Assembly: GCF_000970205.1 (NCBI RefSeq)
Contig: NZ_CP009512.1
Location: forward strand, 3,720,001-3,784,000
Source: Methanosarcina mazei S-6
Lineage (GTDB): Archaea > Halobacteriota > Methanosarcinia > Methanosarcinales > Methanosarcinaceae
Length of the DNA stretch: 64,000 nucleotides
Direction: 5' to 3'
The notes below the pieces were generated by a model that was given only the letters and a program-made list of their open reading frames with translations, ran no database searches and was not told where the DNA came from. Positions 1 through 64,000 of the stretch are shown here, one piece after another. How positions within the stretch are numbered: position 1 is the first letter of the stretch; every line of letters begins with the position of its first letter. The position numbers and the translations under genes are program-made.

Positions 1-1095
1 TAGAAGCACACTTTTGCCTGTACCTCTACCACCAACAATTGTAACAAGATTAGAGTTTAGCGGTAGTACAGTTCCACTAAATTTAACACTACTATTAATG
101 AAAACATTAGTAGTTTTAATCCTGATCTCCGAAAAAAAAGGCTTTTCATACCTCTTTTTTGGGTTCTCTTCGTCAATCCAAATACGTTCAAACTTTTCAA
201 AAACTACCTGCCGTAATCCTTCAAACGTAGGATTAGCTTTAATCCAATTGAAACAGTTCCCGATCCTATCCTTTTTTCGAGTATTATGAGAAAAAGTATG
301 AGCGTCACTACAGTCAAGGAGCAAATAATTCACTCCTTGTTCCTTTAGTTTTTCTTTTGCTTTAATATAATGTTCAACAGATTCTGCAGATGTAAATACT
401 AGATGAGCATCATTGATGGTATTCTTTTTTTCTGAGATTGAACCTTCCGACCATTGGAGTAGATCCCATTCTGTTTTGCCAATTGCTATTAAATATTTAT
501 CTTTAAAATAATGCCGCTTTTTCAATACTTTTAATATTTCTTTCTCGTTAAGATTAAGGTTATTAAATCCTTCAATTAAGTCTGATCCATAACTGGATAA
601 TTGATCTTTAGGAACAGTGGCTTTTATTTTGCTTCCGAGATCTTCTAAACTCTTTCTAGTAATACTCCCATTCCATAATTCAGGGTCAAGGCCGGGAGTT
701 AATGTGTAAGATTGCTCTAGAGCGTTTAGAAACTGACTTTTAATTGTCTCTACGTTAAGTTCATCTGAAAATATAACGTGCATGTTAATTCTTTTGGTGT
801 TACGAAATTCAACTCCAGCAAATTTTTGGATTCTAAACTCAACGACAGGTAATATTAGTTTTATATTGGGTAATCGACCATTAATTTCTTTTTCATGTTT
901 AATCCTTTCATAACCATCAAGAAATAGATAATCATTGATCCCTAGAACTTTGAAATCTTCTGGTAATGATTCGAGATCTGTTAGGAATTCTTCCCAAACA
1001 TCTGCTGAATTTCCGTAACCATTAATAATTGATTCAGGTGTATGGATGTGTAAATCCCATTTTGCCCATTCTGAACCTCTTGGATATTCTATCAT
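1..1095 (-). CDS. PHP-domain / P-loop ATPase (TrlF-like), 3' part cut by window edge
   Basis: The minus strand is open from the ATG at 1095 to base 1 (365 codons) without a stop, so the gene continues out of the window. The N-terminus has the PHP phosphoesterase signature WDLHIHTP (about residues 13-20), and a second PHP-like motif, DCSDAHTF, lies near residue 280. It is followed by a Walker A motif GGRGTGKS (residues 355-362) right at the window edge. PHP followed by an SMC/AAA-type ATPase is the layout of proteins annotated as TrlF family AAA-like ATPases, often found in defence-type islands. That role is inference here; the substrate is unknown. It is transcribed divergently from the toxin-antitoxin operon at 1362. 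Confidence 0.8.
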   Translation of the reverse strand, partial: MIEYPRGSEWAKWDLHIHTPESIINGYGNSADVWEEFLTDLESLPEDFKVLGINDYLFLDGYERIKHEKEINGRLPNIKLILPVVEFRIQKFAGVEFRNTKRINMHVIFSDELNVETIKSQFLNALEQSYTLTPGLDPELWNGSITRKSLEDLGSKIKATVPKDQLSSYGSDLIEGFNNLNLNEKEILKVLKKRHYFKDKYLIAIGKTEWDLLQWSEGSISEKKNTINDAHLVFTSAESVEHYIKAKEKLKEQGVNYLLLDCSDAHTFSHNTRKKDRIGNCFNWIKANPTFEGLRQVVFEKFERIWIDEENPKKRYEKPFFSEIRIKTTNVFINSSVKFSGTVLPLNSNLVTIVGGRGTGKSVLL

Positions 1096-1174
1096 AAGTC
1101 TCTCACCATTCTCACGCAGTCATAATCAATCTAATTCTGTATTCGAGAATTCTCCGAACTTTTCTCCAAACCTT

Positions 1175-1231
1175 TCATTATCAATTTTGGAGTACTTTTA
1201 AGATGTCAGTTGATTAAATAATTGTCTACTT
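1175..1231. repeat. 57-bp direct repeat, copy A
   Basis: This stretch is repeated in the same orientation at 4044-4100 with 54 of 57 bases identical. Each copy lies upstream of a minus-strand reading frame, and the pair brackets the toxin-antitoxin operon and the wHTH remnant. Confidence 0.85.
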
Positions 1232-1361
1232 GTGTCATTCAGCGATTTAATCAAAAATTTTAATGAGAAGTATTATACAACATAGTTGCCATATCGTTTG
1301 AAGTATGAATATTATTCCACATAGCAACAATTACCGAATTAAAGGTTAAGGGGGAAGAAGA

Positions 1362-1934
1362 TTGAGATTTTCATTAGATACTATTGCAGAGGACCTTTCT
1401 CCTTTAAGCGTTGCTATACTTGAATTACTGAACGAAAAAGATAAGAAACCAGTAAAAGGAAACGTTGCTTTTCAAAAAGAGATGTTTCTGATAGCGAATT
1501 ACATTAATAAGGTGAATGAACGAGCAGAATTCATTCCTCATTTCCTCGGTCCTTATAGTGAAGCTTCTGAAGTTAGTATAGATAACCTAGTATCAATGGG
1601 TCTTGTTGAAAAAAAAGAGGGGAATACTTACAAAATTACTCCTTCGGGTATCAAAGTGTTGGGGCTGAAGCAGGATACCTTTTCTTCAGAAGAAAAAGAA
1701 TCAATTGCTGACTTTAAAGAGTTTATCAGTAATCTCACCAATGATGAAATTCTTCTTTTTATTTATGCTTCATATCCTGAATACACCATCGAATCAACTG
1801 AATATCGCAGAATAATGAAATCAAGAGTTAAAAACTCGATTTCCATCTACAAAAAAGGTATCGTCAGTTTAGAAAAAGCTGCTTCTCTAGCAGGTGTAAA
1901 CATAGAGACTTTTCTTGATTTGCAGAGGAGGTAA
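1362..1934 (+). CDS. Antitoxin-like protein: Panacea/YwgA-like N-domain plus UPF0175-like C-tail
   Basis: This 190-residue protein starts at TTG (1362) behind a GGGGGA ribosome site; no ATG fits. The first ~95 residues carry a winged pattern (FQKEMFLIANYI, then FLGPYSEASE, then ITPSGIKVLG) that resembles the Panacea/YwgA-like fold of some antitoxins. The last ~35 residues (IYKKGIVSLEKAASLAGV, then ETFLDL) match the UPF0175 helix-turn-helix signature. UPF0175 proteins are known partners of PIN toxins. The PIN gene begins 5 bp downstream, which supports a toxin-antitoxin pair. The N-terminal assignment is weak; the C-terminal one is good. Confidence 0.7.
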   Translation: MRFSLDTIAEDLSPLSVAILELLNEKDKKPVKGNVAFQKEMFLIANYINKVNERAEFIPHFLGPYSEASEVSIDNLVSMGLVEKKEGNTYKITPSGIKVLGLKQDTFSSEEKESIADFKEFISNLTNDEILLFIYASYPEYTIESTEYRRIMKSRVKNSISIYKKGIVSLEKAASLAGVNIETFLDLQRR

Positions 1935-1939
1935 AAAGC

Positions 1940-2437
1940 GTGAAAATATTTGATGCCTCCTCAATTGTCTGCTTGCTTAGGGAAGCTAACTTTCCGAAAG
2001 CTTTTGAAATCTGCAAAAAACACGGCTATGATTTATTCGTCACAAAACAGGTATATGAAGAGCTTGAAAAAAACCCTGAGACGTTCAAGTTATTCAAGGC
2101 TTGCAAAGGTTTTTCGGTTATAGATGATGTTGATGAACAATGTTTGTCGAAAATTTCTAAACGGTATCCCTGGTTGCATGCAGGAGAAATCAGCGTTCTC
2201 TGTGCCGGTATAGATAAAGAACAATCAGGAGACAGTTATCGCTGTATCATTGATGAAAGAGCGAGACAGTTAAAGTCGAAGTATGGAATAAAAGTAAATG
2301 GGACTATAGGCTTACTCTTATGGCAAAAAGAAAAACTTAATGAACTTACAAATACCGATTGTAATGAGATATACAATAGCATAAAATGTTCTTCTTTCTG
2401 GATAAAAGAAGATGTCCTCAAGGAACTGTTAAGATGA
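1940..2437 (+). CDS. PIN-domain ribonuclease toxin (DUF3368/VapC-like)
   Basis: This 165-residue protein starts at GTG behind a strong GAGGAGG site. It opens with the PIN acidic residue in FDASSIV, continues with a central acidic stretch (HAGEISVLCAGID), and has DERARQ followed by NGTIGLLL, as in the DUF3368 branch of PIN nucleases. PIN toxins cleave RNA using Mg2+ held by conserved Asp/Glu residues. Its position just after a UPF0175-like antitoxin gene fits a type II toxin-antitoxin operon. Its stop overlaps the next start (ATGA at 2434-2437), so the third gene is probably translationally coupled. Confidence 0.8.
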   Translation: MKIFDASSIVCLLREANFPKAFEICKKHGYDLFVTKQVYEELEKNPETFKLFKACKGFSVIDDVDEQCLSKISKRYPWLHAGEISVLCAGIDKEQSGDSYRCIIDERARQLKSKYGIKVNGTIGLLLWQKEKLNELTNTDCNEIYNSIKCSSFWIKEDVLKELLR

Positions 2438-3597
2438 CTAAAGAAACGAAAATCCATCTGAGTTCAATTGCTGATGATACTGATTTAAGAAGTTTACAGG
2501 TGCGGATAGGGGACAAAGACCTGAAAACACCAACAAAAGCAATTGCAACAAACAGTTTCTATAAAGATACTTCTTTCCCAAAAGAACTCTGTGACTTGCA
2601 GGAGCTTTTTCTGAAATTTGATGAAGAGTCTCTTGTAAAAAAGGATCAGGATATAAAATTCTCATCTGAAAAAAACAGGCAACTAAAAAGAGAAAAAGAA
2701 AAAGCTAATTCCTGTCCGTATTTTTGCCTGCTGGAATTTAAGAATAAGGGAGAGAATTGGAGATACCCTACAGAGAAAGAAATTGAAATCCTGACTAACG
2801 TTGCATATTCACACTCAGATATAACACCGATTCCTTCAATCCCTAAAGCAGCCAGAAATTTGAACGTTGAAAACTTTGATGCCTTCGTAAAATATCTGGA
2901 TTCATGCTATGAAAGTATCGAAATCCGAAACAAGAAAAATATTATGGGATATATACCTGCAACAGTCAGTCTGTTCGGCAGGGAACTCATAAATTATTAC
3001 CTTGATAAAGGAATCAATGCTTATTATGTTGATTTTGACGGCAGGATGATTACAAATTATATAGATATGCTAAATGCAATGAAAAGGGAGCTTGCCAAAA
3101 GAGGATATGAAGAGAATCACTTGTTTCACTTTGTAAATGCTAGTTACGGCAAATCGATTAACGACCAGAAAGTGCTGTCTGCAAGGGATATTTTAGGATT
3201 TGGTTATGGTCTGGACAGTCTTGGAGGAATCCATTCTGGTCCCAAGAGAAATCCAGAGTTTTATGAAAAACTCAAAACCATGAAGAATATTTCAAGAAAC
3301 ACAAAGAGATTACTGAATGTGAAAGACTACGGATACTATCGTTTTGATTCAGTAAAGGATAATTTGGACAGCGTTTATCCATCTGATGCTTTAATCTCGA
3401 TGGATGAACTTAATACCAGTACAGAGAGCAGGTTAGAAAAATATCTAAAAATTGTTAATTTGCAGCAGCAATGCATTGAAGCTGATAAACTCGCACAAGT
3501 CACAACTGAAGAACCGAATAAGTCATTGGAATACTTTAAATCAAAGAAAAATGTGCTGAAGAATGATTTGAAATATCTTTCCAAATCAAGTAACTAA
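2434..3597 (+). CDS. Third gene of the toxin-antitoxin operon, unrecognised
   Basis: The open frame extends up to 2386, but the ATG at 2434 overlaps the PIN stop as ATGA and is the likely start, giving 387 residues. I recognise no family with confidence. The middle (about residues 120-285) alternates hydrophobic strands and helices: GYIPATVSLFGRELINYY, then AYYVDFDGRM, then FHFVNASYGKS, then ARDILGFGYGLDSLGG. This is reminiscent of a TIM barrel such as the tRNA-guanine transglycosylase superfamily, but no catalytic motif could be pinned down. The C-terminus is charged and helical. There is no signal peptide or membrane segment, so it is cytoplasmic. Coupling to the PIN toxin suggests a linked role. 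Confidence 0.75.
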   Translation: MTKETKIHLSSIADDTDLRSLQVRIGDKDLKTPTKAIATNSFYKDTSFPKELCDLQELFLKFDEESLVKKDQDIKFSSEKNRQLKREKEKANSCPYFCLLEFKNKGENWRYPTEKEIEILTNVAYSHSDITPIPSIPKAARNLNVENFDAFVKYLDSCYESIEIRNKKNIMGYIPATVSLFGRELINYYLDKGINAYYVDFDGRMITNYIDMLNAMKRELAKRGYEENHLFHFVNASYGKSINDQKVLSARDILGFGYGLDSLGGIHSGPKRNPEFYEKLKTMKNISRNTKRLLNVKDYGYYRFDSVKDNLDSVYPSDALISMDELNTSTESRLEKYLKIVNLQQQCIEADKLAQVTTEEPNKSLEYFKSKKNVLKNDLKYLSKSSN

Positions 3598-3600
3598 TTT

Positions 3601-3665
3601 TCACCACACCTTTCACCACAGTTTCACCACAGTTTTCTCCAAACTTTTCTCCGAACTCAATCTCA
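3601..3665 (-). repeat. Decayed GEK/GEN coding repeats
   Basis: Read on the minus strand this tract encodes degenerate Gly-Glu-Lys-Phe and Gly-Glu-Asn-Cys units. They are relatives of the array at 3880-4035 on the other side of the wHTH frame. It is not part of an intact gene. Confidence 0.5.
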
Positions 3666-3669
3666 GAAA

Positions 3670-3981
3670 TTAAGTTTTATTAAAAGTGTCGGCAAGTTCC
3701 AGGTCAACTTCCCAGTGACCGCCTTTTGCAGGACCTACACGCTTCAAAATTCCCTTTTCTTTGAATTTTGCGATGTTGTTTTCAATTGCAGTAGTACTAA
3801 TTCCAATTCTTTGACTTAGTTCTACAATTGAGATTTGAGGATCATTTATTATTTTCTCGATTATCTCCAGCTGGTTTTCACCCAACTTTTCACCCAACTT
3901 TTCACCCAACTTTTCACCCAACTTTTCACCCAACTTTTCACCCAACTTTTCACCCAACTTTTCACCCAACTTTTCACCCAC
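3670..3981 (-). pseudogene. C-terminal remnant of a COG2865-type ATPase: GEKL repeats plus winged helix
   Basis: The frame has eight or nine GEKL tetrapeptides and then a winged-helix domain (IIEKIINDPQISIVELSQRI, later GISTTAIENNIAKFKEKGIL). In Methanosarcina this combination is normally the tail of larger AlbA/HATPase-type (COG2865) regulators. Here the AlbA and ATPase parts are missing. On the upstream side the repeat units shorten from 12 to 11 and 10 bp, which shifts the frame, and upstream stops follow. It is best read as a decayed gene tail, although a short protein starting in the repeats remains possible. Confidence 0.6.
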
Positions 3982-4035
3982 TTTTCACCCACTCTTCACC
4001 ACAGTTTTCACCACAGTTTTCACCACAGTTTTCTC
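3880..4035 (-). repeat. 12-bp coding minisatellite (GEKL, then GENC units)
   Basis: The core unit on the plus strand is TTCACCCAACTT, repeated about eight times with almost no change. At the right it is followed by diverged units ending in CACCACAGTTTT. On the minus strand these encode GEKL and GENC. The near identity of the core units suggests recent slippage. Confidence 0.85.
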
Positions 4036-4043
4036 CGAATATC

Positions 4044-4100
4044 TCATTATTAATTTAGGAGTACTTTTAAGATGTCAGTTAATTAAATAATTGTCTACTT
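4044..4100. repeat. 57-bp direct repeat, copy B
   Basis: Partner of the copy at 1175-1231, with three mismatches in 57 bases. Confidence 0.85.
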
Positions 4101-4275
4101 CTGCAGTTCAGAGCTTGCATTAAAAAATCGAGCTGTATGAAAAACATATATCCATGTGCTGGGGTCGCAGATAAAGGAAAAGGGAGGAGGAAAACAGTAA
4201 AAGAAGAGAACAATTCTATACGTTTTAACTTTGGTTAAAAGAGTGAATAAGGAGTTCACAAGGTTTGGTCTGCAA

Positions 4276-4812
4276 CAATGAAGTTTATTTCGGGAACAGG
4301 CTCTACTCTGTCCTGAATTTGCCTCATTCTACAGCTTACACGCCAATGAAGTAGGTTTCGAGACCGGTTTTCAAGCCGTCCTGAATTTGCTTCATTTTAA
4401 GCTTACATGTCAATGAAGTAGATTTTGGGATCGCCTTCAGACTGCCCTGAATTTACCTCATCTCGCAGTTTACGCTATAAATGAAGGGATACTACGGGAT
4501 GGGATTTCAAACCGTCCTGAAATTGCTCCACCTGATGCTTACGCGTCAATGAAGTATATTACGGGATCAGATTTTACTCTGTCCTGAATTTGCTCCACCT
4601 CGCAGTAAAAGCATTAATGAAGTATATCTATGGATAGGTTTTCAAGCCGTCCTTAATTTGCTTCACCTTATAGCTTACGCGTCAACGAAGTATATTCGGA
4701 ATCAGTTTTCAGGCTGTCCTGAACTTGCTTCATTTTAAGCCTGCGTGTCAATGAAGTTCATTGCGGGATCAGGGTTTTACTCTGTCCTGAATTTGCTTCA
4801 CTTTACAGCTCA
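4276..4812. repeat. Array of eight ~68-bp hairpin units
   Basis: Units begin near 4276, 4344, 4411, 4479, 4547, 4615, 4683 and 4749 (spacing 66-68 bp). Each starts with AATGAAG and most end with a CTTCATT-like arm, so the unit can fold on itself. An inner stem pairs GGA-(bulge)-CAG with CTGTCC in units 1, 5, 7 and 8. In units 2 and 4 the 3' arm is CCG and the 5' arm is CGG or TGG, so pairing is kept. There are no unique spacers, so this is not a CRISPR array. It fills the gap between the GEKL remnant and hsdR; the rest of 4101-5034 shows no gene. Confidence 0.85.
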
Positions 4813-5034
4813 GTTCCTTGTGAACAATATATACTATGTAAGTTCCTGTATATAACACTGACGGTATAATTACTGAGGGTAATATTATTAGTTTAATTTT
4901 TTGTAAAGTTCGCCTGCAAATCATCAGTCACGTACTCTGCCGATCAGTCAATGGGAAATAAAAACAAACAATGGGAAATAGGTGTAAAGTGTTTGACGGT
5001 CACAAACTGGCATCGCCCGGCCTTTCTATAGAAA

Positions 5035-7788
5035 TCACACCGCCAGCGCTTCATTCAATTCAATGATAACCGTATTCATCTCGTCCCCGAAAAGCTGGTA
5101 CATCCTGCCGCGCCCGCCAAGGATATCAAAGGGATGGTAGTCAAGGTCATCGATTTCCAGATGGAAGCTGGTTGCAACATAATCTTTTATCATTCTGAGC
5201 CAGTTCATCTGGTCTTCATTGAATTTCAGGGTTCCAGCCTGCTTTTTGAACACCCAGTCCTGGAAGTTGCGGTTCACGGTATGGTCGTACGAGGTCAGCA
5301 CAGGGTCAATCTCAGTTACCCTGCGGATTAAGGAGACAAGGGCAGTGAGTTCGTTTTTAGGGGAATTTCCTTTTACCTTATCCAGCCGCTCATAAGCCTG
5401 CCATACATCGAGAGGGGCAAGGTAAGGCTTTTCCAGTTTCATTTTTTCCAGCACGTCCTTTATCATCGCAAAAGTTACTTCCCTGCGCTGGTAGGGCTGG
5501 TTGTAGAAAATTCTCAGGGCTGTGATCTCGTCTTTATTGGCTTCCAGATATGCTTTAAAATCGTTGATCAGCTTCTCATCCCTTGCCAGTATATCCATAT
5601 CCCATCCGGCTTTTTTAAGGGTATCAAGGTTCACTGTATCAATTATCTGCTCATGGACCCTGCGCACGTTTTCGATATATTCGTTCAGCTCGCCGGAAAA
5701 AGTGGACCTGGCAATATCAATAAGGATCTCCTGCGCCTTTTCCTTTACATCGGTGTCCTGAATTTCCGGCTCGCGCAGTTTGATCTCATCAGCTTTAAGG
5801 TCGATCATATCGGGATTATATGCATTAAGCAGGTCCTTTACAGTTTGATTGATAGTTTTCCCATTCGCTTTTTCAGTAAAAGTGGCTTTTTCGTTCTCAT
5901 TTATCTGCCTGTTCAGCCTCGCAAGCCGGTTAGCCAGTGAAACGTAAAGGTCTTCGTCCTGAGCGCCGAAAGTAACTGCTGCCAGCAGGTCTTTCAGTGA
6001 GGTATTTTTCTTACGTTCAAGAGGCCGGCTGTCGGTCTTCATAGTTTTTGTAACACCTATAGCGTCCACGATTACAAAATGAGTTTTGGCTGAAACAGCC
6101 GATGGAGTCACTTTATGCAGGTCGTCAAAGCCCAGGGTTCGTGTCCCTCTGCCTTTCATCTGCTCAAAATAATTGAGGCTTTTGACATCCCTCATAAAGA
6201 GCAGGCATTCCAGAGGCTTAACATCCGTGCCTGTTGCAATCATGTCCACAGTAACCGCTATTCTTGGATTGTATTCGTTGCGAAAAGCCGACAATATCGA
6301 TTTTGGGTCTTCTTCAGCTTTGTAGGTTACTTTCTTGCAAAAGGCATTACCTTCTCCAAACTCTTCCCGCACAATATTGATAATATCATCAGCATGGCTG
6401 TCGTTTTTGGCAAAAATAAGAGTCTTGGGAACTTCCTTTCTTCCGGGAAAGATTTCAGGCAGCTTCTCCTTAAATGTCCGTATCACGCGCCGTATCTGGC
6501 TGGGATTGACCACTTCCCTGTCAAGCTGCCTGGAAGTATAGGCCAAATCTTCGTCCAGCTGTTCCCAGCGTTTTTTGCGGGTAAGCTTCTCACGTCTGTC
6601 CACAAACTCCCGGGCTGGTATGTTTGCTCCGTTCCTTCCAATGTCAGTCTCAATTAGATACACATCATAGCCCACATTCACGCCGTCCGCAACTGCTTCT
6701 TCATGGCTGTACTCGCTCACCACATTTTCATTGAAAAAGCCAAAGGTGCGTTTATCCGGTGTGGCTGTCAGACCTATTAAAAAAGCATCAAAATAATCCA
6801 GAACCTGCTGCCACACATTGTATATTGAACGGTGGCACTCGTCTATGACAATAAAATCGAACTCTTCAATAGGGACCTTTTCATTATACACAACAGGAAG
6901 CGGTTCCTTTGGCTGCCAGCCCCTCTCGGCAGGGTTTTCCTCTTCGGTTTTTTCGTCCAGATCCTCGCCTTTCAGGATGGAGTAAAGCCGCTGAATTGTG
7001 GAAATACATACCTGGCTGTCCGAAGAAATATAGCTTGAACGCAGGCGCTGAACATTATACAGCTCAGTAAATTTGCGGTTATCGTCATTGGGCACATAAG
7101 CCATGAACTCCTGTTCCGCCTGCTCACCCAGATTTTTAGTGTCAACAAGGAAAAGCACTTTTCTGGCATCCGCAAATTTCAGTAACCTGTAGATGAAGGT
7201 TATGGCAGTATAGGTCTTTCCGGATCCTGTTGCCATCTGAATCAGAGCCCGCGGGCGGTAATCCTTAAAGGACTTTTCAAGGTTTGAAATTGCCATAACC
7301 TGGCAGTCTCGAAGACCTTCGGTGCGCAGTTCAGGAATCTCAAGAAGCCTTTCCCTAAGTGGTTTCTTTTTTAAGTGTTCTTCAAAGGTCTCGGGGCGGA
7401 AAAAAGAAAAAACAGGCCTTGACCGCGGCTTCGGGTCTCGGAAATCCGTGAAACGTGTGAGTTCCCCGGTACTCTCGTATACAAAAGGAAGAGGGTCATT
7501 GTTAAGGTACTTTAGCTTGCTTGATGCATATTCGGCGGACTGTTCCTCGACAGCGGTTAATCTGTGGCCTTCTTCGTCCCTTTTTGCTTCAATAATTCCT
7601 GCCGGCTTTTTATCAACAAACAGCACATAGTCAGCAGGCCCCACATCGGAAAGATACTCCTTAACTGCAATGCCCCTGGAAGCACTCCAGTCTATCATGC
7701 TCTTTTCCTGCACAATCCAGCCAGCATCATTTAATTTTTTATCGATTTCATTTCTGGCTTTCTGCTCCGGGGTCTGGTTATTGCTCAT
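5035..7788 (-). CDS. hsdR: Type I restriction enzyme R subunit (EcoEI type), solitary
   Basis: This 917-residue motor/nuclease subunit starts at an ATG. The N-terminal PD-(D/E)XK nuclease is visible as D53 and the E-A-K triad at 67-69 (GIIEAKRD). Superfamily 2 helicase motifs follow: ATGSGKT (Walker A), IDECHRS (DEAH-type box), GLTATPDKRT and EQMKGRGTRT. The remainder corresponds to the EcoEI-type R C-terminal domain. The length is normal for the family and the frame is intact. In the complete enzyme R associates with HsdM and HsdS, but neither gene is found on either side within the window, so it is an orphan here or works with M/S encoded elsewhere. Confidence 0.93.
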   Translation of the reverse strand: MSNNQTPEQKARNEIDKKLNDAGWIVQEKSMIDWSASRGIAVKEYLSDVGPADYVLFVDKKPAGIIEAKRDEEGHRLTAVEEQSAEYASSKLKYLNNDPLPFVYESTGELTRFTDFRDPKPRSRPVFSFFRPETFEEHLKKKPLRERLLEIPELRTEGLRDCQVMAISNLEKSFKDYRPRALIQMATGSGKTYTAITFIYRLLKFADARKVLFLVDTKNLGEQAEQEFMAYVPNDDNRKFTELYNVQRLRSSYISSDSQVCISTIQRLYSILKGEDLDEKTEEENPAERGWQPKEPLPVVYNEKVPIEEFDFIVIDECHRSIYNVWQQVLDYFDAFLIGLTATPDKRTFGFFNENVVSEYSHEEAVADGVNVGYDVYLIETDIGRNGANIPAREFVDRREKLTRKKRWEQLDEDLAYTSRQLDREVVNPSQIRRVIRTFKEKLPEIFPGRKEVPKTLIFAKNDSHADDIINIVREEFGEGNAFCKKVTYKAEEDPKSILSAFRNEYNPRIAVTVDMIATGTDVKPLECLLFMRDVKSLNYFEQMKGRGTRTLGFDDLHKVTPSAVSAKTHFVIVDAIGVTKTMKTDSRPLERKKNTSLKDLLAAVTFGAQDEDLYVSLANRLARLNRQINENEKATFTEKANGKTINQTVKDLLNAYNPDMIDLKADEIKLREPEIQDTDVKEKAQEILIDIARSTFSGELNEYIENVRRVHEQIIDTVNLDTLKKAGWDMDILARDEKLINDFKAYLEANKDEITALRIFYNQPYQRREVTFAMIKDVLEKMKLEKPYLAPLDVWQAYERLDKVKGNSPKNELTALVSLIRRVTEIDPVLTSYDHTVNRNFQDWVFKKQAGTLKFNEDQMNWLRMIKDYVATSFHLEIDDLDYHPFDILGGRGRMYQLFGDEMNTVIIELNEALAV

Positions 7789-8294
7789 ATCTTTACCTGT
7801 CTTTGATTGCGATTCGTTTCTTTACCAGTAGTCTATTCATCCTGGTACTCGATTGGAATGCCGGGCTGGAACTCTTTCACTATAACCAAAATTAGAGATT
7901 CAAATTAATACAAATATTTTTCTAAATTCGTTAAATCCTGAATTTCAGTATCATAACTTTCTAGAGTTAACAAACGGGATATTAATAATTCCTTTATAGA
8001 AGATGGATATCAAAACTTCCTGTTTCAGAACTTCCTGTTGGGTGAGGGTAGATTTGAAACACAGCCTGCCGTTCAAAAGTATAGGGTTGCCAGTAGTAAA
8101 GCAGGTATTATCAGCTAAGGTTTTACCTGGTTCGGAGGAATAGAAGGATTTCTATTTACATTTGACCATGCTAAAACTTAACTAGGAAAGAGGCTGTTTT
8201 TCTTTGTGGGCAGCGTATAAAATCAACACTATCCTTTTTCTCTCTATAAAAGGTTCTCTTATTCGGATAAACGCAAAAAATACGGGGGGTATTA
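7789..8294. other. Intergenic, divergent promoters of hsdR and mgtE
   Basis: No reading frame with protein-like features is seen. It must hold the promoters of hsdR (minus) and mgtE (plus). A GGGGGG ribosome site precedes the mgtE start. No hsdM or hsdS fragment is visible. Confidence 0.5.
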
Positions 8295-9626
8295 ATGCAT
8301 TCTGAATTCAAAGAGCTGCTGGATAAAAGGGACTGGGAAGGCTTAAGGGTTTTAATCAGGGAGATGAAACCTTCCGAGATTGAGGATCTGTATTTTGAGT
8401 TAGATGGCAGAGATTTTGTGATACTTTTCCGGCTTCTTGAGAAAGATCTGGCACTTGAAATCTTTGAAAGCTTTAGTGTGGAACATCAGGTTGAGATAAT
8501 AAAATTAATGGAAGAAGCGGATACAATAGATCTGCTTGAGCCCCTTGACCCTGATGACTGTGCAAGGATATTTGAAGAACTGCCTGCAAAGATAACAAAA
8601 CGCCTGCTTAACGGGCTGAGCCCTGAGAGGCGCAAATATGTGAACCTGCTCCTTGGTTATCCTGAAGGAAGTGCAGGCAGATACATGACTCCCAGGTACG
8701 TTTCAGCGCATAAGTATCAGAATGCAGGCGAGGTTTTGACGGGTCTACATGCCTCTCCCCTGAGAGCCGATGAAATGCCAATGATTTTTATAATAGATAG
8801 GGAGCGAAAGTACAGCGGGTATGTAATGCTGGGCGACCTCATAAAAACCGAACCTTTAACACCTCTGGAAAGTATTGTTAAAGGAGAGGACATTTTCATA
8901 TATACTACTGATCCAAAAAATAGAGCGGTAGAGATTATCAGCGAATACGATATCCCGTCACTGGCTGTCCTCGATGCCGAAAAGCGTCTTGTAGGAGCGG
9001 TTACTTTTGATGACGTGATGGATGTTGCAGAAGAGGAGGCAACAGACGACTTCCATAAAATGGGAACAGTCGGACTTATGAGAACGGGTCTGAAAGATGC
9101 AAACGTCCGGCTATTGTATGCAAAAAGGGTCCCATGGCTATTGACGCTTGTTTTCATAAATATATTCTCAGGCGCTGCTATTGCATCCTTTGAGGACACA
9201 ATCCAGGCTGTTGTCGCTCTTGTAATTTTTCTGCCACTGCTAATAGACAGCGGAGGAAATGCAGGGTCCCAATCCGCAACTCTCGTAGTCCGTTCCCTTG
9301 CAACAGGTGATGTCAAAAACAAGGATTGGTTTTACCTTATTGGCAGGGAGATGCTGGTTGCAGCCACAATAGGTATTACAATGGGTGCAGCCGCAGCGGG
9401 TCTCGGAATTTATAGAGGGGGGCTGGAACTGGGTGTAGTTGTAGCTGTGACCATGATCATTGTGATTTTTGCCGGCTGTCTGATAGGCACCACCCTTCCT
9501 TTCCTGCTTACAGCATTAAAAATGGACCCCGCAACAGCCAGTGCTCCTTTAATTACCTCTATAGCAGATATTGTTGGCGTAGTTATATACTTCAGAATTG
9601 CGACGTGGTACTATGGCATTGCATAA
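8295..9626 (+). CDS. mgtE: Magnesium transporter MgtE
   Basis: This 443-residue membrane protein has the full MgtE order. A cytoplasmic MgtE N-domain of helical repeats spans about 1-130 (LLEPLDPDDCARIFEELP). Two CBS domains cover about 131-255, beginning with GSAGRYMTPRYV. Five transmembrane helices form the C-terminal pore, with the signature DSGGNAGSQSATLVVRSLA. In the family the CBS domains sense cytosolic Mg2+ and gate the channel. It starts at ATG behind ACGGGGGGTA and stands alone. Family assignment is secure; transport of other divalent ions is possible. Confidence 0.95.
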   Translation: MHSEFKELLDKRDWEGLRVLIREMKPSEIEDLYFELDGRDFVILFRLLEKDLALEIFESFSVEHQVEIIKLMEEADTIDLLEPLDPDDCARIFEELPAKITKRLLNGLSPERRKYVNLLLGYPEGSAGRYMTPRYVSAHKYQNAGEVLTGLHASPLRADEMPMIFIIDRERKYSGYVMLGDLIKTEPLTPLESIVKGEDIFIYTTDPKNRAVEIISEYDIPSLAVLDAEKRLVGAVTFDDVMDVAEEEATDDFHKMGTVGLMRTGLKDANVRLLYAKRVPWLLTLVFINIFSGAAIASFEDTIQAVVALVIFLPLLIDSGGNAGSQSATLVVRSLATGDVKNKDWFYLIGREMLVAATIGITMGAAAAGLGIYRGGLELGVVVAVTMIIVIFAGCLIGTTLPFLLTALKMDPATASAPLITSIADIVGVVIYFRIATWYYGIA

Positions 9627-10067
9627 TTCCGGTTTATTTTGTTAATTTTATATCACCTCACCAGCTGTTTAACTGCAAATATAGCTGAAGATTTAACTGA
9701 AAATTTTAAGGAGGGTACTAGCTAAAACGACATAAGCTAATACCTGTAAACATTTTTCATTAATCCGCTTAAACCATTTCTGTAAACATCAGAGGATAAG
9801 CAGAAACCAATGTAAGCTGTAGAGTTTATCATAAATAGGTATAAATTTTCATACTCTTTTTCCAATTTTAGTTTCTTTCTCAACTTTGACATCTAATTTA
9901 ATTGAGCTCTGGAGTTTTTATAAAAATAAATACTCAGGATTTAGCAGAAGGATAGGGAAAATTAGTGGAGAGATCAGAAAACTTAGTGGAGATGTCAGAA
10001 AAGAATTTCCAGGATACGACAGAGAAAGTATCATATCCTGGTATTCTTAGTATTGAAGGGCTCTATT
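9627..10067. other. Intergenic between convergent mgtE and the PAS/MCP gene
   Basis: AT-rich. The only structure seen is a short doublet near 9963-10005 (AGTGGAGA-TCAGAAAA repeated twice). No gene is supported. Confidence 0.4.
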
Positions 10068-12065
10068 TCAATATAATTTTGGATTTCTTTTTTCATTAAA
10101 AGTGTGTGTTTTATCAAAAGAAGGCTGACTTTTCTTCTGTTCTCCTGAGACTTTAAAGTTCTCAAAAAGGGTATCAACCGTTCTCCGGGCAAGCCCGCTG
10201 ACATTCTGTACAGAGGTACTGACCTGCTGCATTGCAGCTGTCTGCTCTTCAATTGCAGCTGAGGTCTCTTCACTGCTTGCAGCATTTTCTTCTGCTGTGG
10301 AGGCGGTCTCACTTATGCTTTTCTCAATATTTTCGATCTTGATGAGTCCTTCTTCCGCAAGCCTGTCAAGCTCAGCAAGCATGGAGTTTATAGTGGCAAC
10401 CGCATCGACAATCTCATGGCTCTTATTCAGGGCCTGTTTAATGTTCTTACTCCCATTTTTCGCCTGGCTGTCTGCGGTGTTGATGGCGTCTGTAACTTTT
10501 CTGGTCTCTTTCTGGACGTTTGTAACGATCTCATTTATTTCGTCAGTGCTCTTTCTCGAATCTGCTGCAAGTTTCCTGACCTCGTCAGCAACAACGGCAA
10601 AACCTCTGCCGTATTCTCCGGCTCGTGCTGCTTCGATAGCTGCATTTAAAGCCAAAAGGTTGGTCTGGTCGGCAATGGACTTGATTTTTCCTGTGACGGC
10701 TCCGATGTTATTAACAGCGTCATCAAGAGAGTGGACGATGTCTCCCAGCTGGGAAATTCCCGCAACAAGCTGTTCCACTTCTTCGAGCGCCGTATTACTG
10801 AGCCCCTGGGCTTCATCGCTGGTTTTACCAGCATGGGAAGCATAACTGGAAGACTGCGTGGAGGATTCGCTCAGCTTTTTAAAGATCTCCTGAGAAGCTT
10901 TTATATCAGAAGCTGCTGTGCCTGCATGCCTGGAAAGGTTTTCGGAACCGGTTGCGATCTGCTCTGCAGCAGTTGAGATCTGCTGCATCCCCATGTTCAT
11001 CTGGTTAACAGCTTCTTCTGACTGGCGGGCTTCTTCAAGAGTAGTAAGCATATCTTCGAGGACATTCTCAATAACAGATTTCAAATTATTGACAAGCCTG
11101 TTAAATTCATCAAAAGTATCACCGAAGTCATCGTCTTTGATTTTCTCAAGATGAATGTCGAGATCTCCTTCACTTATTTTTCGGATTCCGTCTCCAAGGT
11201 TTTTCAGGCAACTGCTGGTGTAGTTTAAAATTTCCTTGACCTCTGTTTCCCGGTCTTTCATCTCGGTCATATCTGTTATTACCATAAGGCTTCCAGCAAT
11301 AGTTCCGGTTTCATCTTTTACAGGCACTGCTGAAAGCACGGTAAATAGAGGTTTATCCAGAGCTTTGAATTTGATGGATTTCTCCACATTATAGATACCT
11401 TCTCCGGTTTCCATCACCTTCTCAGCAAGTGTCCTTCTGGAACTGGTGTCCAGTAATTCGGAAGGGGACCTGCCAGTGGCTTCGTCAGCACTCTTAAACC
11501 TGCAGATTTCCAAAAAATACTCATTAATGTACTTTATTTTCCCGGAAGCGTCCACATAAAGCGCAAGTGACGGCCTGGGTATGCTGCTGACAATCGCCCT
11601 CTGTGACTCTTCTCTTCGTTTTATCTGGGGGGTAACGTCCAGAAACACGCCGTCAATATAAGCTATATTGCCATGTTCATCATTCACCAGACGGGCCTGC
11701 TCCTGAACAAATACCGTATCGCCACAGGATTTCTGGATCCTGTATTCGACCTGATAAGGACTCCTGGTTTTCATTGAGTTCTCAATAGCAGCATCGATTC
11801 TGGAAACGTCCTCCGGAAAAACAATATCTGACCATGAAAGTCTCCTGGAAAGAAATTCCGCTGCCGGGTAGCCGGTGAGTACTTCCACACTTTTACTGAT
11901 ATAACAAATAGGCCATGAAGATTCATTTGAGACTCTGAAAACAGTTACTGGCAGGTTATCTATCAGCCAGCCTGTCTCTATGGTTTCAGTATCTGCATCT
12001 TCAGTAAATTTATTTGAAGAGTCTGCCGACTCATTCAGTTTTAAATCGCTATTCTGTAAAGCCAT
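10068..12065 (-). CDS. Soluble PAS/methyl-accepting chemotaxis-type sensor
   Basis: About 665 residues, starting at the ATG at 12065; a TTG at 12071 is less likely. Two PAS domains occupy roughly 30-155 ([20 protein letters not shown]) and 160-275. A HAMP-like helical stretch follows near 285-335. A methyl-accepting signalling domain runs to about 640, with the conserved hairpin [20 protein letters not shown]. There is no membrane segment, so it senses a cytosolic signal or redox state. It should act through a CheA/CheW array, but no che genes lie nearby. Glu/Gln-rich segments around the hairpin could be methylation sites. Confidence 0.9.
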
Positions 12066-12181
12066 GACCAATCTAGCCCCTTATGAGATATATATTAACA
12101 GATAATATAAATCAAGGGAGTATTTAAGTGTATAGGAAATTATAAAAAGATTCCGGATTTCAGCAGGAAAAACTGAGTAAA

Positions 12182-12190
12182 TATTTATAC
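12182..12190 (+). promoter_or_regulatory. TATA-like box for the small ORF at 12211
   Basis: An AT-rich TATTTATAC element lies about 25 bp before the ATG, the distance expected for a leaderless archaeal transcript. Confidence 0.35.
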
Positions 12191-12210
12191 AAAGAGTGCC
12201 TATTCTTAGT

Positions 12211-12315
12211 ATGGTTCAGCCTGATATCGAATCGAAGCTACTGGGGATCTGCGTACTCATACTCATCATCTATATATTATGTAAACTGATCCCTGTTTTA
12301 TCATTAGACAGTTAA
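12211..12315 (+). CDS. Possible small membrane protein, 34 residues
   Basis: A short open frame (MVQPDIESKLLGICVL, then ILIIYILCKLIPVLSLDS) predicts one transmembrane helix after a polar N-terminus. There is no Shine-Dalgarno, but a TATA-like element sits at leaderless distance. Function is unknown and coding status is uncertain. Confidence 0.35.
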   Translation: MVQPDIESKLLGICVLILIIYILCKLIPVLSLDS

Positions 12316-12336
12316 TTTAGAATTACTACATAAAAA

Positions 12337-13536
12337 TTATAATTGTATAAAACTATTTTTTTTCCGGATACACTGCCAGTCAAACCCTTCTCTGTCGAGC
12401 GTCAGAGTTCTGAGAAAACTTCCTTTTCTGCTTTCATCGGATAAATTAAACGTTCTGCCGTTTTTTACCGGGAGATTTTCAGGGTTCCTGTGACCATGCA
12501 CCTGATAGGTATTCTCATTCGTATTTTTGTTGAAATTTTCAGCGACCAGGAAAACGTCTTCAGGCTCTCCCACGCCGTTAATCATCTGTTCAGCACCCAT
12601 AAAAATCAGGTTTTCAGGAAGGCTGCTCAGGCCTCCGTGAGTTACAAGCACGGATTTGTCATGGAACTTATAGTAAACGCAGGGCACTGTTTTCCCGCAT
12701 AGTTTAAGGGCATCCTGCAAAGCCCCTTCTCTTTCAAGTTCTTTCAGAATACCTGTGGTATCAGAAAAATCTTCTATCCGTGTCTGCTTCTCACCGGCTG
12801 CAGGGCGGCAAAGGCGTTTTTCATTATCTCCTTCAAGCAGAACCACATTATCCCTGCACATGATTGAGACAAGGAACTTAACGACTCTGGAATTTTCATT
12901 TCCCCTGCCTGCATAATCTCCAAGAAAGATATACAGGTCATTGTCGTCCAGTCCGCATGAAAGGTATTTCATCAGGGCTGTATAACTGCCGTTTATATCC
13001 CCGATGTGGTGAATTTTTTTATAGTTAGAGAAATCAGGAGTATTATACTGCAGCCTTTTGCGGAATTCATGAGGCTTTATTACCGTAACAAATGAAGGTA
13101 CGCTCTGCCTTTTGATTATAGCATACATCTCTTCTATTACAGTCTCAGGTACGATCTCATATGCAGGCCTTCCCGTGTTTCTTTCCTTTGCAAGTTCAGG
13201 AGACACATCAGAAAAATCAACGCAAAAAGCTTCATACCTGTAAGCTTTAACAGGAGACCTGTACTTTGCTATGTCAGCATTTCCTGCATTGGTTGCATCA
13301 AGGACTGTAAATTCACCCTCTTCCATGCGGCATTTAATAAGCGAATAAATAAGCCCCCATACCCTGCGGTTGATTTTCTGGGAAGTAACTGGTTGTCCGG
13401 TGACAGAAAGTACCGGGGGTTTTATAAGAAGCCGGACTGCGTCCGAGGAAATAGTATAAGGTTCAAGCCCTTCTTCCTTAACAAAAGTCGATTTGCCGGA
13501 TCCGGGTATCCCCCTCAAAAATACAAGGTACCTCAT
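12337..13536 (-). CDS. Polynucleotide kinase-phosphatase-like protein (P-loop kinase plus metallophosphatase)
   Basis: 399 residues. The N-terminal P-loop kinase has GIPGSGKST at 9-17 and a typical AAA_33/T4-Pnk layout to about residue 165. A calcineurin-like phosphatase domain follows with GDINGS, GDYAGRG, EGDNEKR, THGG and VHGHRN. Such two-domain proteins repair RNA or DNA ends (5' kinase, 3' or 2',3' phosphatase). The phosphatase motifs are unusual: the His of GDxHG is Asn, GDxxDRG has Gly for the second Asp, and GNHE reads GDNE. Phosphatase activity may therefore be altered or lost. No ligase or third domain is present. 13537-13888 upstream has no gene. Confidence 0.8.
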   Translation of the reverse strand: MRYLVFLRGIPGSGKSTFVKEEGLEPYTISSDAVRLLIKPPVLSVTGQPVTSQKINRRVWGLIYSLIKCRMEEGEFTVLDATNAGNADIAKYRSPVKAYRYEAFCVDFSDVSPELAKERNTGRPAYEIVPETVIEEMYAIIKRQSVPSFVTVIKPHEFRKRLQYNTPDFSNYKKIHHIGDINGSYTALMKYLSCGLDDNDLYIFLGDYAGRGNENSRVVKFLVSIMCRDNVVLLEGDNEKRLCRPAAGEKQTRIEDFSDTTGILKELEREGALQDALKLCGKTVPCVYYKFHDKSVLVTHGGLSSLPENLIFMGAEQMINGVGEPEDVFLVAENFNKNTNENTYQVHGHRNPENLPVKNGRTFNLSDESRKGSFLRTLTLDREGFDWQCIRKKNSFIQL

Positions 13537-13888
13537 ATGACATCCCTTACTTTTCTTAAATTCTGCTTATTTGATCAATTCTGTATTTTGACCAGTATTT
13601 TTGTGTTGACCAGCTCTTCCTGTTTTAACCGGTTCTATTTATTTTAATCAATTTTGCTTAAACGAAAAATACCTGAGTTAATATTACTATTGATTTTTAT
13701 AATATTTAATTAGATAATTTTATACCATATATTCTGGAAGAAGTGCAGGGAAAAATGGGAGTGGGTGGACTGCACTGACCTGAAAAAACATTGACGAAGC
13801 CTGCTTTTAGACCTGGCTGAATTTAAATCCGACCGGTAAGAGCGTTCAGAGGAGTAGAAACCCGGGAAAAATTATACTGGTGAAAAAT

Positions 13889-15457
13889 ATGGAAAGCAAG
13901 AGGGAATACGATTATATCCTGCCCGGCAGGGCAGAATCATACTGGCTGGCAACTGTACCCGAGCCCAGCTATCCTGCGCTTAAAGGGGACATCAGAGTTG
14001 ATATTGCAATAATCGGAGGAGGAATAGCAGGGCTCACAACGGCTTACCTGTTAAAAGAAGCAGGTTTTTCATCCATTGCAGTGATTGAAGCGGGCCGCAT
14101 CCTGAAAGGAGTTACAGGACACACCACAGCCAAAGTTACATCCCAGCACAGCCTGATCTATGACCGCCTGCTCTCAAAATTTGGAAAAAGGCAGGCGCAG
14201 CAGTATGCAGAGTCCAATCAGGCAGCCCTGGAGAAGATAGCTTCGATAGTGGCTTCAAAAAAGATAGACTGCGATTTTGTCCGCAAGCCTTCATATGTCT
14301 ATGCAGGGTCCGAAGACTCTACCAATAAAATCCAGAATGAAGCTCAGACGGCCCGGAACCTTGGGCTTCCTGCTTCATTTGAAGAAAACCTGCCCTTGAC
14401 TTTTAAAACGTATGGAGCAGTCCGCTTTAATAATCAGGCACAGTTCCACCCTGTAAAATACCTCAACGCGCTGGCAGAGGAAATTCATGAGGACGGATGC
14501 CACATCTTTGAGAATACAAGAGCATTGAAAATAGAAGGAGAGGAGCCTGTAACAATAACAACGGATAAGGGGACCATACGCGCACGTAAAGTTGTTCAGG
14601 CAACGCATTATCCGATCCACGACAGGCCAGGGCTGTTTTTCCAGCGCCTTTACCAGTCCCGCTCATATGTTCTTGGAGTCAGGATTAGAGATCCTTTTCC
14701 TGATGGGATGTTCATAAACGCCGAAGAGCCAGTCCGTTCCCTGCGCTCGCAGAGTACGGATAAAGGAGAACTTATTCTCGTGAGCGGAGAGGGGCACAGG
14801 ACAGGTGAAGAAGAACACGAAATTTCCCGCTACCAGAACCTTGAGAAATGGGTAAGGTCCGTATATTCCGTAGATTCCATTGATTACCGCTGGTCCAGCC
14901 AGGATGCCATAAGCATTGACCATATTCCCTATATTGGCAGGCAAACCTCAGGTAATGACAGCATATTTCTTGCAACAGGGTTCAAAAAATGGGGCATGAC
15001 CACGGGCACGGTTGCAGCAATGATCATTACGGACATGATCCGCGGGAAGTACAACCCCTGGGAAGAGGTGTATGACCCTTCACGGTTCAAGCCTGTGGAG
15101 TCGGCGAAAACCCTGCTCTCTCAGGCTGTGGAAGCCACCAAGGGCTTTGTGGGCGACAGGATACTGCCCACTCATAAAGAAGCGTCTCAGATTGGCCCGG
15201 AGGAAGGTGCAATCGTCAAAATAGAGGGGGAAAGAGTGGCAGCGTACAGAGACAGAAACGGGGTACTTTATACACTCAATCCCTCCTGCAGACACCTGGG
15301 ATGTATCGTTTCCTGGAACGATGCGGAAAAGACATGGGACTGTCCCTGTCATGGTTCTCGATATAAAGCAACTGGCGAGGTAATTCACAGCCCTGCTGTT
15401 TACGGGCTTTCGGAAAAGAAAATCAGGGGACAGGACAAAAATAATATTCATACATAA
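13889..15457 (+). CDS. FAD-dependent oxidoreductase with C-terminal Rieske domain
   Basis: About 522 residues from the ATG at 13889 (GGTG five bases upstream); a GTG at 13880 is the alternative. A DAO-type FAD domain begins with the dinucleotide-binding motif IAIIGGGIAGLTTAYLL and ends with RQTSGNDSIFLATGFKKWG. The last ~95 residues form a Rieske [2Fe-2S] domain with CRHLGC and CPCHGS supplying two Cys and two His ligands. This fusion is found in a family of uncharacterised oxidoreductases of bacteria and archaea. The substrate is unknown. There is no signal peptide, so it is cytoplasmic. Confidence 0.9.
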   Translation: MESKREYDYILPGRAESYWLATVPEPSYPALKGDIRVDIAIIGGGIAGLTTAYLLKEAGFSSIAVIEAGRILKGVTGHTTAKVTSQHSLIYDRLLSKFGKRQAQQYAESNQAALEKIASIVASKKIDCDFVRKPSYVYAGSEDSTNKIQNEAQTARNLGLPASFEENLPLTFKTYGAVRFNNQAQFHPVKYLNALAEEIHEDGCHIFENTRALKIEGEEPVTITTDKGTIRARKVVQATHYPIHDRPGLFFQRLYQSRSYVLGVRIRDPFPDGMFINAEEPVRSLRSQSTDKGELILVSGEGHRTGEEEHEISRYQNLEKWVRSVYSVDSIDYRWSSQDAISIDHIPYIGRQTSGNDSIFLATGFKKWGMTTGTVAAMIITDMIRGKYNPWEEVYDPSRFKPVESAKTLLSQAVEATKGFVGDRILPTHKEASQIGPEEGAIVKIEGERVAAYRDRNGVLYTLNPSCRHLGCIVSWNDAEKTWDCPCHGSRYKATGEVIHSPAVYGLSEKKIRGQDKNNIHT

Positions 15458-15477
15458 GAAACAATTCGTAATTCCTA

Positions 15478-15487
15478 TTTTTATATG
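15478..15487 (+). promoter_or_regulatory. TATA-like box for the SWIM gene
   Basis: TTTTATATGA lies about 25 bp before the ATG at 15509, which itself has no Shine-Dalgarno. This suggests a leaderless mRNA. Confidence 0.4.
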
Positions 15488-15508
15488 AATATGCCGAAAT
15501 AATAGTTT

Positions 15509-17431
15509 ATGCCACCAGAAAATAAAAATTCCGATCCCTTTGAGGAATTAAAGTGGAGTGACCTGCAGGACTGGGCAGGAGGGAAGGCAACTGCAAAGGG
15601 GATAAAGTACCAGGAAGAAGAGAGGGTTAAAGAGATAAAGCGAACCCCTGAAGGCAGCCTTGTAGCCCTGGTAGAAGGGACATCTGATTATTTTACGGAA
15701 ATTTTCCTGAAAGACGGGAAATTGAGTTCGGTCTGTACCTGTCCTGTGGGGCACGACTGCAAACATGGGGTTGCAGCGGTACTTGAATACCTTGAACTTG
15801 CAGAGCAGGGAGAAGAGGTTCTGATTGCTTCCGAAGAAGACCCTTTCGTTGCAAGAGCCAGACAGGAATATACCGGAGATGAAATCTCTGCCCTCGGAGA
15901 AGAAGAGTCATCAGCCAGGGCTCTCCGTGAGTACCTGCAGCGTCTGACCAGGACGGAATTGATCGAAATACTGGTGACATTTGCAGAAAAGGATACCGGG
16001 CTTGGAAAGTATCTCAAAGAAAGGCAAACTCTCTCAGCAGAAAACGTGGAAGAAATTGTAGGGGAAGTCTACTCCGAACTTGACGAGCTTCTGGAAGAAG
16101 CCGGAGATTTTGAGTATGCGGATTATGAAATGGATGTCCCTGATTTTTTAGACGTGCAGGTAGGGCTGGAAAGCCTGCTCGATTCGGGACACCCTGATGA
16201 ACTTCTTGATATCGGAAAAGAGCTGATGGACAGATACGAAAAAATTGCGGATTATGATGAAGAAGGGGAGATAGGAACAAAAATATCATTTTGCATGGAC
16301 GTGGTTTTTAAAGCTCTGACCCGTTCTTCAATTCCTGCTCACGAAAAAATGCTTTATATGCTTGAAATTGAACTCAGAGACAATTACAATATTCTTAATG
16401 AACACGGTTTCTGGGAAAAAGACTTTACTCCCGAAGAATGGAGGCGTTTTTCAGAATCCCTTAAGATCAAGCTAAAAGAAGCTGAAAAGACAGAAAATCC
16501 CCTTTATGACTCCCTCTGGCAGAGAGACTATGCTGTTGACAGGCTGGTTTATGCTCTTGAAAAATCCGGGCTCTTTGAGGAGGTAATCCCGTTATGTGAA
16601 AAAGAAGCCAAAAAAACAGGAAATTACATCCGGCTGGTAAGGGTGCTGCTTGACTCAGGGAAGAGAGAGAAAGCAGAAGAATGGATCTACAGGGGGATTA
16701 AAGAGACCAGAGAACATGAAACTGAGACTGCCCATCAGCTCTTGCAGATCCTTCTTGAGATTAAAGAAGGGGAAGGAGACTGGCTTTTTGTGTCTGCCCT
16801 TGAAACAGAAGAGTTTTTCAGGCATCCAGATATATCCAGCTATTCTAGCATGCAGGAAGGAGCAAAGAAGGCGGGAAAATGGGAAGAAGTCCGGGAGGCT
16901 GCCATCAGGTACCTGAAAAATGGAAAACTCCCAGCCAGTAAGGGTAAAAATAAAGAAAAAGCTTCGATCCTTCCCGGGGTTCTCCCGAAAACAGGGCTTC
17001 TGGAGAAGGAGTTATTAAAAAAGATCAAAACTCCTGTATTTGACCTGCTGATAAAGATAGCAATTCAGGAAGAGGACCCACAGGAAGTTATCCACTGGTA
17101 TGAGGAGCTTAAAAAAAGCGGAGAAGAATCCCAGGGATACTGGCATTCAATCTCCGAAAGCGAAATTGCAAATTCGGTGAAGGAAAAGTATCCTGAAGTT
17201 GCGCTTGAAATATGGAAAAGCCTTGCAGAAAAGCTGATTTCGGAAGCAAAAGTGGGCTCGTATGAAGAGGCGTCCGCATACATTAGAAAAATAAAAGAAA
17301 CATTCGAAGCCAGCGGAAAAAAAGAAGAATGGGAGAATTATCTCTCTGAGATAAAGGAGGCAAACAGCCGTAAAAAGAAGCTTCTTGGGATTCTGGATAC
17401 ACTTGGAGAAGACAGGATCATAAAGGTATAA
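15509..17431 (+). CDS. SWIM zinc-finger protein with TPR-like helical C-terminus
   Basis: 640 residues. A SWIM motif lies near residues 70-90: CTCPVGHDCKHG, the CxC...CxH zinc ligands. The rest is acidic and helical with repeated pairs of amphipathic helices (for example SLWQRDYAVDRLVYALEKSG and VIHWYEELKKSGEES), like TPR arrays. SWIM domains bind DNA or proteins. In bacteria and archaea, long SWIM/TPR proteins are often near SNF2 helicases, but none is here. The gene follows the FAD/Rieske gene by 51 bp but seems to have its own promoter. Function unknown. Confidence 0.85.
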   Translation: MPPENKNSDPFEELKWSDLQDWAGGKATAKGIKYQEEERVKEIKRTPEGSLVALVEGTSDYFTEIFLKDGKLSSVCTCPVGHDCKHGVAAVLEYLELAEQGEEVLIASEEDPFVARARQEYTGDEISALGEEESSARALREYLQRLTRTELIEILVTFAEKDTGLGKYLKERQTLSAENVEEIVGEVYSELDELLEEAGDFEYADYEMDVPDFLDVQVGLESLLDSGHPDELLDIGKELMDRYEKIADYDEEGEIGTKISFCMDVVFKALTRSSIPAHEKMLYMLEIELRDNYNILNEHGFWEKDFTPEEWRRFSESLKIKLKEAEKTENPLYDSLWQRDYAVDRLVYALEKSGLFEEVIPLCEKEAKKTGNYIRLVRVLLDSGKREKAEEWIYRGIKETREHETETAHQLLQILLEIKEGEGDWLFVSALETEEFFRHPDISSYSSMQEGAKKAGKWEEVREAAIRYLKNGKLPASKGKNKEKASILPGVLPKTGLLEKELLKKIKTPVFDLLIKIAIQEEDPQEVIHWYEELKKSGEESQGYWHSISESEIANSVKEKYPEVALEIWKSLAEKLISEAKVGSYEEASAYIRKIKETFEASGKKEEWENYLSEIKEANSRKKKLLGILDTLGEDRIIKV

Positions 17432-17436
17432 ATAAT

Positions 17437-17464
17437 AAGAGGAGAAGCATCAGCATCTCCTCTT
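17437..17464 (+). terminator. Hairpin terminator after the SWIM gene
   Basis: A perfect 9-bp stem (AAGAGGAGA with TCTCCTCTT, 10-base loop) begins 5 bp after the stop codon. Confidence 0.7.
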
Positions 17465-18510
17465 TAAAGTCAGGAATACACAGGTAAGCAGCACCATAAA
17501 CAGGTAAGCAGCACCAATGAAAATCTAAAATCCAAGCCTTCTGCATTCTCATTTTCATTAAAAATAGGAAGAAAATGAGTATTTAAATAACCGGAGATAT
17601 TTTTATTCTTCAACCGGTTTTATACTTAACTTGAATCATTCTATATACATTTTTTTACATGATTTATGTATTTCAGAATTAATTTTTATCAGCATTTGAG
17701 AGAAAAGCCAAAAGCCTTTGTAGCTATTTCCGAGTCATTTCTATTTTTTGCCTCAAAAAAACACTACGTTACGCCGTTTCAAAGAAGAGAAAAAATAATT
17801 CATACATGGCAACTGTATAAATTATCGCGCTTGTGCAGGTAAAACTGGAGCATTAAGTTTATACAGAAAACTATTAAATAATTAAGATTCATACTAATTA
17901 TCAGCAAATTTAGACAATGTTGAGATCATATAGGAAGCTTTGGGAAGAGGTAGAAGTATTAGAGATTATACTTCCCTATTTGATCTCAGGCAAATATATC
18001 AGATTATAAATAGGGAAGAGGAGTGGGGAATTTGAGGATTTTAACTAAATCCGGGTACTGGAAACCTGCCTGATCACATTTAGCGGAGTTGCAGCATCCT
18101 GTAACTGTGGATTAACGAGTATATTACCCTGTTTACCGGGAAAAATATAGAGATAATGCTCTGCAGTTTTTTACCTGAGTGAGAAGGGTGCTTTTATGGA
18201 GACAGATCAGTACATAGTGAGTACTGTAGAGATGGTCTGGATCTTTAAGAGGGATAAATCCACGTTTACCAATGCGATTTCTGCCTCCAAATAAATGTGC
18301 TGTTTTATCTGAAGATATCTCGCATAGCTGTGATTATGATCTTTTGCCGGTTGTGAACCACAATGAAGAGATCCGTCAGATCAGTGCATAAAAATTGAGA
18401 TTTCCAGAATAAAACAGATGCCTGCTATCATAGGTTTGCGTTAAAATTTCCCTTTAAAATCTGTTACCAATTGAGCAGTCAGCTCAGTAAGATGCTTGGT
18501 GGGGTTCGAG
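17465..18510. other. Long intergenic region
   Basis: There is a short direct repeat (ACAGGTAAGCAGCACCA, twice near 17480-17520) and otherwise AT-rich sequence. A 39-codon frame near 18270-18390 has no recognisable features. No gene is supported. The promoter of the exopolysaccharide operon must be near the right end. Confidence 0.4.
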
Positions 18511-19938
18511 ATGGTTAAAGAACGTATCGGAGATTTTGTAAAATTTCAAAAAACAGAAGTAATAAATCGACCGGAGACTATATTTGGAAGAAAAGAGAAG
18601 AGCGATAAAAAATTCTCTGATTCTTCCGGCAATAGCGTAAATAAATTGATACCTGTTGCCTCATTAATTCTGGCTGTATTAATCACTCTTTCAATCGGAT
18701 TATTTCTTTACGAGGGAATTAACCACTTAAATAATGGTACTCCCGGCAGTGTTACTATCCTGGAAGAACCAGAGCTTCTTGACGCACTGAGGAATGCGCA
18801 GGATAGAGGAGTTCTTCTTGCAATGCATGGATGGGCACATGAAGATTATTCAACTCTAACGCCATTGCAGATAAAAGAAAATATAGAAAAAGGAAAATAC
18901 GTCTTTGAAAAAGCCGGGATTGTTCCTGTGGCATTCATCCTTCCAGAAGAACCTATTCATGGAACAATAGATGCATCACTAAAACGGGAAATAGAGAGCA
19001 ACGGGATCCCAACAGAGTTACCTGTGCTCGAAACCGATGGAACCTACAGGAACGAATATACATGGAACTGGCGTGAAATGGAAAGTTTAGAAGATTCCCG
19101 ATACCAGGAGGCTTCTGAGCAAATAAGGGAGGATAATCCGACAACGATTCTGCTCCATGCACAGGACTGGAATCCTTATACGAAGCAGTTTATCACTGAT
19201 TACTTATCATCGACCAATGAGAGAAATGTCACCATCAGGGTAGATGATGTCGAGGTGAATACCAGACCAGAAATGGTCTCTGACATGGCCCAGTTGACCC
19301 AATACGAATCAGTTGGACAGGTTGCATTTGCAGTAATTCCTGCGGGAGCAGGAAAAGGAGACAACCCTGCTATCGGGAACATAAATATAAACAGGATTAT
19401 GGGGGTTTACTTCTGGTTCTTTATCATAACCTCATTGTTGCCACTTTCATTTTTTGCAACATGGAAATTGTTATCGAAGTGGCACAAAAATAGGAAACAA
19501 AACAGGTATTTACTTGAGGATGGCCGAGATCCAAAAGATCCAAACACGAAAGGTCCAATATTAGTCTCCGTTATTTCCCCGGCTTATAATGAAGAGAAAT
19601 CAATAGGGAAATGCCTTCAATCTATTCTTAATCAAGACTATAAGGGAAAAATGGAAGTGATCGCTGTTAATGACGGCTCCAGCGATCGAACTGCAGAGAT
19701 TATTTCAAAGTATCCTGTAAAACTTCTCGACCTTAAAGTTAACGGAGGAAAAGCAAACGCTCTTAATAAAGCTATTGAGATTGCAAAAGGAGACATTCTG
19801 ATCTTTACGGATTCAGATTCTTATATGGCACCGAATGCTGTGAGTTCTCTGGTGAAATGTCTCAATGAGAATGAAGAAGCCCAGATGGTGGCAGGAAACG
19901 TGTTTATTCATGATAACCGGGGAAAAAAGGAATCATGA
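18511..19938 (+). CDS. Exopolysaccharide synthase, N-terminal part: deacetylase-like domain plus GT2 N-half
   Basis: 475 residues from the ATG at 18511 (GGTGGGG site). One membrane helix lies near 45-70. An extracytoplasmic domain resembling DUF2334/polysaccharide deacetylases follows (AMHGWAHEDYSTLTP). A second helix is near 295-320, then the start of a cytosolic family 2 glycosyltransferase (VISPAYNEEKSIGKCLQSIL, NDGSSDRT, FTDSDSY). The frame stops in the middle of the GT2 domain. The missing part, with the ED and QxxRW motifs, is encoded in the -1 frame at 19935. The two halves together make a normal PgaC/hyaluronan-synthase-like enzyme. See the slippery site at 19923. Confidence 0.85.
   Translation: MVKERIGDFVKFQKTEVINRPETIFGRKEKSDKKFSDSSGNSVNKLIPVASLILAVLITLSIGLFLYEGINHLNNGTPGSVTILEEPELLDALRNAQDRGVLLAMHGWAHEDYSTLTPLQIKENIEKGKYVFEKAGIVPVAFILPEEPIHGTIDASLKREIESNGIPTELPVLETDGTYRNEYTWNWREMESLEDSRYQEASEQIREDNPTTILLHAQDWNPYTKQFITDYLSSTNERNVTIRVDDVEVNTRPEMVSDMAQLTQYESVGQVAFAVIPAGAGKGDNPAIGNININRIMGVYFWFFIITSLLPLSFFATWKLLSKWHKNRKQNRYLLEDGRDPKDPNTKGPILVSVISPAYNEEKSIGKCLQSILNQDYKGKMEVIAVNDGSSDRTAEIISKYPVKLLDLKVNGGKANALNKAIEIAKGDILIFTDSDSYMAPNAVSSLVKCLNENEEAQMVAGNVFIHDNRGKKES
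19923..19929 (+). promoter_or_regulatory. Slippery heptamer A AAA AAG, candidate -1 frameshift site
   Basis: In the zero frame of the upstream gene the codons read GGA AAA AAG GAA TCA TGA. The heptamer has the canonical X XXY YYZ phase. A -1 slip continues directly into the downstream frame, giving a protein of about 695 residues with an uninterrupted GT2 domain. No strong downstream hairpin is obvious. An indel in the purine run is the plain alternative. Confidence 0.5.
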
Positions 19939-20600
19939 AGTATTTCCAGATGATTGAATATCGTACCGAACAGGAGATTATCCGCCACCTTCAGGGCTTG
20001 TCAGGCAGCATCCTTGTATGCCCTGGCCCTCTCACTGCTGTCAGGCGCAAAGTGTGTGATGTAATTAGCTTCAGTAACGAGACCATAGTTGAAGATGCTG
20101 ACTTTACGATTAAGGCTCTTAAAAACTCAATTAAAATTATTCAAGAACCAGAAGCAATAGTCTACACTGACGCACCTGAGACTGTTAAAGGGTGGTATAA
20201 ACAGAGGAAGAGATGGTGGTATGGAAATCTCCAGTTATGGAGACTCCACAAAAAATGGGCAATGAAGAATCCGTGGATGATATTCAATTATTCAGGATAT
20301 ATAACAGGGATTTGTTCAATCATCCTGATCATGTCAATACCATACTTAATCCTTCAGTATGACAACATTCCAATGATACTGATGAGTGGAATCCTGTGCC
20401 TTGCATTCTCTATAATGCTGTACATTATATACATTGGCCCATTATTTGCCACAGACAAAAGATTATTACTAATGTTGATACCTTATGTATTGATCTATGC
20501 AACAATAAAAGTAGTAGTAATCAGCAGCCTTTTCCTGTGCTACCTGACAGGTAAAGGAGTAAAAGTTAAATTCGGTGCAAAGAGCTTTGTGGTGAGGTAA
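19935..20600 (+). CDS. Exopolysaccharide synthase, C-terminal part of the GT2
   Basis: 221 codons in the -1 frame, overlapping the upstream stop as ATGA. It carries the missing GT2 motifs: VEDADFTIK (catalytic Asp region) and QRKRWW (QxxRW). These are followed by three or four membrane helices (ITGICSIILIMSIPYLIL, MILMSGILCLAFSIML and LLLMLIPYVLIYATIK). On its own it is not a functional glycosyltransferase. It needs to be fused by frameshifting, or to assemble with the upstream product, or the gene is broken. Confidence 0.8.
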   Translation: MKYFQMIEYRTEQEIIRHLQGLSGSILVCPGPLTAVRRKVCDVISFSNETIVEDADFTIKALKNSIKIIQEPEAIVYTDAPETVKGWYKQRKRWWYGNLQLWRLHKKWAMKNPWMIFNYSGYITGICSIILIMSIPYLILQYDNIPMILMSGILCLAFSIMLYIIYIGPLFATDKRLLLMLIPYVLIYATIKVVVISSLFLCYLTGKGVKVKFGAKSFVVR

Positions 20601-21388
20601 TGAAAAAAGACTACAAAAAATATTTTTTAGCAGGGCCAATACCCTTAATTTTAGTTATAATTCTATTTTATTTACACCCGGTTAACGAAGGTCCTCCGCG
20701 ATCAGAATATTCGGAAGGAATATGGAATAATTGTAATTTTACAAAACCTGCTGAAGAGTGGTCTGCGGCTGCTAAGAGGTTTGGGGGAGAAAATGCAGTG
20801 ATTGATCTGGTCGTTGCCCAGGCTCATGCAAATGAGCTTACATACCTGCCATATCCTTTTGAAAAAAGTGAAAATGTTTACAGCTACAGTCAGACTGATC
20901 AGGTAGAGCCATACCTTAAAAAATTCGATGAAGATGGCTTGAAGGTGATCCTTTCAATTCAGCCTAATAATGCTGATGTAGCAGATTTGATTGACATTAT
21001 ACTTACAAGGTATGGTCATCATGAAAGCATAATAGGTGTAAATATTGATATGGAATGGAAATTGACCGGGAACCCGTGTCATGTCAGCAATGAAGAGCGT
21101 AACCTCTGGTTAAACAGGGTCCAAAAATACAATCCGGAATTTAAACTGTTTCTGACTTATTTTAAAGATTACACCTATTTCCCAGATGATGCAGAAGATG
21201 TTGTCATCCTATATGATGGAGAGAAAGCTACTCAAACAACACTCATGAGAGAATATGGAAATCTTGCGAGCCATTATACATCAGCAGGAATATATACAGG
21301 TTATTCCTCCAGCACCCCGCCAACAGCATCTCATGATAGTATCATGGCTGCAGCTCCGAATACGCAGTATATCTTGCATATAGTCTGA
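20600..21388 (+). CDS. Membrane-anchored exported protein, glycoside-hydrolase-like barrel
   Basis: 262 residues, with a start overlapping the previous stop by one base. A signal anchor (FLAGPIPLILVIILFYL) is followed by an exported domain with barrel-like strands (LKVILSIQPN, IIGVNIDMEWKLTG, FKLFLTYF, DVVILYDGEK). The acidic cluster in NIDMEW is placed like the catalytic acidic residues of GH18-like barrels. Its operon position next to a polysaccharide synthase suggests it modifies or releases the exported glycan. No specific family could be named. Confidence 0.7.
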   Translation: MKKDYKKYFLAGPIPLILVIILFYLHPVNEGPPRSEYSEGIWNNCNFTKPAEEWSAAAKRFGGENAVIDLVVAQAHANELTYLPYPFEKSENVYSYSQTDQVEPYLKKFDEDGLKVILSIQPNNADVADLIDIILTRYGHHESIIGVNIDMEWKLTGNPCHVSNEERNLWLNRVQKYNPEFKLFLTYFKDYTYFPDDAEDVVILYDGEKATQTTLMREYGNLASHYTSAGIYTGYSSSTPPTASHDSIMAAAPNTQYILHIV

Positions 21389-21631
21389 TAAATATTGGAT
21401 ATCAAAATATCTCTACTTTGAAACTTAAATACGGACCATAATGCCTTCAGAGAATGAATAAAGGACGGATCATCAGGAAACGAAGTGGAAGTAAAGCAAA
21501 TTTTTATATATAAAAAACGCTCAATAAAAATTGAGTTTGGTGAGTTAACCTGGATTCTGATTTCTGGTTTTGATTCAAAAAAACAGTCCGAATACAATAA
21601 AGAATGCTATTTGAATAAGGAGTGGAAATTA

Positions 21632-21811
21632 ATGGTAGCAAAAGTCAACAAAGAAGAATGCACCGGATGCGGGACCTGCGTAGATGAATGTCCTGTAGAA
21701 GCAATCATTATTGACGAAGATGAAGGCTGTGCGGTAGTGGATGAGGATGAATGTGTAGACTGCGGGGCCTGTGAAGATGTCTGTCCCATAGGAGCCATAA
21801 AGGTCGAATAA
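21632..21811 (+). CDS. 2[4Fe-4S] ferredoxin
   Basis: 59 residues from the ATG at 21632 behind AAGGAGTGG; the open frame extends further upstream without coding character. Two CxxCxxCxxxC(P) motifs ([12 protein letters not shown] and [11 protein letters not shown]-like) bind two [4Fe-4S] clusters. It is an acidic clostridial-type electron carrier. A close paralogue lies at 60645. Confidence 0.92.
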
Positions 21812-21902
21812 TACAGGATTTACAGTTAAAGATACACTCTGAAAAAGAAACCTCACCAATTGAATTAAGGAAAAAGAATAGGAAAGCTAAAAAGCATATT
21901 TT

Positions 21903-22379
21903 TCAGCTCTTCAGAGCATTTTCCCATTCAGACTCCCTCTTTTTTACATTTCGCCGGTTTATTCCACTTGAAGAAGGCAGAACCTTTGTCTCATAGCCCA
22001 TTGCACTGAGGACCGGCTCATATCTTCCTGATGCCTTGCCATTAAAAAATACCTTCTTCAGTTCCGGTGCCATCTCTTTTAATTCAGAAAACTGATTTAC
22101 CTCTTCTTCCCTTATGTTTGAGTCCTGGCTTCCTTTCCTTTTTCCGGCTTTAAAAACGTCCCAGAGCCCTATTCTGTGGCGTTTGAGAGTTGTAAGCCTT
22201 GTTTCATAATCCATATCCTGGAGATTCTCTCCTATTGCATTACCGACCAGCCTCCAGAAATCATTGCCCGGATGCCCGTAATACTGCCGCCTCCTCAATG
22301 ACTCGTCGCCGGGAAGTGACCCCAGAATAAGAATCTCAGTATTATTATCGAAAACTGGAGGAAACCCTCTTTTTATCAT
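21903..22379 (-). CDS. Hypoxanthine/deaminated-base DNA glycosylase (UDG superfamily, family 6-like)
   Basis: 158 residues with the UDG-superfamily motifs GSLPGDESL (residues ~20-28) and YYGHPGNDFWRL (~33-44) and the C-terminal LPSSSG. This arrangement is that of the HDG branch described from Methanosarcina, which removes hypoxanthine from DNA. Related MUG-type G/T mismatch glycosylases are the alternative. It is a single gene with ATG start, read toward its neighbour ferredoxin. Confidence 0.85.
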   Translation of the reverse strand: MIKRGFPPVFDNNTEILILGSLPGDESLRRRQYYGHPGNDFWRLVGNAIGENLQDMDYETRLTTLKRHRIGLWDVFKAGKRKGSQDSNIREEEVNQFSELKEMAPELKKVFFNGKASGRYEPVLSAMGYETKVLPSSSGINRRNVKKRESEWENALKS

Positions 22380-22497
22380 GGTAAAGAAAACTTGATTCGG
22401 AAATACTTTAATTTTTAGAACCTAAAAAAAGTGAATTAGTGTAGAATCCTTCCTTATTAAATTAGTGTAAAACCCATTTTGAATTCTTATTGAATAA

Positions 22498-22522
22498 GTA
22501 TTGGATTTTAAAAATCCAATAC
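22498..22522 (-). terminator. Hairpin downstream of the distal regulator gene
   Basis: A perfect 12-bp inverted repeat (GTATTGGATTTT and its complement, one central base) lies 4 bp beyond the stop of the regulator at 22527. Confidence 0.6.
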
Positions 22523-22526
22523 CGGA

Positions 22527-23318
22527 TCAAATCTTTATAACCTGCTCAGACATGTCCTTATAGTAGTCGAAAAGTTCCCTGCCCCATTCAAGAGCGCTTT
22601 TTTCAAAGCTTACCATCTCGTGGTTATAATATCTCCCGTCTTTTGAGATCATGGATAAAGAAATGAACCGGTCGGTAATAATGCTGGAAGCAAGATCAAT
22701 CCTGTCGTCACAAACAAAAAGGGAAGTGTTCTCCATATTCAGGAACTCTTCTACACCTTTCCTGTAGTCACGGACCAGCTTCCTGTATATTGGCCTTTCA
22801 AGGACAAGAGATACCTCAATCCCTTTTTGCGCGAGATCCAGATAAAGGCCTGGATATCCCGGACGGAAAAACGAAGATATTTCCATTACTATTCTGGACT
22901 TGTAAAGTGGGTCCATAATTTCCGGAGGGTAATCGAAGATATGCGTCCTTTCGGGTATAAGTTCTCTACAGGTGCCCAGTTCCCCGATTCTGTCCAGCAG
23001 GTGAGCAGGAAGAGTACGCAGGTTCTGCCTTGCCCAGTAATCGTGGTTCTCATCAAATACCTGGAAAGTAGAGAGAAGCGGCTCCATTTTGGGGACTATA
23101 AGTTTCCCTTTTACAGAGAGTTCGTAACTATCTTCGTTCTGCACCAGCAGCCCATCTTTAAGAAGTATACGGATCTGAGCCATAATAGGGCTGGAACTGA
23201 CTTCAAGCTCGGTCTTTATCTCTTCAATCGTTTTTGGCCCGTTCTTCAGGAGCAGAAGCAAATTTTTCCTTTTGTCCGAAAAAAAAATGGTATCTATTAA
23301 CTGCAGTTCCATACTCAT
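22527..23318 (-). CDS. FilR1-type winged-helix regulator (methanol-gene regulator, Msr-like), distal copy
   Basis: 263 residues. An ArsR-like winged helix occupies about 1-80 (IDTIFFSDKRKNLLLLLKNG, then TIEEIKTELEVSSSPIMAQI). A FilR1/DUF1724 effector domain fills the rest. In M. acetivorans, pairs of such Msr proteins beside mtaCB operons control methanol methyltransferase expression, and the same arrangement is seen here: two tandem regulators divergent from mtaCB. The regulator name MsrB is avoided to prevent confusion with methionine sulfoxide reductase at 44295. Start is the ATG at 23318 or 23312 behind GGAGGGAGG. Confidence 0.85.
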   Translation of the reverse strand: MSMELQLIDTIFFSDKRKNLLLLLKNGPKTIEEIKTELEVSSSPIMAQIRILLKDGLLVQNEDSYELSVKGKLIVPKMEPLLSTFQVFDENHDYWARQNLRTLPAHLLDRIGELGTCRELIPERTHIFDYPPEIMDPLYKSRIVMEISSFFRPGYPGLYLDLAQKGIEVSLVLERPIYRKLVRDYRKGVEEFLNMENTSLFVCDDRIDLASSIITDRFISLSMISKDGRYYNHEMVSFEKSALEWGRELFDYYKDMSEQVIKI

Positions 23319-23439
23319 TCTATTTAGCCTCCCTCCGGAAAGGAGTTTGATATCAATGTAATAAGATGATTAATTCGGGATTTAAATCTCCAAACATGTA
23401 TTAAAGCTGTTGACACGCCAGTATTTCAGGCATCCCAGT

Positions 23440-23600
23440 ATTTCGAGCCCGTCATTATTCGAGCTCGTTATTGAGACCATTATTATCCGAGCTCGTTATT
23501 GAGACCATTATTATCCGAGCTCATTATTGAGATCATAATTATTCGAGATCATCATTATCCAGACTCATTATTGAGATCGTCATTATTGAGATCGTCATTA
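23440..23600. repeat. 28-bp tandem repeats between the two regulators
   Basis: CGAGCTC-type cores recur at 23460, 23488, 23516 and 23544 with exact 28-bp spacing, separated by ATTATTGAGA-type segments. Decayed half-units run to 23600. The repeats fill most of the 283-bp gap between the tandem regulators. They lack spacers and are not CRISPR. Confidence 0.8.
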
Positions 23601-23601
23601 T

Positions 23602-24456
23602 TTAGTGAAAGCTTACAAGCTGGGATTCGACAAATGTCTCGTTTTCTGACGTGCATATAAAACTGTCAATGATTTTCTCGCTTACAACCTTTAAAGCCCT
23701 TGATTTGTAGAAATCAAAGAGCTCTTTTGCCCAGGAAATTGCCTGAGGCTCGGTACAGTGCATATACTCATGATAGAACCTGCCCTGGTCGTCAAAGAGA
23801 GAGATCATCATCCCACGGTCGGAGACGATGAGTTCGGCAATCTTCACTCCATCCTTACAGACAGAAAGTTCGGTATTGTCCATTGTGGTGAATTTACGTA
23901 TTTTCCGTTCATAGTTATGGAGAAACTTTTCGAGCACAGATTCCGTAAAAATAAGTGAAACATCGGACTCAAGTCTTGCAAGCTTCAAAAAGAGAGGAAG
24001 GAATTCAGGCCTGTAAAAAGAGGAAAATACCATAAGATAGCGGGAAGAAGAAAAGAAGTCCAGAAGTTCTGTATTTGGTTCGAATATCTGGCTGGGATCC
24101 GCTTTGATGGGGTTGCAGTCCTTGATGTCTCCTATCCTGTCAAGAAGGTACTGAGGGATTCCATCCAGGTCGTGTTCCATCCAGTAGTTGTCTTTTTCAA
24201 CGAGGCAAAGTACATCTACAAGGGACCTGACTTTTTTGAATACCTGCTCTCCCATATCTGTTAATTCATAGCTGCCATTTTTCTGGATAACCAGGTCGCT
24301 GTCTGTAAGCCTTTTGATCTGAGGCAAGATAGCTGTGGGAGAAACATCGAGGATAACTTTAATTTCTTCCATTGTTCTGGGTTCTTCTCCCAGGAGCAGG
24401 AGTAGATCCCTTCTTTTCTGGGAACGAAATACTACATCTATTAACTCAGGTTGAAT
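23602..24456 (-). CDS. FilR1-type winged-helix regulator (Msr-like), proximal to mtaCB, probable ATT start
   Basis: The first ATG (24372) would cut off the first helix of the winged-helix domain. Reading upstream in frame gives IQPELIDVVFRSQKRRDLLLLL, which aligns residue for residue with MELQLIDTIFFSDKRKNLLL of the paralogue at 22527, so the start should be the ATT at 24456. A GAGGTGG site ends 5 bases upstream and a TGA lies one codon further, with no ATG, GTG or TTG available. Total 284 residues: winged helix ~1-80, FilR1 domain after it. It is divergent from mtaC and probably regulates it. Confidence 0.8.
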   Translation of the reverse strand: MQPELIDVVFRSQKRRDLLLLLGEEPRTMEEIKVILDVSPTAILPQIKRLTDSDLVIQKNGSYELTDMGEQVFKKVRSLVDVLCLVEKDNYWMEHDLDGIPQYLLDRIGDIKDCNPIKADPSQIFEPNTELLDFFSSSRYLMVFSSFYRPEFLPLFLKLARLESDVSLIFTESVLEKFLHNYERKIRKFTTMDNTELSVCKDGVKIAELIVSDRGMMISLFDDQGRFYHEYMHCTEPQAISWAKELFDFYKSRALKVVSEKIIDSFICTSENETFVESQLVSFH

Positions 24457-24461
24457 TCAAA

Positions 24462-24468
24462 CCACCTC
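24462..24468 (-). promoter_or_regulatory. Ribosome binding site deciding the ATT start
   Basis: GAGGTGG on the minus strand sits 5 bases (7 from the GAGGT core) before the ATT at 24456. Confidence 0.6.
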
Positions 24469-25347
24469 TATCTTGTTTTTTTGTCAATGTAGGATATATG
24501 ATCTTGCGGCACAGAAAATTTGCCGCAGCGAAGAAAAATTTGAGACCCTTTCGCTTTCTCTGCGGGCTGAACAGAAGGAAAAGTTTGTGCCATAGTTGGA
24601 GGTAACCGATAAGCAGAGATATATAAAAGCGTTTGGATTAATAATTTACAAACCTGAGGGAAGTTAAACAGAGGAATTAAAAAAGTTAGACGGAAAAGGA
24701 GAAATTAAAGAAAAAACAGCACCATAAGCCAGAATTTAAAAGGAAAATAACACTAGAAGTTTATAAATTAATTTTATAATTTACAGAGATATAGTAAATA
24801 AGAACATTGAAATTTTTGAATCGCTTTATCTGAATAATGACATTGTTTAAAAAAAATTAAATTGTTTTAATTCACATACATAGTCAAGTCATTGAAGCTG
24901 TTACCCGGAATTCACTTCAAAAATTTAGAGCTCTTTTATCAAAAAATAAAAGTCCAGAAAATATGGAGGCAAAAAGTCTCAAGGTAGCCTCAAAATTTTA
25001 GACCCTGTGTTTTTTCGTAAAAATCAGGAAAAAATTTCCGTCGGTTATGGTATATGTGATGATTTCCCCTAATTATGATGTAAACACATGCCAGTGTACT
25101 GACATGCAATACATTAAAAAAGGAAAAGTTCCGGAAAACAGGAGAAAGAAGATTTTTTCACCGGTACATACCGTAGAGATCTGGAATTTAGCCCTTCAAA
25201 GAAGAAAAACTCCAGATAAGAGTATTACCACGGAAAAATAGCTTTACAGAGGCAAAACCGGAACCTCCAGCGCCTTATGAACCCGGAAACTGCAGATTCG
25301 GAGAGGCAAGGACCTTTTTGTTAAAATCTAAATGGAGGTTTAGAAAT
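24469..25347 (+). other. Long regulatory region / leader of mtaCB
   Basis: About 880 bp separate the proximal regulator from mtaC. The region is AT-rich to about 25040 and then more balanced up to the mtaC ribosome site (GGAGGT at 25334). A 64-codon frame at 25047-25241 has no recognisable protein features and may only reflect leader RNA. mtaCB operons of M. acetivorans are known for long 5' leaders; the length here fits that. Confidence 0.55.
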
Positions 25348-26124
25348 ATGTTGGACTTTACAGAGGCAAGTCTGAAAAAGGTATTAACCAGATACAATGT
25401 AGCTCTGGAAAAGGCAATGACGCCAGAAGACGCCGCCGAAGAGCTCTATCCTAAGGACGAACTTATTTACCCGATTGCAAAAGCTATCTTCGAAGGAGAA
25501 GAAGACGACGTAATCGAGGGTCTCGAAGCAGCAATTAAAGCAGGCAAGGACCCAATTGCTCTTATCGATGACGCACTAATGGTCGGCATGGGCGTTGTCA
25601 CAAGACTCTACGATGAAGGTATCATTTTCCTCCCCAATGTCATGATGTCCGCTGACGCCATGCTTGATGGTATTGAATTCTGTAAGGAAAACTCCGAAAC
25701 TGCTCCTGTAACAAAGGGAACTGTTGTCTGCCACGTCGCAGAAGGTGACGTTCACGACATCGGGAAGAACATCGTTACAGCCCTCCTCAGAGCAAACGGC
25801 TACAATGTAGTTGACCTCGGAAGGGACGTTCCTGTCGATGAAGTTCTCAATGCAGTTGCTGAAAACAACCCAATCCTGGTCACAGGTACTGCACTCATGA
25901 CCACCACCATGTATGCATTCAAGGAAGTTAACGACAAACTTCTCGAGAAAGGATACAAGATTCCATTCGCATGCGGTGGCGGAGCAGTTAACCAGGACTT
26001 CGTATCCCAGTATGCACTCGGTGTATATGGTGAAGAGGCCGCTGACGCCCCCAAGATTGCTGACGCAATCGTTGCAGGTACCACAGATATTGCAGCATTA
26101 AGAGACAAATTCCACAAGCACTGA
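25348..26124 (+). CDS. mtaC: Methanol-specific corrinoid protein MtaC
   Basis: 258 residues from the ATG at 25348 (GGAGGT site); an upstream in-frame extension to 25318 is not needed. A helical cap domain (about 30-120) is followed by the B12-binding Rossmann domain with GDVHDIGKN, whose His is residue 136, the cobalt ligand of MtaC. MtaC accepts the methyl group of methanol from MtaB and passes it to MtaA for transfer to coenzyme M. mtaB follows 10 bp downstream. Codon use is markedly GC-rich and biased, as expected for one of the most highly expressed genes of a methylotrophic methanogen. Confidence 0.96.
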   Translation: MLDFTEASLKKVLTRYNVALEKAMTPEDAAEELYPKDELIYPIAKAIFEGEEDDVIEGLEAAIKAGKDPIALIDDALMVGMGVVTRLYDEGIIFLPNVMMSADAMLDGIEFCKENSETAPVTKGTVVCHVAEGDVHDIGKNIVTALLRANGYNVVDLGRDVPVDEVLNAVAENNPILVTGTALMTTTMYAFKEVNDKLLEKGYKIPFACGGGAVNQDFVSQYALGVYGEEAADAPKIADAIVAGTTDIAALRDKFHKH

Positions 26125-26134
26125 GGTGAGTGAA

Positions 26135-27520
26135 ATGGCAGCAACAAGATTCACTAAGATGGCATACGCAAGCGCAGACGAAATGACCTTCGGCGTATCC
26201 AAGTACCCTGTAAAAGCAGGACTAGGCCTTGAAATCGGTGCAGGTTACACAATTCCTGAAGTTAACTACGCCCCAAGACCAGAAGCCGGCGCATCCAAGG
26301 AAAAACTCATAAAAGAATACGAGAGGATCACCACTGACATCATGGCCAGAATGGTCCAGGTCGGTTTCCCGGCAGTTATCCTCGAAACAGAACACGTTCA
26401 GCAGATGTCCAACAACCCCTCCTGGGGAGCAGAAGTTGCACACGCCCAGAAGACCATCATGGAAGAATACCACGATGAATACGGCATAAAGTGCGCACTC
26501 CGCCACACAATTGGTGACATCCGTGAGAACAGGGACTTCCTCCAGCTCAGAGGCGACAAGTACTCCGTCTTCCTCGAAGCATTCGAAGAATGCGCAAAGG
26601 CTGGCGCAGACCTCCTGTCTGTTGAATCAATGGGTGGTAAGGAAGTATTCGACTACGCAGTTCTCAGGAACGACATCGCTGGTATGCTCTACGCAATCGG
26701 CTGTCTCGGGTCCATTGACATGGAACTCATCTGGTCTGACATCTCCGCAATCGCAAAGAAGACCGGAACTGTTTCTGCTGGTGACACAGACTGTGCCCAG
26801 GCAAACACCGCAATGTTCATCGGCGGTGGACTGCTCGACAAGAACCTCGCCCACACCCTCGCAATCCTCGCAAGGGCAATTTCCGCACCCAGGTCCCTCG
26901 TTGCATACGAGTGTGGCGCTGTTGGTCCAGGAAAGGACTGCGGATACGAGAACGTTGTCATTAAAGCCATTACCGGTATGCCAATGACCCAGGAAGGTAA
27001 GACCTCCACCTGCGCTCACTCTGACGTAATGGGTAACCTCATTATGCAGTGCTGTGACTGCTGGTCCAACGAGTCTGTTGAATACCACGGTGAATTCGGC
27101 GGTACAACCGTTCAGTGCTGGGGCGAGTCCCTTGCATATGACTGCGCACTCATGAACACCGCTCTTGAAACCAAGAACGACAAAGTACTCAGGGACCTCC
27201 TCATGCTCTCCGACAGGTACAGAGACCCACAGGCCTACGTGCTTGCATACGACAACGCATACAGGATCGGTCAGGCAATCGTCAAAGACGGAGACAACAT
27301 CTACCTCAGAGCAAAGAACGCTGCAATCGCATGCTGCGACATCGTCAGCGAAGGTGCTGCAGGCAAGCTCGAGCTCTCCAGGTTCGAGACCAAAGCACTC
27401 GCAGACGCAAAGGCATCCCTGGACTCCCTCACAGACGACATGGACAAGTTCATGGACGACTGCCTCACAAAATACAAGAGCGAAGTTAAAGTCTTCCTCC
27501 CTGAGAACTACGGCTTCTAA
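26135..27520 (+). CDS. mtaB: Methanol:corrinoid methyltransferase MtaB
   Basis: 461 residues from the ATG at 26135 (GAGGTGA site). The GTG at 26126 is rejected because numbering from the ATG puts the zinc ligands at Glu164, Cys220 and Cys269, as in characterised MtaB. MtaB activates methanol on zinc and methylates the Co(I) corrinoid of MtaC. Intact and strongly codon-biased, it forms a two-gene operon with mtaC; mtaA is not in the window. Confidence 0.97.
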   Translation: MAATRFTKMAYASADEMTFGVSKYPVKAGLGLEIGAGYTIPEVNYAPRPEAGASKEKLIKEYERITTDIMARMVQVGFPAVILETEHVQQMSNNPSWGAEVAHAQKTIMEEYHDEYGIKCALRHTIGDIRENRDFLQLRGDKYSVFLEAFEECAKAGADLLSVESMGGKEVFDYAVLRNDIAGMLYAIGCLGSIDMELIWSDISAIAKKTGTVSAGDTDCAQANTAMFIGGGLLDKNLAHTLAILARAISAPRSLVAYECGAVGPGKDCGYENVVIKAITGMPMTQEGKTSTCAHSDVMGNLIMQCCDCWSNESVEYHGEFGGTTVQCWGESLAYDCALMNTALETKNDKVLRDLLMLSDRYRDPQAYVLAYDNAYRIGQAIVKDGDNIYLRAKNAAIACCDIVSEGAAGKLELSRFETKALADAKASLDSLTDDMDKFMDDCLTKYKSEVKVFLPENYGF

Positions 27521-27529
27521 GCCTCCAGT

Positions 27530-27552
27530 TCTCTTTTTCTTTTTTCTTTAAA
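27530..27552 (+). terminator. T-rich terminator after mtaB
   Basis: Pyrimidine/T runs (CTCTTTTTCTTTTTT) start about 10 bp past the stop, typical of archaeal transcription termination. Confidence 0.6.
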
Positions 27553-27885
27553 TTTACTTACTGCACTTTTATCCTCATTTTTTGAAATGAAAAATATAGT
27601 GTAGCCTCTATAGCTCCTGCATCATCCCCACATGCTTTTCTATTATCTATAAATCGACTCCCGTTTTCCGCCATACATGAAGTCAGGAAAAGGCTGCTTC
27701 GCAAAAAACAGCGACAAAAACTTAACAGGCTGGATGTTGAGTTTTCAGACTTCCTGTAAAACGGTGAGACCACATTTACAGCATATTAACAAACAGACAT
27801 GAAGACGTTCCGGTCTGAAAACATGGATTATTCGGGGAGAAACAGACTGATAAATTTAATAAAGTTGGAATGCATATTCAATAAT
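27553..27885. other. Intergenic with possible decayed coding tail
   Basis: A plus-strand frame around 27600-27760 (SINRLPFSAIHEVRKRLLRK) looks protein-like but is short and has no start. It may be a fragment of a transposase or other gene. Nothing firmer can be said. Confidence 0.3.
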
Positions 27886-28026
27886 ATGATATTGCCAGAA
27901 AATACAATAATCAAATTGATACTGGTCACGATAGTTATTTTCGGCATAGCAACCTACTTCCTGTTAGCCAAATTATACGGATTAGCAAAATTATACTTAT
28001 GGCCTCAAGACAGGAGAAAACAGTAA
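27886..28026 (+). CDS. Small membrane protein, 46 residues
   Basis: From the ATG at 27886: MILPENTIIKLILVTIVIFG followed by IATYFLLAKLYGLAKLYLWP and a basic tail. It predicts one long or two short membrane helices. An AT-rich TATA-like stretch lies about 25-35 bp upstream, suggesting a leaderless transcript. The frame continues upstream to 27799 with poorer coding character. Function unknown. Confidence 0.45.
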   Translation: MILPENTIIKLILVTIVIFGIATYFLLAKLYGLAKLYLWPQDRRKQ

Positions 28027-28197
28027 ACGACTCGTGACCGGATTTCCTGTAAATCAAAGAAGAAACATTCCCCTTGGATATGATTACAACAACATCAGGC
28101 TTCGGATTTCAGGTTGATCCATGCTAACTTTTTTACCTCCACATGCAGGCTCTTCACTCCATCCAATATGAAGAAAAAACCTGAAAACGCCATCAAG

Positions 28198-28428
28198 TTA
28201 CAAAATTTCTATAATTTTATAGACAACAGTTGCAATAAAAAGTACCAGCAGTGGTCCGATCACCATGTTTAAAGAACTTATTATAGTTTTTCTTTGCACT
28301 TCCGATACTGAGAGGATATCCTTGAGCAGGAGAAATAAAACCAATCCGAATACAATTGCGTATTCAAATACAGGAATTCCGGTTGTGTTTACCATTGAGA
28401 CAGCACTGTATATCACACTTACTAGCAT
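28198..28428 (-). CDS. Small two-helix membrane protein, 76 residues
   Basis: ATG at 28428 with AAGGCG five bases upstream. Two hydrophobic segments (YAIVFGLVLFLLL and VIGPLLVLFIATVVYKII) flank a charged loop (KDILSVSEVQRKT). It lies at the edge of the surface polysaccharide cluster. I do not recognise a family. Confidence 0.6.
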   Translation of the reverse strand: MLVSVIYSAVSMVNTTGIPVFEYAIVFGLVLFLLLKDILSVSEVQRKTIISSLNMVIGPLLVLFIATVVYKIIEIL

Positions 28429-28931
28429 TTAAACGCCTTCGAATGAGTTTATTCTATGAAACCTTTGAAAATCTTCAATCCCATTATGTCGATGAATTAA
28501 AGCATTGAGAGTTAATTTCAACGTCCGTAGAATTCGAATATTGGAATTGAATTTAATAACTCTGTGTGAAACTATCCCCCACGTTCTGATTTATTAAGCA
28601 GAATAAGTAAATAAATTCAATAGAAAAAACTATTCTGAGGTTTAATAGTTACATAAGATATTGACTATTTGAAAGATTAAAAAATATTTTTTGAAATATT
28701 CAGTAATTGTAATATGAAGATGTATTATTCTATAACTATAAATTAGAAATGTGTGATTCCATATATAATATAGAAGTACTTTTTCCCTTTTTCTGCTATT
28801 AAATACGGGAAATTTACTCTAATAGATTAAAACCTGATCGTGACCTGAAACCGGTAGAACTCCTGGAATAGCTGAGTGCACATAAAAAAATTTAGTGAAC
28901 GGAAGACATCGAGTCTTCCCTCAGAAGTGGT
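28429..28931. other. AT-rich intergenic region
   Basis: No protein-like frame or clear repeat seen between the small membrane gene and the DUF362 gene. Confidence 0.4.
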
Positions 28932-30491
28932 TCATATTTGATTATCGAGGTCTATTGGGTGATAGTCTATGTAAGTATAATTTTCTTGATCACTCCAGGA
29001 CTCTGAAACTCCCAATCCCAGCTCAGCGGCATAAGATTGGACAAGACCTGTCGCCTGTGAACCTACTTCTCTTCTAACATAATCTACCATGACCGAGTCT
29101 GTTGCTACGGGGTCAACTCCAAAGAAAAGTGTTTCTGGAGGCTTGTTTCCAAATGACTTCCATAACGTAGGTGGACCATAATTAATATCGGGATTACCCA
29201 TTATACCGTCACCTACAACTAATCTTGTTTTTTCTCTAAAAACTGGATTATTATTGATGTCTGCCAAAAGTTTTGCAAACGGCTGGGCATTATGTGCAGG
29301 GTCATCACCCAGAGCATCGGCAGTATAATATACACTTCCAAAATTATTTTTCAAACTGAAAGTTACTCTCCCAACACTCTTCATTCCATGTCCTTTTAAC
29401 TGAGGCATATTAATTATATAAGTTGCATCAGCAAACACTTGAGCAGGCCTTATTTTTTCATCATATGCTGTGCTTGTAGATGCATATACGGAGTCATCTG
29501 GAACGTAACCGGTCACTGAAACGTTTGGTCTTCCTTCAATGTATGCCTCACAATTTTGATTTATATAGTACTGCACTCCCTTGTCTTCAATTCTTTCCCT
29601 AAATTTATCATGTATAGGCCTTGATGGGTCAGTTATCCATATTTTTTCCGAGGGGACACCAGCAGACTTCAATCCACTTATTACGGAATTTACAACTGCA
29701 GCATAATTAAGCATATTTGTATTGGAATCATCATTATAATAGAACCCATTAGAGGAAAAATGCCAGTTATTATTAAAATTCACTTTAATTACAACTGACT
29801 GCCCGGCAGTATATGGAATTATCTTTCTCCATCCTTCTTGAGGAGATGTTGTTCCAGTCAATTCCATAATTCCAGCATCTACCATTTTATCAATTTCAGT
29901 TTGATTCATGTAGTTATTAGGATTTCCCTCTCCTTCCCAGGTAGAAGCATTTGAATTATGAACTGTTACAACTCTATGAGGAGAAGGTAAATCATATGCA
30001 GCCGGAATTGTTGCAAATTCAATTTGACCAGATTCAGATTCAATGGAAGAATTTATTCCAGGTCCAGATTCTACAGGAGAGGCTACTGGCCCATTAAAGT
30101 AATTCGTAGTTAAAAATACTCCAAATCCAAATATAGAAGCCAGGATTAATGTAAACAGAGATAATCTACTAAATTTAAAATCCTGAGTGAAAAAACCTCT
30201 AATTTTTGTTAGAAACAAATAAAGTGGAGAAGCTACTGCAACTATTACAAATGTACTCAGGTTTGTAGCAGCAACTCTCTGGCAGGGATAAACAATTCTT
30301 GAGGGTTTGGTTCCTGACTTATATATTAACCAAAACAAGCTTGCAAGAGCTACGAAGAAAAAACTGGATTCAATTTTGTGCCACAAATGTTTTATCCTGT
30401 ATTTCAAAGGAATTTTTCCAGAATGGCTATAATTATGGGAATGGACTTTATCATGGGAATTATTACAATGATCACTTATAAAATCTTTCAT
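28932..30491 (-). CDS. DUF362-domain membrane-anchored protein
   Basis: 519 residues, ATG with a CGGAGA site. A His/Asn-rich N-terminus precedes three hydrophobic segments (about 35-55, 75-95 and 110-130). The large C-terminal domain has DUF362 features: VVIKVNFNNNWHFSS, WITDPSRPIHDKF, YIINMPQLKGHGMKSVGRVT, SLKNNFGSVY and FGVDPVATDSVMVDYVRRE. DUF362 proteins are often iron-sulfur or redox linked, but no Cys cluster motif is present here. It is the last gene of the minus-strand surface cluster, after the methyltransferase. Confidence 0.85.
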   Translation of the reverse strand: MKDFISDHCNNSHDKVHSHNYSHSGKIPLKYRIKHLWHKIESSFFFVALASLFWLIYKSGTKPSRIVYPCQRVAATNLSTFVIVAVASPLYLFLTKIRGFFTQDFKFSRLSLFTLILASIFGFGVFLTTNYFNGPVASPVESGPGINSSIESESGQIEFATIPAAYDLPSPHRVVTVHNSNASTWEGEGNPNNYMNQTEIDKMVDAGIMELTGTTSPQEGWRKIIPYTAGQSVVIKVNFNNNWHFSSNGFYYNDDSNTNMLNYAAVVNSVISGLKSAGVPSEKIWITDPSRPIHDKFRERIEDKGVQYYINQNCEAYIEGRPNVSVTGYVPDDSVYASTSTAYDEKIRPAQVFADATYIINMPQLKGHGMKSVGRVTFSLKNNFGSVYYTADALGDDPAHNAQPFAKLLADINNNPVFREKTRLVVGDGIMGNPDINYGPPTLWKSFGNKPPETLFFGVDPVATDSVMVDYVRREVGSQATGLVQSYAAELGLGVSESWSDQENYTYIDYHPIDLDNQI

Positions 30492-30946
30492 ATGATCTCC
30501 GGATGTTATTCATTATAATTACGCATATAGAGCAAACTTTCAGATGATATTAATTATATATTGTCATTTTTTTGCATCAAATTACAGATTTAAAAGTATA
30601 TAGTTTTAGAAACTGGAAAGTAAATAAACTTAATAGAAGAAATATTCCTTACAGTTTGTAGCGTCACCCAGTAAACAAATCTATTTCTTTGAATATTAGA
30701 ATTTAAAAAATAAATATTCAAATCATGAAATTGAATTAAAAAAATCTTATTGATCTGAGAATAAAACCGTTTTTTGGATGAGACACACAATAGTTTGACG
30801 CCTTATCCTCATTACAGTAAAAATGTAATTAAGAATATAAATCGAAGATATAACAACAGACTCCGGGAAATCTGCCCATTCCCGGAAGCTGCAGGGAATT
30901 CCAGTTAAATAAACAATACCCAAACGGGAAACTAAGTATTTAAAAA
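30492..30946. other. AT-rich intergenic region
   Basis: No supported gene. It probably carries the promoter of the DUF362 gene. Confidence 0.4.
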
Positions 30947-31963
30947 TTAATAGAAAAGCTTTAACACTTCAGGAATTAGATCATCTCTATAATATTTAAT
31001 TTGAGCAAGGTTCAATTCATTTATATTTATTGGAATTATTTCTCTATTTACCTGAACCTCAGGTTTATAGTCTGTTCGTTTAATACCAAACACTTCAAAG
31101 TCGGATCCTAAGATAATTATCGAGAGATTATTTATAAAATCTGAAAATGGTATGTATCTAATAAAACGAAAATCCTTTGTGAAGCTTTCACGGCTAATTA
31201 CAGGATTAGATGTAATATCAGTTATTGTTTCCATATATTCTTTAGATGTGCGAAAATGATGTGTAATTCCAATTCTTGCTGCTCTATTAATCTTTGTGAT
31301 AAATAATTTTAGCAATGATGACACACAGGGTTCTTTGATGATAATTAGTCCATTTGGAGAACAAACTCTCCAGATTTCGTCTAAAAGAGATTTAGGGTCA
31401 TTGATGTGATGAAGGGTCTCCTTGCAAAATACTATATCGAATGATTGATCCTTAAAAGGTAGCACTGTACAGTCAGTAATTACTCTTTCAAAATAACATT
31501 CTTTTACCACCTTATCTGATGCAAAGATAAATTCCGGGCATATCTCTGTGGCGGTTACATCATAACCCCTACTCGCAAACTGCCAGGCCTGAAAACACCC
31601 CCAACCGGACCCGATATCTAACACCTTTCTTCTATTCATAGAGTTCTCATCAAAAGCTTCTATGTAATCGATAATCTGTTTACCTTTTTTAGAACTAGAC
31701 ATTGCAAAATTTATATGAGATTGTAGATCATTAGCAGTAGAAGTCCATTCATTTTCAGCTTTGATCTCTTTTATTCTTTCTTCCTTGTGATCAAGCTTTA
31801 GACCAAAAATAGAAACTCCTTCTTCGATATCAAAATTAAAATGACAATTTATGCAATGAAGGCTTCCTTTAGTAACATTATCCATCTCATTTTGAATTTC
31901 ATTTAATTTAAGATTTCCCAGACAACGTGGACAGGATAAAGTATTCAAAAAACTTTTATACAC
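30947..31963 (-). CDS. SAM-dependent methyltransferase with N-terminal zinc ribbon
   Basis: 338 residues from a GTG behind AGGGGG. An N-terminal Trm112-like zinc ribbon has CPRC and CINC pairs (residues ~11-40). A class I methyltransferase domain follows with motif I VLDIGSGWGCFQAW, acidic motif II TATE, and FDIVFCKETLHHI. Proteins of this build are common in polysaccharide and glycolipid clusters, where they methylate sugars or lipid carriers. The substrate cannot be read from the sequence. Confidence 0.85.
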   Translation of the reverse strand: MYKSFLNTLSCPRCLGNLKLNEIQNEMDNVTKGSLHCINCHFNFDIEEGVSIFGLKLDHKEERIKEIKAENEWTSTANDLQSHINFAMSSSKKGKQIIDYIEAFDENSMNRRKVLDIGSGWGCFQAWQFASRGYDVTATEICPEFIFASDKVVKECYFERVITDCTVLPFKDQSFDIVFCKETLHHINDPKSLLDEIWRVCSPNGLIIIKEPCVSSLLKLFITKINRAARIGITHHFRTSKEYMETITDITSNPVISRESFTKDFRFIRYIPFSDFINNLSIIILGSDFEVFGIKRTDYKPEVQVNREIIPININELNLAQIKYYRDDLIPEVLKLFY

Positions 31964-32478
31964 AATAAACCCCCTTTTATTACTAAACGTGATTAACTAT
32001 ATTAATATTAAAGAATATGAAATAAGAAAAATAGTTATACTAGCCATTATTTAGAAGAATATTTCCTTTTTATATCACGACTCTTTTGAATAAAATTTTT
32101 GTTATTTTTTACAGGAGAAAATGTAAACCCCTGACTGTATATCTGAGAGTATATAAGATTTAGCTTCAAAACATTCAACTGTTATTGCTTCTGCTAAATT
32201 ATTTTTCGTATTAAGAATCTGTGATAGTAATTGCTATCACCACAACCCATAGAGAAAACCAGGCAAGAAGACTGTAAAGAGAACTGTATAACGGGGAATC
32301 TCCTATACCTGAAAGAGCCGGGATCATTAAGACGGAGAAAACCAAAATATATAAAGCATCTCAAGTGCAGTTTCATGCCCGGATATCCAATTTACCCTTG
32401 AGAACGGAAGGAGCCTGCATGAATTACTAGCAGTACAGGACTTTTGGTACACTGCCAAAAATTATGGAATTAATCAAA

Positions 32479-32610
32479 GAGCCTATCCCAAAACTCGAAA
32501 TTTGCTCTTTTGGGTCTCGTATTTTGAGTGACCAATCAATCTCCTGATTGTGAAAGCATTCATGAATAATTCTGATAATTGGGATCAAAACTGGGTTTTG
32601 GGATGAGCTC
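32479..32610. mobile_element. MITE-like element, 132 bp, with 18-bp terminal inverted repeats
   Basis: The left end GAGCCTATCCCAAAACTC (32479-32496) matches the complement of the right end (32593-32610) at 15 of 18 positions. The interior has no gene; short frames across it are incidental. The rest of 31964-32769 is AT-rich and empty. Confidence 0.6.
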
Positions 32611-32769
32611 AAAAATAAAGTCTTCAGGTCTTACCAAAAACTGTAGTATTCTTAACTGTAACCATTACGAACCATAGTTTTCTGAGAGTTCATTTATTGC
32701 TATCATATTGTGCCATAACATTATTGCAAAAATTGTAAGTCCTACATTTGTGTAATTTATGTAATACTG

Positions 32770-34041
32770 TTACATCGCTTTTATCAATAAATTCTGGAAC
32801 CTGGCCTTCCTGAAAACCTGAATTAGAATTATCAACGCTCCAGTTCCGTAACTGATTATCCAGGCATATCCGATCCCTTCAATCCCAAGAACAGGTATAA
32901 GCAGAAAAGCCAATCCGATTAACAAAATAAAAATTATTCCGCTAAGTAATGTAATTTCCTTAGTATCTTTCTGAATCCTTTTTATTGCAAAGTAGACATT
33001 ATTCACCACCACAAAAAAACTGGCAAAGATCATTAGCCTGAAAACACCTGAACCCCCTGCAACATAATCCTGCCCAATGAATCCGAGTATCAGGCTGCCA
33101 TATAAGTAGAAAAATAACGCAATTGGAGTTAGAAGCAAAAATATAATGACAAGTGATTGAATAACGGTTTTTTTCAGTGATTGACCATTACTCCCTTCAA
33201 CAAACAAAGATGTACTGATAGATTCTGGAATCATAAATAATAAAGACACAATCCCAAAGACAATGTAGTAATAAGCTGCCTGTTCAACCAGATGCATATT
33301 CAGGATCATAATTGGCAATAATGTATTCGGAACAGTCATAAACAAACCTGTAAGGAAGTTTCCGGCAGAAAAATTAAAACTATCAGTCAAAAATTTACGG
33401 TCTATTTTCAGTTTTAGATCAGTCCCGGACTTCAAAATTAGAACTAAAGAAATTAAAAATGCAATAAAGAATGAGGCACCCACTGCATAGAAAATTCCAA
33501 TAGCTCCCAGAGAGATAAATAGTATCACAAACAGCACTCTGGAACCCACAATCAGGTTCAAATACAGTTGAAATTCTGCTTCTCTAATTGCGACAAAAAA
33601 GATACCTGCCATGAATATTACTGAGCTCGAAGTAAGTGATATGAAGTAAAAAAGAGTATATAGTGGTGATCTTAAAAAAGAGAGTTCTGGTGAAAAAGAA
33701 TTTATCCCTGATATAAATATTAAGCCAAAGATTAATGCAATTAATGTTGAAATAACTGTAGATGTGCTGAAAACCTTACATTTATCATGCGTGGGAAAAA
33801 AACGGATAATTGAATAATCAAGGCCAAATCTTGATAAATTAACAATTAATGTCATTGAGGACATAATTCCAGTTGCAATTCCCACATCGCTTGCGGAATA
33901 AAATTTTGCAGCCAGAAACCAGAAAATAAAGCCAAAACCTGCAGTAGATATGCTTGAGAGCATGAGAAAAAAAGCATTTTTAAATAAAGAGTCATGAAGG
34001 AAGTTAATGTGATGTATTTTTGTTTGAATGTATGAAATCAT
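32770..34041 (-). CDS. Polysaccharide flippase (Wzx/MATE-like)
   Basis: 423 residues with about 12 hydrophobic helices spread over the whole length, starting at an ATG with AAGGAG seven bases upstream. The N-terminus (NAFFLMLSSISTAGFGFIFW) and the later IIRFFPTH and SLLFMIPESISTSLFVEGS are typical of oligosaccharide flippases of the MVF superfamily. It would move lipid-linked glycans made by the adjacent glycosyltransferases across the membrane. Confidence 0.9.
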   Translation of the reverse strand: MISYIQTKIHHINFLHDSLFKNAFFLMLSSISTAGFGFIFWFLAAKFYSASDVGIATGIMSSMTLIVNLSRFGLDYSIIRFFPTHDKCKVFSTSTVISTLIALIFGLIFISGINSFSPELSFLRSPLYTLFYFISLTSSSVIFMAGIFFVAIREAEFQLYLNLIVGSRVLFVILFISLGAIGIFYAVGASFFIAFLISLVLILKSGTDLKLKIDRKFLTDSFNFSAGNFLTGLFMTVPNTLLPIMILNMHLVEQAAYYYIVFGIVSLLFMIPESISTSLFVEGSNGQSLKKTVIQSLVIIFLLLTPIALFFYLYGSLILGFIGQDYVAGGSGVFRLMIFASFFVVVNNVYFAIKRIQKDTKEITLLSGIIFILLIGLAFLLIPVLGIEGIGYAWIISYGTGALIILIQVFRKARFQNLLIKAM

Positions 34042-34117
34042 TGTCGAACTCCTTCATTTGTCATTAGTTTAATAGTTTTCTTGCCTGCTTATTACGATCC
34101 CTGTGCAAAATTGTTTT

Positions 34118-36343
34118 TTACTCCGCCAGATATAAATGGGATTTTTCACTATTATATATTTTATTAGAATTTTTTAATGTGGAATTATAAAATAATGTGT
34201 CTTGTAAATCCACGTCTTCTTCACCATCTTCTACTTTATCCACGGAATATTTCCCGAGAAATAAATATGAATTATATAGTGTTGTTGTGTTTGTTTGTAT
34301 TGGGATTAAATCCTTTGAGTAGAAATTTTCTGCGACTAATAAACCATCTCTGCTCTTTATAGTATCCCACTGGTTGAATACAGCTATTCTATTATGCTCA
34401 TTCTCGTGAGATTTGAGCCAGTCAACTCCACAAATCTCACTTTCAGAATAAACAGGCCAACCGGAATTTGGATTTATATTTATACAGTAGCCCGGAAGTG
34501 GGTATCCAGTCATCCAAAATATAAATCCGGAATTAAATACAAAAAAGATCATTAAAAATATAGAAAAACAGAGTCTTGCTTTTTTAGAGAGATTAGTTAT
34601 GTGATTTTTATTAATAGCTTCGTTTCTGGTTAATGTGGATTCAAAAATTAAATTTAGATTTCCATTTTCTTTATTACGATAAATCCTTTTAGAAATAATA
34701 CGCGCATACACACTATTTAGATTTTTTACACAGAAACTATACCCCCAAATTGATAAAGGAGATAATAAAATTAAAGTTATTTGCAAAATTCTATCGAGCC
34801 CCATTCCATAAGTTTTGAAGAATTGTACAAAGAGAAACGCATAAAAAATAATTGTAAGTAGAGCAATCTCAAAGGATTTAGTTTTGTTATGCATAATAGA
34901 TAACAATAGATTCAAGACCCCAATAAATATGAAAAACTGGAGAATTAAATGTATCAACATATAAATAACCCATAATATTCCATTAGAGAGATATGACAAA
35001 TAAGCTGAAGCTGATCTACCATCATTATTTGCTTGAAATATATCCTTTATGCCACTTAGAAAGTGATACCCAACCTGAGTGATAACCTCAAATACATCTC
35101 CAGCTGAGATATAGATATACCAGCTGAATGTGAGTACAGAAAACAAAAGAGTATAGGTTGGTGTTAAAAAGGAGGTATCCGCATTAACTCTAAATCTGCT
35201 CATCATGGATACAAAAATAAGAGAAAACACAAAAAAATAACTTATACCATAATGGGATACCACTAAGGAAAAAGAAAATATAAAAAGAAGAATTCTTTTT
35301 TGAGTATTAAAAATACTTAGAATCAAAATAAGCGCTAGAAACAACTCTGCAATATGCTGTTTATCGGGCATATCTTTATAAAATCCATAGAAAAATATGA
35401 ATACGAATACTGATAGCATTGCTATTTCAGAGTCTATTTTGTAATTTCCAAAATCCAGTTCTTTATAGACATAATATAAGGCAAGAGGGGTTAACGAGAA
35501 AAAAAATGGGAATATTATCTTGAAAACCCATATAACGTTTAAATCACAAATTAAAGAATAAACTGGACTTAAAATAGTGAATAAAAGGAGAGGTACCATG
35601 GTTTTATTACCTGGATTCCATATGCCGTTTTCTAGGACGTATTTTGAAGTATGTGCTTCATAAAATATATCATAAGACCATAAATGAGTTGAAATTAAGT
35701 TCATATTATACAGTATTGCGAGTGAAATGGATAAAATCATAAAAGGATAAAGGTCCCTTGAGATCCTATCTAAAGCGATTAATATGGGGGATAATGATAT
35801 TACAAAAAGTAATATCAGAACAGGCATATTGAAATTATAATGATTCACAGATTCTGTTCCAAGTATACTGAATAAGGGCAGAAGAATAAAATAAAATAAC
35901 ATAGGAGAAAATGTAATACGTAACTGATTTTGAGATGAATTGAATTTTTTATCCCTGAAATAATAGATAATCATCAAGACTAAAATTGAAATATTTAAAG
36001 AATAGAAAAGAGGAAAAGTTGAAATTGGCTTCGAAACCCCAATATATGGAAGAAACATATTCACAGTAAATCCAAAGATCATAATAAAAGAAAGACTCAA
36101 ACCAATAGCTAATAGAAGGGTTACCACTCTATCAATATCATGTACTTTAAAAATTCTTAAGATAATGTATCCGGGAATGAAGGTAAGAATAACAAATCCG
36201 AGTATTTTCGACAATATTTCTATGCTATATAAAGGCACATTTGAGATAAAAGAAAAATCATAAGCTACCAGAATAGACCATATAAATAGATTAAACCTTC
36301 TTGTACTCCAATCGTTTAATCTAAATAAGTCAGGTATTATCAT
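34118..36343 (-). CDS. DUF2206-type polytopic membrane protein
   Basis: 741 residues with at least twelve membrane helices up to about residue 600. An extracytoplasmic C-terminal tail follows (TGYPLPGYCININPNSG, ESEICGVDWLKSHEN, AVFNQWDT). The architecture resembles GT-C-type membrane enzymes (Stt3/ArnT-like) and matches Methanosarcina proteins called DUF2206, often found in surface polysaccharide clusters. A glycosyl or oligosaccharyl transfer role is inference. ATG with GAGGG eight bases upstream. Confidence 0.75.
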   Translation of the reverse strand: MIIPDLFRLNDWSTRRFNLFIWSILVAYDFSFISNVPLYSIEILSKILGFVILTFIPGYIILRIFKVHDIDRVVTLLLAIGLSLSFIMIFGFTVNMFLPYIGVSKPISTFPLFYSLNISILVLMIIYYFRDKKFNSSQNQLRITFSPMLFYFILLPLFSILGTESVNHYNFNMPVLILLFVISLSPILIALDRISRDLYPFMILSISLAILYNMNLISTHLWSYDIFYEAHTSKYVLENGIWNPGNKTMVPLLLFTILSPVYSLICDLNVIWVFKIIFPFFFSLTPLALYYVYKELDFGNYKIDSEIAMLSVFVFIFFYGFYKDMPDKQHIAELFLALILILSIFNTQKRILLFIFSFSLVVSHYGISYFFVFSLIFVSMMSRFRVNADTSFLTPTYTLLFSVLTFSWYIYISAGDVFEVITQVGYHFLSGIKDIFQANNDGRSASAYLSYLSNGILWVIYMLIHLILQFFIFIGVLNLLLSIMHNKTKSFEIALLTIIFYAFLFVQFFKTYGMGLDRILQITLILLSPLSIWGYSFCVKNLNSVYARIISKRIYRNKENGNLNLIFESTLTRNEAINKNHITNLSKKARLCFSIFLMIFFVFNSGFIFWMTGYPLPGYCININPNSGWPVYSESEICGVDWLKSHENEHNRIAVFNQWDTIKSRDGLLVAENFYSKDLIPIQTNTTTLYNSYLFLGKYSVDKVEDGEEDVDLQDTLFYNSTLKNSNKIYNSEKSHLYLAE

Positions 36344-36439
36344 CAGATGGTCCCTCTTCTGGTAAGATAATTAATCCTCAAATAAGAGAAATTTAATTTT
36401 TTTTATTTAAGAGTGTTGTTTGTATAAACAGGTAGATAA

Positions 36440-37546
36440 TTACTGCAAGCTACCTATTAAATACCGGGGTTTTTCGAAATTCCCCAGAAGTTTTTGATAC
36501 TCTACTATGGTTTTTTGAGCAATCCCTTTCCATGACATATTCTCTTTCATAAATTCATATGCTGCACTACCCATACTATTCTTTAGATTTTTATTAAGTA
36601 AGATATTTAATAAAGAATCGGCTAGAAGTTTAGAATCTCTAGGTGGTACGATAAAGCCTGTAACACCGTCTACAATAACTTCCGAGAGGCTTCCCACATC
36701 TGTTGCAACTACAGGTTTTTTAAAAGCGTAAGCTATTGGAATTATCCCGGTTTGTGACGCTTCAACGTAAGGAAGAACGACAACTGAACTCTTTTGAAAT
36801 AATTCAGAAACTTTCTCATCCGGGATATATTCGTTGATTATTTCAAAGTGATTTTTATGATTTATCATGCTTTCATATTTAGAGAAATCACCACTACCAA
36901 CAATAATTATCTTAATATTGGGTATTTTTTCGGATATCAGAGGCTCTGCTTTTATTAGATAATCTATTCCTTTATACTCAAGTATTCTGCCAAAAAATAG
37001 AATTGTATTTTCTTCTTCATTAATTTTTTTATGAATTATAGAGCTAAAAAAGGAGTAATCCCCATGAGGTATGATAGATATTTTTGAATTCAAAACACCT
37101 CTCTTAATCAACTCTAATTTGAGTTTTTCCCCATGGACAAAATCCAAATCCGCAAGTTTGGAAGTAATTAATGTACTCATGTCGCAGATGAGATTCTTTT
37201 GGTCAGAATGTAACTGAACGTCATGCACTGTAGCAGCAACAGGAGCTATTTTTTTTAAGACCGGTAGTAAAGGAACTATGAATGGATGCACCATACTGGT
37301 GTGTATGATATCGGGACCAATATCCAAAAGATACTTAACCATCAGATCTATTCGATACCCATGTCGATCAATAGAAGGAATTTTTCTCAAAATTACACGA
37401 CTATTAAAGAGATTTTCATTAATACCTTCTGGAGCAATTAGATAAACATCACATTCAGCACTAAAATCAGCTAAAGAATTACAAAGCTGCGAGACATAGT
37501 GTACCATCCCACCTTTATTTATCAATAAAATGAAACATATTCTAAT
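36440..37546 (-). CDS. Glycosyltransferase family 4, probable ATT start
   Basis: A TTG at 37525 would remove the first beta strand. Reading from the ATT at 37546 gives IRICFILLINKGGMVHYVSQ, the normal GT4 N-terminus, behind GGGGG seven bases upstream. A TGA closes the frame 5 codons before it. About 368 residues: GT-B fold with TVHDVQLHS, the linker NTILFFGRILEYKGIDYLI, and the donor-site stretch VVLPYVEASQTGIIPIAYAF with catalytic EASQTGIIP. It uses an activated sugar in surface glycan synthesis. Confidence 0.85.
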   Translation of the reverse strand: MRICFILLINKGGMVHYVSQLCNSLADFSAECDVYLIAPEGINENLFNSRVILRKIPSIDRHGYRIDLMVKYLLDIGPDIIHTSMVHPFIVPLLPVLKKIAPVAATVHDVQLHSDQKNLICDMSTLITSKLADLDFVHGEKLKLELIKRGVLNSKISIIPHGDYSFFSSIIHKKINEEENTILFFGRILEYKGIDYLIKAEPLISEKIPNIKIIIVGSGDFSKYESMINHKNHFEIINEYIPDEKVSELFQKSSVVVLPYVEASQTGIIPIAYAFKKPVVATDVGSLSEVIVDGVTGFIVPPRDSKLLADSLLNILLNKNLKNSMGSAAYEFMKENMSWKGIAQKTIVEYQKLLGNFEKPRYLIGSLQ

Positions 37547-37744
37547 AAAACCGCCCCCAAGTCAGTTTATATTTCAATGATTGTTTGAAACCTCATAATT
37601 CAAAATGTTCAAAATCACCTTTAAATGAATTATTATCAGTAATGCAATCTTACAAAGTGCTTTCTTTTTTGCGAATTTAGAGAGAGTTTTAAGTTTGAGG
37701 AGAAAATTTACGAGAATGCCTGGAATAAATGCGTAAATCAAATA

Positions 37745-38572
37745 TCATAAACCTAATACCTCTTTTATTGGAGAAAATTTGAAATTTGCAAGTAAATGAT
37801 CTAATTTATTAAAGGCAGAATTAACCCCGTAATAGGTAATGAAATGAGAAACTAAAGGAAGTTGAACCTTCCGTGTATGTGAATACATTTCCCACGGGTG
37901 CATGTATATAACAACAGATCTTTCCATATTGACTCTATTTATAGCATATTTCAAAAAAGATATTGGAAAAAGCCTGAGATAAAATCCTCCTGAAATCGGA
38001 ATATTAATTCCAAACTTTATAACACTTAAAGGATATTATATTATCGGGCCATCTGGATCGTGTACAGTAATATCATTTAGGGAAGGGTTGTAAGAAACAA
38101 CTGGAGCGCCCGGAACTCCATATAAGTTTGTCTTCACAGGAAAAATGCTGGAATCATATCTGTAACCATTTTTAACCAGTATATCTAAAGCCCATTTATT
38201 CGTATTATCAATTGAGAATGTCGGAGCCCTGAATCCAAGAGGGTACCTTCCAGTAATTGATCTCAAAATTTCGTTAGTCTTTTCAATCTCATATTCAAAG
38301 TTTTTTATCCCAAGTTCATGAAGAGTTTTATGAGAATATGAGTGAGAACCAATTTCGTGACCATTTTCAGAGATTTCCCTTATTAACTCAGGGTATTTTT
38401 CTGCTAATTTCCCCAAAACAAAAAACGTAGCTTTGGTATTGTATTCGTCTAACAGGTCAAGTAAGGGATATACAGCTTCTATTACTTGATCTTCTTTTTC
38501 GTCAGGTACACATCTGCAAACAAGTTCTGCTGTATACCAGTACTCCAGATCAAAACTTAGTGCATTAATCAT
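37745..38572 (-). pseudogene. Polysaccharide deacetylase interrupted by an in-frame TAA
   Basis: Start ATG at 38572 behind GGGGGG. NodB-type motifs are present: LSFDLEYWY, TKATFFVLGKLAEKYP, HEIGSHSYSHKTLHEL (HxxxH) and GFRAPTFSID. The frame stops at TAA (38036-38038) and then continues in the same frame (YPLSVIKFGINIPISGGFYL, MHPWEM) to 37745. A full protein would be about 275 residues. The stop probably replaces a Glu codon. TAA is not a known recoded codon in methanogens, so a nonsense mutation is most likely; the metal-binding core is upstream of it, and a shortened product is possible. Confidence 0.8.
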
Positions 38573-38611
38573 TCTTAACCCCCCAGAAAGCCCCAAAGTA
38601 AATTGCACTAA

Positions 38612-39163
38612 TTATTCAAGTTTCTTTAGAACCTTAGCAGGACACCCAATTACAACTGTATAAGGTTCTACGTTTTTCATAACCACACTCCCGGCGCCAA
38701 CAACACTATGTTCCCCAATTGTAATACCTGCAAGAATTATGCTCCCGGGCGCAATCCAGGCCCCACTTTTTATAGTTACAGGTTTTACTTCCCTCGGATA
38801 GTACTTTGTTTTAAGATACGGGGAACAGGTGGGATTAGAATGCGCAAATATCATTGTTCCCATTCCGATACCGACGTAATCTTCAATTGTAATTAATTCA
38901 GGGTATAGATCATCGAGATTGACACCAGGCCCCAGAAATACGTGTTTCCCGATATTTACACCTCTCATCCGCTGGAGTTTTACAGATATTCCGTAATGAG
39001 GACTAATTTTAGCCATTGTTTGTAATATCCAGTTAAATGCGTAACGGAAATAGAATTTTATCACCCCGAATGAACCGGTGTAACCATAATACTCCATAAG
39101 TTCTCTTTCGTTAATTTTTTCAGGGCATTCCATACGTATGCTAGCTTCCTCAAAGCGTTCCAT
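38612..39163 (-). CDS. Left-handed beta-helix acetyltransferase (WcaF/maltose acetyltransferase type)
   Basis: 183 residues, ATG with GGGGG upstream. Hexapeptide repeats run from about residue 70 (NIGKHVFLGPGVNLDD) to the C-terminus (SGAWIAPGSIILAGITIGEH, VGAGSVVMKNVEPYTVVIGC, PAKVLKK). The His in IFAHSNPT sits where the catalytic His of the family is found. It acetylates a sugar in the glycan made by this cluster. Confidence 0.9.
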   Translation of the reverse strand: MERFEEASIRMECPEKINERELMEYYGYTGSFGVIKFYFRYAFNWILQTMAKISPHYGISVKLQRMRGVNIGKHVFLGPGVNLDDLYPELITIEDYVGIGMGTMIFAHSNPTCSPYLKTKYYPREVKPVTIKSGAWIAPGSIILAGITIGEHSVVGAGSVVMKNVEPYTVVIGCPAKVLKKLE

Positions 39164-39262
39164 TCAGACCCCCACACCATATTTAATAAGTAAATTTGAT
39201 AAGACAATGAAAAGTTATTATTCACTTTGAAAATGACTCATTGGATTTGTTCATGCCTGCGT

Positions 39263-40177
39263 TTAAAAACCATCATTAAGAGATTCAGTTCCTTTTTGAC
39301 CTGGTACTATTTGAGAAATCATCTTAGAGACTAAATGAAGTATAACCCCCGTAAACACCATAAAAATCCCAGTTAAAATCATCAAAAAAATTAATGAAAT
39401 CACTCCAAAACCGAAACTCCCTACTAAATGTAAAAATGCTATTTCTATAAGCAATCCAGCGGCAATCAGCAATATTCCTGGAACCGTAAAATAATACAGA
39501 GGTCTTCTAAATCCCATATTCTTTAAAATTTGAAATGCCACCTCCATACCATGCAAAAAAGGATTCTGGCTTGAACACTGATCAAGATCATACCTGCAGT
39601 GAATTTCAACTTCTGTAAACTTAAGATTGTGATCCTTAATATATAGTAAAATTTCAGAACCTGCAGACATGTTATTCCCGTCGAAACGAACATTTTCAAT
39701 AGCCTTTTTTCCATAAGCTCGAAAACCGCTCTGGGAGTCTGTAACGAGAATCCCTCCCGCAAGGTATGTGGCAATATCGAGAATTTTCATACCAACCTTT
39801 CTGTAGGCTGGCACATTTTTCCCATTACCATTTATAAATCGGGAGCCAATTACAAGGTCTGCACCATGTTTTAAAGGTTCTAGCAGCCGAGGAATCTCAT
39901 CCGGGTTATGTTGCCCATCAGAGTCCATTATTATCATTACATCTGCATTAAATTCACGAGCCAGTTTGAAGCAGGATTTGAGAGCCGCACCGTATCCCTT
40001 ATTCACCTCATGTTTTACTACATACCCTCCCGCAGATCTTGCAACCTCTGCAGTATTATCAGAACTGCCGTCGTCTACCACAATGACGTTGTCTACATAT
40101 TTTTTACATCCCAAAATCACTTCTGCGATCACATGTGCTTCATTGTACGCAGGCATTGCTGCAATTGTAAGAGTCAA
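39263..40177 (-). CDS. Membrane-bound GT2 (dolichyl-phosphate sugar synthase / AglJ-like)
   Basis: About 304 residues. A TTG at 40177 lies 9 bases from GGGAG and gives the usual N-terminus LTLTIAAMPAYNE; the TTG at 40183 is the alternative. Motifs: VVDDGSSDNT, IMDSDGQHNPDEIPRL (DxD and Q-H) and GSRFINGNG. Two membrane helices end the protein (LYYFTVPGILLIAAGLLIEI and FGFGVISLIFLMILTGIFMV). Such enzymes load a sugar onto dolichyl phosphate, the first step in building the lipid-linked glycan. First gene of the minus-strand cluster. Confidence 0.88.
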   Translation of the reverse strand: MTLTIAAMPAYNEAHVIAEVILGCKKYVDNVIVVDDGSSDNTAEVARSAGGYVVKHEVNKGYGAALKSCFKLAREFNADVMIIMDSDGQHNPDEIPRLLEPLKHGADLVIGSRFINGNGKNVPAYRKVGMKILDIATYLAGGILVTDSQSGFRAYGKKAIENVRFDGNNMSAGSEILLYIKDHNLKFTEVEIHCRYDLDQCSSQNPFLHGMEVAFQILKNMGFRRPLYYFTVPGILLIAAGLLIEIAFLHLVGSFGFGVISLIFLMILTGIFMVFTGVILHLVSKMISQIVPGQKGTESLNDGF

Positions 40178-40650
40178 ATACAAAAACTCCCATTCTGGAG
40201 GATAATTATCCCAGTTTTAAAGCTAATAGAATTAGCCTGGTTTTCAAATTTTTTTTTTATTATTCATTTAGATAACAATGAAATAAAAAAGCGTAGAAGA
40301 AGAAATATTTCTTAAATTAGATAGTGATATGAAGATTAGTCGATAAGAAGAAGATTTATAAATTTCCATTAAACAGATATTAACAAAATGTATTCAAAAG
40401 AGAGTTCCTAAAAAATTTATATAAAGGATGAAATATGAGAATAATATTCCATATATTTTAAATGAGGCTCCATAAAATGAAATATCATCAAATTCTGTGA
40501 AAAGTACTTTCTTAATTTTTATAATTATATCTCAAATTTTAAATCTAATTTTAAAAGAAAAAGATTCTCTGCTTAAGAGTTAAATTTTTAGATAGAGCGG
40601 AGAATTGTGCACCTGAGATAATAGAATAAGTGTCAAAAACATCAACAGCA

Positions 40651-40775
40651 AGAGTATTCACATTTAGGATTTGCCGATCAGATCATCATCAAAAATATTT
40701 ACGTTTTAAGATTTGCCAATCAGGTTATCATCAAGAATACTCACATTTTAAGATTTGCCAATCAAATCAGTATAT
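40651..40775. repeat. Three ~42-bp tandem repeats in a 763-bp intergenic gap
   Basis: Units share a core like TTTTAAGATTTGCCAATCA followed by ATCATCA, starting near 40653, 40694 and 40735. The rest of 40178-40940 is AT-rich with no gene. Confidence 0.7.
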
Positions 40776-40940
40776 GAAATCTTAATAAAGATTTCTAATT
40801 ACATTTTCTCTAGTAGTTTTATAGAAATCACTACTTTTAATTAAGCACGGCATATTGAACAGATGAAAAAATAATCAGAACATAAAGTAAAAAACGGGTT
40901 GTCAACCAAAAACAAGTTAGATTTAAAGGAGTAGCTTTTC

Positions 40941-41525
40941 ATGCCCTATCCAGTTGTGCACATTTTGTTCTTTGTATTCTGTGTCAGTGCAGTAGCTGTT
41001 TATGCTACTTTCAGATCAATTTCTCAAAGGCAGGCTACTTTTGGGAGTTCATTGAATTTACTCCTGTTATTACTGGTGGGCAGTGTATGTACGCTACTTC
41101 CAGACGTCATGATCATTTATAATTTGTTCGTAAACGGCACCATTGAATATTGCTGGATTGGATCTATCCCGACACACTCACTTCTATTCAGTTTTTCTGC
41201 TATCGTATTGGGAACATTTGCAGGATATGTTGTATACCAGAAAGTTGCTAAAGCAATATATCTAGGCCTTTTTGGCGAGGTCGCGTTCTCTACTCATCTC
41301 TTGCTTGATGATGCCTGCGGAGCCAGTTGTTACTACTTCTACCCAGTATACAGCGAAAGAATTAGCATATTCCCATTTATGAACATAAGCTTCCTGGAGA
41401 CCGGAGTTTTAAATTATCTGATAATATCTTTTGTATCCGTTTCTTTTCTTTGCCTCTTAATAATGATGGCATTGTATTCCTTGCATCATTTTGGCTTTGA
41501 GTTCAAATATGAGTTTAAAGGATAA
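40941..41525 (+). CDS. Membrane-bound metal-dependent hydrolase-like protein (YdjM/DUF457)
   Basis: 194 residues, ATG behind AAGGAG. Five or so membrane helices carry the DUF457 pattern: LLPDVM, PTHSLLFSFSAIVLGTFAGY and STHLLLDDACG, with paired His/Asp residues that could bind metal. The family is related to membrane phospholipid hydrolases; the substrate is unknown. A single gene facing away from the polysaccharide cluster. Confidence 0.75.
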   Translation: MPYPVVHILFFVFCVSAVAVYATFRSISQRQATFGSSLNLLLLLLVGSVCTLLPDVMIIYNLFVNGTIEYCWIGSIPTHSLLFSFSAIVLGTFAGYVVYQKVAKAIYLGLFGEVAFSTHLLLDDACGASCYYFYPVYSERISIFPFMNISFLETGVLNYLIISFVSVSFLCLLIMMALYSLHHFGFEFKYEFKG

Positions 41526-42037
41526 ATAAGTCTGAAGTGTTTGCTATGCTTATTTTGCAGAAAAAGAAATATTATCAAATAGCAGTTAAAATAACCACAC
41601 TAATAGGCTAAAGGGCATGCAATCAATAAGAGTTATTCCATAAGCAAGGAGTTATTAATTCGCTAATGTACTTATTTTCAATTTGATCTTATCTTTGAAC
41701 CTCTTCTTGGCATGAAAGTACTTCCAGATACTTTCATTTTTTGGGCATGTTATTCCAAGAATATCATGAGCGTTTTTTGTATTTACATCTGAGTTTTATT
41801 CCCTTGGATTTATAAAGAATTCTGAAACTTATTCTCTACAGGTCGCGACCGGTATTCTGGAGAATTCCATTTAAATTTGTACTCCCATTTAAGTTATGTT
41901 TAAAAAAGTTTATCTTACACTATAATAGAAAATAACTTTGATAAAAAATGCATATAATACATATTATGTATATTACAGGGTAAAATTCAGAAAAAAGAGA
42001 ACCAGGGAAGTATATTCGAGAAATGGAGGGAGCCAGG
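41526..42037. other. Intergenic region
   Basis: AT-rich, with an inverted pair (AAGTACTTCCAGATACTTTC) near 41717. No gene is supported. Confidence 0.4.
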
Positions 42038-43177
42038 GTGAAAATAATGATATTCATATGCGGAGAAGGGCTTGGCCACACCAGCCGCTGTCTTGCGCTG
42101 GGAAAGGAGCTTCTTGCTGCAGGGCACGAGATCGAATTCGGGGCTTACGGTTACTCCAGAGATCTGGTTGAAAAGACAGGTTATCGGATACATGAAATAC
42201 CATCGGAGATAAAACTGGTTGGAAAAGCTGGAGGATTTGACCTTTCGGGCTCAATAGAAGCGACCCTCAAAAATGCCCGGATACTTGGTGGTCCAAAGGT
42301 CCTGAAACTTATAAAAGACTTCAAACCGGATGTTGTGGTTTCGGACAGCTATTACCTGGGAACTCTTGCAGCTATGCTTCTTAATATCCCTGTGTATCTT
42401 ATTATTAACCAGTCAAATATGGAGGACTTTTTCAAAAACAGGGGCGTTCCTATAAGACTTCTCGGAGATCTGACAAAAAAATTCTACCGGGAAGTCTTTG
42501 AAAAAACCGATAAAATAATTATTCCTGATTATCCCCTTCCATATACGGTTTGCAGAAAAAATCTGAATTTTTCCCCCGGACTTTGGGAAAAGCTGTATTA
42601 CAGCGGCCCTCTTGTAAAGGAAAAGTATGAAGAAGTGGAACAGATCCCTCTGAAAAAGCCTCATATTGTTTCCCTGATAGGAGGTTTCGGATACAGGGAA
42701 CCGATTTTCAGAAAAGTGCTCACAACTGCTGCACTCGACTCCGGAATAAATTATACGCTAATTTCTGGCCCAAGCCTCGACCCCTCAAAGTTCAAAGAAA
42801 TCCCCAAAAACGTTCAGATCCTCAGGTTTGTAGGAGATACTTTTCCATATATCAGGAGTTCAGATGCCGTAATAGCTCCAGGCGGACACAGTACAATGAT
42901 GGAAGCTTTAAGTTTTGGAACTCCAATTCTTTCTTTTCCTGATGAGGGACACAGCGAACAGGAGAACAACGCTGCAGTGATTGAAGAGGAAGGTTATGGA
43001 AGAATGCTCAGTTATTCTACCCCGCCTGAAGTCATTCTGGAATGTATAAGGGAAGTTCTTGAAGACAAGAAATACAGAGATAAAGTAAAAAGATTGCAGC
43101 GGCTTGCATCCGAACTTGACGGCCCAAAAGCAGTCAGGGAACTGCTGGAAAAAGAAGCCGGGAAAAAAGTCTCCTGA
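42038..43177 (+). CDS. GT-B glycosyltransferase (MurG-like, MJ1255 type)
   Basis: About 379 residues from the GTG at 42038, which has GGAGGGA seven bases upstream (that site lies inside the longer frame starting at 42023). Motifs: FICGEGLGHTSRCLALGKEL at the N-terminus, SLIGGFGYREPIF in the linker and APGGHSTMMEALSFGTPIL with PDEGHSEQENN in the nucleotide-sugar site. This matches GT28-like archaeal proteins of the MJ1255 type. Likely cytosolic-face sugar transfer to lipid; acceptor unknown. Confidence 0.85.
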   Translation: MKIMIFICGEGLGHTSRCLALGKELLAAGHEIEFGAYGYSRDLVEKTGYRIHEIPSEIKLVGKAGGFDLSGSIEATLKNARILGGPKVLKLIKDFKPDVVVSDSYYLGTLAAMLLNIPVYLIINQSNMEDFFKNRGVPIRLLGDLTKKFYREVFEKTDKIIIPDYPLPYTVCRKNLNFSPGLWEKLYYSGPLVKEKYEEVEQIPLKKPHIVSLIGGFGYREPIFRKVLTTAALDSGINYTLISGPSLDPSKFKEIPKNVQILRFVGDTFPYIRSSDAVIAPGGHSTMMEALSFGTPILSFPDEGHSEQENNAAVIEEEGYGRMLSYSTPPEVILECIREVLEDKKYRDKVKRLQRLASELDGPKAVRELLEKEAGKKVS

Positions 43178-43267
43178 AAAATCCTTTACCCCTCTCTCGA
43201 TGCCTGCATAAAGCCTTAGCCGGTTAAACAGGCCTGAGTGAGGGTTATCAGGAAAAAAACGGGTTCT

Positions 43268-43924
43268 TTATGTTTGCGGTTTTCCAGGTATGAGACTTTT
43301 GAGATAATCGAACAGAGAAGCATGGTCTTCGAGTACCAGGTCAGCATGCTGTACCTTTTCAGGCTCAAGCATACTTGCAACCGCGACACAGTAGAGCCCC
43401 GCTCTCTTGGCAGCAGTAATTCCAAGAGGTGCATTTTCAATTACCATACATTCGTTTTTCGTCAGACCAAGCATTTCAAGCGCTTTGAGATAAGGGTCAG
43501 GATCGGGTTTCCCGCGTTCCAGGTCACTCCCATTTATAACAACATCAAAGTAGCCTGAAAAAAACTTATCTACAATTTTTCCTACTGTATTCCGGTTCGA
43601 TCCGGAAACCATGGCAAGCCTGAAGTGCCTCTTCAATTCATCAAGGCATTCAGGAATGCCTTCAAAAGGTTTTATTCTGTCAAATTCCAGAAGATCGCGT
43701 TTCTTTTCAGGCAAGCGCTCGAAATGCTCAGGTTCAGGCTCTTTTCTGGCTTCTTTGAAGATAGATTTTATCAGCCTTTTATCGTTTGAACCTTCGAGCT
43801 CGTAAATATCTTCCCGCACAATATTGATACCAGCATCCTGGAAAGCTTTTGCCCATGCGTCAGCCTGGAAACGCATGGAGTCCACAAGAACCCCATCCAT
43901 ATCGAAAATGATTGCTTTTAACAT
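43268..43924 (-). CDS. HAD-superfamily phosphatase (beta-phosphoglucomutase-like)
   Basis: 218 residues, complete. Motif I is FDMDGVLVDSM with both catalytic Asp residues, motif II MVSGSNRNT, Lys in ERGKPDPDPYLKAL, and motif IV VIENAPLGITAAKRAG. The helical cap domain lies at 15-80. It may be a sugar-phosphate phosphatase or mutase. An AT-rich TATA-like element about 30 bp upstream suggests leaderless or short-leader transcription. Confidence 0.9.
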   Translation of the reverse strand: MLKAIIFDMDGVLVDSMRFQADAWAKAFQDAGINIVREDIYELEGSNDKRLIKSIFKEARKEPEPEHFERLPEKKRDLLEFDRIKPFEGIPECLDELKRHFRLAMVSGSNRNTVGKIVDKFFSGYFDVVINGSDLERGKPDPDPYLKALEMLGLTKNECMVIENAPLGITAAKRAGLYCVAVASMLEPEKVQHADLVLEDHASLFDYLKSLIPGKPQT

Positions 43925-44018
43925 CCATAGGATAGATTGTTATTATTTGTGATATATTTTATGAAAAAAAGGAACTTATTAAAATCTCTGCCCTGAAATT
44001 TAAAAATTATCACAGTCC

Positions 44019-44207
44019 TCATCTGAGATATCTGTCATAAAGATGTCCACCGAGCCAGTACCCGAAAAAAGCAAATATAAGAGTTCCCGGCGCATAAAAA
44101 GGATATCCTGTTCCTTCAAACCGGAAAAATATGTTGAAAAAAACCAGGTAGAGAACCAGAAAAATCAAAAATCCGCCAATTTCGGCATACTTTTTAGTGA
44201 GGTTCAA
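44019..44207 (-). CDS. Small membrane protein, 62 residues
   Basis: TTG start with GGAGGG nine bases upstream. Two hydrophobic helices (GGFLIFLVLYLVFFNIFF and GTLIFAFFGYWLGGHLYD). It lies 87 bp after msrB on the same strand and may be cotranscribed. Family not recognised. Confidence 0.55.
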   Translation of the reverse strand: MNLTKKYAEIGGFLIFLVLYLVFFNIFFRFEGTGYPFYAPGTLIFAFFGYWLGGHLYDRYLR

Positions 44208-44294
44208 ATTATCAGGCCCTCCTTTTCCTTACCCAGATTCCCTGAAGATCGCAATTACGGGGCTCTGGTGTTCTTATGCCAGATGAGTCATGTT

Positions 44295-44717
44295 TTATTC
44301 TTTTTCTTTCCCTGTATCTTCTTCCTTTGTGAAACCAAGAGAGACAGAGTTGATGCAGTAGCGTTGCCCAGTAGGTTCAGGCCCGTCTTCAAATACATGC
44401 CCGAGGTGGCTTCCGCAGCGAGAGCAGACAACCTCTATCCTTTTCATGAAATAGCTGTTATCTTCATGAAGCCGGACCCTGTCGCTGGAAATCACATCAT
44501 AGAAACTCGGCCAGCCAGTCCCGGATTCAAACTTGGTATCAGAGGAAAAGAGCTCCTGCCCACATGCAGCACAGGTATAGATTCCTTTTTCTTTGTTGTA
44601 GTACAGGTTGCCAGAAAATGGTCTTTCTGTGCCTTTCTGCCTCAAAACATGGTATTGTTCGGGTGTTAGAACACTCTTCCAGTCTTCTTCGGATTTCTCG
44701 ATTTTGTTCTGTGCCAA
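44295..44717 (-). CDS. msrB: Peptide methionine-(R)-S-oxide reductase
   Basis: 140 residues from a TTG with GGGGG seven bases upstream. It repairs oxidised methionine. The zinc site is CAAC and CSRC, the conserved core is [12 protein letters not shown], and [19 protein letters not shown] contains the catalytic Cys. Full length for the single-domain type; msrA (methionine-S form) is not adjacent. Confidence 0.95.
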
Positions 44718-44882
44718 TCGTAAACCCCCTTTATGTTATGTAAACCTGATTTGACTTAATTATATCGGAAGTCAAGGCAGATCTATCCGGAAAGTTTTAA
44801 TTACAGGAAAGTGAAAGCCCTGAGAAAGATTTGGATTTTCACACATCAGTTCCTTTTTTGCCCTGTAATAATTTATTCCATT

Positions 44883-46094
44883 TTATTCGTACCTTAGAGA
44901 ATCCACGGGTTTCATTTTTGCAGCTTTTCTTGCAGGATAGACTCCGGAGATAAAACCAACAGCAACCGCAACAAAAAATCCGGCAACTATCAGGCTTAAG
45001 GGAAATACCACCGGAAGGGAAAGGAAGCTTTCCACGCCATATGCGCCTGTAATTCCAACTATGCCTCCTATAATCCCTCCGAAAACTCCAAGAAGGATTG
45101 ATTCGATCATGAAAAGGAAAAGGATGTCAGAACCTGTAAAGCCGAGAGATTTGAGCACGCCTATCTCTCTTGTCCTCTCAGTAACGCTTACGAGCATGAT
45201 GTTCATGATTCCTATGGAGCCAACAAGAAGGGAAATCAGGGCAACGGCTGTCAGGAAAGAGCTGAGGGCTGCTGCCATCATGTCGGTCTGCTCAAGAATC
45301 TCAGCCTGATTTATGGTCATGTGGGGCCTTGAATCTTTATCCTCAAGATCCCTTTCAGAGATCCCGAAACTCCTGGCAAGGCGCCTGTCCACCTCATCCG
45401 AGGTATTCTGAATCGTTGCAGGGTCTTCAGCCATTGCAAAGGCTCCTCCATAGTCAGTTTCGCCAAGCATCTCGTTCATTACCGCAATAGGGATAAGAAC
45501 TGCCTCATTATCGTTGAAACCCTGAACCATTGTGTTTTGAGGGTTCTGGATTATTCCTTTGACCTTGAAGGTTTGTGTGACCTTATCATTTTCCCCTATC
45601 CTGAAAGTTATGTCTATTGAGCTCCGGACAGAAAGGTTTCTGCCGAACTTCTCGTTTGCAATATCATATCCTATAATTGCAACATACCTGTCATTGTCAT
45701 TAATAAAAGAGCCTTCACTTAGCTGGGTTTTTGCAACCTCATCGTAGTCCTCCCCTACTCCGCTTACCATTATGTTTTTGGTCTCAGACATATAAGTGAC
45801 TTCAGCAGTCTGCGACTTCAGAGGTGAAACTCCCAAAATCCCGGGAGTATTTTCAATTATCTGGAGCTGGTTGTCATAGAAGAGCTTCGGCTGCATCCCC
45901 TGAACATAAATAAAATTCGAACCTATATTTGTTACTTCATTTGTAAAGTGCTGGTTGAAACTTGCCCCCAGGGACACGTTTGCAATTACAGCCGCAACTC
46001 CTATAACTATACCAAGTACTGTAAGGGTTGAGCGCATCTTTGCATTTGTAATGCTTCCAAGAGCTATTTTTCCTGCACTTAAAAGAGGGATCAT
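44883..46094 (-). CDS. ABC transporter permease, MacB/FtsX type
   Basis: 403 residues. An N-terminal helix (STLTVLGIVIGVAAVIANVS) is followed by a MacB-like periplasmic domain (about 45-270) and three C-terminal helices with the FtsX-like stretch SIGIMNIMLVSVTERTREIG. Such permeases pair with an ATPase to export peptides or lipoproteins or to transmit mechanical signals. No ATPase gene is next to it, so the partner must be elsewhere. Confidence 0.9.
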   Translation of the reverse strand: MIPLLSAGKIALGSITNAKMRSTLTVLGIVIGVAAVIANVSLGASFNQHFTNEVTNIGSNFIYVQGMQPKLFYDNQLQIIENTPGILGVSPLKSQTAEVTYMSETKNIMVSGVGEDYDEVAKTQLSEGSFINDNDRYVAIIGYDIANEKFGRNLSVRSSIDITFRIGENDKVTQTFKVKGIIQNPQNTMVQGFNDNEAVLIPIAVMNEMLGETDYGGAFAMAEDPATIQNTSDEVDRRLARSFGISERDLEDKDSRPHMTINQAEILEQTDMMAAALSSFLTAVALISLLVGSIGIMNIMLVSVTERTREIGVLKSLGFTGSDILFLFMIESILLGVFGGIIGGIVGITGAYGVESFLSLPVVFPLSLIVAGFFVAVAVGFISGVYPARKAAKMKPVDSLRYE

Positions 46095-46548
46095 GAATGA
46101 GTGCTCCGTTTTAGTTTTTGGGAAGAAAAGTTAAGCATTAAAAGTCAGAAATAATTTTCCTTTACTTTCTTTAAATGAAGATATCAGGCATATAAATCCT
46201 GCTGAATACAGGAGCATTCAATCACGAGTAAAAGGAAAAAGACAGGTTGTTGAAAAATCAGAACTAACATGGTTCTGAGGTTGAACATCCAATACTATAC
46301 TAAAAAGTTTAAAATATTAAAAAAGTCCAGATATAGAAAGAGCAAAAAATCTGATACGCCTCTTAAAATCTGCCCCAAATCCCCTTCAGATTATCCCGCT
46401 ATAACCAGAGCAAACAACCCTGTCTTCGGGCAGCCCAATAAGCAGAACTGATTGAAAAATTCAGAAAAAACTTGAAATTTGTCCCTGAACTATCTCCGGT
46501 AGTCGAATTCGGGGAAAAGTTGCAGGTTATGTCTTTTTTCCGATAAAT
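46095..46548. other. Intergenic region
   Basis: A 60-codon frame at 46269-46451 is low complexity and without ribosome site. No gene is supported. Confidence 0.4.
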
Positions 46549-47115
46549 TTAGAGTTTTTTCCCGAGAGCTCTTGCTTCTTCGAATATTTCACTCTGGTGC
46601 AGGATATCATCGGGGCCTATTGTGCCCGAAACCCAGATGCTTCCCTGGACATCAAAGCCTAAAAAGCTGAAAAGCCCTTCCATATATTTGAAATACTGGT
46701 TGAAGTTGTTGGGGTCCGGGTTCCCATATGTATAAGCAAGGACCAGCCTGGTCTTTATTCTCAGCAGGTTTGGATATTCAGGCTTTGCACAGGGCTGCCA
46801 GCAGGTTAAAGCTATCAGGCGGTCAACAATTGTTTTTGTAAGGGCTGTGATTTCCCACATATAGATAGGAGAACCGAGTACAATGGCATCCGCGGATAGA
46901 ATTTCTTTATAGAGCTCCTGCATATCGTCATCAATAATGCATTTCCCCTCGAGCTTGCAGGACATGCAGCCTTTACAGGGTTTTAGATCCATTCTGGCAA
47001 GATGGTAGATTTTTATCTCAGCACCTTTTTCGGCGGCACCGTCAAGAATAGCATTCACGAGCTTTTCAGTGTTTCCATCCTTTCTGGGGCTTCCGATCAA
47101 TCCTAAAACTTTCAT
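46549..47115 (-). CDS. Iron-sulfur flavoprotein (Isf-like), copy 1
   Basis: 188 residues. Flavodoxin-like N-terminus MKVLGLIGSPRKDGNT, then CKGCMSCKLEGKC, the compact Cys motif that binds the [4Fe-4S] cluster of Isf, and VLGSPIYMWEITALTKTIVD for FMN. Isf proteins of Methanosarcina pass electrons from ferredoxin and may reduce O2 or peroxide. ATG, GGAGG upstream. A diverged paralogue follows at 47254. Confidence 0.9.
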   Translation of the reverse strand: MKVLGLIGSPRKDGNTEKLVNAILDGAAEKGAEIKIYHLARMDLKPCKGCMSCKLEGKCIIDDDMQELYKEILSADAIVLGSPIYMWEITALTKTIVDRLIALTCWQPCAKPEYPNLLRIKTRLVLAYTYGNPDPNNFNQYFKYMEGLFSFLGFDVQGSIWVSGTIGPDDILHQSEIFEEARALGKKL

Positions 47116-47253
47116 CTGAGTGCATTCCTCCGAAAAAGGAAAATAAAGAGTAATAAGAAGATGGAAGGACAGAGGTATAAAATGTTTCCCCAGAAGATCT
47201 TTTTTCTACCAGCCGTTAATATAAAAAAAGAAAGAGATGAAGAAATGGAAAAA

Positions 47254-47859
47254 TCAGATAGATGGTGTAGGGCGCGGTTCGGCTCTTCTGTACCTCGGGC
47301 TTACAGGGTTTGAAGCCGAGATCAGTTTTCCGAGTTCTCGGGATTTTTCCAGCAGCCTGGGCCTGAAAGCTACTTCAAGGTTATCAGTGCCTGCTGCTAC
47401 AATTGTCTCCAGAACATCAAATCCCAGATAATAAAGTACACCTGCTGTATATTCGAAATACGAATTGAAGGCATCCCTGTCCGGAATTCCCTGAGTAAAA
47501 ACCAGAATTAATTTTTTATGGTCGAGCCTGCTGGAGAAATTCGGCTTTAAAAACGCTGTCATGCGGTCAATAAGGAGTTTTGTCTGGGCTGTCATCTGCC
47601 ACATATATACAGGAGAGCCGAGTACAACGGCGTCTGCTTCCTCTATTTGCCGGTAAAGCTCCTGCATATCATCATCTATAGCACAGCAGCCAGTCTCCTG
47701 GCACCTGTGGCAGGCATCACACCCTTTGATGTCAAGAGAAGCAAGATTATAAATTACGGTTTCTGCCCCATTTTCTGCAGCTCCTTCCAGAATTGCATCA
47801 ACCATTTTCGCGGTGTTTCCATCGACTTTAGGACTACCCACCAATCCAAGAACTTTAAT
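47254..47859 (-). CDS. Iron-sulfur flavoprotein (Isf-like), copy 2, probable ATT start
   Basis: The paralogue begins MKVLGLIGSPRKDGN; here the matching residues are IKVLGLVGSPKVDGN, so the start should be the ATT at 47859, with GGGGG seven bases upstream. The open frame runs six codons further to a TTG (47877) that lacks a ribosome site. Cluster motif CDACHRCQETGCC, FMN loop LGSPVYMWQMTAQTKLLID. About 201 residues. Same strand as copy 1 but 138 bp upstream, and probably transcribed separately. Confidence 0.88.
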   Translation of the reverse strand: MKVLGLVGSPKVDGNTAKMVDAILEGAAENGAETVIYNLASLDIKGCDACHRCQETGCCAIDDDMQELYRQIEEADAVVLGSPVYMWQMTAQTKLLIDRMTAFLKPNFSSRLDHKKLILVFTQGIPDRDAFNSYFEYTAGVLYYLGFDVLETIVAAGTDNLEVAFRPRLLEKSRELGKLISASNPVSPRYRRAEPRPTPSI

Positions 47860-48073
47860 GCTAGAACCCCCATTCAAATTTTAAATATCTGATACTAAAC
47901 ATTTTTACACAAAAGTATAAACGATGAATCAGGATAAAAACGTTTCTCTTATTTAAAAAAATAAGCCAGTATGTATGAACACATATTTAAAAAAACAATA
48001 AAGAGGAAAAGGGAAGAGGAAAAAATCCTGCTTTTCCGGGCTTGCATATCCAGTTTACTATCATTCCTGACGG

Positions 48074-48805
48074 TTACCTCTTAATGACCATAACAGCACT
48101 GAAAAGAGCCGCAATAAAGACCAGTGCCGTGAAGACTGTCGAGTAACCTGCATCCTCAGTGTTTTCAGCACCTTCAGCATCCTCGTCTTCAAGGTCTTCC
48201 GCATCATCTGACTGAGAAACAGGCTCTTCTGAGCTAACAATATCCCCATCATCCTCACCAGCCAGGCTTGCTTCTGAACGTCCTCCGGCTTTATCAGAGG
48301 TTTTAGAATCAGCAGTCTCGTTCTTATTCACGACTCTGGCTTCACCTGTTGAACCGCTGCTGCCTCTTGATTCCGTTCCGCTGACACTGGAAGAGGCGGA
48401 ATTGTTTATGTCAACTTCAATGATCGAGCCCGGTTCTTTACTTTCAATATTTTCGATATTAGAAACGGGAATCCCGGAACTGGCTTTATTTCCATCGACA
48501 TAGAGCTCCACATCCCCTATGTTGGTGTAGTTTTCAGGAGTCATATTCAGGTACAGGCTGTACCTGCCCCCCTCCCCTACGGTACTTTTTGCAATCAGCT
48601 CACCCTCATAATATGCCGTAATTTCACAGCCTGCTGAAGCAGGTTGTCCGTTTAAATCCATCTCGCCCTGCAGGATGAGAGGCAGATCGGGAGCATCTCC
48701 GATAGAATCATTATCTTCAGATAAAGCGGTCGCATTTACAGCTGCAAATATAAACAGCATAATCAGGCTTAAAATAAGCAATCCGAACTTTCGGCACTTA
48801 ACCAA
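48074..48805 (-). CDS. Secreted surface protein with C-terminal anchor
   Basis: 243 residues from a TTG behind GGGGG. Signal peptide FGLLILSLIMLFIFAAVNAT, then a domain (about 40-120) with YYEGELIAKSTVGEGGRYSL resembling a carboxypeptidase-regulatory-like or PEGA-type beta fold. A long Ser/Glu/Asp-rich low-complexity spacer follows, and a terminal helix (STVFTALVFIAALFSAVMVI) ends in a basic KR. It is probably displayed on the S-layer side. Function unknown. Confidence 0.75.
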   Translation of the reverse strand: MVKCRKFGLLILSLIMLFIFAAVNATALSEDNDSIGDAPDLPLILQGEMDLNGQPASAGCEITAYYEGELIAKSTVGEGGRYSLYLNMTPENYTNIGDVELYVDGNKASSGIPVSNIENIESKEPGSIIEVDINNSASSSVSGTESRGSSGSTGEARVVNKNETADSKTSDKAGGRSEASLAGEDDGDIVSSEEPVSQSDDAEDLEDEDAEGAENTEDAGYSTVFTALVFIAALFSAVMVIKR

Positions 48806-49095
48806 AATTATTTCCCCCTACTTCACTTAGCTAAATGTATAGCTTATGAAACCACTACTCTGGCCTGACCCCTTTTTGTTCAAACAGTGAAGACACCACA
48901 GTTTCTCTTAAAAAATGACCTTTCATAGCAGGTTTCTACTTTCAGGCAGGATTTATCTCCTGACAATACCCATAAATATCTGATTTGAAAACACTTCCTT
49001 CCTGGCAATTCAAGAAGGCAAGAATTATCGAGTAATAATATTATTAGATAATATATATAGCAATATATTAAAAAATATTAATTATTTAATAATAA

Positions 49096-49515
49096 TCAGG
49101 CGAACCCCGTATTTATATCAGGCAAAATTAACTCTAAAACCCCGTTTTCAGATTCAATATTTAATTGGAAAATATAAATCAATCGAATGATGAAGTTACA
49201 TGTAACGTTACATATAACGATAGAACTGAAGAAAACAGAAAATAAAAAAAGGAAAGGAAAAAATGGAAGTAAAAAATGAAAGGAAAAAATGGAAAATAAA
49301 AAGAGAAAAAAAATTAAGCTAAAAAGAGAAAGAAAAGAAAAAAGAGAAAACTTTTTTACTCTTTTTCCTCGTTTTGTATTCTTCTTCACTTTACTGTATT
49401 TCCCTACCAGAGATCTATTTCCTGATTCTGGTTTACTATCTGGTTTTTGGTTACTAGCTGGTTTTTGATCCGTCGCCCTAATTTGTTTTGGTTCACTCTC
49501 ATGTTTTGGGTTCAT
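49096..49515 (-). CDS. Doubtful ORF overlapping the DUF2341 gene stop
   Basis: The frame begins in an ATGA overlap with the upstream stop and encodes a charged start (MNPKHESEPKQIRATDQKPA). It then reads across a polypurine tract as low-complexity Phe/Ser/Leu sequence. The hydrophobic part is probably an artefact of the tract. A short coupled peptide cannot be excluded. Confidence 0.25.
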   Translation of the reverse strand: MNPKHESEPKQIRATDQKPASNQKPDSKPESGNRSLVGKYSKVKKNTKRGKRVKKFSLFSFLSLFSLIFFLFLFSIFSFHFLLPFFPFLFLFSVFFSSIVICNVTCNFIIRLIYIFQLNIESENGVLELILPDINTGFA

Positions 49516-51635
49516 TGCTTCTTAGCTCTAAGAAAAGCAAAAGCTGCTAACCCTGTTAAGAGTACGGAAATAGCTCCGAACCCGGGCAGTGACAGCTTAT
49601 TTTCTTCAGATTCAGCATCTACAGGCAGGTCTGTATATGTAACATAGTTGGAAATCGAAACCCCTGTAAAAGCCGGATCTTCTCCATAATATTTCACAAA
49701 ACTGGTAAAAAGGTTCTGTATTTCGAGCCTGTCTGCAAATCCTTCTTCTACGGAAATCTCGATTATTCCTTTTGAATTCGCACCTCTTACCTCTCCCATA
49801 TCGGGTGCAATATTATCCACAATATCCGACATGGAGGTAAGGTCTTTATTTCCACGGTCGTAAGCCCTGACAATGAAGAAGTCTACCAGAGGAGAAATAG
49901 TCTCAACCTCAGATGCAGTATGACCGGGTGGCAGGCTTGCTGATACGGATACGTTTTCTCCGGCTTTTTCATGGGCAAGATCAAAAATAGGCTTATAGTC
50001 CATACAGCTGTTTTCGGAACCTGAATAAGGAGAAGTTTTCACGCAGATATTGATGCCGTCGAAAGGCGCAAGTGACTTCTCATTATAATCGAGAATCGCA
50101 TTAAGAGAAGCACGGGAAATGCTCGGAGCTGTTTCTGATGTACAGTTGAGCTCTTCAAGGAGAACTGCGTGCACAGATATTCCTTCCTCATGAGCCATTT
50201 TTACAAAACGCTCATACTGCCAGACATCAGGACCGTTCATACTCAGGAAAATAGTATCAATTCCCGAAGCTTCAAGTTCTTTTACAAGTGCGTGGAAATC
50301 AACACTGTATGGGGAAGAAAGTTTGATTCCTGAAACATTAACATTGTATTTCGGGAAACGAGTTTCCAGGGTTTCAGTATTATTTCCGCTCCGGCTTTCC
50401 TGAACCTTTACTGCTTTTTCCTGGGCTTCTTCAGTATCTGAAACCTCAGGTAAAACAGTTTCATTTTCAGGAGTAATGCCTGATTCCGAAGATGTGTTTT
50501 CGGATTCGGAAACATTATCAGTTTCAGAAGTATTATCTTTGTCAGAGCTTTCAGTTTCTATCTGACCTGAGGCGAAACTGACAGCTGGCTCGGATTCAAC
50601 AAATTTGCGGACAAAAGCGTAGTCTACAGCCATATATCCTGTGTTCTTCGAGGCATCGGAATAAGATTCGGCATAAAGATAAACGCGCATAGGGAAGTTT
50701 GTAATGTAATCACTGGAAGAATAATCCATCTTTGAATCGCGGATTCCATTATTATACCAGGCTACACTGCGCGTGTCGTTTTCTTCGTACCAGGCAATTC
50801 CCGAGGTGTACCACTGTCCTTCAGAGACACGGACGTCAGTTTTGTCAAAGGAATTGTACCTCTCTTTTCTGTAAGCTGTCTCCCAGCCCACCCGGCTTTC
50901 ACCGGCAAATTCGGTCTTATGCGTGATTTCATTTTTTCTGCTGCTTATCTGGTCTATGAAACCCTGCTTCAGGAGAGGGCCTCTTTCATCTTTTCCTGTG
51001 GTAACTTTCATTCTTTTGACGACAAACATGGAATTAATATCAAAACTTTTTTTGGAATAGATAAGAGAAGTATCATAAGCGTGAGGCTTGGGAACTGTTA
51101 CTTTACATGTGCCGTTACCGACTTCAACAAATCCTCCACCTGATTTTTTGGAGTCCCATACAAGACCTTTGAGCTTTTCCCCCTCAAAGCCGTCAAAGAA
51201 TTCAAAGGTCCTGCCTCCATCACTCACTGCCTCAGCGTCAGGATTTCCGCATTCCAGAAGGAGTGCTGTATCCCTGTTCGCAGGTAGAGAAGGTATTTTA
51301 ACCCAGACAAGAGCTTTTTCGGCTTCCGGGTCCCAGGATTCGATCCAGTAATTGAGTGATTTTCCTCTGGAAGAAAAACGCAGGTCAGAACCATCCGGTT
51401 TTGCCTGTGAGAAATTGAAGTTAGAAGAATTCAGGAAAATAGGAACCTGATAACTTGTTAGATCTTTTCCGGAATTTTCAGTAATTATGATCTTCTGGGA
51501 ATAACCTTCCGTATTATTTACTGTGGATAGGCCAAAAAGATCATTCGAACCAGCCAGGGAAATGCCTGTTATCAAAACAAAGAAGAAAATAAAAATAATC
51601 CCACATGTGATCAATCTCTTTTTCATTTTTAGCAT
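49512..51635 (-). CDS. DUF2341 surface protein with PGF-CTERM-like sorting tail
   Basis: 707 residues. Signal peptide (GIIFIFFFVLITGISLAGSN). A DUF2341 domain (about 45-120: YQVPIFLNSSNFNFSQ, LRFSSRGKSLNYWIESWDPE) and a concanavalin-like region to ~350 follow. A Glu/Ser/Thr linker precedes a second domain (about 430-660) with a barrel-like GIDTIFLSMNGPDVWQYERF and FDGINICVKTSPY. The end LPGFGAISVLLTGLAAFAFL plus RAKKQ fits PGF-CTERM archaeosortase signals. It should be exported, processed and lipid-anchored. Confidence 0.8.
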   Translation of the reverse strand: MLKMKKRLITCGIIFIFFFVLITGISLAGSNDLFGLSTVNNTEGYSQKIIITENSGKDLTSYQVPIFLNSSNFNFSQAKPDGSDLRFSSRGKSLNYWIESWDPEAEKALVWVKIPSLPANRDTALLLECGNPDAEAVSDGGRTFEFFDGFEGEKLKGLVWDSKKSGGGFVEVGNGTCKVTVPKPHAYDTSLIYSKKSFDINSMFVVKRMKVTTGKDERGPLLKQGFIDQISSRKNEITHKTEFAGESRVGWETAYRKERYNSFDKTDVRVSEGQWYTSGIAWYEENDTRSVAWYNNGIRDSKMDYSSSDYITNFPMRVYLYAESYSDASKNTGYMAVDYAFVRKFVESEPAVSFASGQIETESSDKDNTSETDNVSESENTSSESGITPENETVLPEVSDTEEAQEKAVKVQESRSGNNTETLETRFPKYNVNVSGIKLSSPYSVDFHALVKELEASGIDTIFLSMNGPDVWQYERFVKMAHEEGISVHAVLLEELNCTSETAPSISRASLNAILDYNEKSLAPFDGINICVKTSPYSGSENSCMDYKPIFDLAHEKAGENVSVSASLPPGHTASEVETISPLVDFFIVRAYDRGNKDLTSMSDIVDNIAPDMGEVRGANSKGIIEISVEEGFADRLEIQNLFTSFVKYYGEDPAFTGVSISNYVTYTDLPVDAESEENKLSLPGFGAISVLLTGLAAFAFLRAKKQ

Positions 51636-51789
51636 CCTCTTTTAACCCTTTAATAAACAAAAAATGTCATCAGGACGTTCTAAGGAATATAAATGATATC
51701 ATCTATTTTACCTAGAGGTATTAACCCACAAACAATAAACCTTTTCATAAATACTTACACAGAATAATATTGGAAATAATAATAATAAG

Positions 51790-51975
51790 TTATATAAAAA
51801 TTTAGAAAAATAAAGAGAAAAAGAAAAGAAGAGAAGAGAAAAAGAAAAGGAGATAAGAAGAAAAAGAAAAGAAGAGAAGAGAAAAAGAAGGGAAAGGGAG
51901 GAAAAGAAGGGAAAAAGGAGATAAGAAGAAAATAAAACAAAAAGAGAAACAAATATAAGAAAAGAATAAAGTTTG
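51790..51975 (+). repeat. ~170-bp polypurine tract
   Basis: The plus strand is almost only A and G from about 51800 to 51930, with an internal duplication (AAAGAAAAGAAGAGAAGAG twice). Long frames on the minus strand here are low-complexity artefacts. It lies between the DUF2341 gene and dut; a shorter similar tract is at 49240-49350. Confidence 0.85.
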
Positions 51976-52021
51976 AAAAGCCCGAAATAGTAATAAAGAA
52001 TACACACAATTACAGTTTTTC

Positions 52022-52537
52022 ATGGCTCTTTTATCCAGCAATGAACTGAGAAAATTAATAAAAGCAAATCCCCCTTTACTTGAAAACGCAGTAGACACCG
52101 AAACCCAGATACAGCCAAATGGGCTTGAGCTCACCCTGAAAGAGATAAAAACAATAGAAGGTGCGGGAGCTGTTGATTTTGACAATTCCGAAAGAAAAGT
52201 TCCGGACGCAAAACCCCTGGAATTTGGAAAAGACGGATGGATCCACCTTCCGGAGGGGATTTATAAAGTTATATTTAACGAAATCGTCAATATTCCAATG
52301 AACCTTGCTGCAATCGCAAAACCAAGATCAAGCCTTATTCGGTGCGGGGCAACTCTTGAAACTGCAGTATGGGATGCAGGTTACAGGGGACGAAGCGAAT
52401 CCATGCTTGTAGTTTATAACCCTGCAGGCTTTAAGTTGAAGAAAAACGCCAGGATAATGCAGCTCCTTTTCTATACCCTTAATACCGAAGTAGAGGAAGG
52501 CTATTCTGGAGTTTACCAGAACGAAAATACAAACTGA
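52022..52537 (+). CDS. dut: dUTPase / dCTP deaminase family protein
   Basis: 171 residues. Trimeric dUTPase-fold motifs: PNGLELTLKEI, IAKPRSSLIRCGATLETAVW (motif with the substrate-binding Ser), DAGYRGRSESMLVVYNPAG, and a C-terminal SGVYQNENTN reminiscent of the nucleotide-closing arm. It hydrolyses dUTP to keep uracil out of DNA; a bifunctional dCTP deaminase cannot be excluded. There is no ribosome site, so the mRNA is probably leaderless. Confidence 0.88.
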   Translation: MALLSSNELRKLIKANPPLLENAVDTETQIQPNGLELTLKEIKTIEGAGAVDFDNSERKVPDAKPLEFGKDGWIHLPEGIYKVIFNEIVNIPMNLAAIAKPRSSLIRCGATLETAVWDAGYRGRSESMLVVYNPAGFKLKKNARIMQLLFYTLNTEVEEGYSGVYQNENTN

Positions 52538-52737
52538 ATTTATAAAAAATATGGAATAAAATAACTAAAATTGTAAAAGAATTTGAGGTAGAATGGACAG
52601 TGTAACATAAGTTCTGTAAAATCACAAATCTCAAGAAGTTATTGAGTAGAAAATTCCACATCAGAAGATCAATTTCCCGATAATACACAAAAACTTGACT
52701 TCAAATTTACAGCAAATTCGCGACACTGCCGTAGAAG

Positions 52738-52831
52738 ACTAAAATTATGAAAAACATGCAGTAAAATGACTAAAATTATGAAAAAATATGCAGTAAAATG
52801 GCCGAAATTATGAAAAAGCATACAGTAAAAT
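52738..52831 (+). repeat. Three 31-32-bp tandem repeats upstream of ADH synthase
   Basis: The unit is of the form AAATTATGAAAAA followed by ATGCAGTAAAATG, at 52738, 52769 and 52801. It lies in the 377-bp gap before the next gene, upstream of its TATA box. Confidence 0.8.
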
Positions 52832-52880
52832 AACAGTATTTTGAGGTCCTGAGCGGGAATCTTTCGAAAATATATAGATA

Positions 52881-52890
52881 AAGTATATAT
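52881..52890 (+). promoter_or_regulatory. TATA-like box for ADH synthase
   Basis: AGTATATATT lies about 30 bp before the ATG at 52915; no Shine-Dalgarno is seen, suggesting a very short leader. Confidence 0.4.
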
Positions 52891-52914
52891 TACCTGATTT
52901 GTATATCACAGCCT

Positions 52915-53718
52915 ATGAGTACTATAGGAAAATCCGTAAGGATGGAGCGTATTTTCAACAGGAATACAGGTAATGCCATTATCATACCCATGGACCATGG
53001 AGTTGGTGCAGGGCCCATATCAGGACTCACAAACCTTCAGGAGGCTGTAAACAGGGTTGCAGAAGGGAGAGCAAATGCTGTTTTAGGACACATGGGGCTT
53101 TCAAAGCACGGGCACAGGGGCTATGGTCACGATGTAGGCCTGATAATCCACCTTTCAGCTTCAACCTCACTTGCTCTTGACCCGAACCATAAAGTTCTTG
53201 TAACAACCGTTGAAGAAGCCATAAAAGTGGGAGCAGATGCGGTTTCCGTTCATATAAATATAGGAGCTGAAGACGAGTTTGAGATGCTGCAGGGCCTTGG
53301 CTATGTAGCTGGAAAGTGCGACGAATGGGGTATTCCTCTCCTTGCAATGATGTATCCGCGAGGGAAAAAGGTCCGTTCCGAATACGATGTTGATGTAGTA
53401 AAGCATGCAGCAAGGATAGGCGCTGAGCTTGGAGCAGACATCGTCAAAACAAACTATACGGGAAACCCGGAAACTTTCAAAGAAGTTGTCAATGGATGCC
53501 CCGTACCTGTAATTATTGCAGGAGGTCCTAAAATGGGCTCGGAAAAGGAACTTCTGGAAATGATCGAAGGATCTCTTGAAGCGGGCGGGCGTGGTGTTGC
53601 CATAGGAAGAAACGTATTCCAGGCAGAAGACCCGACAGGTCTTGTACGCAGAATTTCAAAAATAGTCCATGAAGGCATGACTGCGGAAGAAATAATAAAA
53701 ATGGGTAAAAATGCCTGA
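52915..53718 (+). CDS. 2-amino-3,7-dideoxy-D-threo-hept-6-ulosonate (ADH) synthase
   Basis: 267 residues, class I aldolase of the DhnA/FbaB family. Motifs: [58 protein letters not shown] (Schiff-base Lys), and [11 protein letters not shown] with [12 protein letters not shown] (phosphate binding). ADH synthase condenses a deoxy-ketohexose phosphate with aspartate semialdehyde in the archaeal entry to aromatic amino acids. The producer of that semialdehyde, asd, is at 60924. A fructose-bisphosphate aldolase is the less likely alternative. Confidence 0.88.
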
Positions 53719-54775
53719 AAAATGAAAAAATTAAAGCAACCAGGGAATCAACTAATTCTTAAAGTTCGAGACTTGATTAAGATTCATATAGTGAATCTCA
53801 GGAACGGGAAATTTACATCTCAGAAAATTTCCTGTTAACCATTCGAGTGGAAATAGAGGAGAGGTTACAGTTTAGAAGATTGTTATTTTTGATACACAAA
53901 GAACATAATTAAAGAGTTCACTTTATGATTACAATTAAATTTCAGAAAAATTAGAAATAACAGAATAAAAATTTTAATTTAAAATTCCGTATTCTCTCGG
54001 CCATTCCCAACCCTCCGGCAATTTTCGCCAACCTCTCTTTTTTCTGTTCCTTTAAACTTGATAGCTACTGAGAATATACAGAATATCATCTAACTGACTT
54101 TAATAAAAATGATTAGATGCCGGTTTCCTGACAATGAGAATTCCTTTCTAAAAAGACCCGGGGTCTGTATTGGAAGATTGTCAGATCCAAACTATGTTTC
54201 TGTATATGCCATTTAAAGAATATTGAATTTACATGTAGATTCCAGTGGAAATCTGGGGCTTTTTTGGATTCTATCGGAAAGCAGGTATGAAACAGATATT
54301 ATTAAAGAAGTTAAAATAAGGAAATCAGTGAAAAAATAAGTGAGACTCGGGATAAAATAACATGAATAAAGACCTGACAGGAAGAGTGATTTGAGAAAAT
54401 CAGAAGACTCTTTAAGAATAAGACTGCGAAGAAAGGCTTCTGCTGGCGAAAAGTAATGAGAAAAGAAAGGGAAAACCCTGTTTGAAGAAAAGAAAGTCCG
54501 GAAAACAACTGAAAAAATACATAGTGAAAAACGAAAAGTTATAGATAAGGAAGAAATAGGAATATTGAAAAAAATAAATTTACGAAAGATTCCAGTGGAA
54601 ATAAAGGGGTTTCTCTCAGAAGAAAACAATAAAATAGAAAAAATTAAAAATAATTTTTGAAATTATAAAAGTAAAAGAATAAGCGAAAAATTGAAAATTA
54701 AAAGTCAGACAATGGAACTCAAAAAAGACTGTTCTCCAAACCGGACATACATTTTTTATACAGAACTTGCCTGAA
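53719..54775. other. Long AT- and purine-rich intergenic region
   Basis: Purine-rich on the plus strand from about 54290 to 54700, which produces long low-complexity frames on the minus strand. No convincing gene is seen. Confidence 0.45.
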
Positions 54776-55771
54776 TCAGAAATCCACGAAGGGCACAAGA
54801 TCACAGCCCGTGCATTTAAGGCACATCGTCATTGCAAGTGAGGGATCAAGCCCGTACTTCTTCAGGATTTCAGCTTCCATTTTCGCAAGTCTCAAAAGGC
54901 GTTCAGGAGAAGGACGTTCTGTAAAACAGTCTCCTGACCTGAGGGGATGCGGATTTACCGGGCGCAGGACAGGAATTACGCCTATCTTTGCAAGAGTTTC
55001 GACTCCTTCCCTTACAGAGTCATCACTTTCCCCAAGCCCTATAATAAAATTGCTGAAGACCCTGTTTTTTCCGAAAACTTCCACAGCTTCTTTAAGCCGG
55101 CCCAGGATGTAATCAAGAGAAAGGTCCCCACAGACCTTCTGGAAGATCTCTCTGTCCATGGTTTCAACATTGTATTTAACCTCGGCAACCCCGGAATCAT
55201 AGAATTTCCGGGAACACCCCTCTGTAGGATATACTGAAACCCCTATGGGGACATTGTATTTTTTGAGGGCGGGCATAAGTTTGAGCACACGTTCCACTTC
55301 ATCTTCAATTGAGGTTTCAACGCCTGAAGTAAGGGAGATGGCTTTTAGACTTCCCGCCTTCATGACGTCATCCACTATGCCCAGGACTTCTTCATCAGTT
55401 TTGACATGTCCCTGGAGTTTGGGCACAGGGCAGTATTTGCAGTCAAAGATGCACCTCTCGCAGAGAGTTATAAAAGCCTGATCCGGACAGTGTGCAGGGG
55501 CAGGTTCAAGTTTTCCCCTGACAAGTTCTTTTCCTTCGTACAGAATCGTGACTGTTCCATCATCCCCTGCCGCTTTAATGGAAAGGGGAAAATTTTTATT
55601 CACACTGAGCCTGACCCGTTTATCTCCCGCCCTGAAAAATACTGAGCTTGTGCCTGCTCCCGGGCCTGCAGTAGAGCCCCGGTCCCTGGCAATAAGTGAA
55701 GGGTCCACGGAAACGGAGCCTGTTGAGATAAGAAAAGCTTTTAATTCAGGTGTAATTTGTGTGCATTGCAT
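54776..55771 (-). CDS. Radical SAM protein of unknown function
   Basis: 331 residues, ATG with GAGGGA upstream. The radical SAM cluster motif CxxxCxxC is CIFDCKYC (about residues 106-113), preceded by another Cys in CERC. LTSGVETSIEDEVERVL and YNVETMDREIF follow the TIM-barrel pattern. The C-terminus has MCLKCTGCDL, three Cys that could bind an auxiliary cluster. It resembles archaeal biotin-synthase-related proteins (COG2516-like). No neighbour points to a substrate. Confidence 0.85.
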   Translation of the reverse strand: MQCTQITPELKAFLISTGSVSVDPSLIARDRGSTAGPGAGTSSVFFRAGDKRVRLSVNKNFPLSIKAAGDDGTVTILYEGKELVRGKLEPAPAHCPDQAFITLCERCIFDCKYCPVPKLQGHVKTDEEVLGIVDDVMKAGSLKAISLTSGVETSIEDEVERVLKLMPALKKYNVPIGVSVYPTEGCSRKFYDSGVAEVKYNVETMDREIFQKVCGDLSLDYILGRLKEAVEVFGKNRVFSNFIIGLGESDDSVREGVETLAKIGVIPVLRPVNPHPLRSGDCFTERPSPERLLRLAKMEAEILKKYGLDPSLAMTMCLKCTGCDLVPFVDF

Positions 55772-56033
55772 TAAATGTCCCTCAGGAAGAGATTTTTTTC
55801 CCTTAGTTCCAGTCTTTTTTGATCTTCACGAGATAGTATATAAATTATTCTGAAAATATAATTTTATCAGCAAGAAGCAACAAATGAAATAAAGAGCATT
55901 TTTTCATTATACATTAATTTAATATTGAAGAATAGAAAAAAAGCTTTTTTTCTCGCAAAATAGAGAATAAGCACATATAAATAAAAAGAAAATCACTTAA
56001 ATTTTTAAAAGAAATCAAGGAGGAATAGGTGTT

Positions 56034-56528
56034 ATTTTAAAGAAGTGGTTTTCAGTACTTATAATACTAATGTGTGCCATTTTTGCCGCTTCTTCGGGGT
56101 GCAGTGAAAACACCGAAGAAGATATGAATGTGCCTGAAGAGTCAGCCGAAGACAGCGAAGAAGAGTCTCCTGATGAGGATGAAGAAGTAAAAGTTGAGAT
56201 GGAATCTACCGGAGATTCCAGTAACTGGTGTGCTGTGGGATCTTCCTGGAAATCAACAAACCCCCAGACAGGTGAAGAAGTTGAAATGAAAATCACAGGA
56301 ATGGAAACCGTTGACGGAATTCCTATGTGTAAAGCAGTTTATGAGACAAACATCGACGATGAAGATTTCTCCAAAATCGAATATATGTGGTCAGAAAACG
56401 GGGAAACTTATTTCTGGACTGCTTATGATAAATCAGGAGAGGTAGTTTCCGAAATGAGCATGAAAGACGGCAAAATGAAAATAGTTGATGAAGAAGGCAA
56501 TGTAATGGAGTATTCACAGGGACAATAA
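56034..56528 (+). CDS. Small acidic lipoprotein, non-canonical start (ATT or GTT)
   Basis: The first ATG (56070) would leave a signal peptide without its basic N-region. Upstream in frame the sequence reads (I)LKKWFSVLIILMCAIFAASS followed by GC, a complete signal peptide with lipobox. Starts available are ATT at 56034 or GTT at 56031, the latter 7 bases after AAGGAGG. Next come an acidic linker (EEDMNVPEESAEDSEEESPD) and a beta-rich domain (SNWCAVGSSWKSTNPQTGEE, MWSENGETYFWTAYD). Membrane-anchored outside the cell; function unknown. Confidence 0.75.
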   Translation: MLKKWFSVLIILMCAIFAASSGCSENTEEDMNVPEESAEDSEEESPDEDEEVKVEMESTGDSSNWCAVGSSWKSTNPQTGEEVEMKITGMETVDGIPMCKAVYETNIDDEDFSKIEYMWSENGETYFWTAYDKSGEVVSEMSMKDGKMKIVDEEGNVMEYSQGQ

Positions 56529-57528
56529 AACGATAAAGAAAAAACAATAAAATATAGAGATTGCGATAAAGAACTGAAAATTGTGCTAGATTACCAGCAC
56601 TTTTTATTTAATTAAATTTTTTGATTTATTATATTTTTAGTGATTCTTTTTTAGTGATTCGTTTTTAAGATATCATCTTCATAGTTTAGGAAGAATTGAG
56701 TTGAATTTCTCTTCTCACAAGCAATTATATTCATACCCGTTATTTTAAAATTTAATAAGAATTTTGTTTGAGTAGGGCAGATGTTTTTGTTATTATAGGA
56801 TTTTCAGAGTATTATTCTTAAGCGTTATATGAATCCGATAATATGAGTCAAATGGATAAGGATTACAATGATGTATTAATGATATACAGATCAAATAACA
56901 TTATGTGTTACATAAAATTACAAAAGTGTTATATACAAAGAATACGTAGTATAGCTTGCGTTCTCATCCCTTCAACACCCCACAAATAGCACAAGATCTA
57001 CTCCACACAAGAAAGGGATAAAAGAAATAAAGAAACTAGTTAAACTCGCAACCCGTGAGTTCAGTACCTCAATATCTCTTCCCAGATAAAACAAAAGCAT
57101 CTCTTAATGCCGTTCGGAACTTCCAGGTTTTTGGATGGGAACGCAAACCAATTTTTAAAAATGTTTACAGAAAGGCGCTCTTTTACCGGAGAAGTCTTCA
57201 CACACTTTTTCAGGATTTGCAATATTGAATTAACAATCTCCAATTAATAATATTAATTGTCAGTCCTATTGACAGCTTCGAGTTAACAACTTTTTTTAAT
57301 TGGCACCTTTTATTGATAGCCTCTTATTAACAACCTTTTTTAATTGATAGCCCCGGGTTAACAACCTGTTTTAAAATGACGCTTACTTTAATTTTGCAGT
57401 TCTTCCTGCCCACTCAACCTCTTCTTTCCTGCATACAGAAAAATAAAACTCCTTAAACAAAATCAAAATAATTATATATTAACCATTCTGATTTTCAAAA
57501 GATAGTTTTACAGAACAGGAGATCGCGA
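56529..57528. other. 1-kb intergenic region with short degenerate repeats
   Basis: Three ~31-bp units (TTGATAGCC...TTAACAACC...TTTTAA) lie at 57268-57374. A 60-codon minus frame at 57061-57243 has no recognisable features. No gene is supported. Confidence 0.45.
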
Positions 57529-57834
57529 ATGATGGAAGAGAAAGACGAAATTGACCTTTTTCTGGATTCCCAGGTAAAAACCGAGAAAGAAATACTGCAG
57601 GAAAAATGTGAGAAAACTTATAATGCAGCATCCAACCAGACCAGGAGAGACATAATGAGGACGGTTTGTTTTCTGGGAAAAAAGAAAGAAGAACTTCTTA
57701 AAGAAACCGGTCTTGATGAGGCTGCTTTAAGGTTCCATATAGAAATTCTGATAAATAGTGATTTTCTTTTTAAGGACGAAAAAGGTATTTACAGGCTAAC
57801 GGAACTCGGACTTAAAGTGCTTCCAAAGCTTTGA
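57529..57834 (+). CDS. Small winged-helix protein, copy 1
   Basis: 101 residues, GGAG seven bases before the ATG. An acidic N-terminal helix is followed by a winged-helix domain (SNQTRRDIMRTVCFLGKKKE, then RFHIEILINSDFLFKDEKGI, then YRLTELGLKVL). The paralogue at 59300 shares the layout, including R-RTV-F-GK and YRLTE-G. The two flank the G3E GTPase. The domain is probably DNA-binding and may regulate this locus. Confidence 0.75.
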   Translation: MMEEKDEIDLFLDSQVKTEKEILQEKCEKTYNAASNQTRRDIMRTVCFLGKKKEELLKETGLDEAALRFHIEILINSDFLFKDEKGIYRLTELGLKVLPKL

Positions 57835-57990
57835 AAATTTCTTCCGGCATGGTTTACCGGAACCCCTTTCATTTTGAAAAACTTATCCGCAAACCAGAAT
57901 TTATTTTCTTCAGACACATCTCTTCTCAAGCATATCAAATTCGTGCGCAATAAAAGGAAAAAGCCTCTATATTAATCGTTTATGAGATAT

Positions 57991-58000
57991 CTCCGCGGAG
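57991..58000. promoter_or_regulatory. Palindrome upstream of the G3E GTPase TATA box
   Basis: CTCCGCGGAG is a perfect 10-bp palindrome 16 bp before the TATA-like element, a possible operator or activator site in an otherwise AT-rich region. Confidence 0.35.
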
Positions 58001-58016
58001 GAAGGGCTTACCAATT

Positions 58017-58028
58017 TTATATATATAA
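58017..58028 (+). promoter_or_regulatory. TATA box of the G3E GTPase gene
   Basis: TTATATATATAA lies about 65 bp before the ATG at 58092, predicting a leader of about 40 bases. Confidence 0.5.
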
Positions 58029-58091
58029 GCAAATATATTGTATTTGTCAGCCAGACACAATCTATTTTCAGGCAATGAGGACAGGAAAAAC

Positions 58092-59159
58092 ATGAAAGTC
58101 ATGATCATAGGAGGTTTTCTCGGAAGCGGGAAAACAACTGCAATTCAGAGAATTAGCAGGCAGCTCAGTGATGCCGGAAAACGGACAGCGATTATCGTAA
58201 ACGAAATAGGAGAAATAGGGCTTGATGGAGATACGCTTAATAGCCCCGGAATCACGACTCGGGAACTGACAAGCGGCTGCATTTGCTGTACATTGAAAAT
58301 AAGTATGCAGTATACACTTCAGACCCTTGAAGAGGAGTTCAGGCCTGATATTGTAATTATCGAGCCAACAGGAATTGCTTTTCCCGGGCAGATAAGGGAA
58401 GAAATCGAGGTAATGGGGCTTTCCGAGTTATCCTTTTCCCCTGTTGTGACCCTTGTGGACCCGGGTCGTTTCGGCACCGAGGCAAAAGAAATTCCAAAGT
58501 TTATCGAGACCCAGGTAAAGGAAGCTGAAATCCTGGGCATAAATAAAATGGACATCGCTCCTGCAGAAATCGTCAGGGCAACAGAAAAGATGCTTGCGGA
58601 ACTGAACCCTGAAGCCAGAGTCCTGAAGTTTTCAGCAAAGCTTGGAGACGAACAATTTGAAGATCTGTTAATCCATCTTGCATTGCCAGGGATTGAGAAA
58701 CCTTCTCAGGAAAAGAAAAACTCCATTGAGATTTCTGAAGTCTCGGCCCATTCGGTTCTCTATACTCTTAAATCCGGCGTGCAGAATCCTGAGGAAGGCA
58801 GGCAGTTTATAGAAGGGAGCCTTCAGTCGATAAGGGACAGAGTTAAGGAAATTAACCCTGATTTTATAGGGCATGTAAAACTTTCCATGAAACTCCCTGA
58901 CTCCATAATTAAGGGCAGCGTTACTTCTTCCGGAGAAGCCCCGCAGGTGGAGTTTATTCCCCGCAAAAATGAAAATCTTGAACTCAGGCTGCTCTCCGCA
59001 ATTACAAAGGTCCCGAAAGTCAGGCTTATAGAAATAGTAGAAAGCTCTCTTGAAGAGAAATTAAGGGAATCAGGCATCTCGTTTGAGAAAAAGGAACAGC
59101 AGCACGGCACGCTTACGAAGATAAGCGAGATCACAAAAAAAGAAGTTAGAGTGGAATAA
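58092..59159 (+). CDS. G3E-family GTPase (CobW/COG0523-like metallochaperone)
   Basis: 355 residues from the ATG at 58092; the frame extends to 58038 but only this start gives MKVMIIGGFLGSGKTT, with the Walker A motif at 8-16. Further motifs: ELTSGCICCTLK (CxCC metal site), IIEPTGIAFPG and LGINKMDIA (NKxD guanine specificity). The C-terminal CobW_C region covers about 220-350. COG0523 proteins deliver metal ions or assist cobalamin and corrinoid enzymes. Flanking winged-helix paralogues suggest local control. Confidence 0.9.
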   Translation: MKVMIIGGFLGSGKTTAIQRISRQLSDAGKRTAIIVNEIGEIGLDGDTLNSPGITTRELTSGCICCTLKISMQYTLQTLEEEFRPDIVIIEPTGIAFPGQIREEIEVMGLSELSFSPVVTLVDPGRFGTEAKEIPKFIETQVKEAEILGINKMDIAPAEIVRATEKMLAELNPEARVLKFSAKLGDEQFEDLLIHLALPGIEKPSQEKKNSIEISEVSAHSVLYTLKSGVQNPEEGRQFIEGSLQSIRDRVKEINPDFIGHVKLSMKLPDSIIKGSVTSSGEAPQVEFIPRKNENLELRLLSAITKVPKVRLIEIVESSLEEKLRESGISFEKKEQQHGTLTKISEITKKEVRVE

Positions 59160-59299
59160 AAAAGCCCGAAAAGGAAAGACGAATACCAGTAGAAGTAAAG
59201 TTTTAATCAGTGAAGGAAACAAAAGGTTAGAGAAACTGATATACTGAAAAAAAGCGGAGTTAGAGAAGCTGATACTGAAAAAGGAGAGGAGTCTCAATT

Positions 59300-59608
59300 A
59301 TGCACGATGAAATTGACGAAATTGATACATATTTTGCTTCCAGAGGAGAAATTACAGAAGGCGAAGCTGTCAAAATGGAACATATTATGATGGAAAAAGT
59401 TTCCATAAACCCGGAAAGAAGGAAATTACTTAGGACAGTTGGGGTATTCGGGAAAACTGAAAAACAGCTAAAGGAAGAGTCAGGTCTGACAGATTTCTTC
59501 TTTAAGTTTCACATGGATTTTCTGCTTAAAGAAGGGCTCCTCAAGCTTGATGATGAGATTTACCGTCTGACGGAGATGGGAATCTCATTGCACGATTCCG
59601 TATGCTGA
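59300..59608 (+). CDS. Small winged-helix protein, copy 2
   Basis: 102 residues, ATG behind GGAGAGGAG. Same architecture as the protein at 57529: an acidic N-terminus, then NPERRKLLRTVGVFGKTEKQ, KFHMDFLLKEGLLKLDDEIY and RLTEMGISL. It follows the G3E GTPase by 140 bp on the same strand. Likely a DNA-binding regulator arisen by duplication. Confidence 0.75.
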   Translation: MHDEIDEIDTYFASRGEITEGEAVKMEHIMMEKVSINPERRKLLRTVGVFGKTEKQLKEESGLTDFFFKFHMDFLLKEGLLKLDDEIYRLTEMGISLHDSVC

Positions 59609-59625
59609 AAGCATATTTTCCCATA

Positions 59626-60070
59626 TTATTTCTTATGTTTTTGTTTAAACGAATGTTGATAATAATGAAACAAGTGAACTACCACCCAGCTAAAGACTGA
59701 GTGGCTTCCTGAGTCATCCTTTCTCCCATTGGAGGCAAGTCGTGCAGGCTCTAGCCCCTCGTTCCGAAGGTGAAATAGATATGAGCGTGAGGTTGTACTT
59801 GAGATGCTTATAGCTACCGTCTTTCCACGGCTTAATCCCGATCCCTTCAGGATGATTCTTGCCCTGTTATCCAACTCCCCGATGTTCAAACGTTACCTCG
59901 CTTGGTTTTCGCTTTGAAATTCGGCAACGTTCTTAGGAACTGTGAGGTTGTGGTGACAGCAAAATCTAATATTAAAAACGTTTTGAAGATACTTAATAAC
60001 TTACAGAATCTATAACGGATAACAGTTTGGAAGTTGACGCTTAGATCTCACGAAGCTAAAGACTTCGAGG
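59626..60070 (-). mobile_element. IS200/IS605-like relic without transposase or tnpB
   Basis: A hairpin at 59682-59704 (CCACCCAG paired with CTGAGTGG) and another at 60051-60067 (CGAAG with CTTCG) both have the seven-base loop CTAAAGA. On the minus strand the first reads as a GGAAGCCAC...TTTAGC...GGTGGTAGTTCA end, as seen at the right end of IS605/tnpB elements. The minus frame across it (59626-59889) may be a tnpB tail or only the guide-RNA region. No intact tnpA or tnpB is present. Confidence 0.5.
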
Positions 60071-60097
60071 TTTTACGCTTCTTCCTATAAACCAGGG

Positions 60098-60289
60098 TTA
60101 TTTATCAAATATTTCTGGTTTATCTGCAACTAATTCGATATGCCCGCATTTTGGACAAACATAGGTGTTTACGCCATAAACTTTACGATTAAAGCCTTTC
60201 TTTATTTCTTCTACTAAAGCATAGCCATCATTTGCACTTAATGAAGCGTTTTTCATTTCTACATTACAATTTGTACATTTTCTTTCCAT
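60098..60289 (-). CDS. Small zinc-ribbon protein
   Basis: 63 residues with two Cys pairs (CTNC near the start, CPKC near residue 45) that form a zinc ribbon, followed by GHIELVADKPEIF. The type is widespread in bacteria and archaea and is usually called a nucleic-acid-binding zinc-ribbon protein. It is more AT-rich than its neighbours and lies beside the IS605-like relic, so transfer is possible. Confidence 0.8.
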   Translation of the reverse strand: MERKCTNCNVEMKNASLSANDGYALVEEIKKGFNRKVYGVNTYVCPKCGHIELVADKPEIFDK

Positions 60290-60644
60290 GATTACTTCTT
60301 TTCATTTAACTTTATTAGTTATGCCTGGCATAAGGCAAACCTTTGCCCCTGCCTGTTCAGTGCATAAATTATAGCATAATGCCATAACGGAATCAAACAT
60401 TAACATTTACTAAAAACAGAGCCTTTCTTATACATCTACACAAATACAAAACAAAATTTTGGAAGCGTAAGCCTTAGCTCTTTACGATTCTTGAAAAATT
60501 GCTTTTTGCTAAAAAGCGATAAGTTTTTATGGTTATCTGAATAATGGCGTTATGATCATTTTTTCGATATTCTATGGAAGTTTCAAAAACGCCCCGATAT
60601 AATTTCCTGGTACATATCGAGCAAACAAAAAGGAGTGAAAAAAT
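60290..60644. other. Intergenic before ferredoxin
   Basis: No gene; contains the ferredoxin promoter and the AAAAAGGAGTG ribosome site. Confidence 0.4.
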
Positions 60645-60827
60645 ATGCCAGCATTAGTAAACGCAGATGAATGTTCTGGATGCGGAACCTGTGTCGACGA
60701 ATGTCCCTCTGAAGCAATCACCCTCGATGAAGAAAAGGGAATTGCAGTTGTTGACCAGGATGAATGTGTAGAGTGCGGTGCATGTGAAGAAGCATGCCCG
60801 AACCAGGCAATTAAAGTAACGGAATAA
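60645..60827 (+). CDS. 2[4Fe-4S] ferredoxin
   Basis: 60 residues with two full cluster motifs ([12 protein letters not shown] and [12 protein letters not shown]). It is close to the ferredoxin at 21632 in length and sequence. Strong AAGGAGTG site and a hairpin terminator downstream suggest a well-expressed single-gene unit. It probably carries electrons for central methanogenic metabolism. Confidence 0.93.
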
Positions 60828-60843
60828 AAAAACAGAGATTGAG

Positions 60844-60880
60844 ATGGAATAACTTTTTATTCCATTCTTTTCTTTTTCTC
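60844..60880 (+). terminator. Hairpin plus T-run after ferredoxin
   Basis: TGGAATAA and TTATTCCA form a perfect stem with a 4-base loop, followed by T-rich sequence. Confidence 0.7.
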
Positions 60881-60923
60881 TTTTATCAAATCATTTCTTA
60901 TCTCTCCGGAGGTAGCTTTTTAG

Positions 60924-61952
60924 ATGGCAGCAGTTAAAGCGGGTATTTTAGGCGCCACTGGCGCTGTAGGGCAGAGATTTGTAGAAGCACTTGCAAACCA
61001 TCCATGGTTTGAGATCACAGCCCTTGCAGCATCCGAAAGGAGCGCCGGCAAAACGTATAGAGAAGCGGCAGGCTGGAGGCTTGACACAGCCATGCCGGAA
61101 AGTGTCGAAAACATAGAGGTTGTTCCTGTAGACCCAAAAACAGTTGATGCAGATGTGGTCTTTTCAGCTCTTCCTGCAGACCTTGCCCTTACAGTGGAAT
61201 CCGAGTTTGCAAAAGCCGGGTTTGCAGTTGCAAGCAATGCATCTTCCTACAGGATGGAAAAAGACATCCCTCTTGTAATCCCTGAAGTAAACCCCGAACA
61301 CCTGGGGCTCCTTGAAGTCCAGCAGGATACAAGGGGCTGGGACGGATACATTATCACTAACCCTAACTGCTCCACAATTGTCATGACAGTTACCCTGAAG
61401 CCCCTGATGCAGTTTGGGCTCGAAACCGTACAGGTCGCCACAATGCAGGCGATTTCCGGAGCAGGTTTCTCCGGAGTTGCAGCCATGGCAATCTATGACA
61501 ATGTAATCCCCTATATAGGAAGCGAAGAAAAAAAGATGGAAACTGAAACCTTAAAGCTCCTGGGAGAATTCAACGGCTCAGAAATCGTGCCTGCAGATAT
61601 GAAGGTCAGCGCTTCCTGCCACAGGGTGCCTGTAGTTGACGGGCACACGGAAGCCATCTGGGCAGGCATGAGAGAAAACCCCACGCCTGAAGAAGTAAGG
61701 GAAGCCTTCCTGAAATTCGACCCAAAACTTGGAGAACTCCCCTCAGAGCCGAAAAAAGCTCTCATAGTGCGGGACGAAGTAGATAGACCTCAGCCGCGCC
61801 TTGACCGCAACATGGGAAAAGGCATGAGTGTCTCAGTGGGGAGGATCAGAGAAGGTATCCGATACATCGCAATGGGGCACAACACGATCCGCGGAGCTGC
61901 GGGCGCGAGTGTCCTGAATGCCGAGCTTCTTCATTCGATGGGCAAGCTCTGA
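60924..61952 (+). CDS. asd: Aspartate-semialdehyde dehydrogenase
   Basis: 342 residues. NADP-binding [14 protein letters not shown] at the N-terminus, catalytic Cys149 in [10 protein letters not shown], and the substrate-site stretch [18 protein letters not shown]. It reduces aspartyl phosphate to aspartate semialdehyde for Thr, Met and Lys synthesis and, in methanogens, for ADH synthase in the aromatic pathway (52915). GGAGG lies 11 bases before the ATG. Full length for the archaeal/yeast type. Confidence 0.95.
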
Positions 61953-62034
61953 GTTGATAAAACTTTTAAAGAGCGATAAAAAGCAAATTATAATCGCATA
62001 AATCGAAAGAAATAGCAAAGAATAAGAATGAGAA

Positions 62035-62063
62035 GTAAAAAGCCCGAAAACCGGGACTTTTAC
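62035..62063. terminator. Hairpin between convergent asd and larC
   Basis: GTAAAA...CCCG pairs with CGGG...TTTTAC around an A-rich loop; T-rich sequence follows. It can serve both genes. Confidence 0.6.
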
Positions 62064-62166
62064 TTTTCTTCAAAAATCTCTGTTTTAAATTTATTTTTAT
62101 AAAGTCAGAGATTGATTTTTATTTCTCCTGGAGTAATTTTCCAAATTTCCCGGTTTCCGGCAGTAT

Positions 62167-63357
62167 TCAGGAAAACAGCTTCCTTGCAGCCTCTTCTGCC
62201 CTGCGCATAACCTCTCTTACAGGAACTCCGCTGGTTTTTGCAATTTTTTTGCAGTCTTCAAATTCCGCAGAGATATTGAGAAGAACCCCTTCCGAGTCCC
62301 TGGCGATTTTGACCGCAGTTTCAAATTCCTGACCTTCAAGATCAATTTTTATCCTTTCAATATTTCGGGAAGCTGTTAACCTGTGCCTGGCAGGCATGAC
62401 TCTTACTCCAAGAGACCCTGTTTCAACTATTATTTTCCGGGCAAGTTTTGCGCTGTCTTCGGGCTTTGCAATAACCTTGATAATATGGGCAGGCCTGCCT
62501 TTTTTCATGGTTGCGGGCATAATCGCAACATCCCTGGCTCCCATTGAAAGCAGTTCCTCAAAGAGGTTGCCCAGGACTTCTCCACTCACATCGTCAGCAT
62601 TGGTCTCAAGGACTTCGATTATATCAGGAACCAGATGAGAATCAGGCTCTATCAGCACTCCCTGGAGCACATTGGGCCCCTGGAGCTCGGCATCCCCTGC
62701 GCCGTATCCTATGGCAACTGCCCTGCCCTGAGGGAAATTGTCAACAGGCTTTGCAAAATGCGCAAGAATTGCAGCCCCTGTTGGAGTAAGCAGTTCCTTA
62801 TTCACATTTCCTCCCCTGAAATAGAGCTTTCCTCTCCTGAGAATCTCAAGGGTAGCAGGAGCCGGCACAGGCAGGGTCCCATGCGCACATTCTATTGTTC
62901 CACTGCCCACATTGATAGGGGTGCAGTAAACCGAATCACAGTTAAGGGAATGAATGGCCGCAGAAGAGCCTATAACATCGGCAAGGGCATCGCTCTGCCC
63001 CACCTCGTGGAAATGAAGCTTTTCAAGGTCAGGCTGCCCATGAACCGCAGCCTCTGCTTCTGCCATTTTCAAAAAGATGTCAAGGGCACTTGCCTCTACT
63101 TTTGAAGGCAGTTTTGACGCCTTTACAAGGTCTACAATTTCAGGGTATGTCCGGAAGTACTCTTTTTCAGGCACATTTATGCGTACGTCCAGGGCTTTGA
63201 TCCCTTTTTTCACAACCTCCCTGATATCCATAGATACAGGTGCCGAGGATTCGATTAATTCCTTTACTTCTCCCCTGTCGGCTCCGAGGTCGAGGGCACA
63301 CCCCAGAATCATATCTCCGGCTGCACCTGAAAAAGGGTTAAAGACCAGTGATTTCAT
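62167..63357 (-). CDS. larC: Nickel-pincer cofactor biosynthesis protein LarC
   Basis: 396 residues, DUF111 family. FNPFSGAAGDMILGCALDLG at the start, KLHFHEVGQSDALADVIGS with metal-binding His, VLETNADDVSGEV and GRPAHIIKVIAKPE. LarC inserts nickel into the pincer nucleotide made by LarB and LarE. In Lactiplantibacillus larC needs a frameshift, whereas here it is one continuous frame. Start ATG with GGGAGGT; larB lies 60 bp upstream on the same strand. Confidence 0.94.
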   Translation of the reverse strand: MKSLVFNPFSGAAGDMILGCALDLGADRGEVKELIESSAPVSMDIREVVKKGIKALDVRINVPEKEYFRTYPEIVDLVKASKLPSKVEASALDIFLKMAEAEAAVHGQPDLEKLHFHEVGQSDALADVIGSSAAIHSLNCDSVYCTPINVGSGTIECAHGTLPVPAPATLEILRRGKLYFRGGNVNKELLTPTGAAILAHFAKPVDNFPQGRAVAIGYGAGDAELQGPNVLQGVLIEPDSHLVPDIIEVLETNADDVSGEVLGNLFEELLSMGARDVAIMPATMKKGRPAHIIKVIAKPEDSAKLARKIIVETGSLGVRVMPARHRLTASRNIERIKIDLEGQEFETAVKIARDSEGVLLNISAEFEDCKKIAKTSGVPVREVMRRAEEAARKLFS

Positions 63358-63417
63358 AAATTACCTCCCTGAATTTTACTTTTGAACCCGTCCTCGTTCG
63401 TCGTTTTCAAGATATTA

Positions 63418-64000
63418 TTACTCTCCGGTTTCTTCCTGTTCCGTTTCTTCAGTTATTTTCCCTTCTCCGGCAGCAGCAATCATATTGGCAATCCTTGCCG
63501 CATAAGCCCCTGCAACGAATCCAGCATCGATATTTACCACTGCAAGGGTCGAGCAGGACTGAAGCATTGACAGAAGAGCCGCTTTTCCACCGCCGCCTGC
63601 CCCGTAACCTGTGGATACCGGAAGCCCTATTACCGGTACATCAACAAGCCCTGAGACTATGGTAGGAAGTGTTCCTTCTCTTCCGGCTGCAACAACAATC
63701 GCGCCGGGGTTCCGGAGCTTGAGCTTCTGGAGTTCAGGGATCAGCCTGTGGATCCCGGCAACGCCTACATCATACACAGCAATGGTTTCGCAGCCCATTT
63801 CGGAAGCAATAGTCCTTGCCTCTTCTGCAGCAGGGATGTCTGCCGTACCTGCGGATATGACTCCAACAACTCCTCCTGTGCGTGGAGCAGGAGTCCCGTC
63901 GTGAACAACCACCGTACGTGCCCGGCTGTTCCATTCGAGTTTATCATCACCAAAAGCTTTCATTAAGGCTTCCACATGTGATGTAGACGCGCGGGTAACC
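63418..64000 (-). CDS. larB: LarB, AIR-carboxylase-like enzyme, 5' end cut by window edge
   Basis: The frame continues past the GTG at 63975 to the end of the window (VTRASTSHVEALMKAFG), so the start is outside. Visible: TGGVVGVISAGTADIPAAEE, YDVGVAGIHRL, VVAAGREGTLPTIVSGL and GYGAGGGGKAALL, the PurE-like core of LarB. LarB carboxylates and hydrolyses nicotinic acid adenine dinucleotide, the first step of the nickel-pincer cofactor. Operon with larC. Confidence 0.93.
   Translation of the reverse strand, partial: VTRASTSHVEALMKAFGDDKLEWNSRARTVVVHDGTPAPRTGGVVGVISAGTADIPAAEEARTIASEMGCETIAVYDVGVAGIHRLIPELQKLKLRNPGAIVVAAGREGTLPTIVSGLVDVPVIGLPVSTGYGAGGGGKAALLSMLQSCSTLAVVNIDAGFVAGAYAARIANMIAAAGEGKITEETEQEETGE

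Follow-up and report, generated by a model that had tools for sequence, protein, structure and literature searches.

One review counts a single reported case of -1 frameshifting in archaea, the fucA1 gene of Saccharolobus solfataricus, and its account adds frameshifts proposed for archaeal viruses and one presumed for the magnesium chelatase genes of the methanogens Methanocaldococcus and Methanococcus (PMC8211752). As summarised there, fucA1 comprises two open reading frames (ORFs) in a -1 relation with an overlap of 40 bases and the heptamer A-AAA-AAT, accompanied by a putative stem-loop, rare codons and experimental proof; the break is the same in two strains, and in the fused relatives the A run is shorter by one (PMC8211752). 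Two further classes of gene bear comparison: singleton frame transitions, which the GeneTack survey describes as likely results of indel mutation or sequencing error (PMC3711429), and phase-variable genes, in which a change in the length of a homopolymer within a coding gene truncates the protein (PMC2831843).

The window, a 64,000-nucleotide stretch of the Methanosarcina mazei S-6 genome, contains a split gene that resembles each of these in part. Like fucA1, it consists of two ORFs in a -1 relation with an A-rich heptamer, and its fused relatives have an A run differing by one (compare PMC8211752). The two differ in the heptamer (A AAA AAG here), in the overlap (four bases) and in the direction of the length difference, the fused relatives of the window gene being one base longer. 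They differ also in that the present case is known from sequence alone and that folding-energy calculations, which leave pseudoknots outside the model, revealed no stimulatory structure at 19930-20010 (z +1.41, 189 of 200 shuffles as good) or at 19935-19985 (z +0.21, 107 of 200 shuffles as good). Since relatives of fucA1 are fused too, recoding is not excluded by fused relatives on their own; conservation, structure and product are all missing from the case for it here. The likeness to a GeneTack singleton or frameshifted pseudogene, a frame break in one genome with intact relatives, is closer (PMC3711429): nothing essential differs, and the window's break merely happens to leave a slippery heptamer in phase. 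With the phase-variable genes it shares the homopolymer in a coding gene, whereas its tract is short, lies late in the gene and is not conserved in length.

Layout of the split and probable product of the gene

The features of the split gene, all on the + strand, are as follows.

18496-19938, +: upstream fragment, with a DUF2334/polysaccharide-deacetylase-like domain and the first part of a GT2 domain (Pfam)
19935-20600, +: downstream fragment in the -1 frame, with the remaining GT2 domain and the C-terminal part (Pfam)
19920-19926, +: G GGA AAA, a second heptamer of the form X XXY YYZ, in the same phase as A AAA AAG and overlapping it
19923-19928, +: run of six A (A6), read from the sequence
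19923-19929, +: A AAA AAG heptamer in the zero-frame phase of ORF 18496-19938
19935-19938, +: ATGA overlap between the upstream and downstream frames
19936-19938, +: TGA stop of ORF 18496-19938

The split can be read directly from the in-frame junction of ORF 18496-19938 (+), ...AAC CGG GGA AAA AAG GAA TCA TGA AG..., in which a six-base spacer (GAA TCA) separates A AAA AAG from the TGA. A -1 slip at the heptamer yields ...KK-G-I-M-K-Y-F-Q..., entering ORF 19935-20600, and inspection revealed a weak AAGGA-like sequence just 5' of the ATGA overlap. A preliminary description had placed A AAA AAG in zero-frame phase, with six bases between it and the upstream stop, had the frames overlap as ATGA and had the -1 frame carry the rest of the GT2 domain; the sequence, ORF 19935-20600 and the Pfam placement agree with all of this. 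The second in-phase heptamer, G GGA AAA, was absent from that description, and both heptamers have the X XXY YYZ form in zero-frame phase upstream of the stop.

In Pfam analysis the upstream ORF matched positions 1-120 of 168 of Glycos_transf_2 (PF00535), and the downstream ORF matched positions 47-195 of 198 of Glyco_trans_2_3 (PF13632). On a family model of 694 positions the upstream fragment covers positions 1-472 and the downstream fragment 468-694. The upstream fragment (18496-19938) probably also has a transmembrane stretch. The locus is one gene, whose product joins a deacetylase-like domain at the N terminus to a GT2 polysaccharide synthase.

The product was characterized further through an intact relative, L016 of genome G002, whose sequence matches GT2 structures, among them those of chondroitin and cellulose synthases. 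Its best NCBIfam match was the poly-beta-1,6-GlcNAc synthase PgaC/IcaA (TIGR03937; 153.7 bits, residues 342-621), far below the curated cut-off of 422.3 bits; unlike PgaC/IcaA, the family here is fused to an N-terminal DUF2334/deacetylase-like domain. The gene is probably exopolysaccharide-synthase-like, and PgaC/IcaA-like by this best, sub-threshold match. In all nine intact copies (L016 numbering) T433, D434, S435 and D436 are invariant upstream of the break, as are E528, D529, Q565, R568 and W569 downstream of it. We take T433-D436 to be the DxD part, E528-D529 the ED motif and Q565/R568/W569 the QxxRW motif of GT2 enzymes. As the break parts DxD from ED and QxxRW, the upstream fragment alone should not polymerise sugar.

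Relatives in Methanosarcina and the one-base difference

A profile built from nine relatives was used to search 30 genomes of the genus, one per species (E <= 1e-60), and revealed the gene in 10 of them, with 11 copies in total. Nine copies form a single open frame from model position 1-4 to 694 and come from eight genomes (G002 with two copies, and G004, G005, G008, G021, G022, G024 and G027). The window's copy is the only frameshifted one, and the remaining copy, in G026, is interrupted by an insertion; the split arrangement is thus not kept in the genus, occurring in one of 11 copies with none of the other 10 divided likewise. Among 149 sampled genomes of the order, with up to seven candidates scored per genome, eight matched at E <= 1e-80, all of the same genus. 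A search of genome contigs returned 10 loci, five of them relatives already in the set (G004, G005, G008, G021 and G022) and five distant matches of 29-41% identity, and a search of viral contigs found no relative of the gene. The proteins of the two intact copies in G002 (L004/L017 and L016/L018) are 95% identical; the L017 copy shares the gene neighbourhood of the window, and L016 is 87% identical to the window over 1061 bases and 84% over 2105.

The G026 orthologue (L026; G026:C1, about 3446440-3448330) is interrupted by an insertion of ~1.9 kb with one ORF of 532 codons; by inspection it has imperfect terminal inverted repeats, and ATAAAT is repeated at both its ends. Its site precedes the position corresponding to the window's A run by only ~25 nt, and it is, as judged from its sequence, a second, different and independent break of the same gene. 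Presence in only 10 of 30 genomes together with this independent break makes the gene look dispensable; the patchy presence and the two different breaks suggest either dispensability or changing selection, both frequent among surface-glycan genes.

Comparison at the junction showed directly that each of the eight closer intact copies has one base more than the window's copy. The ninth (L011) is fused as well, is more distant and has three extra codons at this place. Four of the nine intact copies (L016, L005, L006 and L008) have seven A (A7) as GGA AAA AAA; L007 and L010 read GGA AAA AAG CGA, L009 reads GGG AAA AAA, and L004 reads AGA AAG AAA, in which a G interrupts the run. The longest A run at the tract ranges from 3 to 7 across the relatives. 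L016 reads GGA AAA AAA GGA against GGA AAA AAG GA in the window, so that dropping one A gives the window's arrangement exactly. The indel that the preliminary description had listed as an alternative gains support from this comparison, since the orthologues have one frame and the eight closer ones, all fused, differ by a single base. That description had also proposed a search for orthologues fused without the heptamer as the observation that would speak for an indel, and seven of the nine intact copies are of this kind; the remaining two (L007 and L010) carry A AAA AAG in phase inside a gene that is nevertheless fused, where it codes for two lysines without any shift.

Deleting one A computationally from the A7 copies produced A AAA AAZ in phase in four of four, and exactly A AAA AAG in L016. 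The ATGA overlap would appear in six of the nine intact copies after a one-base loss, because its ATG A belongs to the coding sequence; this start is not fully conserved, since L007 has ATA in place of the methionine codon at which the downstream ORF would begin. Judged from these sequences, a one-base loss produced both the A AAA AAG heptamer and the ATGA overlap, and neither is a signal. A loss from an in-frame tract of the GGA AAA AAA type leaves an in-phase A AAA AAZ and a -1 relation, as it did in all four relatives, and for this reason a split gene with a canonical-looking slippery site says little for programmed frameshifting unless the split is conserved.

The heptamer is also common in the genome. 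ORFs were called mechanically in 800 kb of the window's genome; the 632 with 100 codons or more contain 100 in-phase A_AAA_AAG, the window's included, in 87 ORFs, eight of the 100 lying within 15 nt of the end of the ORF. As a signal, A AAA AAG is not beyond chance here.

Selection on the two halves was evaluated from branch changes, counted wherever the outgroups L005 and L006 are the same. For the downstream half this gave 31 synonymous and 7 nonsynonymous changes on the window branch, compared with 16 synonymous and 10 nonsynonymous on that of L004; the same count against L016 gave 30/7 for the window and 16/11 for L016, and dN/dS was 0.068 versus L004 and 0.071 versus L016. The upstream half gave 66/50 for the window and 47/44 for the other branch. 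The downstream half thus shows directly no relaxation of constraint, and no second lesion, in the form of a further stop, was found in either half. By a bound that is crude, assuming a nonsynonymous-to-synonymous opportunity of 2.7 and Poisson counts, the downstream half has been neutral for at most about a tenth of the branch. Unrelaxed constraint in the downstream half means that the loss is recent, or is an assembly error, or is masked by slippage that lacks independent support. The unrelaxed constraint and the absence of further lesions do not fit an old pseudogene: the break is recent, or the gene is no pseudogene.

Explanations for the missing base

We favour the reading that an exopolysaccharide-synthase-like gene, itself dispensable, recently acquired a frameshift that abolishes its function or represents an off state. 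We put the probability of a one-base loss without recoding or programmed switching at roughly 0.72, a figure that includes a loss present only in the assembly. A fixed recent deletion is the most likely form of this loss; assembly error and phase variation are serious alternatives. The simplest route to the removal of one base would be slippage during replication, from A7 to A6. Translation would then stop two codons past the A tract, and the truncated product would retain the deacetylase-like domain and the DxD part and lack the ED and QxxRW motifs, so that the synthase should be inactive. The loss would be very recent on its branch. Strain S-6 is called spontaneously disaggregating in a title cited by PMC12369344, and any tie between this behaviour and the broken gene is speculation. 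The case flags a Methanosarcina surface-glycan-synthase-like gene that is patchily present and broken differently in two genomes.

The strongest rival, unlikely though by no means negligible, is an assembly or sequencing error, by which the organism would have an intact gene and the consensus would have dropped one A. The missing base lies in a homopolymer, a classic spot for consensus errors, and the remainder of the gene is intact with both halves constrained. The general quality of the assembly at such runs, which argues against this rival, was calibrated with 165 comparisons of reference ORFs in two 400-kb regions of the window's genome (G000), with ORFs called mechanically: 10 and 12 ORFs shared with G024 and G026 in the region around the window, and 40 and 103 reference ORFs in a core region around rpoB. 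G000 showed three frameshift candidates in the 165 comparisons.

about 3,997,550 of G000: candidate that is transposase-like by inspection
2,898,635 of G000: candidate that is by inspection probably a spurious antisense ORF
3,062,630 of G000 (G000:C1:3061743-3063325), -: candidate resembling a cell-surface gene by inspection, its G002 counterpart being in a single frame

In the core region the candidates numbered 2 in 143 comparisons for G000, 3 in 68 for G002 and 2 in 143 for G026; around the window they numbered 1 in 22 for G000, 5 in 79 for G024 and 7 in 69 for G026, several of the last representing one multicopy gene. The window's genome thus showed no clear excess over its relatives in the same comparisons. 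By inspection of the sequences, none of the three G000 candidates lies at a run of six or more, and contraction of homopolymers is therefore no recurring source of frameshifts in the sampled regions; 241 runs of at least six lie in stretches aligning in one frame, a count that serves as a denominator only, since these stretches were chosen for being in one frame. The assembly has no general homopolymer weakness in the part sampled, and a single error is possible.

Less probable again, and still to be taken seriously, is phase variation, in which slipped-strand mispairing would switch the gene between A7 (on) and A6 (off) and the sequenced culture would have been off. A surface polysaccharide gene would be a typical target, the homopolymer lies inside a surface-glycan-synthase-like gene, there are intact relatives with A7, and a reversible and frequent 5' poly(A) change has been reported in Listeria inlA (PMC2831843). 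The tract in question is short and ordinary: the 632 ORFs contain 670 A6 runs, 189 A7 runs and 43 longer ones. It has also not been kept long across the relatives, where the longest run varies from 3 to 7, and it is situated about two thirds into the gene, away from the 5' end.

The strong constraint would equally fit a gene that still makes a full-length product by slippage. The strain may live with the loss because ribosomal or transcriptional slippage at the new A6-G tract partly restores the full-length synthase, as an incipient, accidental 'saviour' frameshift, which we regard as improbable; if true, a saviour frameshift in a methanogen would be a snapshot of recoding sites born from homopolymer deletions.

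Programmed -1 frameshifting, one of the three readings listed in the preliminary description, is highly improbable, and we found no positive support for it beyond the in-phase heptamers and the unrelaxed selection. According to this explanation, the full-length protein would arise at A AAA AAG, either by a programmed -1 shift of the ribosome or by slippage during transcription, with ORF 18496-19938 as the default product. It is consistent with A AAA AAG and G GGA AAA in phase near the stop and with a downstream half under unrelaxed constraint, and fucA1 provides an archaeal precedent at A-AAA-AAT (PMC8211752). It is opposed by the occurrence of the arrangement in one of 11 copies, nine being fused, by the automatic origin of the heptamer from a deletion and by the lack of downstream structure in the two segments folded (z +1.41 and +0.21). 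The genome has tRNA-Lys-CUU as well as tRNA-Lys-UUU, which may be a further point against it: the CUU anticodon should re-pair poorly on AAA and would weaken the -1 shift if it is the one that reads this AAG. A AAA AAG is the classic heptamer of E. coli dnaX, which breaks the rule that the last base is not G. That rule, by which the last base of the heptamer is any but G, is given in the review cited above and counts against the window's heptamer (PMC8211752). For transcriptional slippage A6 is short, since avoidance of runs in coding regions is evident at nine in many bacterial genomes, and the same source allows shorter runs for slippage in some organisms (PMC1088944). A literature search found no paper that names both transcriptional slippage and archaeal RNA polymerase.

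A split enzyme, with the two ORFs coupled in translation at ATGA and the fragments assembling, can be practically set aside: the ATGA overlap does have the weak AAGGA-like sequence just upstream, yet the overlap is inherited from the coding sequence, L007 has ATA instead of its ATG, and no other copy among the 11 found is divided this way.

Neighbouring genes

The gene that follows the split synthase is conserved.

20600-21388, +: 262-aa protein, full length when compared to its L017 homologue

The 262-aa protein is 68-79% identical to nine homologous sequences, and its homologues lie beside the synthase in five of 10 fetched neighbourhoods (L017 and L021-L024); in L021-L024 further homologous copies flank the synthase on its opposite side. 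At E <= 0.01 the protein had no match in Pfam or NCBIfam. Its predicted structure (mean pLDDT 55.4), with query-normalised TM-scores of at most 0.37 against PDB entries among the 50 matches listed, is suggestive of a barrel-type hydrolase (glycosidase-type) fold, a hint too weak to use.

Further upstream in the window, a 640-aa protein (15509-17431, +) showed a weak match to a SWIM zinc finger (17.1 bits, cut-off 19.6), and a homologue 75% identical to it lies upstream of the synthase in the L017 neighbourhood of G002.

Follow-up and report, generated by a model that had tools for sequence, protein, structure and literature searches.

Prokaryotic genes that start with codons other than AUG tend to have stronger Shine–Dalgarno (SD) sequences, and replacement of AUG by AUU is very rare, with a single switch among 61,358 reconstructed AUG starts (PMC5622118). 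In Staphylococcus aureus, cvfC1 begins with AUU and both ccpN and infC with AUA, in each case downstream of an extended SD, and the non-canonical starts that were tested gave ~10% of the expression obtained from AUG (PMC13009471). In Methanosarcina acetivorans, the regulators MsrA and MsrB jointly activate mtaCB1, and loss of either one abolishes its expression (PMC3960522; also PMC11218639). Here we describe a regulator gene of Methanosarcina mazei S-6 whose ancestral ATG is replaced by ATT, in the one genome of the species that was covered. The gene lies within a window of 64,000 nucleotides (the whole stretch of DNA analyzed; contig NZ_CP009512.1, positions 3,720,001 to 3,784,000). Over residues 185-454, the pyrrolysyl-tRNA synthetase encoded by this genome shows no difference from the crystallized M. 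mazei enzyme (PDB 2q7e). The reading that we prefer, with a probability of about 0.52, is a switch of the start codon from AUG to AUU, compensated by the SD, in an MsrA-type activator of the adjacent mtaCB genes, with AUU now being used as the start.

The regulator gene comprises 284 codons on the minus strand (23602..24456), in a frame conserved across the genus that opens ATT CAA CCT GAG TTA ATA GAT directly after a TGA stop. The original prediction held that this ATT (24456-24454, minus strand) follows closely on a stop, stands behind a well-placed GAGGTGG and leaves no ATG, GTG or TTG with which the full winged-helix domain could start, and all of this was borne out: the TGA (24459-24457, minus strand), common to most orthologues, is the immediately preceding codon; GAGGTGG (24462..24468, minus strand) is separated from ATT by a 5-nt spacer; and the next in-frame ATG, GTG or TTG is the ATG of codon 29 (24370..24372, minus strand), which leaves ATT as the sole in-frame candidate for a full winged helix. 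Codon 29 is Met in nearly all orthologues, and the SD-like GGAG ~14 nt upstream of it is too distant to serve. Using Pfam, we placed the N-terminal winged helix (HVO_A0261_N, PF25213, E = 2e-10) at residues 6-81 and an HTH_5 match, below the cut-off for HTH_5, at residues 13-56, so that initiation at codon 29 would remove part of the helix-turn-helix DNA-binding domain. Automatic annotation would begin the gene at this codon and thereby lose half of the DNA-binding domain. These observations support the conclusion that the gene must start at AUU, or else be truncated or silent.

The winged helix is followed by a FilR1_middle domain (PF08350, E = 3e-33, 115 bits versus a cut-off of 27), and the regulator thus has the domain combination of the Msr/FilR1 type; no solved structure of it was found. 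It is 84% identical to its orthologue in genome G001 (best match per genome, identical gene order), where we take the orthologous regulator pair to be MsrA and MsrB. Its own partner is a paralogue of MsrB type on the minus strand (22527..23318; PF08350), whose ATG start is conserved in orthologues, while mtaC (methanol corrinoid protein; 25348..26124) and mtaB (methanol:corrinoid methyltransferase; 26126..27520), both assigned by synteny, lie divergently from the regulator on the plus strand. The order mtaB-mtaC, regulator, paralogue was kept in 8/8 loci checked, including the genome taken as M. acetivorans, and the regulator combines one-to-one orthology with synteny to both mtaCB and the second regulator, as an orthologue of MsrA should. 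By orthology, then, the gene with AUU is MsrA-like, and by analogy with MsrA and MsrB of M. acetivorans it would act as an activator. Several other features were seen in the surroundings. Imperfect tandem repeats lie between the two regulator genes (23442-23602; units of ~15, 28 and 44 bp, for example ATTATCCGAGCTCGTTATTGAGACCATT), and a glycosyltransferase gene (18496-20600) has its frame split near 19930, where an indel adjoins an A6 run; it is either a pseudogene or a sequence error, and its relatives have one intact frame of ~700 aa. A search of positions 20000-29000 with Rfam gave no matches.

We compared the start codon across 26 orthologues, 23 from Methanosarcina species (one close orthologue per genome) and three from a sister genus. 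ATG was found at the exact position of ATT in 25 of these (22/23 Methanosarcina and 3/3 from the sister genus), preceded by a flanking block that is near-invariant among the orthologues (GATAGAAGTGGTTTGA-ATG). The lineage of this genome has therefore acquired AUU secondarily, which excludes a weak start conserved among relatives. ATG in orthologues is the outcome that the original prediction had named as its own refutation, pointing to a point mutation or a sequencing error, and we consider AUU most likely to be a start-codon mutation of one species, partly rescued by a strong SD, rather than a conserved regulatory device. An earlier argument for the start had been a gapless alignment of ATT to the first Met of the paralogue at 22527; its register is correct, but the residue matched is codon 3 of the paralogue (ATG AGT ATG) and not the first Met. 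The true start of the paralogue is its first ATG, as its orthologues show by having Thr, Ala or Val at codon 3 in many species. The register is thus better supported by the 25/26 orthologues with ATG at the exact codon than by the paralogue.

The only exception, genome G002, has ACG at the start position. We gave it little weight as an independent second case because the assembly (20 contigs) is an estimated 87% complete and its neighboring regulator (gene B) has a T8 homopolymer lacking one T, resulting in a frameshift near the start of the gene. The SD of G002 is also altered (GGAGTGAT), ranking second with the full anti-SD and third or fourth with shorter ones. A habit of non-NTG starts in this regulator family was rejected, since the three paralogue groups that were compared (B, C and D, with the B gene of G002 frameshifted) contained no such start.

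SD strength was evaluated against the 3' end of the 16S rRNA from the same genome (GGATCACCTCC). The predicted duplex energy (duplexfold) is −13.9 kcal/mol here versus −7.3 kcal/mol in most orthologues, and the GAAGTGG of most relatives is converted to GAGGTGG by a single A-to-G change that is unique to this genome. The pairing ranked first among 24 orthologues with each of four anti-SD lengths, remained first once the cost of unfolding the local start region was deducted and exceeded that of 36/36 ATG open reading frames (ORFs; at least 180 codons) tested in the window. The locus lacks any NTG able to start the conserved domain and at the same time has a stronger SD than its AUG orthologues. 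In neutral simulations of a 20-nt region, starting from the sister sequence and with divergence set to that of the upstream sites (25 of 100 differing from genome G007), the observed SD strength was attained in 1.0–1.4% of runs. This rarity supports compensation, short of proof, and the SD change could also predate AUU and be coincidental.

With the start position so changed, the regulator may be silent, or truncated from codon 29 (24372) without part of its winged helix, and decaying in this strain or species. Such a loss is plausible from the sequence, since AUU starts are weak, and the conserved Met at codon 29 is compatible with it, but we consider it unlikely given the strong purifying selection on the frame, codons 2-28 included. 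Relative to the nearest relative, dN/dS is 0.053 across codons 29-250 of the intact frame, and codons 2-28 differ by 5 synonymous and 0 nonsynonymous changes. When changes were polarized with outgroups, those assigned to the M. mazei branch numbered 3 synonymous and 0 nonsynonymous in codons 2-28, against 40 and 22 in the remainder; the N-terminus 5' of codon 29 was thus conserved at the protein level through most of this branch. Outside the N-terminus, the 22 amino-acid changes on this branch, compared with 6 on the sister branch (G007) by parsimony, hint at some relaxation, which would fit decay, and a very recent mutation is invisible to a test of this kind: if AUU is very young, constraint on the frame is uninformative about current function. 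Decay is harder to reconcile with an SD that grew stronger rather than weaker, with the intact paralogue and mtaCB genes in the window, and with the need of M. acetivorans for both MsrA and MsrB in mtaCB1 expression (PMC3960522). An error of sequencing or assembly, or a variant confined to this strain, with ATG in other M. mazei strains, is slightly less probable again. It would agree with the near-universal ATG of the orthologues, and the broken glycosyltransferase near 19930, intact in relatives, is a second lesion in the same window; however, the genome is a single contig of 4.14 Mb with an estimated completeness of 99.97%, a G-to-T substitution is atypical of homopolymer errors and an independent change that strengthens the SD lies within the same 16 nt. 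The intact, constrained frame and the stronger SD argue for a tolerated point mutation over a plain error. Start loss, strain variation and sequence error are together almost as likely as an AUU start supported by its SD.

Two further explanations concern translation initiation, the first of them involving the mRNA leader. An alignment of the regulator-mtaC intergenic region across eight species, together with the orthologue comparison, revealed a conserved TATA box (TTTATATA; 24627-24620, minus strand) as the probable promoter of the regulator, ~165-171 nt upstream of ATT, and its position implies a leader of ~140 nt and SD-led initiation. A proximal TATA-like sequence, CCTATATTTACA, which in this genome has degenerated to CCTACATTGACA, would yield a leaderless mRNA if it were the promoter; we rejected it because the TTTATATA block is far better conserved. 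The same intergenic region contains a highly conserved block (CATATACCATAACCGACGGAAATTTTTTCCTGATTTTTAC; ~25000-25110) that probably serves mtaCB as promoter and site of activator binding, and a leader hairpin (TGCGGC...GCCGCA; ~24480-24535, minus strand) is present here and in G007 and not evident in the other aligned species. Near the predicted transcript start, with the conserved TATA ~35 nt before its ATG, begins a leader ORF of 41 codons (ATGGCACAAACT...TAG; 24468..24593, minus strand) whose TAG falls at −14..−12, inside the SD. An ORF of this leaderless type, so placed, could deliver terminating ribosomes to AUU and make the start dependent on reinitiation. We regard this coupling as highly improbable: the first codons (MAQTLxPI) are conserved, but among orthologues that share the promoter the ORF is anywhere between 2 and 51 codons long, and on these grounds a conserved upstream peptide was rejected as well. 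Least probable of all is the mechanism put forward in the original prediction, in which a weak AUU ties synthesis of the regulator to initiation fidelity, by way of aIF1 or a related state of the ribosome. AUU is weak in the systems studied, the AUA start of the S. aureus HTH regulator gene ccpN responds to growth medium, whereas the sole AUU start tested in that species showed no effect of medium (PMC13009471), and a passage in PMC6237735 cites discrimination by aIF1 against non-canonical starts in Sulfolobus. The proposal nevertheless fails at this locus on several counts: none of the other species examined has AUU; feedback of the IF3 type requires a factor acting on its own gene, whereas the product here is a regulator of DNA-binding type; the aIF1 gene is not linked to the regulator and begins with a normal ATG; and the strengthening of the SD suggests that lost output has been compensated. 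Neither mark of an infC-like system, namely a conserved weak start and a product that controls start-codon discrimination, was found. To our knowledge, bacterial IF3, on which the autoregulation of infC is based, is absent from archaea.

The compensated start-codon switch would be an evolutionary event and not a regulatory one. On the lineage of this genome, the ancestral AUG of the regulator would have become AUU, at which the initiator tRNA would still start translation with reduced intrinsic efficiency, and the loss would be wholly or partly offset by the change from GAAGTGG to GAGGTGG, among the strongest SD pairings seen. We infer that AUU is used, as we do the order of the AUU and SD changes and the level of protein. 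A more far-reaching form of this reading, possible though doubtful, is that a natural AUU with a strengthened SD is really used in an archaeal methanol regulator and that its lowered or altered output adjusts the induction of mtaCB in M. mazei. Its use would give the archaea, in which IF3 is absent and aIF2/aIF1 select the start, a natural case of initiation at AUU; a limited literature search returned no reported case of an archaeal AUU start, the main-text passages covered of M. mazei ribosome-profiling and proteomics papers make no mention of the gene, and no further copy of the start site was found in viral contigs. The sister AUG with a weak SD and the AUU with a strong SD constitute a natural pair, from which one may gauge how far an SD can replace a start codon.

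Among described systems, the combination of a degraded start codon and a strengthened SD on the same lineage is the pattern reported by Belinky, Rogozin and Koonin in 2017 (PMC5622118), whose statistics concern GUG and UUG, with cases of AUU being too few. Escherichia coli infC (IF3) and pcnB also have AUU in the start position; infC, however, is autoregulated via discrimination by IF3, whereas the product here is not an initiation factor, its codon is not conserved and archaea are without IF3. MsrA and MsrB of M. acetivorans form the orthologous pair, with the same domains and the same position divergent from mtaCB, and differ in the ATG start found there (in the genome taken as M. acetivorans). 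S. aureus cvfC1 (AUU) and ccpN (AUA) share with this locus an AUN-type start behind an unusually extended SD, and ccpN is likewise an HTH regulator gene, concerned in its case with carbon metabolism (PMC13009471). Those examples are bacterial and come from ribosome profiling and reporters, and cvfC1 is conserved in its genus, whereas ours comes from sequence evidence in one archaeal species; if AUU is used, the regulator may well work as the S. aureus genes do.
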